From a candidate division LCP-89 bacterium B3_LCP (GTDB lineage Bacteria > Electryoneota > B3-LCP), in assembly GCA_005223185.1 (NCBI GenBank), contig NJBN01000004.1:62001-126000 (forward strand): DNA of 64,000 nt, given 5' to 3'. Shown here piece by piece: positions 1 through 64,000 of this stretch. Under the pieces are notes generated by a model. That model worked only from the letters and a program-made list of their open reading frames with translations, had not been told where the DNA came from and searched no databases. The number at the start of each line of letters is the position of its first letter. Position 1 is the first letter of the stretch. The position numbers and the translations under genes were made by a program.

Positions 1-463
1 TTATAGCTTTTTCCAGAACCTCTGGTTTCAGTTTGAAATCGGGATAGGTATCCAGGAAAACCGGCTTCCCGCCAGCTAAGCGAATCATGTATTTATACAT
101 GACGAAATAGGGATCGGGAATAAGTACTTCATCGCCGGGGTTAACCAACGACAAAGTGGAAAGCACCAGCCCTCCGGAAACGCCCGCAGTTACCAGTATC
201 TCTTCAAATGGAAAGCCTCTTTCTCGCAGATGTTCAGCGATAGCCTGGCGGAGTGGTGGAATACCCTGCGTGGGCGTGTATTTATTATAACCCTGATCCA
301 TGGCATTCCGGGCAGCCTGTTTAATCCGGTCAGGCACGTCAAAATCAGGTTCTCCCATAGTCAGATTTATGGGATTTTTTGCCTGGGGAACCCTGTCGAA
401 AATCTTGCGGATTCCTGACGGCTCGATGCCCTGAATGCGCTGTGCTAAATATTTTTCTTTCAT
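1..463 (-). CDS. Class I/II pyridoxal-phosphate aminotransferase, N-terminal part (cut by window edge)
   Basis: The reverse strand reads from an ATG at 463 to the left edge without a stop: about 154 residues of a fold-type I aminotransferase. It begins MKEKYLAQRIQGIEPSGIR, followed by the family's typical NLTMGEPDFDVP segment, a YTPTQGIPPLRQAIAEHL segment, and the glycine-rich VTAGVSGGL and NPGDEVLIPDPYF blocks that shape the cofactor pocket. The catalytic lysine would lie further left, outside the window. The family (aspartate aminotransferase-like) transfers amino groups between an amino acid and a 2-oxoacid in the cytoplasm; the substrate cannot be told from this part. No clear Shine-Dalgarno sequence is visible. 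Function is secure at family level only. Confidence 0.88.
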   Translation of the reverse strand, partial: MKEKYLAQRIQGIEPSGIRKIFDRVPQAKNPINLTMGEPDFDVPDRIKQAARNAMDQGYNKYTPTQGIPPLRQAIAEHLRERGFPFEEILVTAGVSGGLVLSTLSLVNPGDEVLIPDPYFVMYKYMIRLAGGKPVFLDTYPDFKLKPEVLEKAI

Positions 464-629
464 AACAGTGAATTAAAGATACATTCCGTCTTTAAGATAG
501 GAAAGATCGCGGATCGAAACAAGTGTTTTTGGTTGTTTTGCGGACGATTCGTAGTCGGGGTCTGGGGCGACCTCGACTACGAGATTAGGCTCAGGGATAC
601 CATAGGCACAGGCGACCCCGAGAATGGGA

Positions 630-663
630 TAAAAAAAGCGATCCCACATTAGCGGAATCGCTT
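630..663 (-). terminator. Intrinsic terminator of the C25 protein gene
   Basis: Read on the minus strand just past the stop at 688, AAGCGAT (663-657) pairs with ATCGCTT (642-636) and is followed by an uninterrupted run of T (637-631). A second, 9-bp perfect inverted repeat (TCGTAGTCG 549-557 with CGACTACGA 574-582) lies further downstream in the same gap; it has no T-run. Confidence 0.75.
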
Positions 664-687
664 CTTCTGAATTCTGACTTCTGGATT

Positions 688-3600
688 CTACTTCACCAAC
701 ATCATCTTTTGGGTGGCTGAAAATGCACCTGACTGCATGCGGCAGAAGTACAATCCCGATGCCATCCCGGTGGCGTTCCAGGTAACTTCGTGAATACCGG
801 CTTCACGCATCCCTTCAACCAGCGTAGCCAAAACTCTCCCCTGTATATCGAAGACCGTCAATTTCACCTTAGCAGTATGCGGAAGCGCAAAGGCAATGGT
901 AACGGTTGGATTGAAGGGGTTGGGGTACACCCCATTTATTGAAAATTCATCAGGAAGCACTTGATTAGCTTTTACGGATTCTCCGGCAAAAAACGGTTCT
1001 CCGTAGTTGAACCAACCTGAAGTCCAATCCTCAGATCCGTCTTCACCTGATTTCTGGAAATCGAAACTGTCCTGATTGTAAACTGTACCGGGATATGTGC
1101 CAACATAGGCGTTATAGGTGTAATCACCTGCCGGAGCACCTCCAGGGACTGCCTGGCTGCGATCCCTGTTGGTGGACCAGTTAGCTAAGAATGGGAAACC
1201 GAGAACCGGGCCCAAGGTGGGACCGTAAGTGGAGCCATTGGGTAGTATGACGTCACACCAAATATCTGCGCTGGCGGGATTAGCGCTGTTATTACCCGCT
1301 TCGATGTTGAAGTCAAAGATGCCGCCACTGGATGGGATTACGATGGGTGCTCCCACAGGTGTAAGGGTAACATACAAGTCGTTGCCCGGCAGGGAGTAAT
1401 CCAGAGCTGTGGTGAAGTAATAGGCACGGCTATTCTGCAATTGAGCCGCTGCTGGATCTGAATAGTACGCCCAATATACTATTTCGATGCCATCGGAATG
1501 ATCCGGTTTCTCTATCCCTACGGTTGAATAGGGATTGTCGTAATAAGGTCCATTGACTTCAGTGATCGATTGATACTGGAAGAGAATCGGCCCATCACCC
1601 GTAGGCGTCTGGTGATATACCGGATCGTAGAGGATGATCTGAAATGTCTCTTCAGGTTGGGGTGTACCACGGTTCTTGACTCGAGACCATTCTATGATGA
1701 AACTGTGGTTGTCCACATCTTCCCAGGAACAGATATGTCCACCGGTTGTGATCAGATCATCCCAGAAGGCGGCGATTATACCATTGGGACTCATGCTGGA
1801 GGGTATTGGGTAGTTGGTGAAGTTGGCGTAGGCGGCGTTAGGAGTGGTTGATATCCAGCCATTGCTGCATACTGTGATTGAGTCTGTATCCTCACCATAA
1901 TATGTGAAGGTAAACGGCAGCGAAACAACCACCGACATATCGTCCTCTTCATATGTGTCGTTTATGGGTAATTGCGTACCAGAACCGCCATAATGCGGAT
2001 CAATTTCAATCCAATCGTACAGGGGCGCTTGTGCGTAATTCAAATCAGTATTGTCAAAGCAGTAGTAACCATAGTTGTCAGGTCCCTGGGGATCAGCGGT
2101 GGTTTTAATTCCGAGTTCAATTGTCAGGGTATCTATCTGCAACGCACCTGTTGCACTGGCAAAAACCACTTCAAATTCTGCCGGATGCCCGGGTGGACTG
2201 TCTGCTAATGCAGTAAGGTTGAAAGGATCGTTCGTGCAAGTGGTGGGATCACCTATATTGACCGTACCGAAACTGGCGGTATTGTCATTTACGGTTACCC
2301 AGGGATTCAGAGACGTCATAGTCGCAGTCAGGGACTCAGCATCTTTATCACCCCAGTTTCTAATCGTCAGCAAGAAATCTGCTGTCTCACCAGGGGATAA
2401 AAGTGAATCCGCGCCGGCTGTATAGGCGTAACTTACTTTTATTTCGTAGGATACAACTTCCAGATCCACAAGAGAATTCCAGCTTCCCTGATCGCCGTTG
2501 ACTACTATATCCAAGCTAACTATATGTCCATTGGGGCAGTCTTCAGAGATGGTCAAATCCAGGTCGTCTGAACTGTTTGCGGTGCCCCCGGGAGCTATAT
2601 TCGGAAAGGTTTCATAATCGTCATCCAGCGTAGCATAGTCATCGATGACGTTCGCATTCACGCTCACAGTGGTAGCCGTAATGGTATTGCCGAAATTACT
2701 CAAGACTAAGGGGATCTCTAAAGTTTCTCCGGGGTTAATGATACCGTCACCATCTCCAAAACTGCTGCCTGTATTGTCGTCATCGATAGTATGATCGTAA
2801 TAACCTACTGCCACCTCTTCCTGCACCACATCGAGTGAATCGACTATGGGGTAGTAATTCTGTTTGGTCACAGTTACCTTCACGTTTCCTGTTGCTGATG
2901 CATTTAAAGGGATGGTAACCTGTCCTGATGCATCTGTAAGCCTCACATCATGTATTTCACCCTCTTTATACAGGCAGACAACAGCCTCTTCAACAGGCCC
3001 GATTCCTGGTTCGTTAACAGTTAAACTCAAGGAGTTCTCACCTAAGGGCATGGTATCGGGAACGTCGCATTCCAGGTACTGTATGGCAGAAGTAAATAAC
3101 TCTAATCCGGGATCACCAGCCAGCGCGTTCCAGTAACAATAATTTTCGACAGCCGAGTAATTGAAATTAATGTAGGCGTTATAGATCTCTATCTTGCCAC
3201 GGTTAAGAGCATTCCCTGCCTGCGTTATACCTTCATCGAAGATACCTGCGTAAATACCTACGGCGACCGTATTGTTATATCGTGTAGCCGTTCCAGATGT
3301 AGCAGTTCCCACTGCGGCTATTGCACCCTTGGGCGTTGAGGGGGTGCCGACCACCATGAACTTTTCCATGAAGGATATGCCGGATGTTTTAAAGCCACCA
3401 CTCCCGCAGGTCAGCGTCGTTACGAAAGGCATCATCCTGCCGTTAGTGAAGTTGTCTATATCATTCAAATCAAAATTCTCCATACCCAGATAGCCGCGAT
3501 AATTTAAGTAAGAGACCCCATCGTTGACTGCATTATTGATCGTCTGTGCCACACCGGGACTTCCCATTGAGAACCAGAACGTATCGATCCTGGTATATTC

Positions 3601-4809
3601 CCGCTGAACCATTCTGTCCTTAATCCAGCGGTTGGTCAAAATTGTGGACAGACCTGACCAGGACGATCCAGCTATTAAGCAGCCTTGATGATACCATTCG
3701 TCATGGGTGGTGAAGGGAAGCTTTTCATAATAGAGAACTTTATTGCGCATTACGGCCGCTTCGTAATCATCATAAGCGGGGATTCTACCGACTGCTGCAT
3801 CAGGAAGTAAATCACCACCGTCCAACATTGAATAGGGGTGATCGATACCGTAGCTTCCACTAACCATCGCTCCGGCCGGAAGCGCGTAACTACCGTTTGT
3901 ATCGCCGAAGAGAAGAACGAATTCGGGGGGGATATCCCAATTGTCATAGGCATTCTGTATGATGGCCTTGATGGTGGGTTGGGAAGAACCGGGATTAAAC
4001 GTCTCGAGGACGACGGTATGCCCCTTTCTCTGCTTCCAGTCCAGTAGCAAAGGAAGCAGACCGTTGACAAGTCCGTTGTCATTTTCACAAATAACCAGAT
4101 AGGAGCCTACTTCCACCAAGTCAAGATCAAGCTCTCCCGCGTTCAACACTAAGCTGTCCATGAGCTTTTTCCATGAACGGGATATGGGACGTGGGGGACG
4201 CGTTGTCGCATTGCGTGAATCAGCACCTTCAAAATGAGCAGTTACGCGAAACTTGTGAGCGATGCGAAGTTTTTTAGTTACAGGATTGTAGCTAACAGGG
4301 TTCATTTGGATGGGAGATAATCTGATGCCACGCATGATTGCAGGAGGTCCGGCTGATACCTGTTCCTGGGGGTAAAAAGCATCTTGAGAATAAACTGCCA
4401 GATTTAGCTGTGTTTGTTCAGTTGGATCAGGGTCCTGGACAGGTATTAGTTCGATATCATTTAACGTGGATGATTCCAACATTTCGAATTCGACTCGAAC
4501 GCCGGATCCTCCCGGTATCGCCAGTAGACGGTTGAATGCTGGTATCTCAGGAGCGCCGGTTTCAATACCATAGCTACCTCCTGCTATGCGAATTCGATCC
4601 CAGCTTCTACCATCCAGATATTCATTAGATATTTCAATCTCAGGTAGAAGGATCTCCCACTGGATTTGTGACGCTGTACTCTCGATAATACTAATCTGAG
4701 GACGATCCCCAGTAACATCTGATCGCAGATACACTGTCTCCGCATTAACTGTAATTATCCCAAAAACTAGTATTCCCAAGCAGATAAAGAAACTATAACT
4801 TCGCATCAT
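688..4809 (-). CDS. Secreted gingipain-like (C25) protein with T9SS type A sorting domain
   Basis: A 1373-residue exported protein. The ATG at 4809 is chosen because a GAGG site lies just upstream and a signal peptide follows directly (MMRSYSFFICLGILVFG... cut near VNA/ET); an in-frame ATG at 4836 is possible. Order: C25 pro-region, C25 peptidase domain (about 240-590), several CARDB/Ig-like repeats with regular NPGETLEIPL and SPGETADFLL turns, a further Ig-like module, and a C-terminal sorting domain starting YPNPFNPTVTIAF. In C25 proteases the catalytic dyad is a His in a GHG motif and a downstream Cys. Here the Cys block (TLTCGSGGF) is present but the His block reads NYRGYLGME, with no His. 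It may be an inactive or altered peptidase. It is exported to the periplasm and probably moved by T9SS to the surface. Confidence 0.88.
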   Translation of the reverse strand: MMRSYSFFICLGILVFGIITVNAETVYLRSDVTGDRPQISIIESTASQIQWEILLPEIEISNEYLDGRSWDRIRIAGGSYGIETGAPEIPAFNRLLAIPGGSGVRVEFEMLESSTLNDIELIPVQDPDPTEQTQLNLAVYSQDAFYPQEQVSAGPPAIMRGIRLSPIQMNPVSYNPVTKKLRIAHKFRVTAHFEGADSRNATTRPPRPISRSWKKLMDSLVLNAGELDLDLVEVGSYLVICENDNGLVNGLLPLLLDWKQRKGHTVVLETFNPGSSQPTIKAIIQNAYDNWDIPPEFVLLFGDTNGSYALPAGAMVSGSYGIDHPYSMLDGGDLLPDAAVGRIPAYDDYEAAVMRNKVLYYEKLPFTTHDEWYHQGCLIAGSSWSGLSTILTNRWIKDRMVQREYTRIDTFWFSMGSPGVAQTINNAVNDGVSYLNYRGYLGMENFDLNDIDNFTNGRMMPFVTTLTCGSGGFKTSGISFMEKFMVVGTPSTPKGAIAAVGTATSGTATRYNNTVAVGIYAGIFDEGITQAGNALNRGKIEIYNAYINFNYSAVENYCYWNALAGDPGLELFTSAIQYLECDVPDTMPLGENSLSLTVNEPGIGPVEEAVVCLYKEGEIHDVRLTDASGQVTIPLNASATGNVKVTVTKQNYYPIVDSLDVVQEEVAVGYYDHTIDDDNTGSSFGDGDGIINPGETLEIPLVLSNFGNTITATTVSVNANVIDDYATLDDDYETFPNIAPGGTANSSDDLDLTISEDCPNGHIVSLDIVVNGDQGSWNSLVDLEVVSYEIKVSYAYTAGADSLLSPGETADFLLTIRNWGDKDAESLTATMTSLNPWVTVNDNTASFGTVNIGDPTTCTNDPFNLTALADSPPGHPAEFEVVFASATGALQIDTLTIELGIKTTADPQGPDNYGYYCFDNTDLNYAQAPLYDWIEIDPHYGGSGTQLPINDTYEEDDMSVVVSLPFTFTYYGEDTDSITVCSNGWISTTPNAAYANFTNYPIPSSMSPNGIIAAFWDDLITTGGHICSWEDVDNHSFIIEWSRVKNRGTPQPEETFQIILYDPVYHQTPTGDGPILFQYQSITEVNGPYYDNPYSTVGIEKPDHSDGIEIVYWAYYSDPAAAQLQNSRAYYFTTALDYSLPGNDLYVTLTPVGAPIVIPSSGGIFDFNIEAGNNSANPASADIWCDVILPNGSTYGPTLGPVLGFPFLANWSTNRDRSQAVPGGAPAGDYTYNAYVGTYPGTVYNQDSFDFQKSGEDGSEDWTSGWFNYGEPFFAGESVKANQVLPDEFSINGVYPNPFNPTVTIAFALPHTAKVKLTVFDIQGRVLATLVEGMREAGIHEVTWNATGMASGLYFCRMQSGAFSATQKMMLVK

Positions 4810-5072
4810 CTCATCCTCAATTGAAAATTTGTCCATCAGTTTGTGTCAGGCAAATATGACATCATAACAGAAGTTGGTTTACCACAATGCCAAAATCATG
4901 CCTCAACATCCATTTTTCAGTAATTCATCTCGTATTTACCTACATATAAAGATACGAAATAATTCATAAGAAAGCAAGCGTCTTTTAAAAAACTAAGATT
5001 GACCTCTTTGAGGAAACCTATTTCCCTGATCCTCTTTGAACACATAAACCCCGCACATGCTTGATAAAACAC

Positions 5073-5101
5073 TTGAAACGGGGAGAATATTTTATTATAT
5101 T
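5073..5101 (+). promoter_or_regulatory. Sigma-70-like promoter for the radical SAM gene
   Basis: TTGAAA (5073-5078) and TATATT (5096-5101) are separated by exactly 17 bases. Transcription would start near 5108, giving a leader of about 130 bases before the ATG at 5237. The same TTGA(C/A)-17-TATATT arrangement recurs at five positions in the window. The rest of 4837-5236 shows no gene. Confidence 0.6.
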
Positions 5102-5236
5102 ATAAATTCTTTGTACGGACTGCCAGATAGTATAAGCGTTGTTCGGTTGGAACACAGGCAGTCAGGGATGATGGTTGGCTCTAAGATCCATCAGGAGACA
5201 TTAGAATAGGCAAAGGGTTCTCACACAGGAATTGCT

Positions 5237-6685
5237 ATGGCACGTATTCTCTTTCTACATGAAATACCTTACGAATTCGTCGGCGTAATGAGCCTGGCTT
5301 CATATGCCAAGGCTGCAGGACATGAAGTCGAACTTTTAGTTTATTCGGTTGAGGGCAAGAAATTCTGGAAAAAGGTGGAAGAATTCCGACCGGACGTGAT
5401 CGGCTTTTCCACCATGATTTTCGTTCACTTCCGAACTCTGCCATTTGCACAAGAAGTAAAGAAAAGGTTAGGCGTGCCCATAATAATCGGGGGCCCTTAT
5501 CCCACTTATGAACCCGAAAGAGTCATAGATAAACCTTTCGTTGACGCCATCGTAAGGGGTGAAGGTGAAGAGGCATTAGTGGACATGCTTAACGCATTAG
5601 ATGAAGGTAAGTCTTGGAAAGACATTCCTAATGTCTGGACGAAAGAGAATGGTGAGATAATCCGTAATGCAGTGCGACCTCTACCGCAGGAGATGGATAA
5701 ATTCCCCATTGGGGACCGTTCAATTTATTACAAATACCGGTATCTCAGGGACATCACTACCAAAACTTTCATTACCGGGCGGGGTTGCCCTTTCGACTGC
5801 CATTTTTGCTGGATTCAGGAATTTCACAAACTATACGGCGGTAAATCCAAGCCGGTACGGCGGTTCTCTCCTGATTATATGATCGAAGAGATCGCACAAG
5901 TCGTGGATAAATATCCGTTGAAGAGGATTTATTTTAACGATGATATCTTTATAATCAACAAGAAGTGGCTGCAGGAATTCCTTCCCAAATACAAGGAACG
6001 CATCGGTATCCCCTTTGTATGCAACGTTTACCTGCGTTTAGTGGATGAGGACGTAGTTAAATTGCTGAAGGAAAACGGTTGTGCAGCGGTGATGTTCGGT
6101 ATTGAATCGGGGAACGAACGAATTCGTAATGAAGTCCTGGGGAAGGGTTTAACGGAAGATCAGATATACGACGGAGTGGCATTATTAAAGAAGTATAACA
6201 TTCGCACTCGATCTTTCAATATCATTGGATCACCAACTGAAACCATCGAAAACGCCTTCGAGACTATTAAAATGAATGCTCGTATTAAAGTGGATTTACC
6301 CTGGTGTTCGATCTACCAACCGCATCCAGGAACAACGGCGACACAGATTGCTATTGAGAGCGGAGCACTTCCTGCCGATTTCGACGTGGATCGTGACATG
6401 AAGGGATTGAGCTTGTTTAAAAACAGTTGCCTACAACAACCGGATATAAAGAAACTGGTACGTACCCAGAAACTCTTCAACATCGGAGTGCGGCAACCAT
6501 GGACCATTCCCATTTTACGGAAGATGGTCAATTGGCCCCTGGATTCGCTCTATGAGCTTCTATTCCTCGCAACTTTCTCCGCTCGTTACATGCGTGAAAC
6601 TGACATGAGTTTAAAACAGGTCATGCACACCGGTTTCCTGCAGATTAGAGAGTATTGGAATAAACCTTTCAAACCTAAGGCTTAA
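5237..6685 (+). CDS. B12-binding-domain radical SAM protein
   Basis: A 482-residue cytoplasmic enzyme. The N-terminal third is a cobalamin-binding-like Rossmann region (RPDVIGFSTM, then IIIGGPYPTYEPE and VRGEGEEALVDML). The radical SAM core starts with the cluster-binding motif C184-x3-C188-x2-C191 (GRGCPFDCHFC), followed by FNDDIF and FGIESGNERIRNEVLGKG, which are typical of this class. Such proteins use S-adenosylmethionine and a 4Fe-4S cluster, often for methyl transfer or ring chemistry on lipids and secondary metabolites. The substrate cannot be inferred. It stands alone on the plus strand between genes of the opposite strand and ends at a strong hairpin. Confidence 0.88.
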   Translation: MARILFLHEIPYEFVGVMSLASYAKAAGHEVELLVYSVEGKKFWKKVEEFRPDVIGFSTMIFVHFRTLPFAQEVKKRLGVPIIIGGPYPTYEPERVIDKPFVDAIVRGEGEEALVDMLNALDEGKSWKDIPNVWTKENGEIIRNAVRPLPQEMDKFPIGDRSIYYKYRYLRDITTKTFITGRGCPFDCHFCWIQEFHKLYGGKSKPVRRFSPDYMIEEIAQVVDKYPLKRIYFNDDIFIINKKWLQEFLPKYKERIGIPFVCNVYLRLVDEDVVKLLKENGCAAVMFGIESGNERIRNEVLGKGLTEDQIYDGVALLKKYNIRTRSFNIIGSPTETIENAFETIKMNARIKVDLPWCSIYQPHPGTTATQIAIESGALPADFDVDRDMKGLSLFKNSCLQQPDIKKLVRTQKLFNIGVRQPWTIPILRKMVNWPLDSLYELLFLATFSARYMRETDMSLKQVMHTGFLQIREYWNKPFKPKA

Positions 6686-6690
6686 GGGAA

Positions 6691-6729
6691 TTACCTAATG
6701 TTGCGAACGCCATTCGCAACATTAGGTAA
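6691..6729. terminator. Long perfect hairpin between convergent genes
   Basis: A 17-bp perfect stem: TTACCTAATGTTGCGAA (6691-6707) pairs with 6713-6729 across a 5-base loop. It sits between the stop of the radical SAM gene and the stop of the convergent glycosyltransferase, so it likely serves as a bidirectional terminator. Confidence 0.7.
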
Positions 6730-6746
6730 AATCGGTATTTTTCATT

Positions 6747-7871
6747 TCATAGCCTGCTGTACAAATCCAGAAGCTTCTCCCCTTCGTCCTCCCAACTATA
6801 CTTTTCACGCACAGCCGCATAGCCACTCTTGCTGAAAGCTTCAAGCTGATCTGGCTGCTCTGCCAATTCAGTTATTGCACTGACGAGTTGATCAGGCTCC
6901 GTAGCATCAATAGCTATACCGCAGGAATTCTCTGCAAGAAATCGCTTCCAGATAGGAAAGTCGGTAGCAATTATGGGCAGACCGTAGGTCATGTAATCGT
7001 AGAATTTGGTGGCGAAGGAACCTTCGAAGTTAGGGTGAGGCTGCAGGGGTATGAGCCCGATATGGGCTTTTTGCAGAATTTCGCCAGCTTCTATTAGATC
7101 CAGATAGCCATGTAAACGCAGTTTGTTACCCGTCCTATTAGCAATTTCTTTCAGCTTGATTTCCAGCTCAGGTGGACGTACCTTACCTATCAAATCTAAA
7201 GATGTACCCGGAAACCGTTGAAGTAGTTTAAGTAGAGCCTCAGCCATTATCAAAGCTCCGCGCTCTTCTACTACCGAACCAATGTAAATCAGGCGTAGCG
7301 ATTCTGCTGGGTCGAACTGGTCGTATCGTTCCGTGTAAGGTAAATCTGGAGATGGTAAAATGGCAAAGTTCTTGATAACGTGTATATTTGATCTTTGGGA
7401 GAAGTGTTCAATATAGCTATCTTCAGCCAGGATTACTTCATCAAAGAAATTAGGTGCAAGCGTGATAATTTTACCGAAGAGAAAAGCTGTTGCTTTTCTT
7501 ATTATTTTCGGTATCCATTGACGCCCACCTATCGCTGCTGTGGGGTGTTCGTGAATGTCACAAACGAGTTTCTTATTTCCTACGAGGGCGTAAGGGAGAA
7601 GTATCAGTGCCAATTCCGGGTCATGAAAATGGACGATGTCAGCTTTTGATTTCAGGATGGTAATATAGGCTTTCCACCATAATTTGGGGCGGTCGAAACG
7701 AGTTTTCCAGATTCCCAATGGCTTGAGGTGTACACCGTCAACATCACGTTCAGGACCACTGTCAACGGCAGCTAAGGTAACTTCATGTTGTCTTGCTAAA
7801 GTACAAGCTTGCTTGTGGAAAACGCGTGGGTCATTCCAGCGGTGGACTGTAGTGAGTATCAACACTTTCAT
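6747..7871 (-). CDS. Glycosyltransferase family 4 (GT-B fold)
   Basis: A 374-residue cytoplasmic or membrane-associated glycosyltransferase. The N-terminal part has the VLILTTVHRWNDPRVFHKQACTLA start and HFHDPELAL; the C-terminal part has the donor-binding region with the family motif RLIYIGSVVEERG, then GEILQKAHIGLIPLQPHPNFEGSFATKFYDYMTYGLPIIATDFP, where the glutamate of the EGSF/KFYDYM region contacts the sugar nucleotide. Such enzymes add sugars to cell-surface polysaccharide or lipid acceptors; donor and acceptor are unknown. It overlaps the upstream DprA-like gene by 4 bases (ATGA), so the two are translationally coupled. It is the last gene of a four-gene overlapping operon. Confidence 0.87.
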   Translation of the reverse strand: MKVLILTTVHRWNDPRVFHKQACTLARQHEVTLAAVDSGPERDVDGVHLKPLGIWKTRFDRPKLWWKAYITILKSKADIVHFHDPELALILLPYALVGNKKLVCDIHEHPTAAIGGRQWIPKIIRKATAFLFGKIITLAPNFFDEVILAEDSYIEHFSQRSNIHVIKNFAILPSPDLPYTERYDQFDPAESLRLIYIGSVVEERGALIMAEALLKLLQRFPGTSLDLIGKVRPPELEIKLKEIANRTGNKLRLHGYLDLIEAGEILQKAHIGLIPLQPHPNFEGSFATKFYDYMTYGLPIIATDFPIWKRFLAENSCGIAIDATEPDQLVSAITELAEQPDQLEAFSKSGYAAVREKYSWEDEGEKLLDLYSRL

Positions 7872-8812
7872 GATGAAAAGAGCTCTTCTGTTTTCCTGGC
7901 AATCCTTTGCTTTTCGCTTTCTTCCCAGTTACACTGCAAGGTTGTAATAAGCGCTTTCGGTTTTATTCCGTCAGGTGAGATCTGGGATGCTCCTTTATCT
8001 ATGATTTTTTGGGCAGCTTGATTCAATTCCATACTGCTCTTGAGTACATAAAGTGGAATTCTCAATTTCAGAGCTATCTTTCCAGTCCCTCCCGTTCCGC
8101 CACTGGGTCCTGGTTCGACTAGGACGACTCCATTTGAAAGCGCAGCCAAAATCCGGTTGCGTTGCATGGCACAGCCCTGCGTCCAGCCTTGCTCCGGTAG
8201 AAATTCAGATAGTAACAATCCTTTGCCCTCTTCAAAATGTTTCACCAACTCCTTGCGAAGTCTGGGTTTCAGCACACCTGTGGGGAGAACTACAATCGTT
8301 CCTGGACCGTGGCGTATGGCGGTTAAATGCGCCACCTCATCGACGCCTCTGGCGCCTCCCGAAACTATCACCCAGCCCTGCGATGATACCATTTCACATA
8401 GCTTCGCTATATTGGACAGACTGTCTTCGGAAGCGTTGCGCGATCCGCTGACACCCAAAGAAGGCATCTGCAGCAGCTCTAAGTTACCAATAGCAAATAG
8501 CAGATGTGGCGCTGTGTGGCCTAACAATTTCAATATTTTCCAGGGATAGCGACTGTCCGATGATAGGAGAAATTCAATGTCAAGTTCAGAGCATTGCTGC
8601 AGATCTTCTTCAGCATTTGACCGGGGATTGCGGAATGCTTGAACCTGTTCAGGGGTAAGCTGTAGATCGAACAAAAGTTGGTCGTCCGAAAGTTCGTACA
8701 TCCGCTGCAGGGGGACACCGATGTTTGTAAGCTTTGTCAAAATTAGCCGCAAACTCACCGGGCCCACCAAAGGGAGCCTGAGAAGGTGTAATAAATGTGC
8801 CTCTTCGGTCAT
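7868..8812 (-). CDS. dprA: DNA-processing protein DprA/Smf-like
   Basis: A 314-residue DprA-family protein. The Rossmann-type core is visible in LGVSGSRNASEDSL and GWVIVSGGARGVDEVAHLTAIRHGPGTIVVLPTGV, the family's glycine-rich nucleotide/ssDNA-binding signature. DprA binds incoming single-stranded DNA and loads RecA in natural transformation; in many non-competent bacteria its role is unclear. The N-terminal region (residues 1-90) looks like the HhH/SAM-like extension, and there is no obvious C-terminal winged helix. The start overlaps the upstream phosphoribosyltransferase gene by 4 bases. The neighbouring ComF-like phosphoribosyltransferase suits a DNA-uptake or repair theme, but that is inference. 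Confidence 0.82.
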   Translation of the reverse strand: MTEEAHLLHLLRLPLVGPVSLRLILTKLTNIGVPLQRMYELSDDQLLFDLQLTPEQVQAFRNPRSNAEEDLQQCSELDIEFLLSSDSRYPWKILKLLGHTAPHLLFAIGNLELLQMPSLGVSGSRNASEDSLSNIAKLCEMVSSQGWVIVSGGARGVDEVAHLTAIRHGPGTIVVLPTGVLKPRLRKELVKHFEEGKGLLLSEFLPEQGWTQGCAMQRNRILAALSNGVVLVEPGPSGGTGGTGKIALKLRIPLYVLKSSMELNQAAQKIIDKGASQISPDGIKPKALITTLQCNWEESEKQRIARKTEELFSS

Positions 8813-9645
8813 ACGAAACGTCTCTTCAGTGTTTTGGTCGCTATCAGCACCCGTATTGATCGTGCTTTAGCTTCGCGTAAACTTCGGCAAGTTTCCATTA
8901 TGGTCATACCGCTGTCAATGATGTCATCTATTATAAGGAGGTTCTTGCCAGATATAAACTTTGAATGAACACCTACGGAATTGGCTATGTTGTCCAGTTT
9001 ATCATCAAGAGAAAGACAAAATTTCATCTGAGCTGTACGCCGTTTCTTGAAGATTGCGCTGTTTAAGTAAGGGATGTTATAATCCCTTGCCACCTTTTCG
9101 GCAATATAAGTGGGAAGATCGAATGCTTTGTCCAGGTTTGAGGGAAGAACTGACAAGATTCCGTCACAGGTGCGGTAAAGTGGGTGTCTGTTTATGAACT
9201 CGTTCATCTGTTCGGCGATTAGATCAGCGACAGTTTCACTTCCCCTGGAATGAGGATCAGTGGAGTATGATTTGGCTAATTGCACCCACTGCCCCATCGG
9301 CGTTGACTTCGGCTTTCCACCGTTGCCTGATTTGGAATGCCAACTCAGAGTGAAGCACTCATCTGCATCTGAAGATATACACAAGGTTCTACTAAATGCC
9401 TTAAGGCAGCGTTCCAACGCTTGATGTAGTACTTCAGATAAGTCGGTAATACGCGCGCACCAGTTGTAATTCTTAGCCTTAAGGCCAGATAACAGCTCGA
9501 TATGAATTTCAGGGAACGCTGATTGGAGTTTATGATAATAATCTATGGAACTATCAACCCAGAGTAGCCATGAAGATGGGCTTTGTTGCTTGTTTTCACT
9601 AGTCTCTTGAACCAGACTATAGCGCTTTAATCGCTGGATTTCCAA
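8809..9645 (-). CDS. Phosphoribosyltransferase-domain protein (ComF-like)
   Basis: A 278-residue protein whose C-terminal 100 residues carry a PRPP-binding loop, LLIIDDIIDSGMTIMETCRSL, the hallmark of type I phosphoribosyltransferases. The N-terminal half is not recognised; it holds AEQMNEFINRHPLYRTCDGILSVLPS, which resembles the region before the PRTase fold in ComF-type proteins. The proposed start is a TTG directly preceded by AGGTGATGA, inside the last codons of the CoA-transferase gene. It shares overlaps with both neighbours, so it belongs to one transcript with dprA. Function could be competence-related or nucleotide salvage; the substrate is not visible. Confidence 0.72.
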   Translation of the reverse strand: MEIQRLKRYSLVQETSENKQQSPSSWLLWVDSSIDYYHKLQSAFPEIHIELLSGLKAKNYNWCARITDLSEVLHQALERCLKAFSRTLCISSDADECFTLSWHSKSGNGGKPKSTPMGQWVQLAKSYSTDPHSRGSETVADLIAEQMNEFINRHPLYRTCDGILSVLPSNLDKAFDLPTYIAEKVARDYNIPYLNSAIFKKRRTAQMKFCLSLDDKLDNIANSVGVHSKFISGKNLLIIDDIIDSGMTIMETCRSLREAKARSIRVLIATKTLKRRFV

Positions 9646-10799
9646 TCATCACCTAAGAATTCTCTCAACACATCTTCAGTATGTTCTCCCAATAGCGGCG
9701 CTGGCTGATAGGAACGATCCATGCCTTCGACTATGACCGGATTGCCCAGGATTTTCAGTTCCCCGCATTTGGAATGTTCCACTTCAGCCACCATGCCTCG
9801 GTGTAAAACCTGTGGATCTGAAAGGACGCGATCTAAAGTATTAACTGGCGCTGAAGGCACTTCTGCCTCAGTTAATTTTTCCAGCCATTCCTCACCGGAT
9901 TTTTCCAGGAAACGATCCTGCAGAATTGGTATTAGAACATCCTTATGTTTCAATCTCTGCAAATTGGAATTGAAGCGGGGGTCTTCTGCTATACCCGAAA
10001 GATCCAGCACGTCACATAATGCTTGCCAGAATTTCTCCACGAAGACAGCTATAATGATGTGAATGGTTTTTGTGCGAAAAGCCTGGTATGGCACTACCGA
10101 TTGATGCCCGGAACCGATAGGCCCCGGAATAACGCCACTGTGCCAATAATAGCCAGCCATGTAAGTAAGTAGTGACACCATGCAGTCCATTAGGGACAGA
10201 TCGATACGGCTGCCTTCTCCCGTTTTCTCTCTGTGATAGAGCGCTGCTGATATAGCCATTGCTGCGACTGTACCACCGGCTAAATCACCCATGGGCAGGC
10301 CCATGCGGACGGGATCTCGGCCCGGTTCTCCGGTAACTGACATGGCGCCTGAAATCGCCTGGAGTGTCAGGTCAAAGGCGGGGGCTTCACGGTAGGGACC
10401 TGACTGTCCATACGCTGAGAGAGAGAGATGAATTATGCTCTGATTGCATTGCTTCAGCGTCTCATATTCCAACCCGAGCTTTTTTAATACGCGTGGGCGG
10501 AAGTTGTCCAGAACGACGTCAGCCTTCTTAACCAATCTATAGAAAATTTCCCGATCTTTTTCCTGCCGCAGATCTATGCAGACGCTTTCCTTGGAACGGT
10601 TGATATTTAAGAAATAGGCGCTTTCACCGTGGTTGAAGTGGGGCCCCATCCCGCGGATGCGATCTCCTTTGGCGGGGTCCTCTATCTTTATAATTCTGGC
10701 GCCTAAATCGGCTAATAGTAATGACGTATAGGGTCCTGACAGCATCTGCGTCAGATCTAAGATAATAGTTCCGCTTAAGAGTCCTTTTTTCATATTCAT
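9627..10799 (-). CDS. CaiB/BaiF (family III) CoA-transferase
   Basis: A 390-residue family III CoA-transferase. Recognisable blocks are the start LSGTIILDLTQMLSGPYTS, ADLGARIIKIEDPAKGD, RSKESVCIDLR, and the catalytic Asp at about residue 172 in GLPMGDLAGG. The C-terminal part has APVNTLDRVLSDPQVLHRGM and ends with the PPLLGEHTEDVL-like block. These enzymes move CoA between organic acids (for example formyl-, carnitinyl-, benzylsuccinyl- or methylacyl-CoA); the substrate is not predictable here. First gene of the overlapping minus-strand operon that continues to 6747. Confidence 0.88.
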   Translation of the reverse strand: MNMKKGLLSGTIILDLTQMLSGPYTSLLLADLGARIIKIEDPAKGDRIRGMGPHFNHGESAYFLNINRSKESVCIDLRQEKDREIFYRLVKKADVVLDNFRPRVLKKLGLEYETLKQCNQSIIHLSLSAYGQSGPYREAPAFDLTLQAISGAMSVTGEPGRDPVRMGLPMGDLAGGTVAAMAISAALYHREKTGEGSRIDLSLMDCMVSLLTYMAGYYWHSGVIPGPIGSGHQSVVPYQAFRTKTIHIIIAVFVEKFWQALCDVLDLSGIAEDPRFNSNLQRLKHKDVLIPILQDRFLEKSGEEWLEKLTEAEVPSAPVNTLDRVLSDPQVLHRGMVAEVEHSKCGELKILGNPVIVEGMDRSYQPAPLLGEHTEDVLREFLGDDWKSSD

Positions 10800-10995
10800 C
10801 TTCTTGTTGTTAGTTTCTTTTGCAGCGATAATGTAAGCATTAATCAGCGAAGATGCAACTGTTTTGTGATGGGTGTGAATTTAATATTACGCGAAACTGC
10901 TTTGAAAATACCAGTAATTCTGTGGTATCGCATGAACTGAGTATTTCATAGCGTTATATAATTCTCCGAACGAAGATATTTTATGGAAATATTCC

Positions 10996-11024
10996 TTGCA
11001 ATTAAAGCGAAGGTAATGTATATT
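10996..11024 (+). promoter_or_regulatory. Promoter of tRNA-Asp
   Basis: TTGCAA (10996-11001) and TATATT (11019-11024), 17 bases apart, place the start a few bases before the tRNA at 11044. The rest of 10,800-10,995 shows no gene. Confidence 0.6.
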
Positions 11025-11043
11025 TAGGGTTCAAGTAAAACAC

Positions 11044-11118
11044 GGGGCCGTAGTTCAATTTGGTTAGAATGCCGGCCTGTCACGCCGGAGGTCGCGGGTT
11101 CGAGTCCCGTCGGCCCCG
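11044..11118 (+). tRNA. tRNA-Asp (GTC)
   Basis: A full cloverleaf: acceptor GGGGCCG (11044-11050) pairs with CGGCCCC (11111-11117), discriminator G at 11118, anticodon stem CCGGC/GCCGG around loop CTGTCAC with anticodon GTC, and T-arm GCGGG-TTCGAGT-CCCGT. The 3' CCA is not encoded. The 3' part of the gene is the integration target of the element that follows: its last 47 bases lie inside the 50-bp direct repeat, so the left copy is the intact gene. Confidence 0.96.
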
Positions 11119-11121
11119 CAA
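11072..11121 (+). repeat. attL: 50-bp direct repeat, 3' end of tRNA-Asp
   Basis: Bases 11072-11121 are identical to 44709-44758. The repeat starts at the 5' side of the anticodon stem and runs three bases past the discriminator. Flanking bases differ (G before here, A before at the other end; CTG after here, AGA after there). This is the usual outcome of tyrosine-integrase insertion into a tRNA gene. Confidence 0.9.
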
Positions 11122-11152
11122 CTGAACTACTTAGTAAATCGAGAATTAGGGA

Positions 11153-11182
11153 AAATCCACCAATACGTATTTTGGTGGATTT
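11153..11182 (+). terminator. Terminator of tRNA-Asp supplied by the element
   Basis: AAATCCACCAA (11153-11163) pairs perfectly with TTGGTGGATTT (11172-11182), followed by more T (to 11184). It lies inside the element, so integration replaces the tRNA's original terminator, whose likely counterpart now lies at 44757-44788. Confidence 0.75.
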
Positions 11183-11199
11183 TTGTATATTTTCGTCCC

Positions 11200-11213
11200 A
11201 AGGTATTGCAAAA
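11200..11213 (+). repeat. Candidate integrase arm site, left
   Basis: AAGGTATTGCAAAA occurs here, about 80 bases inside attL, and again in the same orientation at 44650-44663, about 45 bases inside attR. Paired short repeats just inside both ends are where arm-type integrase or excisionase sites are expected. Confidence 0.45.
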
Positions 11214-11237
11214 TGTATAGCAGTTTTATCTGAGACT

Positions 11238-12254
11238 TTACCCATGACATGTTAAACGTTCTGCAACTCGCCTAAGATCATCACCAACTGAGTGTAAATA
11301 AATTTGTGTTGTGGTGATTTTTAAATGTCCCATGAAGTCCTTAACCTGATGTATAGGAACCCCTTGATTTACAAGATCGGTTGCAACTGTATGCCTGAGC
11401 GAGTGAAGATGAAGTTCAGGTCGCAGCTTGGCTTTCTTTGCATATCGCCGAAACAACGCGCTCAACCAGTCTGGACTATATTCGAAGAGTTTCGGCCTTG
11501 ATCGATCCAGAGCTGAAAGCAATTGCCAAAGTTCAATGTTTATGGGTATCTTTCGAATCCTATGTGTTTTGGTCTGCTGAACATTTATCACTTTATTATC
11601 CAAGTCTACATCAGACCATTGGAGGCTAATGATTTCAGCTCTTCGCATTCCTGTGAGTAAAGCGAACCGAAAGACCTGTTCATGTTTTGGATCCTCAACG
11701 ATAGATGCCAAGAATCTCACTTTTTCTCCCGGTGTTAAACAAAGCGGTGCCTTCTGCTGATTGTCGGCTGGGATCATTCCCTTTTGCCTTAAGGGATTTG
11801 ATCTCAGGTATCTAACGCCTGGTTTTTCACACGCCCATCCAAAGGCAGTACGAATCGATCTCAGCCTTATAGATGTTGTTGCTGGTTTAACTCTTTCCAT
11901 TAGGTAATTTCTATATTTCACCGCAGTCTTTTGGTTTATTGTATCGAGTTTGCAATTACCTAAGAATTGCATTAAACCGTTAAGAGCAAAGATATCTATA
12001 CCAACTGTTTCTTCCGATTTACCGATACGTCTCCGATCTTCTTCGTATACCAGGATGAACTCAGAAAGCATTATTGGCTTTATTTCTTCGATGGGTTCCA
12101 GGCCTAATGCAATCCGGGTTTGTTCATCCTCAAATTTGCGTAAAGCAGCAGTTGCTAGCTTCTTATCACCGGTCTTGGTTGACTTCATCTTACGTTGGCC
12201 ATCATCAAGCCAGGTGATGTACCACCGTTTATTTCTTTTGAACAAAGATGCCAT
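11238..12254 (-). CDS. int: Tyrosine recombinase/integrase of the element
   Basis: A 338-residue site-specific recombinase. N-terminal AP2-like arm-binding region (FKRNKRWYITWLDDGQRKMKS), SAM-like core-binding domain (about 60-150), and catalytic domain with R204/R205 (TGMRRAEI), H284-x2-R287 (HSLRH), H310 (GHLKITTT) and the nucleophile Y319 (QIYLHS). The set is complete, so it should be active. The start has a strong AAGGAGGT site. It is the gene nearest the attachment site and reads toward it, the standard arrangement for tRNA-targeting islands. It would insert and excise the 11,122-44,758 element at tRNA-Asp. Confidence 0.95.
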   Translation of the reverse strand: MASLFKRNKRWYITWLDDGQRKMKSTKTGDKKLATAALRKFEDEQTRIALGLEPIEEIKPIMLSEFILVYEEDRRRIGKSEETVGIDIFALNGLMQFLGNCKLDTINQKTAVKYRNYLMERVKPATTSIRLRSIRTAFGWACEKPGVRYLRSNPLRQKGMIPADNQQKAPLCLTPGEKVRFLASIVEDPKHEQVFRFALLTGMRRAEIISLQWSDVDLDNKVINVQQTKTHRIRKIPINIELWQLLSALDRSRPKLFEYSPDWLSALFRRYAKKAKLRPELHLHSLRHTVATDLVNQGVPIHQVKDFMGHLKITTTQIYLHSVGDDLRRVAERLTCHG

Positions 12255-12293
12255 TTTACCTCCTTATTTGTTATGTCAAAGAACCGACGGGTA

Positions 12294-12309
12294 AAACAGC
12301 CCTTTTGCA
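12294..12309 (-). repeat. 16-bp repeat shared with the right end
   Basis: Read on the minus strand this is TGCAAAAGGGCTGTTT, identical to 44668-44683 on the plus strand. Both copies are followed within six bases by GTCGGTT. One copy lies upstream of the integrase gene, the other 25 bases inside attR, which suggests a shared binding site for an element-encoded protein (integrase or an HTH protein). Confidence 0.4.
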
Positions 12310-12364
12310 CCTATTAATGTACTGTCCATAAGTAACCATTTCAAGTGATATTTGCATAAGCTCC

Positions 12365-12604
12365 TCATTGGATAGGTATTTCATTCAGGTCTAACCATCG
12401 CTCAAGTTTCGAACGCTTAAACCGCAACGAACCATTCACCTTTGAAAACGGAATCTTCCTTTTCCGCACCCAATCTCGCAAAGTATTCTCAGAGATCCGC
12501 AAGAATGCAGCAGCTTCACGTAGGTCAAAGACTTCTAAAGTCTGAGACTGTTGCCGAATTGCCTTTAACTCTGCGAGTATACCCTGTAAAAGTTCCGATT
12601 CCAT
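12365..12604 (-). CDS. Excisionase-type HTH (MerR-like/HTH_17) protein
   Basis: A 79-residue protein. Residues 1-20 form a short helix, then an HTH_17 domain reads FDLREAAAFLRISENTLRDWVRKRKIPFSKVNGSLRFKRSKLERWL, the pattern of excisionases and small DNA-binding regulators of integrative elements. It lies between the integrase and a second protein of the same class. Its likely job is directing excision or repressing the integrase; which of the two HTH proteins is the excisionase cannot be told. Confidence 0.78.
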   Translation of the reverse strand: MESELLQGILAELKAIRQQSQTLEVFDLREAAAFLRISENTLRDWVRKRKIPFSKVNGSLRFKRSKLERWLDLNEIPIQ

Positions 12605-12735
12605 TCAATCCTGCTGTTTGCTTTGATTACTCTTAAATATTCTGTCCTATTTTTATTTAATCCAGTGTTGGTATTTCCCTTTACGGCAGAGGTAACGTAT
12701 CCCCAGCTATAACTCAAGAGGCTCTTTGTCCTTTT

Positions 12736-12779
12736 GCGTTCTAAGCGATTTTATTTTTCTGGGCTCAAGCTTAAAACGC
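12736..12779. other. Inverted repeat between the two HTH genes
   Basis: GCGTTCTAAGC (12736-12746) pairs with GCTTAAAACGC (12769-12779) with one mismatch, across a T-rich loop. It may be a terminator of the second HTH gene or an operator. The rest of 12605-12881 shows nothing else. Confidence 0.35.
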
Positions 12780-12881
12780 AGAAATTGGTATCCGACATAG
12801 TCTCTTAAAAATCGTGTAAAATTCGTGGCTACTTAGCGTGTCTCAATTATTTTTCGATGTGTTTTTGATGCGTTTTGTTAC

Positions 12882-13094
12882 TTAAGTTTCCGAGGTCTCG
12901 ACCGTTTTAAGCCAAGCCATAACATTCGGCTCGATGTAGAACACCCTTTGCCCTAAACGAACATAGGGCATTCCTTTTTTTCTTAAGCCGTACAAGGTCT
13001 GTCGGGAAACACCTAATAGAGTCTCCATTTCCTCAGTACTTAACAATTCTGCCAACGGGTATCTTATCCCACTTTGGCCTGATTGATTTTCCAT
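12882..13094 (-). CDS. Small HTH_17 DNA-binding protein
   Basis: A 70-residue protein with a single winged HTH_17 domain: LLSTEEMETLLGVSRQTLYGLRKKGMPYVRLGQRVFYIEPNVMAWL. A GAGGAG site precedes the ATG. The gene starts inside the end of the upstream 155-residue gene (62-base overlap), so the two are probably co-translated. It may be an excisionase or a regulator of the replication module. Confidence 0.75.
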   Translation of the reverse strand: MENQSGQSGIRYPLAELLSTEEMETLLGVSRQTLYGLRKKGMPYVRLGQRVFYIEPNVMAWLKTVETSET

Positions 13095-13500
13095 TTAATT
13101 TCTCCTCTTGTTTATCTTCTATCAGTAAATTCTCAAAAATCATTTTCATGAGTTCTGGGTTTCGGCTACCGGTCAGGGGGTGTAGCCTTAGTGGATCAAA
13201 TCCTCTACCTTTTGCACCCATTTCTCTAATGCGCTCTTCGTCCTCGATTTCAGCACAAGATAGGTTCATCTCTTTCGCCGTTAAATAGACATCGCCTTCA
13301 ATAAATCCTGCCTGATGAACGGCTTCAAGCCAATTCTCGCCTTTAGAAAATCGTCTAATATAACTTTCACTGACAAGTTTCGCAATGCGGCGACAGGATT
13401 TATCATCACTTCTACTGCTTGGTCTTATATGATACCGCCGCCCTATCGACCGCAAATCAGGTTTCCATTCATCCACGTCTTGTTTTGTCACGTTCGGCAC
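13033..13500 (-). CDS. Uncharacterised 155-residue protein of the element
   Basis: I do not recognise this protein. It starts at a GTG (13500) with GAGG about 12 bases upstream and is rich in charged residues. Visible stretches are YHIRPSSRSDDKSCRRIAKLVSESYIRRF and MNLSCAEIEDEERIREMGAKGRGFDPLRLHPLTGSRNPELMKMI. There is no signal peptide or membrane segment. Its 3' end overlaps the following HTH gene by 62 bases in another frame. The position between primase and excisionase-type genes suggests a control or replication accessory role; this is inference only. Confidence 0.6.
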   Translation of the reverse strand: MPNVTKQDVDEWKPDLRSIGRRYHIRPSSRSDDKSCRRIAKLVSESYIRRFSKGENWLEAVHQAGFIEGDVYLTAKEMNLSCAEIEDEERIREMGAKGRGFDPLRLHPLTGSRNPELMKMIFENLLIEDKQEEKLNGKSIRPKWDKIPVGRIVKY

Positions 13501-14250
13501 TTTATGATATTCCTCTGATCTTAAACAGAAATTAAGCAGAAAATACGCTGGTTTTTAGTGGCATTTTAGCCCATTTTTTAGATTGTAAGTCGTGAAAAAA
13601 CATTAATAGATGCTTGTCGAAAATAGCGAAAAAATAGGTCTATACCCCCCTTAGGTGTCTGGAAATTCCTCCAAAATTGTTTACACGGACGCGTATGTAC
13701 GCACGCGCGAAGGGGTAAGTACTTATATAGTCTAATTGATGTTATTTCAATAATATCAAGGTGTAACGGATATATCAGCATAAGCTCTTTCTCCTGTTTA
13801 TCCCCTTAAAAGTCCTTGGCGCGCTCTCTACTCTTTATATACTAGAGTAGTATATAATATAAACTACTATGGTAATAACTCCCTCTTTTTACTACTGTAT
13901 AAGCATGAATATTAGATAGTGTGTGCTAGGGAAAAAATGTGTAAAAAAACGTCTGAAAGGTCAGCAATCCAGAAACGCTTATTATTCTCCGGGAATGGTG
14001 CTGGTTACAAATAGTATCTACAATTATCTGGATGATCATAATAATATAAATGAGTTTGTGAGTTTCATGAGTTTAGTTTCAGAGCCTTTGCCATTTATCA
14101 TTATTATTTCTTTTTTAAATTATTTATTTTTCCCTATTAAATATTGTAAACAAGACTCATAAAACTCATATTGTATTATAAGTCTTTTAATAACTGATAC
14201 TAACATGCATGAGTTTTAACCTGAGTTTGCAAAAACGGAAACTCATACTC
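13501..14250. other. AT-rich non-coding gap, candidate replication origin of the element
   Basis: About 750 bases without a convincing gene, strongly AT-rich between 13,820 and 14,250. It contains an inverted repeat AGTAGTATATAATATAAACTACT-like arm pair near 13,850-13,880 and the TGAGTTT cluster described separately. It abuts the 3' end of the primase-helicase gene, and in satellite elements and plasmids such regions serve as replication origin. Confidence 0.45.
14051..14245. repeat. Iteron-like cluster of TGAGTTT heptamers
   Basis: Exact TGAGTTT copies lie at 14051, 14059, 14068, 14210 and 14222 on the plus strand, and AAACTCA copies at 14162 and 14239: seven copies in 195 bases. The first three are spaced 8-9 bases apart. 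Such a density is not expected by chance even in AT-rich DNA. Confidence 0.6.
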
Positions 14251-17205
14251 TTACTTGTCTTGGTAGTTTTCTTCGCCAGTTTCGCGTTTGTGGAACACAT
14301 ATACCTTAACATTTCCCTTTTCGCTTACATCAACCGAATATTTCTGTCTCAAACTTGGCACTAGCTTTGAGAAATTCCTTCCGAATGATCTGGTGTTCTT
14401 GAACGGCCAATCTGTATTAGAAAGTTCAGCGATTTCTTTTAATTCAGTGTAGAGATCTGTGCTTTTAATTGCTCTGCCCTCATTCCCCTCTTTTGGAAGC
14501 CATTCCTCAAATAGACAATAAAGGATGTCATCTTCTATGGTAAAATTAACCTGTACTTCCGTCAATTTACACAGGATTTCTCTTACTTCATCTTCCCTGC
14601 CAATCAACACCCCCCACTTCAAAATGAAGGACCCGAAATCAGCCATCCTGAAGGGTGAATCAAATTCTGATGGATCACAACTATCCGCAAATTTCAACGC
14701 TTTGATCATCTCTCGTAAGCGCACCAGCAAGGCTTGCCACAGTTCAGGACGGTTATCTATGACTTCCTGGTTGATTTCGTGTTCAGATCGCAGCCTTTCA
14801 CCCTCCGGTCGATCTACCTTAAGGATTAGCAATCGTTCACTAACATCATCACGTTTAAATTGTGGATCGCGTGAGGTTATAAAGACAAACGAGCTTAACG
14901 GAGCTTCCTTCAATCCGATTGTAGTGTATAGTTCCCGTCTGGTATGAGTACCACCCGTTGCTATGATGGCGAGGCAGTCATTCAGCCATTTTTTGTGGTG
15001 ATCGACATTATCCAGAGGGATAATACTGCGGTTAGCAACCAGTGTAATGAAATCTTCCTCTTTGTCAGGAAGTTGATATACATCTGCATTGGCACCGAAA
15101 AAAAGCTGCATCATCTTGCGCCAAGTAGAAGACTTCTTGCTACCCTTCTGACCGATCAGTGCTGGGATAATCTTTGTAGGCATTATGGACTTGAAAAAGA
15201 CCATACGGATTGCCATATCAAGTAGAAGGCGCTTTTCTTGTGAATTAAGATTATCTTCCATAAATACTATGGGATCAAGCATAATTTCTTCATATAATCC
15301 ATCAGCAAATTTTTCCGCTATTTCTACAGGTTCGCTATTCGGTTCCGGGAGAATCAAGACGTCATCCGTACCATTGTCAACAGTTTCGATATTATTTTCA
15401 GTTATGCGGTAAATCTGCCCGGGATTGGCGGAAAGGTAGAGGGTGTATTTGGCAGGATTGTAATAGCTGAAGACGTAAATATCGGTCTGAGTTCCATTCA
15501 TTTCAGCTTCAATGCGCAGGGTGTTTTCCATGTGACTGAAAATTTTATCTGCAGCGTTGATATTATAGTAGTGCATTAAGTGCTGGAACTCCCTGTTGTC
15601 CTTTCTGATTTCTATTAGCTTCTTATCCTTGAAAATGTATCCTTTTCCTGTTTGCATGTCGTTGAAGAGAGCTGCATTCTCGTGTAAATCTTTGAGAACA
15701 ATTTGCGCAACTTGATGGTTCAATTCATACTCATTCATCTTACCTTTCTCCTTTCGTAGTTGGTGGATTTGTTCTGCTACTGTCAGGCTTGTATATGTGT
15801 TGCTTGTTTTCTTATTTGCTCTTGCTGCTTTTTTTATTTTATTGGTGCTAGTCCTTTTCCCAATGCTAAGCCCACCGTCTTTTTTGGATTTTGCCAAGAG
15901 ATCTTTGTAACTCTGCTGTACAATCGCACCACGTGTCGCTATGAGAGGGTAAATAAATTTGTCCAGTTTCCTTTCAAGTTCAGCTGCGCTCAGTCTACAA
16001 CGACGCAGATATGAAATATAATGGGGGATAATTGGTTCCGCTCTATTAATGAGTTGTTTAAAATCTTCGATCTCATATCCTAGGCAATACCAGTTATTAA
16101 GATCTTTAATGGGCTTCTCATCACCAAAATCTTCTAGTTTCGGGTATGGGATTCCATGCGATTGCCTGGATTCTTCCCGAGCTGCTTTAAAAGCTGCAAG
16201 TTTAGATTTTTCCCACTCTTTTTGGGGTAATTGCAGAATGTATGCTTCGCCATCTTTCTGATGTTTGAAAATTTCCATAGCGATGTCTATTGCTGCCCAG
16301 TAACCCTGGCCCTGCTCATCATTATCCGGGATGATATATACCCTTCTAATTCTACAAAACATCTCTGGATTGGGTATATTTCCTGCACCTAAGGTGCCAA
16401 CTGCATTTAAGCCGAGGGATAAGGCAGTGAGGGTATCGGAAATACCTTCGCAGATGAAAACTTCATCATTACTGTAGATTGCATCCTGATTGTACAGGAA
16501 TTCTTTCGATCCGACTTCCAGTGGGCCTGATGCCAAATTTTTGTATTTCTTATCGGGCTCTCTATCGCTATCAAGAAACAAACCGCAGACTCCATAGACA
16601 ACTCTGCTCCTGTGAATCACCGGATACCAGATTCTTGGACTCGATACCAGTGGGAATATTCTGCTATCTTTCCCTTTAACCAATAGCCCAGCAAGCAAGA
16701 GATCATCATCGGTGATCTTATCTGTCTTTTTGATGGCTGGAATGTCTATGTATCCTATTCTTAGCTTTTGTAGGATCTCTTCAGACCAGCCACGACCTCT
16801 TAAATATTCTTTGGCAAGTTTAGTATTGTTAAACTCATCTGATTCCCAGAGTTTTCTGTAGCAAAGCTGGGTAATCCGCTCAAGTACATCTTCTCTAAGT
16901 TGATATTGTTCCTGTATTGCAATTTCTTCTGGAGACAGTTTCTTACTCTGAATTCCTAACTGCTCTTCGCCATGCTTAGCTGCATCCGGGAAAGTCCAAT
17001 TGTTCAGATGCATCAGAAAATCAATGACCGATCCACCTTTCTGGCAACCAAAACAGTAGAAGGAATTTGTCTCAGGGTAATAACTGAAGGATGGAATTTT
17101 GTCCGGGTGATCAGGAAAAGGACAACGGATGTTCTTGTTGCCCTCAACATCTGGGAAGATGTCTGGGATTAGAAGTTCTTGTTTGATACGGCCTAAAGTA
17201 TCCAT
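14251..17205 (-). CDS. Primase-helicase of the element (CHC2 zinc finger, TOPRIM, ATPase)
   Basis: A 984-residue replication protein. Residues 25-75 are a DnaG-type CHC2 zinc finger (C28, H33, C51, C54: RCPFPDH...FYCFGC). A TOPRIM region follows near residues 250-300 (VFICEGISDTLTALSLG and YIIPDNDEQGQGYW). The C-terminal third is a phage/plasmid-type ATPase with a P-loop near residue 683 (GQKGSKKSSTW) and a Walker-B-like SIIPLDNVD, then FVFITSRDPQFKRDDVSERLL, an arginine-finger-like region. The P-loop has Lys where Gly is usual (GSKKS for GSGKS). Such proteins prime and unwind DNA for autonomous replication of satellites and islands. No Shine-Dalgarno site is seen; a structured leader lies 17 bases before the ATG. 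Confidence 0.85.
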   Translation of the reverse strand: MDTLGRIKQELLIPDIFPDVEGNKNIRCPFPDHPDKIPSFSYYPETNSFYCFGCQKGGSVIDFLMHLNNWTFPDAAKHGEEQLGIQSKKLSPEEIAIQEQYQLREDVLERITQLCYRKLWESDEFNNTKLAKEYLRGRGWSEEILQKLRIGYIDIPAIKKTDKITDDDLLLAGLLVKGKDSRIFPLVSSPRIWYPVIHRSRVVYGVCGLFLDSDREPDKKYKNLASGPLEVGSKEFLYNQDAIYSNDEVFICEGISDTLTALSLGLNAVGTLGAGNIPNPEMFCRIRRVYIIPDNDEQGQGYWAAIDIAMEIFKHQKDGEAYILQLPQKEWEKSKLAAFKAAREESRQSHGIPYPKLEDFGDEKPIKDLNNWYCLGYEIEDFKQLINRAEPIIPHYISYLRRCRLSAAELERKLDKFIYPLIATRGAIVQQSYKDLLAKSKKDGGLSIGKRTSTNKIKKAARANKKTSNTYTSLTVAEQIHQLRKEKGKMNEYELNHQVAQIVLKDLHENAALFNDMQTGKGYIFKDKKLIEIRKDNREFQHLMHYYNINAADKIFSHMENTLRIEAEMNGTQTDIYVFSYYNPAKYTLYLSANPGQIYRITENNIETVDNGTDDVLILPEPNSEPVEIAEKFADGLYEEIMLDPIVFMEDNLNSQEKRLLLDMAIRMVFFKSIMPTKIIPALIGQKGSKKSSTWRKMMQLFFGANADVYQLPDKEEDFITLVANRSIIPLDNVDHHKKWLNDCLAIIATGGTHTRRELYTTIGLKEAPLSSFVFITSRDPQFKRDDVSERLLILKVDRPEGERLRSEHEINQEVIDNRPELWQALLVRLREMIKALKFADSCDPSEFDSPFRMADFGSFILKWGVLIGREDEVREILCKLTEVQVNFTIEDDILYCLFEEWLPKEGNEGRAIKSTDLYTELKEIAELSNTDWPFKNTRSFGRNFSKLVPSLRQKYSVDVSEKGNVKVYVFHKRETGEENYQDK

Positions 17206-17222
17206 AATTCATGAAAAGGAAA

Positions 17223-17313
17223 AGCCCCGAAGGGACATCCTAGCAGGGAATTTCATCGGGGCTACTTGGCGCCTAGATAGGCGTTTTATCAGAATCATGT
17301 CTTTGCTAGGATG
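17223..17313 (-). promoter_or_regulatory. Structured leader element before the primase gene (pseudoknot-capable)
   Basis: Stem C: AGCCCCGA (17223-17230) with TCGGGGCT (17256-17263). Inside its loop CATCCTAGCA (17236-17245) is perfectly complementary to TGCTAGGATG (17304-17313). Between them is hairpin B, CGCCTA (17270-17275) with TAGGCG (17278-17283). On the minus strand stem C comes last, is followed by CTTTTCCTTTTC, and ends 17 bases before the primase ATG. It could be an attenuator, a pseudoknot controlling translation, or a DNA-level site. The same layout recurs at 24239-24355. Confidence 0.5.
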
Positions 17314-17393
17314 ACCAGACAGGGGTAATATAATGATAGTAAGTGAGATTAATGGGGGAGGTTAGGGGGAAACTATGGGGAAATTAGGGAGAA

Positions 17394-18353
17394 TTAGAGA
17401 TTGAGTCTGAGATACTGCCAATTACCACGTTGTGCGATAAGTGCATCTCTAGTTTTTTTATCTTCATCAGTTTTAAAGATTGAACTAAGTTTATGCCAGA
17501 AAGCACTTTCATCTCCGTTTGGCGTCCGGAAAATTTCTATCATAACCTCTTTTTGTTTTACCCATTCATATCCTGTTTTATGAGCGTTATGGAGGTATTT
17601 GATAACATCTGCTTGAGTATCATTCATATGAAATGTTTTCCCTTTGATTTCAACTGTAAGGTAATCTGGGGAATAATTGAATGTTTCCTCTGCGATAGCC
17701 ACATCTAACTTATCAAGCTCTGTAGCAAGCTCTCCGATGGGCAATTTGAGGGAGTTGAAGTTCAATGTTTCAAAAAATGTAGTCAGAACGATGTTTTTCT
17801 GTATCAAGCGGCTTCGTAAATCGATGTCCTCAATCAGTGAGATCGGTGCAAACACTAGGAGGATTTCATCTTGAATGAAAATGTCCTTCAATCCCAAGAA
17901 CTTGACGAACTGATTCGAGTCAATCAGTCGAGTAAAAACTAAACCAATTCGCTTCCCGCTAACCGTTCTTTGCCCTAAATAAAAAAAACCTCCTGCAATT
18001 TTCTGGAGGCTGCCTTGCAATTCGTTTACTTGAGCAATTAATTCAAGCAGGTCTTCTACTAAGAATGTATATCTTAATAAATCATCCTCATCAATCGAAA
18101 TCGGATCTACATCTAGGTGTTCATCACAAAAAGCTTCCAATTCTCCATCATACTCAACAACGGTCAGGTAACATCCATGAGGGCATCTGGGCTGTCGAAT
18201 TCTCTCTACATCTGTATATTTTGGTCTCTTGAAGGTTAGTATATTTTTATTGACTAGATCTTTGAACTGTTCACAAGAAATAGAGGTGAGCTCATTTTTT
18301 GAGAAGACAGGTCTTTGCGTTTTCTCAAGTTCTCTTAATAAGAACTCTATCAT
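17394..18353 (-). CDS. Unknown protein with Cys-rich motif and C-terminal winged-helix-like region
   Basis: A 319-residue cytoplasmic protein I do not recognise. Near residues 55-80 there is a zinc-binding-like set, CPHGCYLTVVEYDGELEAFCDEH (two Cys, Cys and His). The middle contains LVFTRLIDSNQFVKFLGL and VFAPISLIEDIDL. Residues 240-319 read FHMNDTQADVIKYLHNAHKTGYEWVKQKEVM...WHKLSSIFK...W, the pattern of a winged helix found in many phage and defence proteins. The start overlaps the upstream 369-residue gene by 4 bases (ATGA). It is the last gene of the hsdRMS-containing transcript and probably works with the gene before it. Confidence 0.65.
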   Translation of the reverse strand: MIEFLLRELEKTQRPVFSKNELTSISCEQFKDLVNKNILTFKRPKYTDVERIRQPRCPHGCYLTVVEYDGELEAFCDEHLDVDPISIDEDDLLRYTFLVEDLLELIAQVNELQGSLQKIAGGFFYLGQRTVSGKRIGLVFTRLIDSNQFVKFLGLKDIFIQDEILLVFAPISLIEDIDLRSRLIQKNIVLTTFFETLNFNSLKLPIGELATELDKLDVAIAEETFNYSPDYLTVEIKGKTFHMNDTQADVIKYLHNAHKTGYEWVKQKEVMIEIFRTPNGDESAFWHKLSSIFKTDEDKKTRDALIAQRGNWQYLRLNL

Positions 18354-19459
18354 ATCAACTTAATTCCATTTTCCTTTAGATATGCTTCAATGATGTCAGT
18401 ATATTTTTTCTTGTTAAGATCAGTAAAATTCGGTGGCTGTATCACAAAGCTTATGTTTCTTTCTCTCCCATCAACCTTGAGTCGGAATTTGAATTTCGCT
18501 TTAATAATATGACCTTTTTGCAGGCCTATGCCTAATTGCCCATCTTCAAGCGTTTCTATTATGTTTTTTGACTTCAGGGTGATTTCTGGACAGGTCAATC
18601 CTCCATAGTTCACTTTAGCTTCAACTAGCACAACAGATAGAATATTCTCATTCCCTTCATAGCTGAAAGTTCCATCTTGAAGTGGTATAAGGGTGAAAGT
18701 AGCATCTCGATCTTCCCTTTCAGCCTGGGTTTTATCCTCGATTAGAATACTTGTAAAGGCGTCAATATATTTAGTCCGATCATTAGCGTAGCGTGTTTTG
18801 ATGGATAATATCGAAGTGCTTTTATCAAACCTAAGAATATCTTCATTCGCAGGTCGAAAGAATTTGGTTTCTATTTCATCGCCTTCCCAGACAACCATTG
18901 ACCGCTTGTAAGAACCGTGCATAATAACAATAGTCGTTTGGTCGTCTTCGTTATAATGTCGGATAATGCATTCACGACCTTTGGCTAATCCTTCATAGTA
19001 GGAACTAATTTCCGCTTTGAATCTCTCCAACTTGTCAGTTGTCAAATCGAAATTCAGAGCTTCGATATTATGCTGGCTCAAGTTGCTTGTCGAATTGAAA
19101 AAGCAATAGTGATCATAGGCATAGTCATACGCCTCAGGATGGTGTACAAAGAGGTTCAAGGCAAGTTCTTCGCGCTTGCTTTCTCTCGGAGTTAAAATAG
19201 CATATTTATCTATTGCCTGAATGAGGATATTGTAGACTTTTTCGCACAGATCATTAATATGCTTGAAATCATTCTGAATGATACCGATTACTTCTTCGTT
19301 CTTATTGGAATCGATGAATTCAAGAATCGTCTCATAGTCAAATCTACTGAGAGGCAGTTGCTTATTCTCGCCAAATCTCTTTTGAAAATACTCCTTGAGC
19401 AGAGATTGTGGGACCGAATCAATAAATTTCTTCAGGTTCAAACTGCGGTGGCGTGGCAT
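18350..19459 (-). CDS. Unknown 369-residue protein downstream of hsdS
   Basis: A soluble protein with a strong AGGAG site and no recognised domain. Residues 1-170 are mostly helical and acidic (LKKFIDSVPQSLLKEYFQKRF, then FDYETILEFID). Residues 170-369 are beta-rich (TTIVIMHGSYKRSMVVWEGDEIETKFFRP, ILSIKTRYANDRTKYIDAF, VVLVEAKVNYGG). The last contains an E-x-K that could belong to a nuclease-like fold, but a full PD-(D/E)XK pattern is not clear. It starts 25 bases after hsdS and is coupled to the next gene by a 4-base overlap. The pair looks like an accessory module of the restriction locus. Confidence 0.62.
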   Translation of the reverse strand: MPRHRSLNLKKFIDSVPQSLLKEYFQKRFGENKQLPLSRFDYETILEFIDSNKNEEVIGIIQNDFKHINDLCEKVYNILIQAIDKYAILTPRESKREELALNLFVHHPEAYDYAYDHYCFFNSTSNLSQHNIEALNFDLTTDKLERFKAEISSYYEGLAKGRECIIRHYNEDDQTTIVIMHGSYKRSMVVWEGDEIETKFFRPANEDILRFDKSTSILSIKTRYANDRTKYIDAFTSILIEDKTQAEREDRDATFTLIPLQDGTFSYEGNENILSVVLVEAKVNYGGLTCPEITLKSKNIIETLEDGQLGIGLQKGHIIKAKFKFRLKVDGRERNISFVIQPPNFTDLNKKKYTDIIEAYLKENGIKLI

Positions 19460-19484
19460 GGTAAGACTCCTATATTACTATTAA

Positions 19485-20096
19485 CTATAACTCTCCACGA
19501 AAGGCTTTCGAGAGCAATGCGGGGATGAATATAGTGATCTCTTCTTGCGCTTCATGCAACAGTTTCTTCGCTTCTTCCACCTTCTTCACCAATTCCTCTA
19601 TTCGCACAACGATGCGTCGCTGCTCCACTAGTGGCGGAACAGGGATTGTAAAAGCTTCAATATCGCCGGTGCGAAGTCGGGGCATTTTAGTGCCTTCCAT
19701 TAACAAGGTGCTATATGATTTAAAATTCTCCGATCTAAGATAATAACCTAGATACTCACGGAGCAAAGCATTCGGCACCGGCAATAGTGGGAGAATATCC
19801 GTTGAGCAAATTCCTTCGAATTCAGGTATAAATACCTTGATCAAATAAGGTCTAAGTTTACCCAGTAAAACATGACGATTATCAAATTTGAATTTGTTGC
19901 TTTTAATTAACCTTCCAGGAGTCTGCTTAAAGCTGAGTAGACGTCCAGTTTCTGATTCCAAATTTTCAAGAGCGATATAGTTGAATAATTCATCAGGATT
20001 ATTCTGTGGCTTAACAGTATCTAAGTCGATTGGAGCAACTCTTTCAAGCTCTCGCCACTCCCATCCTTCCGGTAAATCAATTCGCTCCATCCGCAC
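19485..20096 (-). CDS. hsdS: Type I restriction specificity subunit, half-size
   Basis: A 203-residue HsdS-like protein. It has one target-recognition domain (LPEGWEWRELERVAPIDLDTVKPQNN...KFDNRHVLLGKLRPYLIKVFIPEFEG...GTKMPRLRTGDIEAFTIPVPPLVEQRRIV) and one conserved coiled-coil (RIEELVKKVEEAKKLLHEA). Usual HsdS has two domains and about 400 residues, so this is half a subunit; half-size subunits that dimerise are known and would read a palindromic site. It could also be a truncated gene. The start overlaps the end of hsdM by 20 bases. Confidence 0.85.
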   Translation of the reverse strand: MRMERIDLPEGWEWRELERVAPIDLDTVKPQNNPDELFNYIALENLESETGRLLSFKQTPGRLIKSNKFKFDNRHVLLGKLRPYLIKVFIPEFEGICSTDILPLLPVPNALLREYLGYYLRSENFKSYSTLLMEGTKMPRLRTGDIEAFTIPVPPLVEQRRIVVRIEELVKKVEEAKKLLHEAQEEITIFIPALLSKAFRGEL

Positions 20097-21615
20097 TCTC
20101 CCCTCTCAATAATTCCCTCATTTCCCCGATAATAGAAAATATCCGCTCTTCTTTCGAAGCAATGGATTCCAGGATCTCTTCCGGTTCAGGGTGTACCACC
20201 TTTACAGGTTCTACCAGTTCTAAAGCAGATAGTGTCATGTTATAACCATTATCAATTATGCGCTGTGCAGGTACATGCCAGGCGCGGCCTTCTTCAGTCG
20301 CTCGAGTGGGCCACTTTGCCAGTAGATCGGGGAAATCGTTGCGGTATTGGGAGCCAAATTTACGGGCTTTCTTGAGAGAAGAACCGTCGCCTTCCACGCG
20401 GTAGAACCAGACGTTTTCGGTGGGTCGTCCAGTGTTGCGAAAGATAATAAAACAGGTGGGATTGGGTGTGTAAGGCTCAAACATTCCTTTGGGTAGTGTT
20501 ACCACCGCTTGCAGATTAAAATCCTTCAGTAGCCGCTCTTTGACGGTGATGTGGCTGTTGGAATCGCCGAACAGCAGCCCGTTAGGGAAGATGATTCCTG
20601 CTGTCCCACCCGGACGTAAACTGCGCAGGGCGCAGGCTAAAAAGAGGATATACTTATCTCCCTTCTCGACACGGAGGGAACGTTTTGCATCTCCCCGTGA
20701 ACCGGAAAAGGGTGGATTCTCCATGATGTAATCGAATTGAACTTCATCCCACCTATCCTCGCTGCCGCATATAGAATCTCTGCGAATAAGGGGTGACTCA
20801 TCGAACTGATGGAGCACGGCATTCATGGCTGCAAGTCGAATAATATTTTGATCTGCCTCGAAACCATGAAGAGTTCCTCTTTGTAAGAAATCCCATTGTG
20901 CACGAGTCAGTTTATCACCGATGCCCCGGTGTACTGGCAGCCTATCTGGTCCTATTATCTCTTTGATAAATTCTGGTCTAGTGTTAGCCAGTAAAATATG
21001 TTCGTAGGCAGCAATCAGAAATCCACCGCTACCACAGGCGGAGTCGCAAACCGTCTGCCCGATCTGCGGGTTGACCATCTGTGTGATCAAGCGCACCAAA
21101 TGACGTGGCGTACGGAATTGGGCTGCTTTCTTCTGACTACCCAGGTCGCTCATTAATAGCTCGAAAAGATCACCCTTCACATCAGCGTCAATGGATCGAA
21201 AAGAAATTGGCGTTATAACATCAACTGCCCTTCGCAGAGTCGCACCGTCGGGGATTACCACTGCTGCGCCCTGAAAAACTGAACGCGCACCTGGCGATAG
21301 ATTGGGGTGCTCGGCTAACAAGGGCAGAGTGTCGCGCAAGGTACGCAGCATGCGCTCGTTGTCGGGATCAGATGTAAAGTGACTCCAACGCAAAGGTTCA
21401 AAGTCGAGTTCGCGACCGTTATAGTTAAACTTGCCGAAAATCTGCTTCGAGTTTCCGTTGTTTATGAGCCGTCTTTCAGCATCTATCTCCTCAAGCATCT
21501 TCAGAAACAGGAGGTAAGATATTTGGGTAACGTAACTCAGAGGTTCGCTAACATTTGCTTCCCACAATACCTTGCAAAGCCGCTTAAGCGTACTCTGTAA
21601 TGTCCCTGAATCCAT
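20077..21615 (-). CDS. hsdM: Type I restriction-modification DNA methyltransferase subunit
   Basis: A 512-residue N6-adenine methyltransferase. Order: the N-terminal helical HsdM_N domain (LKRLCKVLWEANVSEPLSYVTQISYLLFLKML), then the catalytic domain with S-adenosylmethionine-binding motif I (191-198, DSACGSGG) and catalytic motif IV N300-P-P-F303. Between them is the typical FRTPRHLVRLITQMVNP segment. It has an AAGGAC site upstream and follows hsdR by 9 bases. It methylates the host copy of the site recognised with HsdS and is required for cleavage by HsdR. Confidence 0.94.
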   Translation of the reverse strand: MDSGTLQSTLKRLCKVLWEANVSEPLSYVTQISYLLFLKMLEEIDAERRLINNGNSKQIFGKFNYNGRELDFEPLRWSHFTSDPDNERMLRTLRDTLPLLAEHPNLSPGARSVFQGAAVVIPDGATLRRAVDVITPISFRSIDADVKGDLFELLMSDLGSQKKAAQFRTPRHLVRLITQMVNPQIGQTVCDSACGSGGFLIAAYEHILLANTRPEFIKEIIGPDRLPVHRGIGDKLTRAQWDFLQRGTLHGFEADQNIIRLAAMNAVLHQFDESPLIRRDSICGSEDRWDEVQFDYIMENPPFSGSRGDAKRSLRVEKGDKYILFLACALRSLRPGGTAGIIFPNGLLFGDSNSHITVKERLLKDFNLQAVVTLPKGMFEPYTPNPTCFIIFRNTGRPTENVWFYRVEGDGSSLKKARKFGSQYRNDFPDLLAKWPTRATEEGRAWHVPAQRIIDNGYNMTLSALELVEPVKVVHPEPEEILESIASKEERIFSIIGEMRELLRGESADGAN

Positions 21616-21624
21616 TCTTGGTCC

Positions 21625-23961
21625 TTATGCCGCTAAAATCGTGTTTAATTCGTCCACTAACTGAACTAACTTATCCTTGCCAAACAGCCTCTCCATTCTC
21701 ATGAGTCCGCCCCATAAGGAAAACGGAGGCTTTGTGAAAAGCCGGATATCGATATTTTCGCCTGCTACTACGCGAGCTTTAAGGAGTCGAAGCATCTGGG
21801 CTTGAGCGGGATTAATGCTATCTGAATGTTCAGCTACCCAAGTATCAAAGGTACGCTCAATCCGCTCCTCTCTCGTTGGGAATTTAAACAATCCCAGAGC
21901 TGTTCTGATGAAATCCGAGAGTGATCCGGTTGGTTGTTCAAATGCTCGTCTCAAGCTGGTTTCGTCAAAGTAATATTCCGGTGAATTGAGCCGTTGCGCC
22001 AGCTCTTCCCATTCTTCTTCGGAAAGCTCATCACCACGAAATATGCGCTCTACTACCGGATCAGTTTGCTGGAGTTCGACAATTTTTTCAGCCCATTTAT
22101 CTTTATAGGTTTTACGGTCTATGGCTAAACCTTCGGGTCCGATAATGAGAATGTCCCGCTTTCGGATCTCATCGAAGAGTGATCCCTCGGGAATAGTAAT
22201 AAACTCACCTGATGATGGTAGTGGGGGTGGTGGTTCAGGTATAATTTCTCCACCCTCAGTCGGTTCCTCAGTTGGTTCCATCTGATCCGGTTTAGTACCA
22301 ATGATTTTAGGCTTATGATACAATTCACCGGGGTCGTTAAACTTCTTAGTATTCCCAACAAAATCATAGATAATGAATTCCTGTTTACCGATTTTAGGAC
22401 ACAAACGACTGCCGCGACCTCGCATTTGAGCATATTTTATCGCTGACTTCGTTGGTCGCAACATGATTAAATTTTCAATTTCCTTGTGATCGTATCCTGT
22501 ATCAAGCATATCTACTGAAATCGCCATTATCGGAAGCGGATCATATTTAAACTGATCAATTAAGGGCTTTGGATTGCTGTTATTCGAATAGCATGTGATT
22601 TTCTTGGCAAAGTCTTGTCGGACTTGTCCTGGGGAACGGTTAGTCTGCTGCGCTATGCGAAGACATGCTTCGTCAGATAACAACTTATTAAAGAGACGCT
22701 CTAATATGGAAGCTTGTCTTTCAGATATGGAAAACACAATGGTCTTTCGTGGGCGTTCTTTGGTGCGTTCTTCGTCAGCATTAAAATACTCTTGGATTAT
22801 CGTTGTCAATCGATCCTCTGATTCTACATAACGCCCCCAAGCTCCCGGTTTAATCTCATCACCTTCCCATTCGGCACCTTCGAAAGTCAAAACGCTCTCT
22901 GCCTCATAGATGCGGTACTTAGAAAGATAATCGTCATTTATGGCATCTTGAATTGGATAAGTAAATGTCGGATGGCCTTCTTGCTTGGCAGAATCCCAAC
23001 AATCATAGAAGAGGTAAGTACTGCGTACTAATTGCCGCTCGCTTTCACTGATCCATCGTAATTCGCCAGGATTTGGAGTGGCCGTTAATCCAATATGAAT
23101 AGCGTCAAAGTGTCCAAGTGTAGCCTTATGGGTTTTATAGATTGAACGATGGCATTCATCTGTAACAACCAAATCAAAGTAAGCGTGTCCGAATCCCCCT
23201 CCACCAAGCTGGCCTGCGATGGTATCCAATGTTCCAACTACGATTTGCCCTTCAAGGCTTTTTCTACCATTGATCAGTAAGGTCGAAGGCCAATCTTTCA
23301 AATAGTCATTAAATGTTTCCTTTGCTTGTTTAGCCAATTCGTGCCGGTCAGCTAAAAAAAGAACACGAGATATTACTGCTGCCTGAAACCAGCGTTTCAT
23401 TAGCATTGCAATAGTTAAGGTTTTACCGGCACCTGTAGCCATCTCTAATAGCAATCGTCGCCGACCTGAGATCAGTGCTTTGTCTGCTTCTTCTAAGCAT
23501 TTCTTTTGATAAGGACGAGTTTCTATTTCTTCACCTTTAAAAACGAACCTTGTAGGATATGCAATAGCATTTAGGGAATCTTGAAGGTTACCCCGACGAT
23601 GGTTTTTGAGGTTTGCTCGACGTTGGAGGTCGGTTAGGGTTGGCAAGCCAAGAATAGGTCTTGCATCACCATCTGTATAGTCCCAAAAGAAGTGATCCAG
23701 TCCATTGCTTAGAATTACAAACGGAGCGAGAAGTGAAATAGCGTAATCTTTAGCCTGGGCCTTGGCAGTATAGGGATCAATTGAGAATCGCTTAGCTTCG
23801 ATAACTGCAATAGGTCGGGTACGGGTATCCTTAAGGAGGTAATCAGCTCTACCGTCGGACGCTGCTTCTTCGGTGGAGACCTGCGCTTTGTTTTCGGGAT
23901 CCCATCCGGCTTCCCGCAAAAGGCGGTCAATGACTATTCTGGCATCTGGTTCGGTGGTCAT
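21625..23961 (-). CDS. hsdR: Type I restriction enzyme motor/nuclease subunit
   Basis: A 778-residue HsdR. The N-terminal nuclease region has D40 and E55-x-K57 (ADYLLKD...VIEAKR). The SF2 translocase follows: TRPYQKKCLEEADKAL, Walker A MATGAGKT (174-181), DEAD-like TDECHR (about 267-272), GLTATPN, and C-terminal helicase motifs SVDMLDTGYDHKEIENL and QMRGRGSRL. The end (FIRTALGLFKFPTREERIERTFDTW) resembles the C-terminal domain of EcoEI-type HsdR. It is first in hsdRMS, and no Shine-Dalgarno site is seen. It cuts unmethylated DNA distant from the target. Confidence 0.93.
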   Translation of the reverse strand: MTTEPDARIVIDRLLREAGWDPENKAQVSTEEAASDGRADYLLKDTRTRPIAVIEAKRFSIDPYTAKAQAKDYAISLLAPFVILSNGLDHFFWDYTDGDARPILGLPTLTDLQRRANLKNHRRGNLQDSLNAIAYPTRFVFKGEEIETRPYQKKCLEEADKALISGRRRLLLEMATGAGKTLTIAMLMKRWFQAAVISRVLFLADRHELAKQAKETFNDYLKDWPSTLLINGRKSLEGQIVVGTLDTIAGQLGGGGFGHAYFDLVVTDECHRSIYKTHKATLGHFDAIHIGLTATPNPGELRWISESERQLVRSTYLFYDCWDSAKQEGHPTFTYPIQDAINDDYLSKYRIYEAESVLTFEGAEWEGDEIKPGAWGRYVESEDRLTTIIQEYFNADEERTKERPRKTIVFSISERQASILERLFNKLLSDEACLRIAQQTNRSPGQVRQDFAKKITCYSNNSNPKPLIDQFKYDPLPIMAISVDMLDTGYDHKEIENLIMLRPTKSAIKYAQMRGRGSRLCPKIGKQEFIIYDFVGNTKKFNDPGELYHKPKIIGTKPDQMEPTEEPTEGGEIIPEPPPPLPSSGEFITIPEGSLFDEIRKRDILIIGPEGLAIDRKTYKDKWAEKIVELQQTDPVVERIFRGDELSEEEWEELAQRLNSPEYYFDETSLRRAFEQPTGSLSDFIRTALGLFKFPTREERIERTFDTWVAEHSDSINPAQAQMLRLLKARVVAGENIDIRLFTKPPFSLWGGLMRMERLFGKDKLVQLVDELNTILAA

Positions 23962-23995
23962 AACTTGTTTTTACATTGGAGTTGCACTTGTACAA

Positions 23996-24208
23996 CTATA
24001 TCAGGTCGTAGAATGTCAGCCAAAAAGGTGAAGTGTAACGCATTGAAGCGAGTATAAAAGGATTTATACCTCTATACTCTTTTTGCGATACCAGATTTTT
24101 CGGCATTTCGTTACCTTGATTCCAAGGTCTCTGCCAAGGGATTTCCCCTTTTTCAAGCAGATCACAGATTCGGTCTGTGATTACTTGATACGCATCTTTC
24201 TTTTGCAT
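23996..24208 (-). pseudogene. ArdC-like antirestriction protein, N-terminal fragment
   Basis: From the ATG at 24208, which has an excellent AAGGAG site, 70 residues match the start of ArdC-type proteins: YQVITDRICDLLEKGEIPWQRPWNQG, then NLVSQKEYRGINPFILASM and SPFWLTF, followed at once by a stop. Full-length relatives have around 300 residues with a C-terminal metallopeptidase-like domain, which is absent. ArdC binds single-stranded DNA and protects incoming DNA from restriction. This is either a relic or a stand-alone DNA-binding domain still expressed beside hsdR. The intact ribosome site and leader argue that it may still be expressed. Confidence 0.7.
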
Positions 24209-24238
24209 TTTGTACTCCTTGATTTTAGCATGCAAAAA

Positions 24239-24355
24239 GCCCGGATTTGCTAACGCTCAAGGATTCAAGCGTTGGAGGTGTTACCACTCTCCAAATCCGG
24301 GCAAAACGAGTTAAAATGCCGGGCTAACTTCCCGGCTGTGATCCTTGATGTTAGC
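24239..24355 (-). promoter_or_regulatory. Structured leader element before the ArdC fragment (pseudoknot-capable)
   Basis: Stem C: GCCCGGATTTG (24239-24249) with CAAATCCGGGC (24292-24302), 11 bp perfect. In its loop GCTAAC (24249-24254) and TCAAGGAT (24257-24264) are complementary to ATCCTTGA (24341-24348) and GTTAGC (24350-24355). Hairpin B is GCCGGG (24318-24323) with CCCGGC (24331-24336). Inside C an alternative pair AACGCT/AGCGTT competes. On the minus strand stem C is followed by TTTTT and the ArdC ribosome site, as in an attenuator. Same layout as 17223-17313. Confidence 0.52.
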
Positions 24356-25108
24356 GCTTTCAATATAACATTTATTTATGCGTAAGTCAAGCATTATTTT
24401 TAAATATCACATTATTCTTGAAATCACTTATTTACATAATATCAATCACTTACGGCATTATTACCCTAATTTTACCCCTACCTGTTTTTCACAAAGGTAT
24501 TATATTAGTTAATTATTCCCTATTTATTGCTTATTTTAACCCTATTTCATTGCTATTTCAGGGGTATTATGAGTTAAATTGTGCGGTACAATATAGAGAA
24601 TCGCATAATTTAGACCGGGGGGGGAGTAAGGATTTTCGGAATGAAAAAGCTAAAACCAAGGTGGGGGTGCTTCTCTGAAATGGGGTATTCCATCAACTCG
24701 CCCTATCGTTAAGTATTTATTAATACATAAATAATGATAGTGGGGGACTTATTCCTTAAAAGATCAAATCCAAGGTGGGAGTCCCGTTGCACACCCCCAA
24801 GGGGAAAAAACTATACCCACCCGTATCCATACACATAACAAAAGTAACGTTAGGGGGTGTCCATCACTTATGCCATCGTTTTGCGCACCACATATACCCC
24901 CAAGGGGCAATATAGCGCTGAGTAGGTATGTATGTCTCTTGCAGGAAAAAAGTGGGGCCGCTTTGTTGGCTCGCATATTGAAAGGTTCACTCTGAATAAA
25001 GCTGAGGTTACAAACCTGTCTTAAAATGCACAAAAAATAGCGATGTCTTCAAAATAGCTGGCAGAGAGATCTGGAAAAACAAAATTCTTCCAGAAATTAA
25101 AAAACCTC
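24356..25108. other. AT-rich non-coding gap between restriction module and T9SS cargo
   Basis: No gene can be supported. The only repeats I see are two copies of CCCCCAAGGGG (24794-24804 and 24897-24907) and two CCAAGGTGGG stretches (near 24657 and 24770). This gap marks the switch from minus-strand mobility genes to plus-strand secreted-protein genes. Confidence 0.5.
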
Positions 25109-25137
25109 TTGACTTTTACTTTAAGTATTCTTATATT
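25109..25137 (+). promoter_or_regulatory. Sigma-70-like promoter of the glycosidase-like T9SS gene
   Basis: TTGACT (25109-25114), 17-base spacer, TATATT (25132-25137). The leader would be about 220 bases and contains a hairpin at 25273-25309. Confidence 0.65.
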
Positions 25138-25272
25138 ATTAATTGAAAGCTTATTTTAAACTTTCATCTTGTACCTGTTCTGTTACTCTTAGATATCCAC
25201 GCCGGTGTGAAATTCTTGAGGTTTGATAATGCAGCAGGTAGAAACAAATAATACAGATTTTAAATTAATACC

Positions 25273-25309
25273 AATCCCAGGAAGGATGTATGGCATCCTC
25301 TCTGGGATT
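25273..25309 (+). terminator. Terminator-like hairpin in the leader of the 1602-residue gene
   Basis: AATCCCAG (25273-25280) pairs with CTGGGATT (25302-25309), with inner GGATG (25284-25288) and CATCC (25294-25298), followed by TTTCTCGTTT. Located 51 bases before the ATG and after the promoter, so it could act as an attenuator rather than ending an upstream gene. Confidence 0.45.
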
Positions 25310-25360
25310 TTCTCGTTTAGGATAAGTTTTATCAAACATCTAATTTAGGAGATAAAGAAA

Positions 25361-28300
25361 ATGAAATGCACTAATAGTTATTTATTAATTCAGGGTTTAG
25401 CTTTAATCCTACTTATGTCCATTTGTCAGGCTGATCCCTGGACTGAAACACCTAACTGGATTTCATCAGACAATGAATTCACCATGAGCGTGGCGCTGGC
25501 TGACCTAAATGGAGACGGTTATTTAGACCTTGTTGCCGGCAACTACAAATATCCCTATACGTTCCCCGCGACTCACCCGGAATATTTTGGGGAGACATCA
25601 TCAACTCCAGATATAGGTGCCTACTTGGTTGGTTATGAATGGGACGAAAGCAGCAGCACATTCTTTGCACAAGATTCTCTAACTTCGGATAAACGCTGCA
25701 TAGACTGTATAGCGATTGCCGACTATGATTCTGATGGTGATCTGGATATTGCCATCGGATTCGTGGTTGGTAAGGGCAAGGATGGTGGAGTAATAGTGCT
25801 GAATAATCAGTTGGATGACTACCCGGGTCAAACTCCCAGAATAAGCACACTCTTTAGCGATCAGACGACAGGTTATTTTTGGGACCCAGATTCCTCCTAT
25901 GATTGTCACTGTATTCGGTGGGTGGATTATGATAGCGACGGCGACTTAGACTTGGCTACACTTGAAGTGGGAGGTGTCCTTCGCATATACCCAAACAGCG
26001 GTAGTGAGCTGGAAACATACGCAACGCCAATTGATCTCCGATCTAACCCAGTTGATCCCTATGAGAAAAGCGTACTGGATGATTTAGGAGATCCCATATG
26101 CTACACAGTCACCGGGACGACAATGGAATTCGGCGACATTGATGGAGACGGCTATCTGGATGTATTCGTAAATGTCAACAAAAGACCCACGATTTTCAAG
26201 AATGATGACAGCTCATTTGACAGCCATACTAAATGGACGTATGAACCAAATCCGCCTGAAAGAAAATACGCTGAAGATGCATTCTGCGGATCCTTTGGCT
26301 TCTGTGCTGATAACACTCTCGCTCTTGTTGTTGGATCATTTGTTTTCATGGGAGATGGTTCCTCAAGTATTATAGATAAGAATCCCTGGGGTAACGACAT
26401 CTACACATACAGTTCTGGAGCGCTAGACCATGTCGGACAATCGCGAATAACGACTGCTCAACCAGTGACTGATATACAATGGGCTCATTTAGGTGATGAT
26501 AGTGATTTCATGGATATTGCTGCAGTTGCCTATCCGGCCTACAAAGATACTGGGGATGGGTATATCTGGGATCGCGGCCTCGAGCAGATACACTTTGATC
26601 CGTACGATAATTTGACCAATGATGTATTTCCTACGGAAATATTCTCCACAACAGCAGACCTCAGCACCAGCCTGGCTTTGGGTGATATTGATGGAGATGG
26701 AAACACTACCGAACAAAAATCCTTTGATTGTTACGATAACGTACATGATGAAATCAATGGAATCATTTACGTAGATTACTTTCCTCTCTGCAAAGTCGAT
26801 TCCGTAAAATGCTCAGAGGATACCCAATATAACGTCGCCGTTGCTGATTCTGATTGGTGTGTAAACCTCGTGAATGGGTGGGTATCGATTGATCAAACCC
26901 TTATAGAGGATTCACTTGACGTCTGGGATGATTTCAAAGCCAGAGTTTACTATCAATACAGCCTTGATTACGATCTCGCCGTTGGCAACGACGGGTACAA
27001 TGTCGTGTACTATAATGACGCTGCGAGCGGATCGACATACACGCAAGGCACGCCGCCGATTCAAGAACTCCCGGATTCAATCGACTACAAGTACGTCGAG
27101 TCCAACTACCTCAACTCTCAAGCTGAAGAAGTTGATCTAATGACTCATGATGGTTTGGGTGCTACAGAGGTAGAATGGAGAGCGACCGGTATGTATCCAT
27201 TTGACGTCGATGCTTACCTCAACGATTGTTCTCATATCAAGCGGTACGGACTAATGCCGTACTGGTCTCACATGGAGATGTTTCAGGGGCATTACTTCTG
27301 GGATTGGTTTGACAGAAAACTGGATGTTGTCAAGCAGAATAGCTGCCAGAGCCATTTGTGTAGTTGGGATACTCCATTCTGGACGAGAGGGAATTATGCA
27401 TACGACGAAGAGGATGATAATAGAAACCGCACCAGCGACGAACGCCTGCATACCATGTGGGTGCGCAACCTGGTCAACCGCTACCGGCCCAATGGATTGT
27501 ACGGCAGTAATAATGGTTGGGGTAATTGGGGAGTATCTCAATTCCAATTTGAAAACGAACCTAATGCAGATACCTACGGCTATGGATTTTTGCATCAAGA
27601 TCAGGATTCCTTAGCACTGAACAACATCGCTGAGAAGATGTTTCGCCAGTACCAGATGATCAAGAAAATATCGATCAACGCCTACAGCGACCGAGACAGC
27701 CTGGAAGTCATTACCCCTAATTTTACAGTCTCCTGGCCTGATAGTGAATACGTGGTCGTTGATCTGCCCTATCTGAACGCCTTGAACAGTTTATCAGACT
27801 ACGATCACGTACTGTGGAACTACTGCGATTATATCTGCCAGCAATCATACTGCGGCAAGCAGGGACAAGCACCAAGTTCGAGTATAAGTTTTTATGTGGA
27901 TTATAAAGATCCTTTCGTGCCAGTTCCCTGTGATTCGGGTGATCCAGATGATCCCAGGCAGATTGGTATGGAGCACCTCTTCTGGGGATTTTACACGGAA
28001 GGTTTAGATGAGTTCATGGGTGACACAACCAGTTCGAAATGGGATCCTGTCATGGAAGGTGGTAACGAACACCCCTTCTTCGTTATGGAATGGTTCTTCC
28101 ATGATTACTACGGCACTCTGGAACGAGATCGCCACTGGTCTGCCGCTCAGATTGCCGAGATGTTTAGCGTGGACGTCTTCCCCGATGATCCTGATACAGT
28201 TCACCGTCTGCTGATGTACAACGTTCCCTGGTTGGCGATGAATCCCGGTCACGATGAAGTCTTCGAGACTTGTGCCAGTATGCTAAATGATCCGGGTGGA

Positions 28301-30169
28301 CAGGGAGTGATGTTTGATAGTGAGGTTCATTTTTACCCATACTACATAAGTGAAGGCACTAAGGTTCATCGATATACCTATCAAGATAGAGAAGAAAATG
28401 GTGACTATGTGCATTTCATGCGTACCCATGATGAGGATGATGATGAGGATGAATATGTGCAATCGAATTGCTGGTTTATCCTATTTAACGTTCTTTCCAG
28501 CAGCACGAACATAAACTGCTATACGCCATCCGGATCGAGTTTTCAAAAGGATGTGACGAGGTTGGATTGGCAGCAAGGGTATCCTATGAATCTGATTTAT
28601 CCTTGCTCCTATATTGAATTTGCGGCCAGCGAATTCGGTCCTGGAATGCTCATGGTTCCGGAGTATGACTACACAACTTCCTCAGACTACACCCAGGGCC
28701 TGCAACTGCACGAAGGCTGGAACCTGTTATCATGGCATCTGGATATTGAGGATCCGGATACGATTGCAAGTAGTTACATGCGAATGGATGAAATTCTCCC
28801 AGATTCCAGTTATAACGACTGGTTCCATGAAAATGATGGTGAGCTTTATAAGTGGGATGAGGCAGATTTCAATTACCCTGATTATCCTCAGTCTTTCCAG
28901 TGGGAGTGGGATCTGAATTACGCTTACTATATGCTCCTGGAAGAATCCCACTTTTGGGAGTTCGAGGATCAACCCCGGTTTGATCTGGATTCGTTCACCA
29001 TAGAACCGGACAGCGCCTGGAATGAGGAGGGGGATTACTATTATGGTGAGCCGCTTGATCCTTACACAAAGGGTTGGTTCTTTATGGGCTACGCGGCGCC
29101 GGGTTACTGCAAGTTGGGCAGTGTCTTCAACGATTCCAGTGACCCTCACGGTCATCCCGATAGCTGCAGCTACTTAGGTCCCTTCCACTGGTTGATGTGG
29201 GATGATACGGCTCCTTATGATCATATAGATTCCACAGACCAGTACCTGGTCATGGTAACGACAGATGACGGCAATGTTTACATACCTAAGGATCCCGACT
29301 TCAGTCGTGGAGTGACCAGAGAGATCGACCAGATCGGTCAGCTTGAACCGGGTCGAGGTTACTTCTTAGGTTTCAGGAAGCATGATGTTTCCATGACCTT
29401 CGATGGCTGGGATGGCTATCCCAATTGGTCAACCTCCAGTATACCAGGTGATCCTAAGGCTACAATTAGTACCACCGCCTCAGCAAACCACTTTCAGTTC
29501 AAGAAGTACACCCATTGGTTCTATCCGGTTGTGATAGACACCATAGATCTGGAGGAATCGCCAATGGTGGTAGGTGATGAAATTGCCATATTCGATGGCA
29601 ATCTGTGTGTCGGAGCATCGGTTTACGAAGGTGAGTTTCCTCTGGTGATCAGCTGCTGGAAGGATGACATTGCCACGCCCGATGAAATCGATGGCTATGA
29701 ATCCGGAAACGAAATGACATTCGTCTGGTTTGACGTCTCTGAGAACCAGGAGATAACTTTCGAAACGCCGCCAACTATCTACAGTGAGCCTGATGACCCA
29801 ATAGCGCCGAAGCACTCTGGTTTCGGAGCAGGATTCTACGCTCTACGGACTATGTGTTACGGCATTGAATCAGTACTACAACTCCCTGAAGTTTACAAGC
29901 TAGGGCAGAACTATCCCAATCCATTCAATGCTCAAACGGTGATTCCCTTAGAACTGCCGCAACGGTCGCATGTGAAGATAGAACTTTTTAATGCCATTGG
30001 GCGTAGAATAGATACGATCCACGAAGGTGTGGAAGAGGCTGGCTGGCCCAAATTCAGGTATAGCGGTCGCTACCTGTCTTCCGGTGTGTATTTCATCCGC
30101 GTTACCGCCGAAGGACTTGAACGCGGTGGCAAGTTTGAGAATGTCAGTAAAATGGTGTTGCTGAAGTAA
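25361..30169 (+). CDS. Large secreted FG-GAP/glycosidase-like protein with T9SS sorting domain
   Basis: 1602 residues with an AGGAGA site and signal peptide (cut near CQA/DPW). Residues 30-460 have FG-GAP/VCBS calcium-binding repeats (LADLNGDGYLDLVAG, IADYDSDGDLDIAIG, FGDIDGDGYLDVFVN). Residues 600-960 resemble a clan A glycoside hydrolase barrel: FQFENEPN near 730 fits the acid/base Glu, and PFFVMEWFF near 909 may hold the nucleophile. A C-terminal Ig-like part carries GDEIAIFDGNLCVGASVY and then the sorting domain YPNPFNAQTVIPLELP...MVLLK. It is likely a surface or released polysaccharide-active or adhesive protein. The glycosidase assignment is tentative. Its last 230 residues are duplicated at 32272-32961. 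Confidence 0.82.
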   Translation: MKCTNSYLLIQGLALILLMSICQADPWTETPNWISSDNEFTMSVALADLNGDGYLDLVAGNYKYPYTFPATHPEYFGETSSTPDIGAYLVGYEWDESSSTFFAQDSLTSDKRCIDCIAIADYDSDGDLDIAIGFVVGKGKDGGVIVLNNQLDDYPGQTPRISTLFSDQTTGYFWDPDSSYDCHCIRWVDYDSDGDLDLATLEVGGVLRIYPNSGSELETYATPIDLRSNPVDPYEKSVLDDLGDPICYTVTGTTMEFGDIDGDGYLDVFVNVNKRPTIFKNDDSSFDSHTKWTYEPNPPERKYAEDAFCGSFGFCADNTLALVVGSFVFMGDGSSSIIDKNPWGNDIYTYSSGALDHVGQSRITTAQPVTDIQWAHLGDDSDFMDIAAVAYPAYKDTGDGYIWDRGLEQIHFDPYDNLTNDVFPTEIFSTTADLSTSLALGDIDGDGNTTEQKSFDCYDNVHDEINGIIYVDYFPLCKVDSVKCSEDTQYNVAVADSDWCVNLVNGWVSIDQTLIEDSLDVWDDFKARVYYQYSLDYDLAVGNDGYNVVYYNDAASGSTYTQGTPPIQELPDSIDYKYVESNYLNSQAEEVDLMTHDGLGATEVEWRATGMYPFDVDAYLNDCSHIKRYGLMPYWSHMEMFQGHYFWDWFDRKLDVVKQNSCQSHLCSWDTPFWTRGNYAYDEEDDNRNRTSDERLHTMWVRNLVNRYRPNGLYGSNNGWGNWGVSQFQFENEPNADTYGYGFLHQDQDSLALNNIAEKMFRQYQMIKKISINAYSDRDSLEVITPNFTVSWPDSEYVVVDLPYLNALNSLSDYDHVLWNYCDYICQQSYCGKQGQAPSSSISFYVDYKDPFVPVPCDSGDPDDPRQIGMEHLFWGFYTEGLDEFMGDTTSSKWDPVMEGGNEHPFFVMEWFFHDYYGTLERDRHWSAAQIAEMFSVDVFPDDPDTVHRLLMYNVPWLAMNPGHDEVFETCASMLNDPGGQGVMFDSEVHFYPYYISEGTKVHRYTYQDREENGDYVHFMRTHDEDDDEDEYVQSNCWFILFNVLSSSTNINCYTPSGSSFQKDVTRLDWQQGYPMNLIYPCSYIEFAASEFGPGMLMVPEYDYTTSSDYTQGLQLHEGWNLLSWHLDIEDPDTIASSYMRMDEILPDSSYNDWFHENDGELYKWDEADFNYPDYPQSFQWEWDLNYAYYMLLEESHFWEFEDQPRFDLDSFTIEPDSAWNEEGDYYYGEPLDPYTKGWFFMGYAAPGYCKLGSVFNDSSDPHGHPDSCSYLGPFHWLMWDDTAPYDHIDSTDQYLVMVTTDDGNVYIPKDPDFSRGVTREIDQIGQLEPGRGYFLGFRKHDVSMTFDGWDGYPNWSTSSIPGDPKATISTTASANHFQFKKYTHWFYPVVIDTIDLEESPMVVGDEIAIFDGNLCVGASVYEGEFPLVISCWKDDIATPDEIDGYESGNEMTFVWFDVSENQEITFETPPTIYSEPDDPIAPKHSGFGAGFYALRTMCYGIESVLQLPEVYKLGQNYPNPFNAQTVIPLELPQRSHVKIELFNAIGRRIDTIHEGVEEAGWPKFRYSGRYLSSGVYFIRVTAEGLERGGKFENVSKMVLLK

Positions 30170-30178
30170 TGGATAATT

Positions 30179-30206
30179 GTAGGGGCGACGCATGCGTCGC
30201 CCCTAC
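30179..30206. repeat. 28-bp perfect palindrome
   Basis: A perfect 28-base palindrome, centred on GCATGC, whose arms read GTAGGGGCGACGCA. It lies 10 bases after the stop of the 1602-residue gene. Similar GTAGGGGCGA...TCGCCCCTAC elements are dispersed in many bacterial genomes as REP-like repeats. It has no T-run, so it may block 3' exonucleases or end transcription weakly. Confidence 0.65.
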
Positions 30207-30224
30207 CAAACAATGGAGAAAGAC

Positions 30225-32270
30225 ATGAGGTTTGCACTAATACTTCTTATCCCCACCCTCCTGCTTGCTCAGGAATTTGAGTTTCAGCAGGAATATAACA
30301 CCATTCCGGTCGAAATTGACGGATGGCAGCCGTTCTGCCCCTGGGCTGGAGGTTTTAGTGAAAGCTCACCTGATTTCTGTGATATAGATTTAGATGATGA
30401 CCTGGATATATTCGTGGGCGATTTACTTGGTTATGTAGCTTATATGAAAAACACCGGGTCCGCAATAGAACCTTCATTTGAGTTGGTGTCAATGCAATAC
30501 GATTCTTTAAGGTGTTTAACTTTCCTGGGAAAATCAAATATTGAATTCTGGGATATGGATGATGATAGCGATCTGGATGCTATAATCGGTGGTGGATACG
30601 TTGCATATTCTAAGAACACCGGAACTCCTGAAAATCCAAATTTTGTCAGTTCACCAGATACACTTTTCAATACAGTTGGATATTTTGTGATAGGGACGCA
30701 CGTTGCATTGATTGATATCGATCTTGATGGCGATGCAGATATGATTAATGGATATTCAGGATATTTACTATTCTATCGCAATTTAGGCTCTGCTGATAGT
30801 GCTGCATTTTACCTTGAAGAAACTGGCTGGTTGGGTATCGATGTGGGGGATATGGCTGATCCTACCTTTAGTGATATAGATGATGATAATGACCTGGACT
30901 TGTTTATCGGTAACGAAGATGGTTATATCTGGTTTTACCTCAATGAAGGTGATTCTATCAATTATAATTTCACTTACATCACTAACAATTTCGAAGGAAT
31001 CGATGTCGACTGGAACGCATCCCCCGAATTTGCCGACATTGATGGTGATGGGGATTACGATCTGTTTGTAGGTAGGGAGCAACAATCAGGTAGCGTAGAT
31101 CCTGGAGATATCTTTTTTTATAAGAATACAGGAACACCTACTACGCCACAATGGAGTTTCATTACTAGAAATTACCTTACATTCGATGAAGGATATAGGG
31201 CTCAATTACACACAACTGACATAGATGCAGATTTGGATAATGATCTTTTTGTCTCTAATTTTGGAAATTATATCAGCTTTTATGAGAACACTGGCAGTTC
31301 ATCATCTGCTGCGTTTGAATGGAGGACCTATACCTATCAAAATATTTCCGTTAGTGGGGGTACAATATTTTTCCAGGACATAGATAACGACCAGGATCCA
31401 GATTTATTCATAGGTGAAACAATTTTGCCCAATCCCCCTTACCCGGGTTTATTCTTGTTCATCAATCGTGGTACTCCTCAGAGCGCCTCTTATAATCTAT
31501 ATTCAAACAATTTAGTACCTGGTACCTATCATGTTTCCATAGCACCCTCACTGGCTGATATTGATGCTGACGGCGATCAGGATCTCTTTCTTTCGGACAA
31601 TGACGGGTATTTTTATTATGTTCCAAATATAGGAACACCTTCTGAACCTGTATTTGGAGACACCACAAGGGATTGGCAGGGTATATCTACAGAGGCCTCA
31701 ACCACTTCGTGCTTTTTTGATATTGATGATGACGGTGACTTGGATTTGTTTTTCACACCATGGGATGATTGGAATCAGGTGTGGTTCTTTCGTAATATTG
31801 GAGATTACCAGAGTCCTATAATGGCTTTGGAAACACAAACCTTCTTAAACTTTGAATCTCTCACTGTTTTAGATGGAATAGACATTGTAGACTTAGATCT
31901 GGATGGTGACGGGGATTTTCTAATCTCCAGCACCAATGGCGGTATCTTCTTCTTCCGCAACGTCACCGGTCAAAATGAGGTCGGTCCCAAGAGACCGGAT
32001 ACTCCCTTCCCTAAGTTAGATTTCTCCATCGGTCCTAATCCCGCGAATCCTGTTACCTGGATCAGTTTTACCCTGCCTTCCCCGCAAGAAGCTACACTTG
32101 CCGTGTACAACATCTTAGGCGCCAAAGTTACCACCCTTACTTCCGGTATCCAACCTCCTGGCACCCATAATTACCTGTGGAATGCTGCGGAGTATTCCAG
32201 TGGGGTGTATATAATCAGGTTGGAGACTCCTCAGCAATCGTCCTCGCAAAGGATAACGGTGTTGAAGTAA
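30225..32270 (+). CDS. Secreted FG-GAP/VCBS-repeat protein with T9SS sorting domain (copy 1)
   Basis: The ATG at 30225 is chosen for its GGAG site and direct signal peptide (MRFALILLIPTLLLAQ). About 681 residues made almost wholly of FG-GAP/VCBS repeats with Asp-rich loops (DIDLDDDLDIFVGD, DMDDDSDLDAIIGG, DIDGDGDYDLFVGR, DIDADGDQDLFLSD), predicted to form a calcium-bound beta-propeller. The C-terminal sorting domain begins IGPNPANPVTWISFTLP and ends ITVLK. Such proteins bind glycans or protein partners at the surface; no catalytic domain is visible. A paralogue with the same start (EFEFQQE..TIPVEI.GW) lies at 33082. Confidence 0.87.
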   Translation: MRFALILLIPTLLLAQEFEFQQEYNTIPVEIDGWQPFCPWAGGFSESSPDFCDIDLDDDLDIFVGDLLGYVAYMKNTGSAIEPSFELVSMQYDSLRCLTFLGKSNIEFWDMDDDSDLDAIIGGGYVAYSKNTGTPENPNFVSSPDTLFNTVGYFVIGTHVALIDIDLDGDADMINGYSGYLLFYRNLGSADSAAFYLEETGWLGIDVGDMADPTFSDIDDDNDLDLFIGNEDGYIWFYLNEGDSINYNFTYITNNFEGIDVDWNASPEFADIDGDGDYDLFVGREQQSGSVDPGDIFFYKNTGTPTTPQWSFITRNYLTFDEGYRAQLHTTDIDADLDNDLFVSNFGNYISFYENTGSSSSAAFEWRTYTYQNISVSGGTIFFQDIDNDQDPDLFIGETILPNPPYPGLFLFINRGTPQSASYNLYSNNLVPGTYHVSIAPSLADIDADGDQDLFLSDNDGYFYYVPNIGTPSEPVFGDTTRDWQGISTEASTTSCFFDIDDDGDLDLFFTPWDDWNQVWFFRNIGDYQSPIMALETQTFLNFESLTVLDGIDIVDLDLDGDGDFLISSTNGGIFFFRNVTGQNEVGPKRPDTPFPKLDFSIGPNPANPVTWISFTLPSPQEATLAVYNILGAKVTTLTSGIQPPGTHNYLWNAAEYSSGVYIIRLETPQQSSSQRITVLK

Positions 32271-32271
32271 T

Positions 32272-32961
32272 TCTGCCAACCATTTCCAGTTTAAAAAATA
32301 CACGCACTGGTTCTATCCAGTAGTTATAGACACCATCGATCTGGAAGAATCGCCATTGGCGACAGGCGATGAGATTGCAATCTTCGATGGAAACCTATGC
32401 GTAGGAGCTTCTGTGTATGAGGGCGAATTTCCTCTAGTGATAAGCTGCTGGAAGGACGATATCGCCACGCCGGTTGTGGTGGATGGTTATGAGTCTGGAA
32501 ATCAAATGACCTTTGTATGGTTTGACGTCTCTGCGAATCAGGAGATCACCTTCGAGACTCCACCTACAATATACAGTGAGCCAGATGATCCAATAGCACC
32601 CACCCACTCAGGTTTCGGGGCAGGATTCTACGCCTTGCGCAGTATGTGTTATGGTATTGAATCGATTCATCAGCTACCCAAAGAGTACAAATTAGGGCAG
32701 AACTACCCCAATCCGTTTAACGCCCAAACAGTGATTCCTCTGGAACTGCCGCAGAGATCTATGGTAAAGATCGAACTGTTTAATATGATGGGGCGGAACA
32801 TTGGAACGATGTTTGAAGGTATTAAAGAAGCGGGATGGCCCAGAGTCAAATACAACGCTTCCCATTTGTCGTCCGGTGTGTATTTCTACCGAATTACTGC
32901 CGACGGCTTAGAGCGAGGAGGGAAGTTCGCTGATGTAGGTAAACTTGTGCTTGTGAAATAG
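32272..32961 (+). pseudogene. 5'-truncated duplicate of the C-terminus of the 1602-residue T9SS protein
   Basis: An open frame begins one base after the preceding stop and encodes about 229 residues, SANHFQFKKYTHWFYPVVID onward, nearly identical to the end of the protein at 25361-30169, including GDEIAIFDGNLCVGASVYEGEF and sorting domain YPNPFNAQTV...LVLVK. It has no signal peptide; the first ATG is internal (32356). It is the surviving tail of a duplicated gene. Without export signal it should be non-functional, but it could be a donor for gene conversion. Confidence 0.85.
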
Positions 32962-32970
32962 AGAATAATG

Positions 32971-33000
32971 AGGGGTGTCCCGCTACTGCGGGATGCCCCT
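32971..33000 (+). terminator. Terminator-like hairpin
   Basis: AGGGGTGTCCCGC (32971-32983) pairs with GCGGGATGCCCCT (32988-33000), using two G-T pairs, around a 4-base loop. Only a short T-run follows. Confidence 0.5.
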
Positions 33001-33027
33001 TCAAATTTCCTGATTAAAATAAACCAC

Positions 33028-33056
33028 TTGACTCTGTGGCGGTTTTTTCTTATATT
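33028..33056 (+). promoter_or_regulatory. Sigma-70-like promoter of the second VCBS gene
   Basis: TTGACT (33028-33033), 17 bases, TATATT (33051-33056). The predicted leader is only about 20 bases before the ATG at 33082. Confidence 0.65.
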
Positions 33057-33081
33057 ATAATAAATTATACATGAGGTGTGC

Positions 33082-35109
33082 ATGCGTTTTTTATTGAGCT
33101 TACTCTTAATGCCCATGTTTGTCTGGGCTCATGAGTTCGAATTTCAGCAGGAAGTTGACACTATTCCGGTTGAAATAGAGGGCTGGGAACTCTTTGCACC
33201 TTGGGCAGGTGGATTTACAGAATCTACACCAGACCTATGTGATATTGATGTAGATGGTGATTTGGATTTCTTTATCGGTGAGGACTTTGGCCATGTCGTA
33301 TTTGCACAGAATATCGGGACAACACAAATCGCGCAGTTCTCTTGGATTGCATCTCAGTATGACTCTTTATACAGCATTAATTCGGCAGGAAACTCTCATC
33401 CTGATTTCGCTGATATGGATAACGATGGGGATTTGGATTGCATCATCAGCGCTGGCTATGCCACTTATGTAGAGAATCTTGGAACGGCGCAGGTTCCAAA
33501 TTTCATTTCTATTCCAGAAACGCTATATACAACTGGGGGATACATCATAGGTCCTCGTATCGCTATCAAGGACATTGATGTCGATGGTGACTTCGATTTA
33601 ATCAGTGGTTATGGTGGAGTGCTTTTACTCTATCGAAATATTGGAACTTCAGATAGTTTCTCATTTTTCTATGAAGAATATGGTTGGTTGGGAATTACGG
33701 TGGATGATTGGGCTGATCCAACTTTCTGCGATATAGATGCTGATGGAGATGATGATCTCTTTATAGGCTGTGAGGCTGGCACAATTTGGTATTACCTCAA
33801 CGATGGGGATTCATTGAATTATGATTTTGTCTATCAGACGAACTGCTATGCGAATATAGATGTAGGTGACCAAGCCTCCCCCGAATTCGCCGACATAGAC
33901 GGTGATGGCGACTACGATCTATTTGTGGGATCGGAGTATACAGGCCCATTTTTCTATGAGAATATTGGCAATCCTCAAAATCCCATATTTCAATTTGTCA
34001 CCGAGTATTACCTCGTCCTGGATCAAAGTGACACAAAACCTACTCCACAACTGATTGATATTAACGGTGATGGTAAATTAGAGTTCTTTTCCACCACCTA
34101 CGATCAAATGTGCTATTTTGAAAATGTTGGTACACAACAAGCTCCATCTCTATTATTCGTCGAAGAGGGCTGGCAATACATCAGCCACCCATCCCTAAAA
34201 CCGTTCTTCGTTGATATTAATGCAGATGGACTTTACGACTTAATCTGCGGGGAAGGTATCATTCCCGGCTCACCCTCAGTAGCACTCTACATCAACAGAG
34301 GTACACCACAAGAACCCCAATTAGTTCTTCACGATCCCAATTACATTACCAATTCAAGTTTTCATGCTAATACCACACCAGGATTAACTGATATTGACGA
34401 TGACAACGATTACGATATGTTTATTTCTGACGATATGGGTCATTTCTTCTATTATCAAAATATCGGGGATTCACTAACACCCAATTTCACCTATATTGAT
34501 TCACAATGGCAAGGGATATATTTTCCCTATCCTCAGGAAGGTCACAAAGGATTTACTTTTGGCGATCTGGATGAAGATGGTGACTTTGATATGCTTCTTT
34601 CAAGCCCAGTTCAGAATAACATTTATTTCTACCGCAATTTAGGTACTCCTCAAGTGCCTGCTATGTACTTGGAGACGGAGGAATTTTTAGACTATGCAGT
34701 CGATTTTATTTACAGACCAACTTTGGTAGATGTAGATTCTGATACTGATTTAGATTTATTCATCGGCGATGGTTCTGGCGGCATATTCTTCTTCCGCAAC
34801 ATCACCGGTCAGAACGAGGTCGGTCCCAAGAGACCGGACATTCCCTTCCCCAGGTTAGATTTCAGCATCGGCCCTAACCCCGCCAATCCGGTCACCTGGA
34901 TCAGTTTTACGCTGCCTTCTCCTCAGGAGGCTACGCTTGCCGTTTACAACATCTTAGGCGCCAAAGTTACCACCCTTACTTCCGGTATCCAGCCACCCGG
35001 CACCCATTCCTTTATCTGGAATGCAGCGGAGTATTCCAGCGGGGTGTATATAATCAGGTTGGAGACGGCGCAGCAGACTTCGTCTGAGAAAATTACAGTA
35101 CTTAAATAG
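33082..35109 (+). CDS. Secreted FG-GAP/VCBS-repeat protein with T9SS sorting domain (copy 2)
   Basis: About 675 residues. The ATG at 33082 starts the signal peptide (MRFLLSLLLMPMFVWAH) with GAGGTG upstream; the in-frame GTG at 33076 is less likely. FG-GAP/VCBS repeats run through the protein (DIDVDGDLDFFIGE, DIDADGDDDLFIGC, DIDGDGDYDLFVGS, DIDDDNDYDMFISD). It is a full-length paralogue of 30225-32270. The last 100 residues and their DNA are nearly the same in both (GPKRPD.PFP.LDFSIGPNPANPVTW), pointing to recent duplication or gene conversion. Likely a surface propeller for binding. Confidence 0.87.
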   Translation: MRFLLSLLLMPMFVWAHEFEFQQEVDTIPVEIEGWELFAPWAGGFTESTPDLCDIDVDGDLDFFIGEDFGHVVFAQNIGTTQIAQFSWIASQYDSLYSINSAGNSHPDFADMDNDGDLDCIISAGYATYVENLGTAQVPNFISIPETLYTTGGYIIGPRIAIKDIDVDGDFDLISGYGGVLLLYRNIGTSDSFSFFYEEYGWLGITVDDWADPTFCDIDADGDDDLFIGCEAGTIWYYLNDGDSLNYDFVYQTNCYANIDVGDQASPEFADIDGDGDYDLFVGSEYTGPFFYENIGNPQNPIFQFVTEYYLVLDQSDTKPTPQLIDINGDGKLEFFSTTYDQMCYFENVGTQQAPSLLFVEEGWQYISHPSLKPFFVDINADGLYDLICGEGIIPGSPSVALYINRGTPQEPQLVLHDPNYITNSSFHANTTPGLTDIDDDNDYDMFISDDMGHFFYYQNIGDSLTPNFTYIDSQWQGIYFPYPQEGHKGFTFGDLDEDGDFDMLLSSPVQNNIYFYRNLGTPQVPAMYLETEEFLDYAVDFIYRPTLVDVDSDTDLDLFIGDGSGGIFFFRNITGQNEVGPKRPDIPFPRLDFSIGPNPANPVTWISFTLPSPQEATLAVYNILGAKVTTLTSGIQPPGTHSFIWNAAEYSSGVYIIRLETAQQTSSEKITVLK

Positions 35110-35151
35110 AGTTGTCAATAGTAATAAATTTTCCCATACAGAAAAAAGCGC

Positions 35152-35180
35152 TTGACATTCACGAAATTTATTGTTATATT
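35152..35180 (+). promoter_or_regulatory. Sigma-70-like promoter of the Asp-box protein gene
   Basis: TTGACA (35152-35157), 17 bases, TATATT (35175-35180), 28 bases before the ATG at 35208. Confidence 0.68.
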
Positions 35181-35207
35181 GAAATAGTCTCACACAAGGT
35201 TCTGAAA

Positions 35208-36773
35208 ATGAAAAGAACATTTCTATCGCTGATTATCTGCCTGGCTTTTGCCTCTGTAGCAATAGCAGCGGAGGGAACCTTCACAAAAGATCCTACATGC
35301 CCAGGAGGCTTGTACTTATACGGACCAGCAGAAGGATTCTCTGCAAATCTCTATTACAGCGATGATTTTGGTGAAACGCTCCAAATAGTTGTGGCAGATA
35401 CCTACATGACCGGAGGAATTATAGGGGACCCAGTACCGGGTTATTTGATTAGCCATTATGGCTCTATCCAGCTTAGTAGAGATTATGGAGTTAGCTGGGA
35501 GTGGATGGGAGCAACTCAGTACACCATTTCTGCAGGAAGGTATCCTGGCGAGATTTACACGTTCGATTATGTAAGTTCTGACTTCGTGATCAAATACAGC
35601 ACTGATTACGGTGGTGGCTGGTTGCACCATTATCCTGTAGGATTACCAGAGAATTCAATGACTCACTGTGTGGGTAATTATGAAGGCGAATTCTATTGTC
35701 TAGATGTAGAAGAAGGCGGTCTTTATCGTAGTATAGATTTTGCTGATAACTTCTCATTTATTTCAACACTTCCGGCTAGTGGGAGTGGACAGGGTACTCG
35801 GATCTCAAAGGGAGCAGTTCTAGGAGAACTTTATTTCCATGAAGGTTATGCAGGGGATCTCTTTTTCAGCTCAGATACAGGACGCACATTTGAATGGACA
35901 CATAATTTTCCAGATACAAACTCCTCATATATGGCAAACCAAATGCAGGCAGGTACGCAAACAGGTGAGGTTTTTATTCTCAAAAAAAGGACTTATTGGG
36001 AAGGTGGTGGCGAGATCTTCATCTACTATTCAGATAATTATGGGTATGATTTTTCTGAGTTTCATTCATTCTCAACAACGGTATGGCTGCCATATATAAA
36101 CCTGACTCCACTGGATACACTGTCATTTCCCGCTTCAGGAGGTATTTTAGAGTACAATATAGAGGCCAGGGTATTAGGCCCCATAGCTTACATGGGTGAC
36201 ATCTGGTGTGATGTAACGCTGCCGAATGGCGGCATCTTCGGACCAGTTTTGGGACCTGTCGAAGATCTCTACATGGGTACATATTGGTCGGCGAACCGTG
36301 ATCGGGAGTTGGCTATTCCAGCAAATGCTCCGCCAGGATCATATACTCTGAATGCCTACATTGGTGAATACGACACTATGAATCCGATAATAGACTATGA
36401 GGATCATTTAGAATTCACTAAGGCCGGGAACGGAACTGATAATACTGATCTATTGTTTATCGATGCCGGTGAATCGTTTGCACAAGAACATCAATCCACA
36501 AGTACACTACCAGAAAAACTCAATTTAACAGCTTATCCCAATCCGTTTAATCAAACAACAGATCTCAGTTACAAGTTGCAAGATGCAAGTATCGTGAATC
36601 TATCGATTTATGATATCTCAGGAAAAAGAGTCGCAGATCTCGTTAATAGTTGGCGAGATGCGGGAAATCACGAAGTTATACTCGATGCCACAGGATTGGT
36701 ATCAGGTATTTACTTTGTGAAATTGCAGGCTGGTTCTGATCACTCAATTAGTAAAATCGTTCTAATTAAATAA
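35208..36773 (+). CDS. Secreted Asp-box (BNR-like) repeat protein with T9SS sorting domain
   Basis: The ATG at 35208 begins a signal peptide (MKRTFLSLIICLAFASVAIAAE); 521 residues. The first 280 residues contain Asp-box-like turns (YYSDDFGETL, QLSRDYGVSWEW, KYSTDYGGGW, FFSSDTGRTFEW, YYSDNYGYDF), as in sialidase-type propellers; sialidase active-site residues are not evident. An Ig-like module follows (FPASGGILEYNIEA...DIWCDVTLPNG...SANRDRELAIP), which matches the module before the sorting domain of the chromosomal C25 protein (688-4809). The sorting domain starts YPNPFNQTTDLSYKL. Probably a surface-binding protein. Confidence 0.85.
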   Translation: MKRTFLSLIICLAFASVAIAAEGTFTKDPTCPGGLYLYGPAEGFSANLYYSDDFGETLQIVVADTYMTGGIIGDPVPGYLISHYGSIQLSRDYGVSWEWMGATQYTISAGRYPGEIYTFDYVSSDFVIKYSTDYGGGWLHHYPVGLPENSMTHCVGNYEGEFYCLDVEEGGLYRSIDFADNFSFISTLPASGSGQGTRISKGAVLGELYFHEGYAGDLFFSSDTGRTFEWTHNFPDTNSSYMANQMQAGTQTGEVFILKKRTYWEGGGEIFIYYSDNYGYDFSEFHSFSTTVWLPYINLTPLDTLSFPASGGILEYNIEARVLGPIAYMGDIWCDVTLPNGGIFGPVLGPVEDLYMGTYWSANRDRELAIPANAPPGSYTLNAYIGEYDTMNPIIDYEDHLEFTKAGNGTDNTDLLFIDAGESFAQEHQSTSTLPEKLNLTAYPNPFNQTTDLSYKLQDASIVNLSIYDISGKRVADLVNSWRDAGNHEVILDATGLVSGIYFVKLQAGSDHSISKIVLIK

Positions 36774-36861
36774 AACGATACCAATCCAAGCTTTCCCCGA
36801 TTTTTCCAGTTGAGAGCTCACTAACTAAGTTCAACTTATAATGAATTAAGGAGGAGCTATC

Positions 36862-39800
36862 ATGTTAGCACGTAAAGTCATAATAGTACTCTGTTCACTC
36901 GTTGCCCTCAATGTCAATGCTTCCTGGATAAATCTGGATTCTGCTGATCCAGTCCCACCGAAAATCGAAGTCACAGAAAGCGATGCTTATGGTGTAACCT
37001 TTGATGTTGAGATCAAAGGTTTTTACAACGAGGATACTACTGTAAACGATGTTGAATATCAGGTTTTGTGGTTCTACCAGAGTCCTTCAAAAAACGCTGA
37101 TGGACACCCTGATATTCCCTTCTTATACCGTTTGATTAATATCCCTGATGGAGGTAGCATTACTGTAGATGTTAGTGTTACGGATTCAACGATCCTGAAC
37201 GATTACTATGTTTACCCCAGCTCCAAAGCGGTTGTCGATACCAGTACAGGTCACTCAAAACAGGAGTTTTGCCGTATTGATTCACTCTATCAATTGGAGG
37301 ATTTCTATCCTGATACAAAAGGGAAAATCAAGAATAAAGGCGACATTAGAGACCAACCTGTGGGTAGCGTGCATATATATCCCTTCTCCTTCAATCCGGA
37401 TGATTCAACACTAAAAGTCTTAACTGAATTTACTGTGGAAGTCAGTTTCAGTCAAGCACTCAGTTCATTTCCTGGTGGAGGGGGATTTTTCGGTAAAATC
37501 TTGGAACACAGTACGGCGAATTACACCAGTTCAGCAGGGGGACGAACTATATATTCTGGAGATAACGGTTCAGTTACTCGATATTCTACAGATCTTGCTT
37601 CCTGGAATAGTTCCAGAGATTGCGACTATCTCATTATAACAGGCGATTATTTCTTCAATGGCGTACACTCAATAGATGAGATTGCCAATTATCATGCAAA
37701 TAGGGAAAAATGGGATATTGCCATTGTGAACTGGGACGATATAGATGAACAAGTAAGTACCCAAAGCGATGATTGGATTCAACTTAGGGATTTCATAGAG
37801 ATTGTATATGATGAAAATGTTGGGACTCACATGGATGATGGTAAGTTAGGTTTTGCACTTCTCATAGGTGATGCCGACCCTGAGAGATATCGTGTACCCA
37901 GAAATGAAGCATGGGATGACGAAATGGGAGAGTCCGGTGACCATTTTTACTGTATGTTAACTCATGACACTAGTTATGTTTATGATATATACCCTGACAT
38001 TATACTGGGTCGAATCTCCGTCCATGATACTACAGATCTGCGAAATGTTGTAGAAAAAATTACAGACTATCCAAATCTCCAACCAGATGGGGAGAAAACT
38101 CGACTATGTTTCGTTGATGGTGGTAGCACGCCTGAAGAATTTGGCGTATTCCAAGAAAGTGCGATGCAGGTCATTTTAAACATTGTTCCTGTATCTTTTT
38201 ATACCTATTACTCCTACGTACATATTGGCAGTGCCCACTCATTAGCTACAGTTTCTGTCCTCGCGGGCACAACCACACAAAGTTGCGCAAAAATATTGGA
38301 TCCAATCTACGAAGATGGTTGTTTAGCTTTGACATATATGGGCCATGGTTTAGAACAAGACTGGTGGAATCCTGGTACTCCTTGGGAACGATTATTTGGT
38401 GTAGAAGAACTTCAAGAAGAGGAAATTGATGATGAGTATCCAATCATATTATCAATATCCTGTCTGACGGGAGCTTTTGATGATGAAGACGATTGTATGG
38501 CAGAAGCTTTCATGAACCAAGATAATGGTGCTTGTGTTTCATTCCTCGGAGCAAGTTCTACAATGCCACAAGCATCTGTGGCGACATTCTTGCCTTGGAT
38601 ATTCAGTTACATCTTCAGTCCAAGCACACCGAATTCCGTTATTGGTGAAGCAATTTTCAATGCCAAAATAGAATGTGCTGCAAGCGCACCTAATCCGGGA
38701 TACTATTATTGGCTAAAACCATACAACCTCTACGGAGATCCTGCTTTCAATCCGTTTGTAGATGAATCAGAAACCATTACCACCAATACAACCTGGAAAG
38801 GGATGAAGTGCTTCTACAATGATGTAGTGGTATCGGATAACGCAGTACTAACGATAGACACAGCGGCTGTTATCCTATTTGCTGATGGCTGTGGGCTAAA
38901 GGTCGAAAATGGTGCCTATTTAGATATAATCTCATTCGACACTACATATGTTACTTTCGCTGGTATCGGTTCCGCAGAATGGGAAGGAATCAAGTTAGCT
39001 GATGATGCATCGAGTAGTTCGGTTATCAAGTACTGTGATATCAAGAATGCCACCTACGGCATCCAAATGGATTCCACTGCGGACTTGACAGCGTCAATAA
39101 GGAAAAACACATTCACCGATTGCGATTACGGTATCTATGCCTACGAAACAGGTACGGACATTGATTCCTGCGAGTTCGAATACTGCAGAGAAGCAGCGAT
39201 AAAGCTGGTCTCTTACGATGGGGATGTCTCCTACAATACCATCGTTATGGGTGATACTTCCTATGGTATATGGGCGCAAAGCTGTACTCATGCAGACCTG
39301 ATCGCGGACACAATCCGCAATTCATCAGATGAGAGCCAAGCTGGTGATGTGGGCATCTACCTGTACAACAGCACCGGAATAGATATAGAGGGCTGTTACC
39401 TTTCCGATGGCGCTTACAGCCAGATAGACTGCATCAACAGTGGGCCTTACTTGAAGGACAACATCTTAGAAGATGGATCTCGTAATGGCATGCGGATCTA
39501 TAATAATTCTCAGCCGGTGATGACCACGTCAGTGGCTGGAGAGAACCGTATAGCAGATCATGATTCATCTGAAATCTACATTCATGGTTACAAATATCCC
39601 TTCCTGAGAAATGGACATAACGATCTTGCCGATGAAGACGATCCCTCTTCGCCGTCTTCAATGGGTGAATATCTGATCGCAGCCGATTTCGATGCCAACG
39701 ACCTGCCTCAAGAAGGATACACAGCCAATGTGGATAGCAACTGGTGGTACGCCGGAGAAGTATTGGACGACACCAGTGAAGTACACGATCATCTATACCC

Positions 39801-40731
39801 TGCCAATACAGGCGATTACCGCATCTGGGTGGTCGCTATCGATGGTGCCAGCAATACGGGGTACAGTACTTCTGGATCAACCATACAGACACCGGAGGAG
39901 TTCTTTCTGGATGCCGTCGTGCTGGAAGACCAGGGTCAATACCAGCAGGCCTACAATGCCTTTGAAGATGTTATGGATGACTATCCGGATGATCCCGCAG
40001 CTATCGCAGCAGGACAGCATCTCTTCAGTTGTGCATTGGCTTTAGGAACCAGCATGTCCACCCTGGAAACATACTATGCCAATCTCGCTCTGAATGCGAC
40101 CTGCGATGACTTCGAGCGCAACTGGCTGAACATGGCTTCCTACTGCCAGGTGGAGAATGGAGACTTCGACGATGCTATGACTTATTATGAATCTGTCATC
40201 AGCAGTACTACCTCTTCGTTTACCGATTCGGTTTATGCAGAGATAGACGCTGGTGCCGCGTACATGCGCTCACAGATTCAAAGCGGGCAGCTCTACTCTT
40301 CCGGCATGAGGACGCTGTTCGGTTCAATAGCGCATCTGTGCCCAGACAGTCACCAGGAATACGAAGCAAAGGTTAAGAACCTTCTCAATCTGCTGTCCGG
40401 TGATACAGGAGCGGATGTAGGACAACCGACACTTCCTTCGAAATTCGCTCTTTACCAGAATTACCCGAACCCCTTCAATCCAGCTACGTCCATTCGGTAC
40501 GACCTTCCAGAGATGTCTGATGTGACTCTTAAGATTTTCAACATCATGGGACGTCATGTTACGACGCTGGTCGATAAGAGGGAAACTGCTGGTTTTAAGA
40601 GACTCGTTTGGAAGGGAACAAATGATTACGGTGCTGAGGTTGCCAGTGGGCTTTATATAATACAGATGGTCGCAAAGGGTGAGACTGCTGGAAAATACGT
40701 AAGTGCGAAAAAGATGCTATTGTTGAAGTAG
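36862..40731 (+). CDS. Secreted gingipain-like C25 cysteine protease with beta-helix and T9SS sorting domain
   Basis: 1289 residues with an AGGAGG site and signal peptide (MLARKVIIVLCSLVALNVNA/S). Residues 1-240: C25 pro-region. Residues 240-640: C25 peptidase with both catalytic blocks, YMGHGLE (His near 495) and SISCLTGAF (Cys near 534). Residues 640-900: right-handed beta-helix repeats (IKYCDIKNATYGIQM, YGIYAYETGTDIDSCEF, YNTIVMGDTSYGIWA). Residues 990-1180: tetratricopeptide-like helices (QGQYQQAYNAFEDVMDDYPDD). End: sorting domain YPNPFNPATSIRYDLP. It likely acts outside the cell after T9SS export. Unlike the chromosomal C25 protein, its dyad is intact. Confidence 0.88.
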   Translation: MLARKVIIVLCSLVALNVNASWINLDSADPVPPKIEVTESDAYGVTFDVEIKGFYNEDTTVNDVEYQVLWFYQSPSKNADGHPDIPFLYRLINIPDGGSITVDVSVTDSTILNDYYVYPSSKAVVDTSTGHSKQEFCRIDSLYQLEDFYPDTKGKIKNKGDIRDQPVGSVHIYPFSFNPDDSTLKVLTEFTVEVSFSQALSSFPGGGGFFGKILEHSTANYTSSAGGRTIYSGDNGSVTRYSTDLASWNSSRDCDYLIITGDYFFNGVHSIDEIANYHANREKWDIAIVNWDDIDEQVSTQSDDWIQLRDFIEIVYDENVGTHMDDGKLGFALLIGDADPERYRVPRNEAWDDEMGESGDHFYCMLTHDTSYVYDIYPDIILGRISVHDTTDLRNVVEKITDYPNLQPDGEKTRLCFVDGGSTPEEFGVFQESAMQVILNIVPVSFYTYYSYVHIGSAHSLATVSVLAGTTTQSCAKILDPIYEDGCLALTYMGHGLEQDWWNPGTPWERLFGVEELQEEEIDDEYPIILSISCLTGAFDDEDDCMAEAFMNQDNGACVSFLGASSTMPQASVATFLPWIFSYIFSPSTPNSVIGEAIFNAKIECAASAPNPGYYYWLKPYNLYGDPAFNPFVDESETITTNTTWKGMKCFYNDVVVSDNAVLTIDTAAVILFADGCGLKVENGAYLDIISFDTTYVTFAGIGSAEWEGIKLADDASSSSVIKYCDIKNATYGIQMDSTADLTASIRKNTFTDCDYGIYAYETGTDIDSCEFEYCREAAIKLVSYDGDVSYNTIVMGDTSYGIWAQSCTHADLIADTIRNSSDESQAGDVGIYLYNSTGIDIEGCYLSDGAYSQIDCINSGPYLKDNILEDGSRNGMRIYNNSQPVMTTSVAGENRIADHDSSEIYIHGYKYPFLRNGHNDLADEDDPSSPSSMGEYLIAADFDANDLPQEGYTANVDSNWWYAGEVLDDTSEVHDHLYPANTGDYRIWVVAIDGASNTGYSTSGSTIQTPEEFFLDAVVLEDQGQYQQAYNAFEDVMDDYPDDPAAIAAGQHLFSCALALGTSMSTLETYYANLALNATCDDFERNWLNMASYCQVENGDFDDAMTYYESVISSTTSSFTDSVYAEIDAGAAYMRSQIQSGQLYSSGMRTLFGSIAHLCPDSHQEYEAKVKNLLNLLSGDTGADVGQPTLPSKFALYQNYPNPFNPATSIRYDLPEMSDVTLKIFNIMGRHVTTLVDKRETAGFKRLVWKGTNDYGAEVASGLYIIQMVAKGETAGKYVSAKKMLLLK

Positions 40732-40757
40732 ACCGTTAATAATTAGATGATAATCGC

Positions 40758-40777
40758 AGCCCCTGGGAACAGGGGCT
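40758..40777 (+). terminator. Terminator-like hairpin after the C25 gene
   Basis: AGCCCCTG (40758-40765) pairs perfectly with CAGGGGCT (40770-40777) around GGAA. The following T-run is short. Confidence 0.5.
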
Positions 40778-41178
40778 CTTGCATGTTAATGGTTTGATTG
40801 TTAAGCAAGTTGAGAAATGGTAAGCAAAGGGCTGGTACGCGTGAGTGTTCCAGATCAGCTAGGGAGCGTACCTGGAACCGGAGAAAGAATATGAAGATGA
40901 TTTTATACAGGATTTCTTCGTAAATGGTCTAGAAAAGTGTGTTAATAGAAAGAACCCTGGGGACGCATCTTTGAGGATGATGCCAGGAATGGAGAAAAAA
41001 TTATAGAAAGTATTAAAATATCTTGTTTTCAAACTAATAACTCATTAAATTTCTAAGATTGAGTTAATTATTTAGAGTGGGCGTCTAAACTATTGCTTCT
41101 AAATCTGTTTTATAGCTGGAGCTCTCTTATTATTATTCATATCCAACAGAATGCAATGCATCACTGAAGAGGAAATTA
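40778..41178. other. Gap between cargo and defence-like cassette
   Basis: About 400 bases. A frame of some 45 codons (about 40,860-41,003) is open but has no start codon near its beginning and no family I recognise. Nothing else is seen. Confidence 0.4.
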
Positions 41179-42186
41179 ATGAAAAGGCATACCTTCAATA
41201 CACTAATGCGTAGACTTTCAAAAGCGGGTTTTGACAGAGATTTTGTTCGGCGATCTATCCTTCCAGATTGGTGGGATGATTCTTGCGAACAAGATATTGA
41301 TTTACTTACAGATATTGAAATTCGAGTTACGAGATTTTTGGAAATATCTCTTAACAACGTAAGAGATACCATGATGACCTTACATCCTCCTTCATATCCA
41401 AATGCCCGCCTTCGCCGACGGAGAGATATAGAAAAGGACCGATTGGAACCCGCAATTCACTCAGCACTTCAAATTTCTGGTGCAGTTGTTCGGAGTTCAA
41501 GCTTGATAAATCTACAATCGAGGTCCCTACCTCCTGATGGACTTGAATGGCGCAATGATATCAAACCTAGTGGTGATGCTGTAACACTCGATGAAATCCT
41601 TTCTGATTTATGGAGCCGAGGTATTCCAATAGTACCACTCCAATTTCTTCCATCTCCTAGCTTTCAGGGGCTTGCCTGCATTGTGGAAGATCACCCTGTA
41701 ATTGTTTTGGGTCATAAATTCGATGAACCTGGACGTGTTGCTCACTTTGTAGCGCATGAAGTTGGACATATCGCCGCTAACGATTGCGCTCCTGATCAAC
41801 CCATCGTAGATGAGCAGGAGGATATCGTTGATTTAAGTGATATAGAAATTAACGCAGATAGATTTGCTACGCGTTTCCTCGTTGGCCAAGAAGAACTTCC
41901 AGACATAGACGGATCAGATTTTAGAAACCTTGCGGAAAACGCTATCAATATCGAAGAAAAGACCGGAGCTGACGCCAGTGCAATAATCTTCGCTTGGGCT
42001 TCACAAACACGTGACTATAGCATGGCTACAATGGCTGTTAGAGCACTCTACAGGGGATCAGGAGCTAGGCAATTGTTACGTAAGCATTTTGATAGTAATG
42101 TGGATCTAAATCTTGCTGCTGAAAGTGATCGGGCTCTCCTCCGTTGTGTATACGGTGATACGGATCAAGATGCAGTTATTGATTGA
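41179..42186 (+). CDS. ImmA/IrrE-type zinc metallopeptidase
   Basis: 335 residues. The metallopeptidase domain (about 150-270) holds the zinc motif HEVGH (193-197) in FVAHEVGHIA and a downstream acidic ligand region, DIEINADRFATRFLVG. Residues 1-130 are helical; no classical XRE HTH is obvious. ImmA/IrrE peptidases cleave repressors in mobile elements or sense damage, and many serve as regulators or toxins in defence loci. GAGGAAAT precedes the ATG. It starts a plus-strand three-gene operon: its end overlaps the next gene by 17 bases. Its likely task is controlling or activating the two proteins encoded after it. Confidence 0.85.
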   Translation: MKRHTFNTLMRRLSKAGFDRDFVRRSILPDWWDDSCEQDIDLLTDIEIRVTRFLEISLNNVRDTMMTLHPPSYPNARLRRRRDIEKDRLEPAIHSALQISGAVVRSSSLINLQSRSLPPDGLEWRNDIKPSGDAVTLDEILSDLWSRGIPIVPLQFLPSPSFQGLACIVEDHPVIVLGHKFDEPGRVAHFVAHEVGHIAANDCAPDQPIVDEQEDIVDLSDIEINADRFATRFLVGQEELPDIDGSDFRNLAENAINIEEKTGADASAIIFAWASQTRDYSMATMAVRALYRGSGARQLLRKHFDSNVDLNLAAESDRALLRCVYGDTDQDAVID

Positions 42187-42781
42187 TACAGACGCCTTTA
42201 TAAAGCTTGGGATTAGCGGCTTATTTAATGATACTTTAGACTTGCTCAATATAGATTTGAATGAGTGCGGTAGGTTACCAGCTCTAACATACATGCTTCG
42301 AAAGGGAAGTGTCCCACGATTGTTTGGTGTGGATTTATGTAATAAATTAATTCCGTTAGCGGAATCAATTCCTGTTTTGGATCAGCCAAGAGATAGTTGG
42401 CTCGACAAACTGAAAGATGTACATGATATCGATCCTGGTGAGGCACAAATAATAGCAGTAGCTGCAGAATCCAGACTATTAGTTATCACTGGGGATAAGC
42501 GCGCTTTGCTTGCGTTAAAGAGTATTGCTAATGTTGCGACTGTACTCGCCGGACGAATAATCACGATTGAGGCTATATTAATTTTAATGTGTGATCAGTT
42601 CGGGCAAGAATATGTAAGAGAACGCGTCAGAGTAATATCCTCTTTTGATACAATGATCGAAGTCTGTTTTTCGACAGGAAATCCGGAACCTCGAGAGGCG
42701 CTACTTTCATATTACCAGAATCTTGTAGTTGAAGTTGACCCCTTAATTCTGTGGAATCCCAGCCTAATAGGTGAAGCATGA
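42170..42781 (+). CDS. PIN-like nuclease-domain protein
   Basis: 203 residues from the ATG at 42170, which lies inside the end of the ImmA/IrrE gene. The start MQLLIDTDAFIKLG (D6, D8), the middle DPGEAQIIAVAAESRLLVITGDKRAL (E91, D109) and spacing fit a PIN domain, a magnesium-dependent ribonuclease fold used by toxins and tRNA/rRNA nucleases. It is longer than typical VapC toxins (about 130 residues), and there is no small antitoxin-like partner. Coupling to an ImmA/IrrE peptidase and a beta-family protein suggests an effector in a defence cassette. Confidence 0.72.
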   Translation: MQLLIDTDAFIKLGISGLFNDTLDLLNIDLNECGRLPALTYMLRKGSVPRLFGVDLCNKLIPLAESIPVLDQPRDSWLDKLKDVHDIDPGEAQIIAVAAESRLLVITGDKRALLALKSIANVATVLAGRIITIEAILILMCDQFGQEYVRERVRVISSFDTMIEVCFSTGNPEPREALLSYYQNLVVEVDPLILWNPSLIGEA

Positions 42782-43836
42782 ATTTCGATTCTAACCATTA
42801 TGTGTCAATATTAAAGGTCAAACAAGGCGAGAAAAAGGCGCTACAATCCATTTCTCCACCATTAAAATCCTACCTCACACCAATGTTGGAGTTTGTTGAA
42901 CGGAAAAGCGGTAGTATTGATGATCATTTAAATACAGCTTTTAATGATCTAGCTGAATCAGTTCAAGGTTACTCTCGCTGTTTCATTGATCTGCTTGAAT
43001 TAGCATCAGATGGTCCCCAAGTTGCAAAAAATATCTTGGAGAGAGCAGGGAAGGAACGCATTGTATTTACACCAGTTACTGGCATAAGCCGAACTGCGGA
43101 CGTCGCAGCAGTGCTAAATCATAGAACTAATGGAATAGCGATTCGACTAACCAGACAAGACTTCGAAGAAGGCTCTCTTAGACAAAATCTTAAGAAATTT
43201 ATAAACCATAATATACTTTCAGTAGAAGAAACCGACCTGGTAGTTGACATCGGCTCTGTTGAAGATCTAATAGAACATGGAGTGAAACATCTAGCAGAGG
43301 CTTTTTTAGCTGAAGTGCCTGATCCTCAATTATGGCGAACTTTCACTATTACAGGCAGCAGCTTCCCACAAAGTATGGGAGTGGTTGATCGGCATTCGTT
43401 TAAGAATGTAGCAAGATTGGAATGGAAAGTTTGGAGAAATTCTTTATACGCTAATCGACTAAAGCTAAACCGTCTTCCAACTTTCAGTGACTGCGCTATT
43501 CAGAATCCAATTGGTGTTGAAGGTTTTGATTTCCGTATACATCAGGTTTCACCATCAATTCGTTACACTTCGGGGGAGGATTGGTTGCTAATAAAAGGTG
43601 AAAGCAATTCGCGTGTTCTACCTTCAACTCAGTTTCCCGCATTAGCAAGTCGACTCGTTTATGGGAATCTCAGCGATCAATTCAGAGGTGAAAGTCATTG
43701 TGAAGGATGTGCTATGGTTAAAAAAGCTGCCGATGGAGTGAAAGGTTTTGGTTCAGCCACGAAATGGCGTCTTATCGGTACAATTCATCATATTACGACG
43801 GTTGTTGAAGAGCTCGCGTCATTACCCTCTCCTTGA
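42778..43836 (+). CDS. Beta-family (sce7725-like) protein
   Basis: 352 residues, starting in the ATGA overlap with the PIN-like gene. The N-terminus HYVSILKVKQGEKKALQSIS...LTPMLEFVERK and C-terminus GEDWLLIKGESNSRVLP...GNLSDQFRGESHCEGC...GSATKWRLIGTIHHITTV match the beta-protein family (also called sce7725 family), known from phages and mobile elements but of unknown biochemical function. Members are commonly found beside sce7726-family genes, as here: the next gene, convergent, overlaps the 3' end by 44 bases. Cytoplasmic. Confidence 0.83.
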   Translation: MNFDSNHYVSILKVKQGEKKALQSISPPLKSYLTPMLEFVERKSGSIDDHLNTAFNDLAESVQGYSRCFIDLLELASDGPQVAKNILERAGKERIVFTPVTGISRTADVAAVLNHRTNGIAIRLTRQDFEEGSLRQNLKKFINHNILSVEETDLVVDIGSVEDLIEHGVKHLAEAFLAEVPDPQLWRTFTITGSSFPQSMGVVDRHSFKNVARLEWKVWRNSLYANRLKLNRLPTFSDCAIQNPIGVEGFDFRIHQVSPSIRYTSGEDWLLIKGESNSRVLPSTQFPALASRLVYGNLSDQFRGESHCEGCAMVKKAADGVKGFGSATKWRLIGTIHHITTVVEELASLPSP

Positions 43837-44392
43837 GAACCTCTCGGACGTTCTTTGCTATTTCTTCCACTTCAAAGTACCTACAGACTTTGTCCCAAAC
43901 GTATCTTCGCGGTTTACTTCGAACACCCATTGCAGCATTTTTTCCCTCGAGTAAAGCAATAGCCTCATCCAACCACAACAACTCAACTAAGGAACGAGGA
44001 TCCCTTTGTGGATTTTTTCGCTCTAGACGTATTGTATTGAAATGAAGCCCATTTGCTTTGTGTTCATAACATAATATCCCCCACCAATCAGGCACACTAT
44101 TCTGCATTTTAATAAGGTGGCGGGTTCCGACCACAATTGTTGCTTTGTCAAGCACTCTGCTATAAAAATCGACTTGCCTTGTTAACCGTCGCAAGTCATC
44201 CTTATCTGATTTAATTTCGAATCCGTGTAATAAACGTTCTACTACAACAAAATCAACTCTAACCTGACCACGACATAAACCAAGCTCTTCGATAAGAAAT
44301 GTACTTGTCTTATCTTTATATTTATTTGATATAAATCTCGACAAAGCATCACGGATTTCACTATCCCCAACAGTCTCCTCAGCCATCTTCAT
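43793..44392 (-). CDS. sce7726-family protein, PD-(D/E)XK nuclease-like
   Basis: 199 residues. The core RVDFVVVERLLHGFEIKSDKDDLRRL has D47 and E59-x-K61, a PD-(D/E)XK nuclease signature, and then VDFYSRVLDKATIVVGTRHL, typical of sce7726 proteins. The C-terminal 60 residues (ELLWLDEAIALLEGK...YFEVEEIAKNVREVLKERV) are helical. It is transcribed toward the beta-family gene and their 3' ends overlap by 44 bases. The two families are regular partners, so the protein is probably the nuclease of that pair. Last gene before the right attachment site. Confidence 0.83.
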   Translation of the reverse strand: MKMAEETVGDSEIRDALSRFISNKYKDKTSTFLIEELGLCRGQVRVDFVVVERLLHGFEIKSDKDDLRRLTRQVDFYSRVLDKATIVVGTRHLIKMQNSVPDWWGILCYEHKANGLHFNTIRLERKNPQRDPRSLVELLWLDEAIALLEGKNAAMGVRSKPRRYVWDKVCRYFEVEEIAKNVREVLKERVMTRALQQPS

Positions 44393-44708
44393 GCAATCCT
44401 CACTCGATCTCGTGTTTCTAATAACGGATGCAATATAATGATTTTATACTATTATTTCAAGTTATTCATTAAATTATTCTTCAATTATTATGATCAAGTT
44501 TCCCCCTAGCCCTAATATTATTCACCCTTTTAATTCCCCGCCCCCCACCCTCAAACACCTCAAAACCTTCACTGGCTGCTTGACCAAAAACTGCGGCAAG
44601 CCGCCTTTTAGCCGCCAGATTTCCCACAATTTCTGATTTCGTTTTCTTAAAGGTATTGCAAAAGTACTGCAAAAGGGCTGTTTCTGTCGGTTTTTACGCA
44701 CGAATTAA
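44393..44708. other. Right arm of the element
   Basis: No gene is supported. It contains AAGGTATTGCAAAA (44650-44663), the same as near attL, then TGCAAAAGGGCTGTTT (44668-44683), the inverted copy of 12294-12309, and then attR. These are candidate integrase or excisionase sites. Confidence 0.5.
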
Positions 44709-44758
44709 CCGGCCTGTCACGCCGGAGGTCGCGGGTTCGAGTCCCGTCGGCCCCGCAA
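44709..44758 (+). repeat. attR: 50-bp copy of the tRNA-Asp 3' end
   Basis: Identical to 11072-11121. It covers the anticodon arm to three bases past the discriminator; the D-arm and 5' acceptor strand are missing, so it is not a functional tRNA. This is the original 3' end of the chromosomal tRNA-Asp before insertion. Confidence 0.9.
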
Positions 44759-44788
44759 AGAGGCTTATCCTTTGGGTACAGCCTCTTT
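44757..44788 (+). terminator. Probable original terminator of tRNA-Asp
   Basis: AAAGAGGCT (44757-44765) pairs with AGCCTCTTT (44780-44788), immediately after the displaced tRNA end and 20 bases before the GIY-YIG gene. Confidence 0.6.
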
Positions 44789-44807
44789 CTGTATAGGGAT
44801 CAAAACT

Positions 44808-45074
44808 ATGCCCTACTGGACATATGTGTTGAAGAGTAAATCGGATGGTAAACTCTATATTGGGTCAACCGCGGATTTGGAAAGACGATTAGAAAGACAC
44901 AATTCGGGCCGGGTTACAAGCACAAAGGGTGGTGTACCTTGGGATATCATAGGTCATTTCGAGCATAAGGATAGAGCGCAAGCGGTTCGAATGGAAAAGA
45001 AATTGAAGAGTTGGAAAAATCCCAGTAAAGTAATCGCATTTTTAATAGAGATAGGAAAAAGCAAAGAAGATTAG
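44808..45074 (+). CDS. Small GIY-YIG nuclease-domain protein
   Basis: 88 residues from the ATG at 44808. GIY-YIG core: TYVL (Y6) and LYIGS (Y18), the Arg helix ERRLERHN (R27, R30) and the metal-binding Glu in RMEKKLKSW (E63). It is the single-domain UvrC N-terminal/YhbQ-like type, a DNA endonuclease fold; natural target unknown. The stop TAG is formed by the first bases of the following tRNA-like copy, so gene and tRNA sequence abut without a gap. It lies just after the displaced tRNA-Asp end. The position suggests a tRNA-linked mobile nuclease. Confidence 0.85.
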   Translation: MPYWTYVLKSKSDGKLYIGSTADLERRLERHNSGRVTSTKGGVPWDIIGHFEHKDRAQAVRMEKKLKSWKNPSKVIAFLIEIGKSKED

Positions 45075-45140
45075 TTCAATTTGGTTAGAATGTCCCGACA
45101 AGTCGGGAAGGTCGCGGGTTCGAGTCCCGTCGGCCCCGCA
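45072..45140 (+). pseudogene. tRNA-Asp-like copy, lacking 5' acceptor strand, altered anticodon arm
   Basis: 45072-45092 equals tRNA-Asp positions 8 onward (11051-11071), and 45109-45141 equals its variable loop to 3' end (11089-11121). The seven 5' acceptor bases are missing, and the anticodon arm is replaced by TCCCGACAAGTCGGGA, a 6-bp hairpin with a 4-base loop, so no anticodon can be presented. It is therefore not a working tRNA. Confidence 0.85.
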
Positions 45141-45165
45141 AATCCCCAGTTCGCTGGGGATTTTT
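45141..45165 (+). terminator. Intrinsic terminator after the tRNA-like copy
   Basis: AATCCCCAG (45141-45149), loop TTCG, CTGGGGATT (45154-45162), then T through 45165. A textbook stable-loop terminator. Confidence 0.82.
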
Positions 45166-45182
45166 GTTCAGGTGTTTTAATT

Positions 45183-45305
45183 ATGCCTTATTGGACATAC
45201 ATGTTGAGAAGTGAATTGGATGGTAAGCTCTATATGGGTCAATATGTGACAGGTTCGGCAGACAAATTGTGGCGGTCAATTTTGTCCGACAGTTTTGTAC
45301 AATGA
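45183..45305 (+). pseudogene. Truncated second GIY-YIG gene
   Basis: From the ATG at 45183, MPYWTYMLRSELDGKLYMG matches the first 19 residues of the intact GIY-YIG protein at 44808 (MPYWTYVLKSKSDGKLYIG). Then the sequence changes to unrelated GQYVTGSADKLW and stops at 45305. The catalytic Arg and Glu are lost. It is the remnant of a second [tRNA + GIY-YIG] unit. Confidence 0.82.
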
Positions 45306-45363
45306 TTCCTGCTGGATTTAGAGGGGTTTTTAAAGTCAGCGACAATATTGACGTTAAAGTGAG

Positions 45364-45549
45364 ATGGCGGTAAATGGCATGATGCGGCAGAACGGATCGC
45401 TGCTAGCGCTGGAAGTGGTCTGGGACCTGGGCGATGTAGCCCTCTCGCTGATGAGCTTCCCCAATCTCTTAGCACTTCTAATCTTAGCAGCCAAGGTCGC
45501 CTCCTGGCAGAGGAATTACTTTTCCAGGGAACATAGGAAGTTCAAGTAG
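45364..45549 (+). pseudogene. C-terminal remnant of an alanine:cation symporter (AGCS family)
   Basis: The frame ends LEVVWDLGDVALSLMSFPNLLALLILAAKVASWQRNYFSREHRKFK. VWDLGD...L.SFPNLLALL matches the last transmembrane segment and tail of AGCS sodium:alanine symporters, which normally have over 400 residues. Only about 45 residues remain (from roughly 45,409), with no upstream part in this window. It is a gene-end scar. Confidence 0.65.
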
Positions 45550-45700
45550 GGGTTCCTACGCTACATGATCACCCGATTAAAATTCGGACGCTCATATTAT
45601 AGATTCAAGTCTCTGAAGAGACTGAGTTTATTTTTGCTTATTGGCTTCAGCCAATTCGTACTTAAAAAATTGAGCACTGGAACTTTAGTCCAGTGCAAAC

Positions 45701-45748
45701 ACCTGGCAGAAGGACTATTTTTCGAGGGAGCATAGGAGGTTTAGGTAG
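45701..45748 (+). pseudogene. Second copy of the symporter C-terminal scar
   Basis: TWQKDYFSREHRRFR-stop here parallels SWQRNYFSREHRKFK-stop at 45,505-45,549. Upstream sequence is unrelated and includes a hairpin CACTGGA/TCCAGTG (about 45,675-45,697). Two independent tails of the same gene family side by side indicate past duplication and deletion. Confidence 0.5.
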
Positions 45749-45830
45749 GAGATACCAATTGGGGCTGATTGGAATCAAAAAGATAAATACGAGTTTTTAA
45801 AAGAAACTGTTAACAAATTATGAGGTAATA

Positions 45831-47105
45831 ATGGAATTATCTGTGTTTAACAACTCCAAATTAAGTGACCATGAGGTGAGGTTATTCCCAAGTATTTATA
45901 TCAGAGGTGAGAAAGAACCCGAGATGCGCGCAACTGCGGCTTTACTAGCCATGGTAAGGGCAGTATCAGAATTCGGTGGGATAATCATTAAGCAAACGGG
46001 CGGGCCAGGTGGCAAAGCTAAGAACGTTGAATGTTTAACAGAGGTAAGTTTTCTTCCCGACTTCCCCGAGGATAATGACCCTGCACGACCGGATGGTATA
46101 ATTCGTAGGAAGTATGGAAAGAAGATTTGGACTGCTTTTGTGGAAGTCAAAGTCGGAAAATCAGAAATTGACAAAATGCAGGTGAATAAATATTTAAAGT
46201 GGGCTAACTCACTTGATTTCGATGCTTTGATTACTATCAGTAACCAAATTACACGACCTAACGGAGATCCTCCTTATAATTATAATAGAAGAATTAAAAA
46301 GGTCAAAGTAAAACATTTCTCCTGGGAAAAAATACATTCTATTGTGCAAAATCTATGCGGAATCGAACAAAATATCGAGGATCTTGATCAGAAATGGATG
46401 CTTGAACAGTTCGATAAATACCTTGCTGATGATAACTCAAGAATAATTGCGCCACCCTCTTTTGGTAAGCACTGGCATTCCGTATTGAAGAATGCAAAAC
46501 AAGGAACGCTCAGAACACATAAGAATCAAATACAGGATGTCATCCAATACTGGTTCGCATTCCTTCGAGTGGCAAGTTTTAAAATCGGTGCAAAAATGGG
46601 GCAAGATGTTCGTATCCGAATCCCGAGAAAATATAAGACCGATTCCACCGGGTTCATAAATGAGAGTTGTAATAAGGCAATCGATACAGGTTATCTTATA
46701 GGTGAACTAATATTTCCAGGAATGAAGGATATTAAAATAAGTGTCAATTTGCGCAGCACAACACTACATTTGTCTCATGAAGTCCTTGCACCACAAGACG
46801 GCAGAAGAGATAGACGTGTAAGATGGATAATACGAGAATTAAAGAAACAGGGGAAGATCCCTAAGAGTATTCGAATAAAAATTGACTGGAAGCAGAGGGG
46901 ATTGATTACTTGTGAAGACTACGAGAATTTGACTGAAGGGATTAATCCCCTCCTTAGAGGGGAGGGTAATATGCAAGTTAGTAAGGATGTTATGCCTAAG
47001 TATTTCATAATTGAATATGAGAAACCACTTACTGCAATACGTGGAAAGGGTAGTATCGAGGAGCTTAGAGGAGTTCAGAAGGATTTGGAAGATTTTACCG
47101 TTTAG
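45831..47105 (+). CDS. PD-(D/E)XK nuclease-like protein of unknown role
   Basis: 424 residues with a GAGGTAAT site. Residues 80-135 hold ARPDGIIRRKYGKKIWTAFVEVKVGKSEIDKMQVNKYL, with D88 and E105-x-K107 fitting a PD-(D/E)XK nuclease core, followed by FDALITISNQ. The C-terminal 200 residues are beta-rich (DVRIRIPRK, GYLIGELIFPG, TTLHLSHEVL) and not recognised. I recall similar proteins in actinobacteria annotated as stress-response proteins, but no function is established. It stands alone, directly outside the island. A role in nucleic-acid processing or defence is inference. Confidence 0.68.
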   Translation: MELSVFNNSKLSDHEVRLFPSIYIRGEKEPEMRATAALLAMVRAVSEFGGIIIKQTGGPGGKAKNVECLTEVSFLPDFPEDNDPARPDGIIRRKYGKKIWTAFVEVKVGKSEIDKMQVNKYLKWANSLDFDALITISNQITRPNGDPPYNYNRRIKKVKVKHFSWEKIHSIVQNLCGIEQNIEDLDQKWMLEQFDKYLADDNSRIIAPPSFGKHWHSVLKNAKQGTLRTHKNQIQDVIQYWFAFLRVASFKIGAKMGQDVRIRIPRKYKTDSTGFINESCNKAIDTGYLIGELIFPGMKDIKISVNLRSTTLHLSHEVLAPQDGRRDRRVRWIIRELKKQGKIPKSIRIKIDWKQRGLITCEDYENLTEGINPLLRGEGNMQVSKDVMPKYFIIEYEKPLTAIRGKGSIEELRGVQKDLEDFTV

Positions 47106-47583
47106 TACAGCCCATCGATCGTCCAATTGTTAGACCATATAGTCTTCCACTGGAAGACAATCAGGAATAATGAAATTCGCTCTGGTGGTGTCTTTTCCGC
47201 TTTAAAGACCGTTGTATTTGCGTCAGGTCTCCGCTTCGCTAAGGACCTGACGCAACTGAAAAGAGTAGGAATTGTCATTCCGGACAAGTCCACTTTTTAG
47301 GACTTGATCCGGAATCCAGTGATAAAGGTAAGGACAACAGAAGAAATCAGAATACAATCCAGCATTTGTTCTACACTCATACACTGGACTCCCGCTTTCG
47401 CGGGAGTGACAGAAAGTACAATCACCACTTCAGCCCTCTTCAGGGGGTTTTTACTATCCGTAGGCCGGTGCTTTAGCGCCTGCTTACCACATGTCACACC
47501 ACTTAGGGGTCCTTACGCCCTGTCCCGGCCACGCGTTTTATTATGCCCTGACACATATATGCTTTGTTATATGCGGTGTTGCA
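47106..47583. repeat. Gap with dispersed palindromic (REP-like) elements
   Basis: No gene. Perfect hairpins: TTGCGTCAGGTC (47218-47229) with GACCTGACGCAA (47244-47255); ATTCCGGA (47277-47284) with a TCCGGAAT arm (47308-47315); ACTCCCGC (47387-47394) with GCGGGAGT (47399-47406). The middle and last are of the common 'CATTCCGG...GGAATCCAG' and 'CTCCCGCTTTCGCGGGAG' intergenic repeat types. A related copy lies near 62,039-62,087. Confidence 0.55.
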
Positions 47584-50500
47584 TTATTCTTTTATTACCA
47601 ATACTTCCTCCCTGCTGGTAAACCAACCATACAAGGCTGGAATGATCAACAATGTAAGCGCCGTCGAGGTGATCAGACCACCAATCACTACTGCCGCCAG
47701 AGGTCTTTGTACTTCCGAACCAATACCACGTGAGAGCAGTAAAGGGGCTAATCCCAACATTGTCGTCAACGCCGTCATTAACACCGGCCTTACCCGCAGC
47801 ATAGCACCGTTTATCACCACTTTCCTGATGGGCATTCCTTGCTTTCGCAGGTCATTAAAGTAGCTAACCATTACAACTCCGTTCTGCACAGCTACACCAA
47901 ATAAGGCTATAAATCCAACAGCAGCGGGAACAGACAGGTATTGTCCTGATACAAACAGTCCTAAAATTCCGCCAATCAGGGCAAACGGAATGTTCAGGTA
48001 AATTAGCACTGCTTGCCTGATTGAATTAAACGCCGAGAAAAGCAGCACGAAAATGAAAAACATCGTCATGGGAACGATGATCGCCAGACGCGCCATAGCT
48101 CTCTGCTGATTCTCGAACTGACCTCCATATTCGATAAAGTATCCGGGCGGTAAATCCAACTTTTTACTGATATTATCTTTGATTTCATCAACGATACTAC
48201 CTAAATCCCGTCCTTCAACATTTGCTTGAATTACAATCCGCCTCTGGTTTTTCTCCCGGTTTACCTGAATTGGACCAATGACTTCCTTTATTTCAGCTAC
48301 GTCTGCGAGGGGGATCAGACTGCCGTTTGGCGAATGAATCCTGAGATTGCCAATCGCTTCGACGTCATTCCGGTATTGTTCATCGAAGCGCACAAGAATG
48401 CCAAATCGCCGAGTTCCCTGGAACACCTGCCCGATGACTTCACCACCAATGCCGAGTTCAACAACTTCCAGGACTTCATCGACTCCAATACCATACCGAG
48501 CCGCCCGATCGACGTCCACATCGACCTGTACTTGCGGTTGTCCGAATGATTGTTCTAAAGATAAATCGGCAATACCCGAGATCTCTCCCATTATGCTCTT
48601 TATCTCTTCCCCCTTCTGACGAAGGGTAGTTAAATCTTCTCCATATAATTTGACAGCCAATTCGGCTTTCACACCGGACAACAACTCATCGAATAGATTT
48701 TGAATCGGCTGAGCTACCGTGAGCTGAATTCCCGGGTAAGATTCCAGTTCCTGGCGTATTTCATCTATCAGATCCTGTTTGCTGCGGCCGCGCTGCCATT
48801 CATTGTAAGGCTTCAATCCGATCATGATCTCGGCAGTGTTGACCGGGTGGGGGTGTGATCCGGCTTCCGGTCTGCCGATGCGGATTACGACATAGGTTAT
48901 TTCTGATTGTTTCTCCAATTTCTTTTGGGATAATTGCATGATCCTCGTCATCTCTACAAGGGAGGTCGAAGGGGCGCCAACCACCTGTACCTGGATCGAT
49001 CCTTCTTCGAGCGTAGGCACGAATTCTGTCCCTAAAAACGGAACTAACGCCAGACTGATGAGCAACGCTACCACTGCGATCCCGATCACAACTAAGCGTC
49101 GCTTCAGTGCCCAATTGAGAATCGGTCGGTAAACTTTTTTGATCATGCGAACGAGAAGGCTCTCCTTCTCTGAAATTTTGCCACGAAAAATCAGCGTCGC
49201 TAACATCGGGATGAGTGTAAATGTAAAAATGAGCGAACCGACTAACCCGAAGGTAATGCTAAAAGCCATGGGACTGAACATTTTACCTTCGACGCCCTGC
49301 AGCGTGAACAGCGGCAGGAAAACCACAATGATGATAACGATCGCGAAGGCGATCGGTCGCGCTACTTCTGTGGCGGCTGTGCGGACTACTTCGGTTAATG
49401 GCTTTTGCCCTTTAGATTCCGACAGATGCCGCCAGATGTTTTCAACCATCACGACAGCACCATCCACCATCATTCCAATGGCGATGGCGAGACCGCCCAA
49501 CGACATAAGGTTTGCGGAGATTCCTGAATATTTCATCATCAATACCGCCACCAGCATTGCCATTGGCAGCGATAACGTGACCACCAGAGCACTTCGTACG
49601 TCCCCCAGGAACAGAAACAGCACGATGATGACCAGGATGACTCCTCCCAGAAGCGCATTTTTGACGGTACTCGTTGCTTCAGCTACCAATTCAGCCTGGT
49701 CATAATATGGAACTAACTGCACCCCTTGCGGAAGTGATGTTTGAATTTCGCTTACTTTCACGTAAAGATCATCTATCACTTTGCTGGTATTTTCACCATA
49801 AAGTTTAATCACTAATCCAGCTACGACTTCACCGACACCGTTCTTAAGCACCACACCACGCCGAATTTCCGGTCCGATTTCAACCCGAGCTAAATCTCCG
49901 AGATGAACGACCGTACCATGATGCTCTTTTACTTTGATCTGGGCCAGTTGATCGGCATCTTCAATCAAGCCTAATCCGCGTACCAGGTATTCTTCTCGAC
50001 CCCTCACGATGAACTGTCCGCCAACGTTTTTGTTATTCATCTCGATTGCTTCAACCACATCGTCAAGTGCGAGGTCATAGGCTATTAATTGAAAGGGGTC
50101 GATATGGACTTGAAACTGGAGCACATTTCCGCCCATAGAGAGCACGTCTGTTACACCGGAAACTGTCTTAAGCTGATATTTAATGACCCAATCATTCAGG
50201 GTACGGAGATAGATATCGTTAGGTAAACCGCCGGTATCTGCAGTGCTATCGGCGGTAAGGTAGTACATAAAGACCTGCCCGAGTCCGGTTGAAATCGGTC
50301 CTAAACCGGGCGGTTCGTGCATTTCCGGGAGATCGGCGATAGCAGCATTCAATCTCTCAGCCACTATCTGGCGTGCGAAGTATATATCGGTTCCATCCTT
50401 GAAGTAGATATAGATCACGGACATGCCAAAAGCTGATGTGGAACGGATATCGGTTACTCCAGGCAGCCCGCTCATGGCAGCTTCAATGGGGAAAGTAATC

Positions 50501-50691
50501 AACCGCTCCACCTCTTCTGGAACCATACCGTGTGCTTCGGCGAAGATGGGAACCATTACTGGCGAGATGTCCGGAAAAGCATCGACAGGGAGTTGTCGAT
50601 ATGACCATAATCCAACTCCAATCACCACGATAGAGAACAAACCAAGCAGCAGCCTCTGTGACAGAGAAAAGTCAATTATTTTGGAAAGCAT
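47584..50691 (-). CDS. czcA: Heavy-metal RND efflux pump, inner membrane (CzcA type)
   Basis: 1035 residues, preceded by AGGAGTTTAG. Typical HME-RND: first TM helix LLLGLFSIVVIGVGLWSYRQLPVDAFPDISP, two periplasmic loops, and two sets of helices, with the conserved Asp in TM4 (GMMVDGAVVMVENIWRHL) used for proton relay. The second-loop block IQNLFDELLSGVKAELAVKLYGEDL is of the CzcA/CnrA kind, without the IDMLSTG methionine block of copper/silver pumps. So export of Zn, Co, Cd or Ni is likelier. It works with the adaptor and TolC protein encoded just upstream. Confidence 0.92.
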   Translation of the reverse strand: MLSKIIDFSLSQRLLLGLFSIVVIGVGLWSYRQLPVDAFPDISPVMVPIFAEAHGMVPEEVERLITFPIEAAMSGLPGVTDIRSTSAFGMSVIYIYFKDGTDIYFARQIVAERLNAAIADLPEMHEPPGLGPISTGLGQVFMYYLTADSTADTGGLPNDIYLRTLNDWVIKYQLKTVSGVTDVLSMGGNVLQFQVHIDPFQLIAYDLALDDVVEAIEMNNKNVGGQFIVRGREEYLVRGLGLIEDADQLAQIKVKEHHGTVVHLGDLARVEIGPEIRRGVVLKNGVGEVVAGLVIKLYGENTSKVIDDLYVKVSEIQTSLPQGVQLVPYYDQAELVAEATSTVKNALLGGVILVIIVLFLFLGDVRSALVVTLSLPMAMLVAVLMMKYSGISANLMSLGGLAIAIGMMVDGAVVMVENIWRHLSESKGQKPLTEVVRTAATEVARPIAFAIVIIIVVFLPLFTLQGVEGKMFSPMAFSITFGLVGSLIFTFTLIPMLATLIFRGKISEKESLLVRMIKKVYRPILNWALKRRLVVIGIAVVALLISLALVPFLGTEFVPTLEEGSIQVQVVGAPSTSLVEMTRIMQLSQKKLEKQSEITYVVIRIGRPEAGSHPHPVNTAEIMIGLKPYNEWQRGRSKQDLIDEIRQELESYPGIQLTVAQPIQNLFDELLSGVKAELAVKLYGEDLTTLRQKGEEIKSIMGEISGIADLSLEQSFGQPQVQVDVDVDRAARYGIGVDEVLEVVELGIGGEVIGQVFQGTRRFGILVRFDEQYRNDVEAIGNLRIHSPNGSLIPLADVAEIKEVIGPIQVNREKNQRRIVIQANVEGRDLGSIVDEIKDNISKKLDLPPGYFIEYGGQFENQQRAMARLAIIVPMTMFFIFVLLFSAFNSIRQAVLIYLNIPFALIGGILGLFVSGQYLSVPAAVGFIALFGVAVQNGVVMVSYFNDLRKQGMPIRKVVINGAMLRVRPVLMTALTTMLGLAPLLLSRGIGSEVQRPLAAVVIGGLITSTALTLLIIPALYGWFTSREEVLVIKE

Positions 50692-50701
50692 CTAAACTCC
50701 T

Positions 50702-51955
50702 CTAATGATTATGTCCATGACCGAACTGACCCTTCAACCCTTCAGACCGGATAGCAAAGGCGCCCCGCGTTACGATCTGTTCACCCATTGCCAGACCTTC
50801 AACTATCTCGATCCATCCACCCATCCTGTGCCCGGTTGTCACCTCTTTTAAGGCGAATTCGCCATTTCCTACCTGTATATATACTGCGTAATCTCCATGC
50901 TCGTCTTGAAAGATGGCTTCTATTGGAACCGCCAGGCTTGGGATATTTCCGTTATTCTTGGCAACGTTCACTGTAACGAATCCACCTGGCAGCAGCCGTT
51001 CCCTGGGATTATCGATTCGGGCAAAGGCAACAACTGTGCGTGTTTCGGCGTTCAATTGACCACCCACGCGTTCCACCTCCCCGGTAATTTCTTTTTCATG
51101 TCCATTTCGTGAAGTAACCGTAACGATCATACCGGTCTCAATATCAGATATATCCTGTTCCGGTATTCCAAAGCGCACCCAGAGGCGATCGTGATTTACA
51201 ACATAAAAAAGGTCTCCTTCAGGATCTACCCGCATGCCGATTCGCGCCTTACGGTCCACGACTGTCCCCTCGATGGGACTGCGAAGAACTACATTTCCAC
51301 CAGTGTGATAGCTCATCTCGAGTGACATTATATCTTCATCATTAAAACCGATGGCATAAAGCGCTCTTTCAGCGGCGTCCAGGGTCGTTTGACCGGCTTT
51401 AATCTGGGCTTCTAATTCAAGCTGCTCTTTCTTAGAACCGATGCCCTCAGCGACCAGAACTTCATGACGTTCAAGGTCGCCCTTGATATATTCAAACTCA
51501 GCCAAAGCTGTGATATATTCTGCTGCCGCTTCGCCGATCTCAGGAGATTCAATGGAACACAATGGCTGACCGATTTTAACGAGATCGCCGATTTCCGCAT
51601 GGATTTCCTTGACCCGACCTTCAATAAGGCTTCCAACAAATCCTTCGCCCGTCGGGCGCGGTTCGACAACGCCAGGTAGCTGCAATGTGCTCTGCATCGG
51701 ACGAGCCGTTAAAGCGGTAACTTCAATCTCAGCTTCTTTCATCGCTTCGGAGGTTAAATGGATGACCCCCTCCTCTTCGACATGGTCAAGCCCTTCGTGT
51801 TCATCAACAAAGGTTTGATCAACCTCAATTGCATTATCGTGGTCATGATCGGTATGTTCCTGTGCTTGTGAACGATGCATACCTATAGTGTAGAGGAATA
51901 CCACGAGCAATATAAGTGGTACCGCCAGTATGATTCCTTTTTTACTTCTCTTCAT
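50702..51955 (-). CDS. czcB: RND efflux periplasmic adaptor (CzcB type)
   Basis: 417 residues with an N-terminal membrane anchor (KKGIILAVPLILLVVFLYTIG), then a His/Asp-rich stretch (EHTDHDHDN) and the membrane-fusion order: barrel-sandwich hybrid start LPGVVEPRPTGEGFVGSLIEGRVKEIHAEIGDLVKIGQPLCSIESPE, helical hairpin, second lipoyl half NVVLRSPIEGTVVDRKARIGMRV, beta-barrel and membrane-proximal domain. It ends GHGHNH, another possible metal ligand. It links CzcA to the outer-membrane channel. Ten bases separate it from czcA. Confidence 0.9.
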   Translation of the reverse strand: MKRSKKGIILAVPLILLVVFLYTIGMHRSQAQEHTDHDHDNAIEVDQTFVDEHEGLDHVEEEGVIHLTSEAMKEAEIEVTALTARPMQSTLQLPGVVEPRPTGEGFVGSLIEGRVKEIHAEIGDLVKIGQPLCSIESPEIGEAAAEYITALAEFEYIKGDLERHEVLVAEGIGSKKEQLELEAQIKAGQTTLDAAERALYAIGFNDEDIMSLEMSYHTGGNVVLRSPIEGTVVDRKARIGMRVDPEGDLFYVVNHDRLWVRFGIPEQDISDIETGMIVTVTSRNGHEKEITGEVERVGGQLNAETRTVVAFARIDNPRERLLPGGFVTVNVAKNNGNIPSLAVPIEAIFQDEHGDYAVYIQVGNGEFALKEVTTGHRMGGWIEIVEGLAMGEQIVTRGAFAIRSEGLKGQFGHGHNH

Positions 51956-52050
51956 GACATTAACCTTTTTATATTTCTGTGTTTATACTCTCTTTTATCC
52001 AACTGATGTGAAATCCATTAAGAGATAATTAATGAGATATAATTCTCTGT

Positions 52051-52719
52051 CTATTCTTTCTCCAAAGCTATATTTACAGTTAAAGAAGCTGCTGGCGAAC
52101 TGCTCTCTATCAGTAGAAGTGATACCGTTAGCCAATCAAGAGGAATCCAGGATAGGCCTTCATGGAAATTTCGCCCGTCATAGTTTGCAAAGATGCTATA
52201 TTTCTCAAAGAAGCTTGTTGTTACTCCCGCCAAACCAAAGATTTCTTCAAAATCCGGTACGAGCGTTGCCACTCCGCCGCTCATTTGAAGGGCGAAGTTT
52301 TGTGAAAATTCCCATGACTTTGATGCCTGAAGGTACACGGACTGATCACTCCCACCTATCTGCACACTACCTGTACCTATGATAATGCCAGGCTGCCAAT
52401 TTGACTCATCTTCTTTAATTGGTTGGGTTCGAACACTCCAGAGCAGTTTCTCAGTATCGACAGCATAGCCCACTCCGGCATCAATCCATTCAAATAGCCC
52501 GTACCGTACGTTAAAAACCGCCGTTTCCTCTTCAGCATCCGGGATAGCTAATCCTGATGCACTTACAGAGTTAGGAGCCAGTAACGCACCTCCGCTGTTT
52601 CCCGAACAGACCGGGCAAGAAGGTCCGCATTCTTGCGCCTGTGTCACGTCGATCATGAACATTGTTAAAAGAAGTATGAGTGGTGCTGCAAATAAAGATT
52701 TTTTTCTGTACATTCTCAT
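52051..52719 (-). CDS. Exported beta-rich protein within the czc operon
   Basis: 222 residues with AAGGTGA upstream and a signal peptide (LFAAPLILLLTMFMIDVTQAQ/E). Right after cleavage is CGPSCPVCSG, three Cys that could bind metal. The rest is alternating beta strands (FNVRYGLFEWIDAGVGYAV, VYLQASKSWEF, FANYDGRNFHEGLSW), resembling small outer-membrane barrel proteins of the YjbH kind. It lies between the TolC and adaptor genes, so it is probably co-expressed. I do not know its function; a metal-sensing or accessory outer-membrane role would suit. Confidence 0.7.
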   Translation of the reverse strand: MRMYRKKSLFAAPLILLLTMFMIDVTQAQECGPSCPVCSGNSGGALLAPNSVSASGLAIPDAEEETAVFNVRYGLFEWIDAGVGYAVDTEKLLWSVRTQPIKEDESNWQPGIIIGTGSVQIGGSDQSVYLQASKSWEFSQNFALQMSGGVATLVPDFEEIFGLAGVTTSFFEKYSIFANYDGRNFHEGLSWIPLDWLTVSLLLIESSSPAASLTVNIALEKE

Positions 52720-52737
52720 GTGATCACCTTCTATTTT

Positions 52738-53979
52738 TTATTTATTAGCTGATAGAATCGATTGCCCGGATAGTCTATCCAATTGAATTATCTGTTCATA
52801 TAAAACAACTTTCGATTCAAGGTACTCTAATTGGATCTCTAAATGATCTCGGGCAGCGATAAGGACTTCAAGGTAAGTAGCTTCTCCGATAGAATAACTT
52901 TTCTCAGCAAGCGCAGAAGTTACCTCTGCAAGCGGCATCACTTGTTCCTTATAAGTTTCAACTTTTAGATAGGCTGAACGATAGTTCTGGACTGATTGGT
53001 TCCAGTTGGAAGCGAACTCAATTTCAAACGCCCTCAGTTCGTTCTCAGCTATGCGCTTCCTAGCTTTGGTCTGCCGAATTTCTCCTCGTCCGCCCCACCA
53101 GAACCACAGTGGTACTGATATTCCTACTTCGATGCCCCAGAAATTGGGATCATCTTCAACCGGGATGTTCTGTAGAAAGTAGGCAATTTCCAGTTCAGGC
53201 AGCCATCCTGTTACAGCGATCAGATTCTCATAGCTGGTAGAGCGGATTTCAGCCGCGAGGCTTTTAGCATCCGGATTTGAATCAATCGAAACAGAATCTT
53301 CAAAATCCGTCTCATTGGAAATGGAAGACAATGGAGAAATCAGCAGAGTACCATGCAGGTCGATCCCTGTCATATTTTGCAGGCTCGCCAGCGAAACAGA
53401 AAGATCACGCTGGGCAATCTCAGAATCATTCTTCGCAATGATGGCTTTGACGCGAGCGCTATGCGCCTCCAATACAGTTGACTCCCCTAATTCTTCCATT
53501 CGCTCAATCTTGCTGGCATAGGCTTCGAGATGACCTGCGTTTTCATTTAAGATCTTGACTCGTTCCTGCGCAGCCCAGGCATTAAGGTATGCTAAGCGCA
53601 CATCCATCTCCAGATCTAACAGCAGGGAAACAGACTGAGCCCGAGCCTGATCGACCGACACATTTAAGGCGGCATTCTTCCAGATCGTATGCAAGGGGAA
53701 ATCCAGTTCTTGACTGATACTCAGGCGACGCTCTTCAAAATCGGACAACGCAGAGCCTTCAGGAATCCCCTCAAATTCCAGAGCGATGGTTGGGGACGCC
53801 AGAGATAGTTCAGATAATCTATTACCCTTAGCCACGGATATCACTGCATCTGCAATTTCCGCCCTGGGGTGATGGGATAAGGCTGCGCTCACTACTTTGT
53901 GGATCGTGGTTTCGCTGGACGAAGCACTGATCACTATAGTCGCAAGCACTAATCCTGTTAGAGAAAATATTCTCAGCAT
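52738..53979 (-). CDS. czcC: TolC-family outer-membrane efflux protein (CzcC type)
   Basis: 413 residues from the ATG at 53979, selected for GAGG upstream and signal peptide MLRIFSLTGLVLATIVISASS; an ATG at 54036 is in frame. Two OEP repeats: first SAALSHHPRAEIADAVISVAKGNRLSELSLASPTIALEFEG, second DSVSIDSNPDAKSLAAEIRS...LPELEIAYFLQ, plus long coiled-coil helices (ENAGHLEAYASKIERMEELGESTVLEAHSARV; SYSIGEATYLEVLIAARDHLEIQLEYLESKVVLYEQI). It forms the trimeric outer-membrane duct of the Czc pump. First core gene of the minus-strand czc operon. Confidence 0.88.
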   Translation of the reverse strand: MLRIFSLTGLVLATIVISASSSETTIHKVVSAALSHHPRAEIADAVISVAKGNRLSELSLASPTIALEFEGIPEGSALSDFEERRLSISQELDFPLHTIWKNAALNVSVDQARAQSVSLLLDLEMDVRLAYLNAWAAQERVKILNENAGHLEAYASKIERMEELGESTVLEAHSARVKAIIAKNDSEIAQRDLSVSLASLQNMTGIDLHGTLLISPLSSISNETDFEDSVSIDSNPDAKSLAAEIRSTSYENLIAVTGWLPELEIAYFLQNIPVEDDPNFWGIEVGISVPLWFWWGGRGEIRQTKARKRIAENELRAFEIEFASNWNQSVQNYRSAYLKVETYKEQVMPLAEVTSALAEKSYSIGEATYLEVLIAARDHLEIQLEYLESKVVLYEQIIQLDRLSGQSILSANK

Positions 53980-54103
53980 AAATTTCCTCAGATTACTGGT
54001 AGAGTTGTGCTGTTGATACGTTATCGATCTCGGCAAATCAGTCTTGACATGTTTGAAATGTCAGAATTTGCCGAAAAATCTTAGTGAAGTATCGATGTGT
54101 TGA

Positions 54104-54445
54104 TTAAGCGGTGAAGGATCTTGGAGGTCGGTATATACCACCTAAATCAGGAGATTCAGGCAGTAGGTCGGATGGAATCAAAGGTAGTGTGGATGTATGA
54201 TCAATTTGGCTCACTGAAGGTTGATTGGCAATCGTGATGAATGTGGTCCATATACATACATGTTTGCCGCAGTTTTCCACGTGTTCAGCGGGAGTTTCTA
54301 TGGGCTGATCTTGGGTTGCTGCAGGTGGTAATTCTTCAGTAAGGTTAGAACAGGGATGTACCAAATCGTGAATCTGGTTCCATGATAGACTAAAGAAACC
54401 CAGTAACAGAATTAGGATAAAAATATTTGATCTACCTGCTTGCAT
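54104..54445 (-). CDS. Small exported protein at the head of the czc operon
   Basis: 113 residues, unrecognised. Residues 7-24 are a hydrophobic export segment (NIFILILLLGFFSLSW), followed by HDLVHPC and HVENCGKHVC, that is three Cys and several His that could hold metal. The C-terminus is proline-rich and ends PPRSFTA. The small protein across the divergent gap ends RPPRPSVLI, a similar tail. Small secreted proteins of this kind often precede metal-efflux operons. A periplasmic metal-binding or sensing role is inference. 67 bases separate it from the czcC frame. Confidence 0.6.
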   Translation of the reverse strand: MQAGRSNIFILILLLGFFSLSWNQIHDLVHPCSNLTEELPPAATQDQPIETPAEHVENCGKHVCIWTTFITIANQPSVSQIDHTSTLPLIPSDLLPESPDLGGIYRPPRSFTA

Positions 54446-54716
54446 GCTTGAATTTTAAATTGGTGTATCTCTGTAAAGGTAATTTGAATTGACTATATTA
54501 CTACTTTTACGTGAGTCAAGTTCCCAGAGTTGGAGATTTAACAATTCCTCTTTATGGCTTTTGACTAAATATCTTCACACCGCCCGGAAATCTGCCTTGA
54601 GCCGACAAGTGAAATTACAGGCTAATGGTAAAAGCGTAGACAGGATGAAGAGTGAACAAACAACCCAACAACAGTCTCATGGGAACCGTATCACAAAAAG
54701 AACAGTAGAATGTCAA

Positions 54717-55103
54717 ATGATCGTGAATCAGTTTTTTAAAAAAATCGTCGTTATCCTCATTCTGCTCACCTGGAGCGCAACACTGATCCAGGTGCAGGCA
54801 GAAGTCCCCGAGTATTACACCGCGAACATCGGTGCCGAAGAGGAAACCGCCACCTGCAGTTGCGGCTGCTGTGAAACCGGCGCTTGCTGTGGTTGCAGCA
54901 GTTCTGCCGATCCTAACGAAGATTGCGAAGATGATACATGTTCTGTTCAGACGACCGTATCGGGCGTCTATCTTCCCACTGAATCGATCAATTTAGTACC
55001 CAACGATAACACCAATTCACTAACCATAGATTCCCCTGACGATCCCTCGCAGGAAGTCATCGCTCTTTTGGAGCGCCCTCCCAGACCATCCGTGCTGATT
55101 TAA
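54717..55103 (+). CDS. Small exported cysteine-rich protein at the head of the cus locus
   Basis: 128 residues from the ATG at 54717, which starts a signal peptide (FFKKIVVILILLTWSATLIQVQA/E); an in-frame ATG at 54645 or further upstream is possible, and none has a strong ribosome site. Residues 43-75 carry ten Cys: CSCGCCETGACCGC...DCEDDTC, a metallothionein-like density that suggests metal binding. The tail ends RPPRPSVLI. Divergent from 54104-54445. The family is unknown to me. Its place before the Cus-type efflux genes implies a metal-responsive periplasmic protein. Confidence 0.6.
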   Translation: MIVNQFFKKIVVILILLTWSATLIQVQAEVPEYYTANIGAEEETATCSCGCCETGACCGCSSSADPNEDCEDDTCSVQTTVSGVYLPTESINLVPNDNTNSLTIDSPDDPSQEVIALLERPPRPSVLI

Positions 55104-55178
55104 TTGACAATTCATTGAGTTTGCTCATGATTACGCGTGGGCTCGATCAATAAGTACGATTTAAAGCACGGAGAAATC

Positions 55179-55316
55179 ATGCTAATACATATAATAAACA
55201 TGTCTGTGTTTCTCACGTTATTTGCTGCAGCAACAATTGTTTACTCCGCAAAAGCGGGAAAATACCAATTCAACTGCCAGATGGGAATGCTGCGCGGGAA
55301 ATTAATTGTAGAGTAA
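55179..55316 (+). CDS. Short membrane or exported peptide before the cus genes
   Basis: A 45-residue frame with GGAG 8 bases before the ATG: MLIHIINMSVFLTLFAAATI, then VYSAKAGKYQFNCQMGMLRG and KLIVE. Residues 8-23 could span the membrane or act as signal with cleavage at AKA/G. It is followed after 46 bases by the TolC gene. No family is recognised; coding status rests on the ribosome site and hydrophobic segment. Confidence 0.42.
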   Translation: MLIHIINMSVFLTLFAAATIVYSAKAGKYQFNCQMGMLRGKLIVE

Positions 55317-55362
55317 GCACTAAACAGCGCAAAGTGCAATGCTTACCTACATGGAGAATGGA

Positions 55363-56736
55363 ATGAGAATAATCAGCCAAACTATATCCAAAGGACACCA
55401 TTTACCAGTTTTACAATTGGTGAAAAAGATGTCTAAAGCACTATTAATAATCACGATGAGTATCGTTATATACGTGGTCGGGTCTCCTCAACCAACAGAT
55501 GCTCAGATTATCCAGTTAGATCCTGATTTGGTGTCTCACATTCAGGAAGCTCTGGCAAATAATCCGGATTTAGCCGCCTGGCGTAACCGGGTCGAAGCGG
55601 CAAACGAGAGAATTCCCCAGGTGGGTTCATGGCCGGATCCTACTGTTGGAATCAGCATAGCAAATCTGCCTACGAACACTTTTGCCTTCGACCAGGAAGC
55701 GATGACGGCAGCCTGGATCAAAGTCGGTCAGAGAATTCCCTTGGGTGGTAAACCTAAAGCGAAATCCAGAATCGCCGAGAGTAACTTCGAAGCCATACAG
55801 ATTGGTCAGGAGGACAAAATATTCGTCATAGCAAGGGAAGTAACACAAACCTGGTACGACTGGGCTTACTGGCAGGAGGCTGTCAAAACTGTTGATATAA
55901 ATATAGATCTTTTAGAAAACCTGATTGCAGCGGCACGGCGGAAGTATGAAACAGGGCGGGGACTCCAGCAGGACATTCTCCGTGCTGAAACAGAAAGAAC
56001 TCGTCTGGAAGACCGCCGCGTGGTGCTACGCCAGACGTCTTTAACGACTGGACGCCGGATGGCAGTTTTGTTAGGAAGACATCCCGATAATCCTCCAGAG
56101 TCGCCAGGTGGTTTGAGTGAAGCATTCATTGCAGTAAATCGAGAAATACTACTGCGAGATCTTCTGAAGCACAATCCCAGCTTCAACCGGATTAAAGCAG
56201 AAGTTGACGCAACTGAAGCCAGAATTTCTTTTGCCCGCCGAAATTGGTGGCCGGATCTGAATCTTGGTGTCGGATACGGATATCGTCAGGATTCTCCTGA
56301 AGGGATGGAGCGACCCGATTTCTTTACCGTCAGTGCGGGATTCTCAATTCCTCTGTATGGTGGTCGGAAACAGGGAAGCGCCGTCGAGGAAGCGAAAGCA
56401 ATTAGCCGTGAAATAGTAGAACAGATGAAGTCTCTGGAATTGGAGCTTCGGTTTGCGCTGGAGAAACTTCTGGATGAAGATAAACGACTCGGAGAGCAAA
56501 CGACACTTTACCGTGAGGGCGTAATTCCGCAAGCTGAAGCGACCTTGGATGCTGCCACCGCTGAATATACCGTTGGACGGGTGGATTTTGAAGCGCTTCT
56601 TATGGCGGAAACGGCGGTCTATAACGCTCAGCTCGATTATTTCGCACGGTTACGAGACCGCTTGAAGACACGTGCAGCCTTGAGCGCCCTGGTCGGCGAT
56701 GAAATACTGATCGGGAAAAGTGAAATTAACCATTAA
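55363..56736 (+). CDS. cusC: TolC-family outer-membrane efflux protein (CusC type)
   Basis: 457 residues from the ATG at 55363, which has GGAG 6 bases upstream; an ATG at 55339 or 55429 is possible. The hydrophobic export segment is LLIITMSIVIYVVG with cleavage near DAQ. OEP repeats: VSHIQEALANNPDLAAWRNRVEAANERIPQVGSWPDPTVGISIANLP and LLKHNPSFNRIKAEVDATEARISFARRNWWPDLNLGVGYG, with helical hairpins between (YETGRGLQQDILRAETERTRLEDR; YTVGRVDFEALLMAETAVYNAQLDYFARL). The trimeric outer-membrane exit duct for the pump encoded by the next two genes. Confidence 0.88.
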   Translation: MRIISQTISKGHHLPVLQLVKKMSKALLIITMSIVIYVVGSPQPTDAQIIQLDPDLVSHIQEALANNPDLAAWRNRVEAANERIPQVGSWPDPTVGISIANLPTNTFAFDQEAMTAAWIKVGQRIPLGGKPKAKSRIAESNFEAIQIGQEDKIFVIAREVTQTWYDWAYWQEAVKTVDINIDLLENLIAAARRKYETGRGLQQDILRAETERTRLEDRRVVLRQTSLTTGRRMAVLLGRHPDNPPESPGGLSEAFIAVNREILLRDLLKHNPSFNRIKAEVDATEARISFARRNWWPDLNLGVGYGYRQDSPEGMERPDFFTVSAGFSIPLYGGRKQGSAVEEAKAISREIVEQMKSLELELRFALEKLLDEDKRLGEQTTLYREGVIPQAEATLDAATAEYTVGRVDFEALLMAETAVYNAQLDYFARLRDRLKTRAALSALVGDEILIGKSEINH

Positions 56737-56754
56737 ACAAACAGCGATAATATC

Positions 56755-58161
56755 ATGAACACAAAAAATCACACTCTTATCTGGAGCTTAGCTGTTCTGC
56801 TAATTATCAGTGCCGGATTCAATCTCTACCTGTTGTTCTCAGGTCCAAGCGGAGAAGCTGCTCACGATCATGGGGAGCAATCTGGTCAACTTTACACCTG
56901 CGGAATGCACCCGGACGTTATTCAGGATGAACCCGGTTCCTGCCCTATTTGTGGTATGGATCTTACGCCAGTTAGAGCTCCAAGCACTGATACCAGCCCT
57001 CAAGGAGAGAGGAAGATCGCCTATTGGGTGGCGCCCATGGACCCTGACTTTATTTCAGACCAGCCTGGTAAGTCACCTATGGGAATGGACCTCGTCCCCG
57101 TATATGAAGATGAGCTGCAAACCGGCGTGGTGAAGATCGATCCGGTAACTCTGCAGAATATCGGCGTCACCACCGCCCACGTCCAGAGGCGAGATCTATC
57201 TGTGCTCTTAAGAACAAACGGAACCGTGAAGTATGCAGAAAGCGCTGAATACCGGGTAAATCCGAAAGTATCGGGCTGGATCGAGAAGCTGCATGTTTCC
57301 CGTACAGGAGATGTCGTTAAAGAAGGACAGCCTCTATTGGAAATCTACAGCCCTGAACTCGTTTCGGCGCAAGAAGAGTATCTGCTGGCCCTTCAAAGTG
57401 CCCGAGTTTTAGGAAGTAGTGGGATAAAGAGAGTGAGCTCGGGTGGCAACGACCTGCTGGCATCGGCAAAGCGTCGTCTGGAACTCTGGGATATCTCCGA
57501 AGACCAGATCGATGAGTTGGAACGGACGGGAGAAGTTCGGCGGACATTAACTCTTCACAGCCCTGCAAACGGCATTGTGCTGCACAAGAACGCGGTTGAG
57601 GGAACAGCCGTCAAGGCAGGCATGGACCTCTTTAAGATCGCCAATTTAAATCCTATATGGGTAGAAGCGCAGATTTTTGAACACGAATTGCCATGGGTTC
57701 ACACCGATGATCTGGTGGAAGTAGTATCGCCCTATGATCCGAATATGAAGTTGGAAGGACATGTCGATTATATCTATCCATACTTAGACGGCAAGTCGAG
57801 AACTGCCGATGTTCGCATCGTTCTACCGAATCCTGATCTCGCTCTACGCCCCAATATGTACGTCGATGTGCGAATCAACTCGCAGCCACGTCAGGGAGCT
57901 TTGTCCATCCTTAAGAACAGCGTTATCAGGAGTGGTGAGCGAGACGTCGTCTTTATTGCCATGGGAGAAGGCAAGTTTCTCCCACGTGAGGTTACCCTCG
58001 GCGTCGAAGCTGGTTCCTACTATGAGATCCTGAAGGGATTGGCTGAAGGTTCTCAGATTGTAACCTCTGCACAATTTCTGTTGGACAGTGAAGCGACTCT
58101 GCAAGAAGCGATTCAAAAAAGGCTGCAGCAGCGAAAACAACTCTCGATGGACGGAAAATAG
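56755..58161 (+). CDS. cusB: RND efflux periplasmic adaptor with heavy-metal-binding domains (CusB type)
   Basis: 468 residues. N-terminal anchor (LIWSLAVLLIISAGFNLYLLF), then a heavy-metal-binding domain YTCGMHPDVIQDEPGSCPICGM (C49, H52, C63, C66) and a second degenerate one (YWVAPMDPDFISDQPGKSPMGMDLVPVY, without Cys). The adaptor core follows: VNPKVSGWIEKLHVSRTGDVVKEGQPLLEIYSPEL, LHSPANGIVLHKNAVEGTAVKAGMDLF and the barrel. It resembles CusB-type adaptors of copper/silver pumps, which pass Cu(I)/Ag(I) to the transporter. It starts 18 bases after cusC and is followed by the pump gene. Confidence 0.9.
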   Translation: MNTKNHTLIWSLAVLLIISAGFNLYLLFSGPSGEAAHDHGEQSGQLYTCGMHPDVIQDEPGSCPICGMDLTPVRAPSTDTSPQGERKIAYWVAPMDPDFISDQPGKSPMGMDLVPVYEDELQTGVVKIDPVTLQNIGVTTAHVQRRDLSVLLRTNGTVKYAESAEYRVNPKVSGWIEKLHVSRTGDVVKEGQPLLEIYSPELVSAQEEYLLALQSARVLGSSGIKRVSSGGNDLLASAKRRLELWDISEDQIDELERTGEVRRTLTLHSPANGIVLHKNAVEGTAVKAGMDLFKIANLNPIWVEAQIFEHELPWVHTDDLVEVVSPYDPNMKLEGHVDYIYPYLDGKSRTADVRIVLPNPDLALRPNMYVDVRINSQPRQGALSILKNSVIRSGERDVVFIAMGEGKFLPREVTLGVEAGSYYEILKGLAEGSQIVTSAQFLLDSEATLQEAIQKRLQQRKQLSMDGK

Positions 58162-58178
58162 AATATTAAGGCATAGAA

Positions 58179-61100
58179 ATGAATCTCATTGAACGCATCA
58201 TCGAAGGCTCCATCCGCAATCGTCTGATGGTGATTCTGGTAACTCTGGTTGTGGTTGTCATTGGTATCCGCTCCATGCTGACAATTCCCGTGGACGCCAT
58301 TCCAGACCTGTCAGACGTGCAGGTGATCGTTATTGCGGATTACCCTGGACAATCTCCACAAGTTGTCGAAGATCAGGTGATATATCCCCTGACGACCGCA
58401 CTGCTTGCGGTACCATACGTGAAAGACGTGCGCGGTTACAGTTTCTTCAATTTCGGAATGGTCTATTTGATTTTTGAAGACGGTACTGACCTCTATTGGG
58501 CTCGCAGCCGTGTACTGGAGTACTTGAATCAGGCTGCTGGACGACTGCCCTCAGGAGTGACTCCCCGTCTCGGTCCTGATGCGACCGGACTGGGTTGGAT
58601 TTACGAATACGCCCTCCAATCTGATAAACACAACCTGGCTGATCTGCGTTCACTACAGGACTGGTATCTACGTTATGAATTGCAGACTGTCCCCGGTGTG
58701 GCTGAAGTTGCCAGTGTAGGCGGGTTCGTCAAACAGTATCAAGTCAGCGTAGATCCGGACCGTTTAGCATCCTTAGGAATTCCACTGCAGCAAGTCAAAA
58801 TGGCGCTGTCCCGCTCCAATGATGACGTTGGCGGTCGTCTGCTGGAAATGGGTGAAACTGAGTACTTCGTTCGCGGTTTGGGCTATTTCCGCGGACATAC
58901 GAATGATGAGATCGTACAGCAAATCGAGAAGATCGCGCTGGGAATCAGTCCCGGCGGTCATCCTATCCAATTAAAGCAGGTTGCAGACGTCAGCGTGGGG
59001 CCGGAATTGCGCCGCGGCATCGCAGAATGGAACGGAGAAGGGGAGGTTGTTGGCGGTATCGTCGTCATTCGTTCTGGTGAAAATGCCCTGGCTGTTATAG
59101 AGCGCGTTAAGGAGAAGCTTGAAGACCTGAAAGCCGGTTTGCCAGAGGGCGTTAAAATCGTTCCTGCCTACGATCGCAGCGGATTGATCATGCGTGCTAT
59201 CGATACGTTGAGGGAGAAACTGCTTGAAGAGATGTTGGTCGTCGCTCTAATCACGATTGTTTTCCTCCTGCACTTTCGCAGTGCATTAGTAGCATTTTTC
59301 ACTATCCCTGCAGGTGTTCTAATATCGTTCATAGCAATGAAAGCCCTGAATATCAACGCCAACATCATGTCCCTGGGTGGCATCGCCATCGCCATCGGGG
59401 TGATGGTTGATGCCAGCGTGGTAATGGTCGAGAACGCTCATAAGCATATAGAAAGGGATAGTGGTAAGAAACCTCACATAGAAATCATCGCCGAGGCTGC
59501 ACGAGGAGTAGGACCGGCGCTTTTCTTCAGCCTGCTCATCATTACCGTTTCCTTTTTCCCTGTTTTCAGCTTGCAGGCTCAGGAAGGAAGACTGTTCAGC
59601 CCTTTAGCTTACACCAAAACCTTTGCGATGGCCGCATCCGCATTCTTAGCCATAACCATCATCCCGGTATTGATGGTGCTCTTCATACGCGGAAAGATTC
59701 CCAACGAGAAGAAGAATCCCCTCTCGCGCTTTTTCATTGGGATCTATAAGCCTGTAATCAAGTTCGTCCTGAGGCGTCCGTTGATCGTTATCGGAGCCAG
59801 TCTGGTGATATTAGCCGTGACGATACTCCCGTATAAACAATTAGGTAGTGAGTTCATGCCACCTTTAAACGAAGGTGATCTACTTTACATGCCGACCACG
59901 CCACCGGGGATATCTCCGGCAAAAGCTGGCGAACTCCTGCAGCAAACAGACCGGATAATCAAATCTTTCCCTGAAGTGCATCACGTCTTCGGCAAGATCG
60001 GACGAGCGGAAACCGCCACTGATCCAGCTCCGCTCTCCATGATAGAGACGACAATTATGCTAAAGCAGGATCAATCCAAATGGCGCGCTGGCGTTACCAT
60101 CGATTCGCTGATTCAGGAGTTGGATGCCGCCATCCAGATTCCCGGCTTAACCAACGCCTGGACGATGCCGATCAGAACCCGTATCGACATGCTTTCCACC
60201 GGAATAAAGACTCCCGTGGGGATAAAAATTATGGGAGATGATCTGGATTCCTTAGCTCGCATTGGTGAAGAGATCGAGGCGGTTGTTGGCGGTATTCCGG
60301 ATGTAACCTCCGTTTATGCGGAGCGGGTTGTGGGCGGAAAATACATTGACATAGACATAAACCGGGATCTGATTGCACGCCACGGGTTGACAGTTGGTGA
60401 CGTGCAGGACGTCATCAAATCAGCTCTGGGTGGTATGAACGTCACCTGGACGGTGGAAGGACAGGCACGCTATCCGGTAAACGTCCGCTATCCCAGGGAG
60501 CGCCGAGATAGCCTGGCAGATATCCACCGAGTAAGAGTCCCCACACCCGGAGGCTACACTGTTCCTCTGAGTGAACTGGCGGCGATTGACATCGTTGACG
60601 GTCCGCCCGTTATTAAGACCGAGAATGCGCGAAAAACACTGTGGGTTTATGTGGATACAAGAGATAGTGACATTGGTGGTTTTGTCTTTAGACTTCAAAA
60701 AGAAGTTCAGGCTGAAGTAAAACTTCCCACTGGATATTCCCTGGTCTGGTCAGGTCAGTTCGAATATATGCAGAGAGCCGCTCAGAGGCTTCGGGTTGTT
60801 GTGCCCATCACCTTGCTGATTATCTTTTTCCTGCTGTACCTGCACTTTCGTAATATCACCGAATCTCTGGTGGTGATGCTCAGCCTTCCGTTCGCGCTCA
60901 TCGGGGGCGTCTGGTTGATGTACCTGCTCGACTTCAATATGTCTGTGGCTGTAGCCGTCGGGTATATTGCCTTACTGGGCTTGGCGGCAGAGACAGGCGT
61001 GGTCATGCTGGTCTATCTTGATGAAGCCTATCGACGATATATCAAAGAAGGACGGATGAAATACATCTCCAACCTGCGATCAGCCATCATGGAAGGCGCT

Positions 61101-61349
61101 GTGGATCGCGTGCGGCCCAAATTAATGACGGTGGCAACCACGCTGATAGGATTATTGCCCATCATGTTTGGTGCGGGTGCGGGTTCACAAGTCATGAAGC
61201 GCATCGCAGCGCCTATGGTCGGTGGTTTGGTTTCATCCACTGTGCTGACTCTGGTGATTCTGCCTGCCATCTACTATTTTATAAAATTAAGAACGGTCGA
61301 ACCCGACCCCCCAAAGATAGATTCTGAAGTAACAAAACGAAATAGATAA
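58179..61349 (+). CDS. cusA: Heavy-metal RND efflux pump, inner membrane (CusA type)
   Basis: 1056 residues. HME-RND order as in the czc locus: LTIPVDAIPDLSDVQVIVIADYPGQSPQVVEDQVIYPL, TM4 Asp in IGVMVDASVVMVENAHKHI, and second-loop block MPIRTRIDMLSTGIKTPVGIK. The methionine in IDMLSTG corresponds to one of the three Met that bind Cu(I)/Ag(I) in E. coli CusA (M623), so a copper/silver substrate is expected. It exports with CusB and CusC encoded upstream. Ribosome site AAGGCAT. Length is normal for the family. Confidence 0.93.
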   Translation: MNLIERIIEGSIRNRLMVILVTLVVVVIGIRSMLTIPVDAIPDLSDVQVIVIADYPGQSPQVVEDQVIYPLTTALLAVPYVKDVRGYSFFNFGMVYLIFEDGTDLYWARSRVLEYLNQAAGRLPSGVTPRLGPDATGLGWIYEYALQSDKHNLADLRSLQDWYLRYELQTVPGVAEVASVGGFVKQYQVSVDPDRLASLGIPLQQVKMALSRSNDDVGGRLLEMGETEYFVRGLGYFRGHTNDEIVQQIEKIALGISPGGHPIQLKQVADVSVGPELRRGIAEWNGEGEVVGGIVVIRSGENALAVIERVKEKLEDLKAGLPEGVKIVPAYDRSGLIMRAIDTLREKLLEEMLVVALITIVFLLHFRSALVAFFTIPAGVLISFIAMKALNINANIMSLGGIAIAIGVMVDASVVMVENAHKHIERDSGKKPHIEIIAEAARGVGPALFFSLLIITVSFFPVFSLQAQEGRLFSPLAYTKTFAMAASAFLAITIIPVLMVLFIRGKIPNEKKNPLSRFFIGIYKPVIKFVLRRPLIVIGASLVILAVTILPYKQLGSEFMPPLNEGDLLYMPTTPPGISPAKAGELLQQTDRIIKSFPEVHHVFGKIGRAETATDPAPLSMIETTIMLKQDQSKWRAGVTIDSLIQELDAAIQIPGLTNAWTMPIRTRIDMLSTGIKTPVGIKIMGDDLDSLARIGEEIEAVVGGIPDVTSVYAERVVGGKYIDIDINRDLIARHGLTVGDVQDVIKSALGGMNVTWTVEGQARYPVNVRYPRERRDSLADIHRVRVPTPGGYTVPLSELAAIDIVDGPPVIKTENARKTLWVYVDTRDSDIGGFVFRLQKEVQAEVKLPTGYSLVWSGQFEYMQRAAQRLRVVVPITLLIIFFLLYLHFRNITESLVVMLSLPFALIGGVWLMYLLDFNMSVAVAVGYIALLGLAAETGVVMLVYLDEAYRRYIKEGRMKYISNLRSAIMEGAVDRVRPKLMTVATTLIGLLPIMFGAGAGSQVMKRIAAPMVGGLVSSTVLTLVILPAIYYFIKLRTVEPDPPKIDSEVTKRNR

Positions 61350-61380
61350 GAAAGAAACAGAAACAAATATGGAGAGAATC

Positions 61381-61818
61381 ATGAATCGTAACTCGCTGAC
61401 TTTACTAACTATCGCTATGTTATTAGTATCACTTGTGATGTTTACTACGGGATGCACAAAGAAGGACAAGGAGAATGAACCACCGGCGTCAATGGCTCAA
61501 GCCGAGCAGATGGGACACGCACATCAAGGTATGGTTGATGAAAACGGCAAAGCCAAAGGCGCAACGATGGGAATAATCTTAACAGCAGAGAGTCTATATA
61601 TCTGCCCGATGCACCCGGAAATTGTCACAGATAATGCCAAAGCCCGCTGCCCACAGTGCGGCATGAATCTGGAAAAGATGGATGATGAAAGCAAGAAAGC
61701 CTTGCTTAAATCCCACCCCAAAGGTTGTGTCATGGATCCGATCGTCGTTCCGGGTGATTCCGAAACCGGGAAGTGTGCGATGTGCAAGATGAACCTGCAA
61801 GTGATAACGAAGGATTAA
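61381..61818 (+). CDS. Heavy-metal-binding lipoprotein at the end of the cus operon
   Basis: 145 residues from the ATG at 61381, with GGAGAG four bases upstream. A lipoprotein signal ends LVSLVMFTTGC, giving a lipidated Cys. Two metal-binding modules follow: YICPMHPEIVTDNAKARCPQCGM and GCVMDPIVVPGDSETGKCAMCKM, both with the C-x-M-(H/D)-P...C-x2-C-x-M pattern of heavy-metal-binding domains like those of the adaptor. It may collect Cu(I)/Ag(I) in the periplasm for the pump or buffer it. 31 bases after cusA. Confidence 0.82.
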   Translation: MNRNSLTLLTIAMLLVSLVMFTTGCTKKDKENEPPASMAQAEQMGHAHQGMVDENGKAKGATMGIILTAESLYICPMHPEIVTDNAKARCPQCGMNLEKMDDESKKALLKSHPKGCVMDPIVVPGDSETGKCAMCKMNLQVITKD

Positions 61819-62220
61819 CACACTGAATATAATCGCTGAGCTGACTCAATTCTTTCGCTACAATCAACATCTAATGCAACAAGCGCGAAAAGGAGCGTCA
61901 GGCCGGCGATTTCTGGGATGGGGATTATTTTTACTGATTACCGCTGACCTAGCTGAAGTGTTATAGACATGCTTTGTTCACTACGTGTCCAGAAGCATGC
62001 CACCCCGTGCGTACTGGGGCTTACGCCCATGCCACCCGTTGTGTCATTCCGGCAAGCCCTTCAGGGCGCAAGCCAGAATCCAGTGATAACGCCCCCTATG
62101 GGAAAGCACTGGGCTACGGATAAATGGAACCCCGTCGAAGCGGGCTGAAACCAAGAGGTGTATAAAAATGGTGGATTCCGAGTCAGATTCAGTCTATCTG
62201 ACCTACTGAATCCCGATTAC
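61819..62220. other. Gap with a REP-like repeat
   Basis: A frame continuing to a stop at about 61,965 ends QQARKGASGRRFLGWGLFLLITADLAEVL and may be the tail of a small membrane protein, but no good start is seen. 62,039-62,087 is a copy of the 'GTCATTCCGG...AGAATCCAGTGAT' intergenic repeat also found near 47,274. Confidence 0.4.
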
Positions 62221-63114
62221 TCACTCCACCCCGCCTGCCGCCTGTCTTAAAGCACTTGCAATCGCCTTCGGCGCTCCGGATATTTTCATAAAAGTGCCCA
62301 TACCTAAACTAGGAAAACTCTGCGCTATGCGGAACTTTCCGTGAAGAGTATAGATCGTGCCACCGGATATCAATACTTCATATGGAAGATGCGGCGTTTG
62401 CTTTAGCTCTTCGGTGTCCGTTGTACCCATGACATTTAAGTCGGATCCCTTACCCTCTTTGATTGCCACACCAATCAGAGTTTCTTCTTTACCAGGAATA
62501 TCCACGCGATAGATCTTCGAAGTACCACCTCTACCCTCTGCTAATCCTTTCTCTATCGCCTGAATCGCCTCATCATATGTTTCATATTCCATAAGAGTTA
62601 TCCAATCATCGAAGGATGGCATCGGCATCAGCCTGCCACCATAATGATATCTGCGCAGCCTCTTGACCTTAACGCCCTTCTTGGAACCAAACGGTTCACC
62701 GGATCCCAGAACTGTTTCCATCTTCTTAGCAATCTCATCTAAATCTGTCGTCATGCGGTAAACCTGTGCGACGTAGAAGGGATTATTATAAGCCAGTTGG
62801 ACTTTATCCTCAACTTGAGTCAGGGAAACCCTTAAGGCAGCTCCAAAACCGCCCATCTCCGACAATGCAGCAGCTTGTTTGAGCTGCTCGTCGGTAACAA
62901 TAAGGATTAGAGCGCTGTCATACGGTTGATACTCGCCCACGATTTCAAACTCACCGTCAATGAGTCTGTTTCTAATCTTCTCTTTCATCCCGTCTATAGT
63001 CCCGACCTCGGATGACACCAGAATGTATGGTTTCAACCGTTCCGGCTTTGTGTAACCGATGGATACACTCATCATGCAGATCAGAATGATTGCAAGTTTT
63101 ACCAGCCTGTTCAT
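62221..63114 (-). CDS. Exported DUF302-like protein
   Basis: 297 residues from the ATG at 63114, which has a perfect AGGAGG site and a signal peptide (LVKLAIILICMMSVSIGYTK). The centre, FEIVGEYQPYDSALILIVTDEQLKQAAALSEMGGFGAALRVSLTQVEDKVQLAYNNPFYVAQVYRM, resembles DUF302-type proteins, and the C-terminal half (YEVLISGGTIYTLHGKFRIAQSFPSLGMGTFMKIS) is part of the same conserved protein type. Function is unknown; location should be periplasmic. It is alone between a repeat-bearing gap and the carboxylase gene. Confidence 0.68.
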   Translation of the reverse strand: MNRLVKLAIILICMMSVSIGYTKPERLKPYILVSSEVGTIDGMKEKIRNRLIDGEFEIVGEYQPYDSALILIVTDEQLKQAAALSEMGGFGAALRVSLTQVEDKVQLAYNNPFYVAQVYRMTTDLDEIAKKMETVLGSGEPFGSKKGVKVKRLRRYHYGGRLMPMPSFDDWITLMEYETYDEAIQAIEKGLAEGRGGTSKIYRVDIPGKEETLIGVAIKEGKGSDLNVMGTTDTEELKQTPHLPYEVLISGGTIYTLHGKFRIAQSFPSLGMGTFMKISGAPKAIASALRQAAGGVE

Positions 63115-63372
63115 TATTCCTCCTAAGTATTGTGTAGTATACACCAGAACCTAAAATCTGATTCCCGTAGAGTAGCGCGGAGGCCCGCCCTCCGCTGTTG
63201 GTAGTAAGCTACTGCGCTGCCATATCATGTCAAGATATTTAGTTAAAAGCCATAAGAGACTTATGGTTTATTAAGTCAGGTTTTGACCTTTCAAGTGGGA
63301 TTATTGCCACTGATTTATCAGGTCCCATCGGTTTCGATGAATCAGACCTACCGAACCCCGACCCCTGAATCC

Positions 63373-64000
63373 CTAAAGAGGTATATTCCCGTGTTTCTTC
63401 TTGGGGTTGTGGTCAACTTTGTTGCGGAGCATTTCCAGGCCGGTGATCAAGTCGAAGCGGGTAGTGGAGGGTTCGATGACGGCATCCACGTAGCCGCGGG
63501 CGGCGGCGATGTAGGGGTTGGCGAAGTGCTTTTCGTAATCGGCGATCTTCTGCTGAGCCAGCTTTTCCGGATCGTCAGATTCTTTGATTTCGTGATTGAA
63601 GATGATTTCCACCGCGCCTTTGGCGCCCATCACCGCGATTTCGGCTGTGGGCCAGGCGAAGTTCAGGTCGCCGCGCACGTGCTTAGAATTCATGACGTCG
63701 TAAGCTCCGCCGTAAGCTTTACGGGTGATGACCGTAATTTTGGGTACGGTCGCTTCACAGTAGGCATATAAAAGCTTGGCTCCGTTAGCGATGATCCCCC
63801 CCCATTCCTGATCGGTGCCGGGCAGGAAACCGGGCACGTCTTCGAAGGTGATCAGAGGAATATTAAATGCATCACAGAAGCGTATGAAGCGCGCTCCCTT
63901 TTTGGATGAATTGATATCCAGACAGCCAGCCAGATGCGCCGGTTGATTGGCAATAATACCCACCGCACGTCCACCCAGGCGAGCAAAACCGACCACGATA
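63373..64000 (-). CDS. Acyl-CoA (propionyl/methylmalonyl-type) carboxylase beta subunit, C-terminal part
   Basis: About 209 residues, running off the right edge. Sequence is that of the carboxyltransferase C-terminal half: [104 protein letters not shown], with the oxyanion-forming AYGGAY glycines, ending [17 protein letters not shown] as in propionyl-CoA carboxylase. It transfers CO2 from carboxybiotin to propionyl- or acetyl-CoA. The last stop at 63373 is clear, and the start is outside the window. Confidence 0.93.

Follow-up and report, generated by a model that had tools for sequence, protein, structure and literature searches.

What is a small nuclease gene doing inside a run of tRNA-Asp pieces? 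In the 64,000-nt stretch of candidate division LCP-89 DNA analyzed here (the window), a gene for a GIY-YIG nuclease ends within a tRNA-Asp copy that has a hairpin where its anticodon arm should be, and the start of a second GIY-YIG gene lies just beyond. The original prediction, made from the letters alone, was a small selfish unit that homes to tRNA 3' ends with its nuclease and carries a tRNA end to rebuild the target. We compared the locus with tRNA-linked GIY-YIG genes in other genomes, and with known mobile systems.

The window locus and the island that split it

A small GIY-YIG/tRNA unit is present in the window in one and a half copies. Its features are as follows.

11044-11119, + strand: intact tRNA-Asp (GTC), the original neighbor of gene 1, now separated from it by an island
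44709-44758, + strand: attR of the island, a 50-bp exact repeat of the tRNA-Asp 3' part (core 11072-11121)
44808-45074, + strand: GIY-YIG nuclease gene 1, 88 aa, intact (PF01541, E 2.7e-15)
45072-45140, + strand: broken copy of tRNA-Asp, starting at tRNA nt 8 and reaching the 3' end
45093-45108, + strand: palindrome TCCCGACAAGTCGGGA, 16 nt, with 7-bp arms and a 2-nt centre
45143-45166, + strand: terminator-like stem with a T run, 3' of the broken tRNA-Asp
45183-45305, + strand: remnant of a second GIY-YIG gene (gene 2), with an ATG at 45183 and an unrelated frame after about 20 codons
45081-45305, + strand: read-through ORF, reading VAGSSPVGPAN from the tRNA T-arm and running into the gene 2 remnant

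Gene 1 keeps the catalytic residues, with Y6, Y17, G19, R27, H31 and E63 invariant in alignment A1. Its TAG stop (45072-45074) is formed by nt 8-10 of the broken tRNA-Asp. This copy lacks both the 5' acceptor strand and the anticodon arm. It is 86% identical to the intact tRNA-Asp over nt 8-77, and its 3' part is identical. The palindrome TCCCGACAAGTCGGGA exactly fills the slot of the 17-nt anticodon arm CCGGCCTGTCACGCCGG, and a near-identical palindrome occupies the same slot in tRNA-Asp copies of other genomes. The gene 2 remnant shares 70% identity with gene 1 over its first 20 residues (genome-wide E 2.7e-4). Every element that had been described in the window was thus present, including the TAG stop in the tRNA copy, the hairpin and the cut second start. 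The frame at 45,081 does read VAGSSPVGPAN through the T-arm, and the ORF it opens is an artefact frame of the type found in databases. With Rfam, the intact tRNA-Asp was the only match in the window. A similar terminator immediately follows tRNA-Asp in a relative of the same family (G003, L207), so the stem at 45143-45166 is probably the ancestral tRNA-Asp terminator.

One element turned out to be something else. The displaced tRNA-Asp end at 44709 had been taken as a component of the unit. However, a tyrosine integrase gene (11238-12254; PF00589, E 2.3e-30) adjoins the intact tRNA-Asp, and together with the 50-bp repeat this identifies the 44709 tRNA end as the attR of an integrase island, outside the GIY-YIG unit proper. 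The island (11122-44708, 33.6 kb) encodes the tyrosine integrase, a primase-like protein and a type I restriction-modification set (HsdR, HsdM, HsdS). Before it arrived, 44709-44758 was the 3' part of the intact tRNA preceding gene 1, and the order was tRNA-Asp, gene 1, broken tRNA-Asp, terminator, gene 2 remnant. The island later split the tRNA-Asp/gene 1 locus, using the same tRNA.

Related integrases lie behind tRNA-Asp in two family relatives (G003, L212; G004, L211), and a partial tRNA-Asp was also seen in G004 (L214). The tRNA-Asp gene in the window's family has been struck by both islands and GIY-YIG units. At the right end of the window's island, a Beta_protein family protein (42778-43836; PF14350, E 2.4e-54) stands amid small genes of unknown families, and the genes around it are possibly a defence cluster.

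Linkage to tRNA genes across bacteria

If the arrangement were chance, GIY-YIG genes should not be enriched beside tRNA genes, and this was looked for in three samples. In the first, 55 of the 99 genomes searched at the protein level had matches, and the DNA context was examined for 88 matches. An adjacent same-strand tRNA was found for 22 of them, including most of the closest relatives. The second sample comprised 79 loci of named GTDB genomes, selected solely by protein sequence (four-row alignment scan). The hosts include Patescibacteria lineages, Bacteroidota, Ignavibacteriota, Balneolota, Chlorobiota, Calditrichota, Planctomycetota (Scalindua among them), Omnitrophota and Elusimicrobiota. 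Here the enrichment was strong: a same-strand tRNA adjoins the GIY-YIG gene in 63/79 loci. Within the stretches searched (up to about 8 kb), 77 of 93 tRNAs had their midpoint no more than 500 nt from the start of the GIY-YIG domain, and all 77 were on the same strand. The single opposite-strand tRNA lay more than 1 kb off. The third sample, drawn around genome G046, gave the same pattern. A few opposite-strand tRNAs at 0.3-0.8 kb were seen outside the second sample (L012, L042, L244), and each of these loci also has a same-strand neighbor. Nearly every tRNA isotype is represented among the linked loci, and the unit occurs in at least a dozen bacterial phyla. Cultured carriers include Robiginitalea marina, Christiangramia sediminis and Roseivirga thermotolerans. 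Since scores of genomes share the anatomy described below, the arrangement in the window is more than chance.

Anatomy of the unit

The unit measures roughly 0.35-0.45 kb and its GIY-YIG gene encodes 80-100 aa. The gene lies on the same strand as one intact tRNA, usually a few to about 200 nt away. Of the 85 rows in which an intact tRNA adjoins the gene (L006 and L127 are a single locus), 72 also have a second, partial copy of that tRNA, generally on the opposite side of the gene. The left partial copy usually begins at tRNA nt 1 where the intact tRNA is downstream, and the right partial copy usually reaches or nears the 3' end where the intact tRNA is upstream. Many partial copies are only a 5' or a 3' piece. 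About half of the loci have the intact tRNA downstream and a broken copy that is the 5' part, which contradicts a unit limited to tRNA 3' ends.

The coding frame and the tRNAs often run into each other. In 26 loci the stop codon of the frame lies within the downstream tRNA, mainly as a TAG near nt 8 or 21. Of the 57 loci with an upstream tRNA, 29 have a frame that extends back into it without a stop, which bears out the view that the N-terminal extensions of many database GIY-YIG proteins are translated T-arms.

Apart from the GIY-YIG gene, the roughly 0.4-kb unit contains no gene in the window and the other loci examined, and no integrase lies between the two tRNA copies. A domain search of the 88-aa protein returned only PF01541 and an overlapping PF10544 match, with no recognizable DNA-binding domain separate from or behind the GIY-YIG domain. 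The nearest solved relatives are 1zg2 and 1ywl (UPF0213), followed by SLX1 chains.

The source of the partial copy was assessed by comparison with the other tRNAs of the set. In 47 of 50 loci, it matches the host's own tRNA above any other tRNA of the same isotype. This suggests that the unit duplicates the resident tRNA, or is homogenised with it, and that the tRNA end is not imported. A unit that carries a tRNA end to rebuild its target is therefore unlikely.

Lineages, empty sites and decay

A tree was built from 100 tRNA-linked proteins (83 columns, few strong branches). Changes of tRNA isotype on this tree numbered 43, compared to 68-78 with shuffled labels. Changes of host phylum, scored for the 53 rows with a named phylum, numbered 30, compared to 30-35 when shuffled. 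The protein lineages therefore track the tRNA and hardly the host, as expected if isotype-specific lineages cross phyla.

Presence of the unit is sporadic when filled and empty loci are compared. The filled tRNA-Asn locus of G138 consists, from left to right, of a palindrome-bearing copy, the intact tRNA, a GIY-YIG gene that carries a nonsense codon, and a partial copy. In its congener G148, the same flanks (84% and 83%) enclose a single tRNA-Asn, and this one pair of congeners gave an empty site with both flanks on one contig. Another congener, G114, has the upstream flank of G138 and a single tRNA-Asn. In the window's own family, G002 and G005 have a tRNA-Asp with no GIY-YIG gene behind it in the stretch examined.

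Close pairs of the nuclease gene showed dN of 0.08-0.10 and dS of 0.7-1.4, and low dN relative to dS indicates that the protein is under purifying selection. The conserved catalytic residues and the low dN/dS both favor the proposed selfish unit. Several copies contain stop codons. A selected protein together with stop-bearing copies is what is expected of invading, decaying elements, and the decayed copies likewise favor the proposed selfish unit. Tandem copies were found in the window, in G001 and in G129. In G001, another LCP-89 genome (L006), the unit at tRNA-Asp has three tandem palindrome-bearing tRNA-Asp pieces and no island there. In G129 (C232:2500-3049), two GIY-YIG genes with identical scores lie 319 nt apart.

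Phage-borne spread was considered and rejected. There were six weak matches among 50,697 phage records, four of them unannotated, and one locus among 2.9 million viral contigs. The unannotated Staphylococcus and Listeria phage records may be host DNA.

Palindromes in place of hairpin arms

Perfect inverted repeats with arms starting TCC and ending GGA were scored, and the reversed type (GGA...TCC) was used as the control. Within 150 nt of tRNA-linked genes, TCC...GGA palindromes occur at 1.61 per kb compared to 0.072 per kb further off, an increase of about 22-fold. The reversed control showed no difference (0.064 and 0.067 per kb).

The palindromes in the partial copies are short and GC-rich, and they often take over a whole hairpin arm, mostly that of the anticodon. 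Between two tRNA-matching flanks, 74 palindromes could be placed (40 rows, of which two repeat the same locus). Of these, 33 exactly replace canonical positions 27-43, the whole anticodon arm, in copies of tRNA-Asp, Gly, Ala, Glu, Gln, Leu and Val from different genomes. Of the others, those in Asn, Met and Cys copies start after position 36-37, those in Pro copies take the place of the T-arm, and some lie in the D-arm. The hairpin noted in place of the anticodon arm thus stands for the window, but its generality had been missed, since replacement precise to the arm is a feature of many loci. In tRNA-Gly copies, the same slot holds TCCAACTGGA, TCCATTTGGA, TCCAAGTGGA, TCCAATTGGA, CCCGTACGGG or GCCGTACGGC, so that the sequence varies and palindromy is retained.

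In two Scalindua species (L185, L200), the unit lies in tRNA-Val. The palindrome of L200 holds a further nested palindrome, as if palindromes insert into palindromes.

A proposed homing-like unit and the alternatives

We consider the element to be a tRNA-parasitic, isotype-specific, homing-like selfish unit, with a probability of about 0.6; cleavage, the repair route and the function of the palindrome are parts that we infer. The idea of a small selfish homing unit is kept for its tRNA linkage, empty sites and isotype lineages, and given up for the restriction to 3' ends and the carried tRNA end. The nuclease would break an unoccupied tRNA gene of one isotype, at the arm that is later marked by a palindrome. 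Repair from an occupied copy would then install the gene, and part of the host's own tRNA would be duplicated. With part of the tRNA duplicated, one functional tRNA would always be left, making the insertion nearly harmless. Expression is probably from the tRNA promoter, since the gene often begins within about 50 nt of the tRNA end, and the stop often comes from the downstream tRNA. The palindrome plausibly inactivates the spare copy, both as a tRNA and as a target.

Several points count against homing. Classical homing requires an occupied allele that is resistant. Here, the intact tRNA beside the gene should keep the target, yet it survives, and this is the hardest point for the proposal. 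In addition, the broken copy matches the host's own tRNA, so that repair from a foreign donor would have to be followed by homogenisation, or insertion would have to take another route. The protein also has no recognizable DNA-binding domain.

The main alternative is that the palindrome is the mobile part. By analogy with RAYT proteins and REPs, small GIY-YIG nucleases would act on TCC...GGA palindromes, with the tRNA-linked lineages as a specialized case where the palindromes end up in the hairpin arms of tRNAs. Some of the palindrome data point this way. In L018, palindromes are inserted within the D, anticodon and T loops. The core of the window's palindrome, CCCGACNNGTCGGG, has seven sites in the window's genome compared to none for the reversed control, mostly away from tRNA genes (sites include G000:C1:275154, C7:480734, C8:426, C1:170929, C9:78674 and C18:25306). 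Four of these were examined (L095-L098) and lie in intergenic-looking DNA, one of them beside the tRNAs of an rRNA operon. A second small GIY-YIG subgroup (YYVYILASKRNGTLYIGMTNDL...), which has no tRNA linkage (L017, L021, L032, L046, L047, L049, L062, L259), has GTCATTCCCGCG...CGCGGGAATCCAG-type palindromes on its flanks, often one per side in opposite orientation. This subgroup suggests that GIY-YIG genes are more widely tied to dispersed palindromes. Homologues without a recognized tRNA also have TCC...GGA palindromes at 0.90 compared to 0.10 per kb (reversed control, 0.11 and 0.08), but some of these loci do contain broken tRNA copies, and the enrichment there is therefore inflated. A palindrome-driven system would not predict a protein tree that tracks tRNA isotype, and the palindrome sequences vary between loci and genomes. 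We therefore regard a mobile palindrome as rather doubtful. A wider proposal, which we put forward tentatively and hold to be rather unlikely, is that small GIY-YIG nucleases and TCC...GGA palindromes together form an unrecognized mobile system across bacteria, a nuclease counterpart of RAYT/REP, whose tRNA-linked lineages would exchange whole hairpin arms of tRNA gene copies for such palindromes and spread by isotype across phyla.

The unit could also act at the level of RNA. The pseudo-tRNA would be a decoy or antidote RNA, and the GIY-YIG protein would act on the tRNA or on the pseudo-tRNA transcript, in the manner of an addiction module. Partial copies are often nearly unchanged in their tRNA parts and exchange the arm precisely at its base, as if an RNA fold were preserved, and the tRNA-Gly palindromes stay palindromic while varying. 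However, many copies are just a 5' or 3' piece that could not fold as a tRNA, and some palindromes have no centre or one of 2 nt, which is poor for an RNA hairpin. Furthermore, the nearest solved relatives are UPF0213 proteins and SLX1, a DNA junction nuclease, and we know of no GIY-YIG protein that cuts tRNA. An RNA-level unit is thus improbable.

Finally, a tandem left solely by tyrosine-recombinase islands at tRNA-Asp, with the GIY-YIG gene as cargo, fits the attL/attR island at the same tRNA in the window and the related islands in G003 and G004, but it was rejected as highly improbable: the gene is located outside the island, past attR, the unit also stands at the G001 tRNA-Asp without an island, and many other tRNAs have two copies about 0.4 kb apart with no integrase between them.

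If the homing-like reading is true, a widespread selfish element of less than 0.5 kb and one gene lives within essential tRNA genes of bacteria. Many partial tRNA genes would be readily explained by it, as would the GIY-YIG proteins that have translated tRNA arms at their N termini. Several questions would become testable: what confines a nuclease of about 85 residues to a single tRNA isotype, by what means a tRNA gene is invaded without loss of function, and what makes and keeps the exact palindromic arm swaps.

Comparison with known systems

Among open-licence papers, we found no report of a bacterial tRNA-linked GIY-YIG unit with partial, palindrome-bearing tRNA copies or isotype lineages. 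One of the closest known systems is SegB, a free-standing GIY-YIG homing endonuclease of T-even phages that is significantly linked to tRNA genes of many isotypes, with no isotype preference reported (PMC13096335). SegB is reported to act within tRNA-containing sequence and to drive tandem amplification of a tRNA-Tyr/segB segment (PMC13096335), and the tandems in G129 and G001 look like this amplification. Both systems have a free-standing GIY-YIG gene linked to tRNA genes of many isotypes. Unlike phage-borne SegB, the bacterial family is 80-100 aa long, is nearest to UPF0213/SLX1 and is nearly absent from viral collections. Its unit also abuts a partial copy of the same tRNA, and has arm-swapping palindromes and isotype lineages. 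With homing endonuclease genes in general, the bacterial unit shares a nuclease domain with its catalytic residues, a position in or beside the putative target, target-specific lineages found across hosts, and occupied and empty alleles. Phage-type GIY-YIG homing endonucleases have a separate DNA-binding region behind the domain, and none was recognized in the 88-aa protein.

Mitochondrial mobile ORFs resemble the unit in another way. They make gene hybrids in atp6 of Allomyces and in atp6, atp9, cox2 and nad3 of Glomus: a nuclease gene (GIY-YIG in Glomus atp9) enters an essential gene together with a duplicate gene end, and function is kept (PMC3630166). In the bacterial unit, the end of the target gene is likewise duplicated across the nuclease gene (72/85 rows). 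However, the new gene end of a mobile ORF is foreign, whereas the bacterial partial copy matches the host's own tRNA (47/50). The bacterial unit also differs in its tRNA targets, in a duplicated part that may be 5' or 3', and in the palindromes that mark the broken copy.

Small GIY-YIG proteins of the UPF0213/COG2827 type and SLX1 share the domain and are the nearest solved relatives. For the UPF0213/COG2827 type, no tRNA linkage or mobility is stated (PMC1564403); the unit shows both. As in REP/RAYT systems, short palindromes cluster around a gene for a small DNA-acting protein, but this protein is a GIY-YIG nuclease, not a Y1 (HUH) transposase, and the palindromes lie inside tRNA copies. Partial tRNA genes in prokaryotes have been ascribed to integrative elements and CRISPR activity (PMC9897764). 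Unlike integrative elements at tRNA genes, the unit is an insert of about 0.4 kb with no integrase, exchanges a tRNA arm for a palindrome, and may leave a partial copy that is the 5' part of the tRNA.
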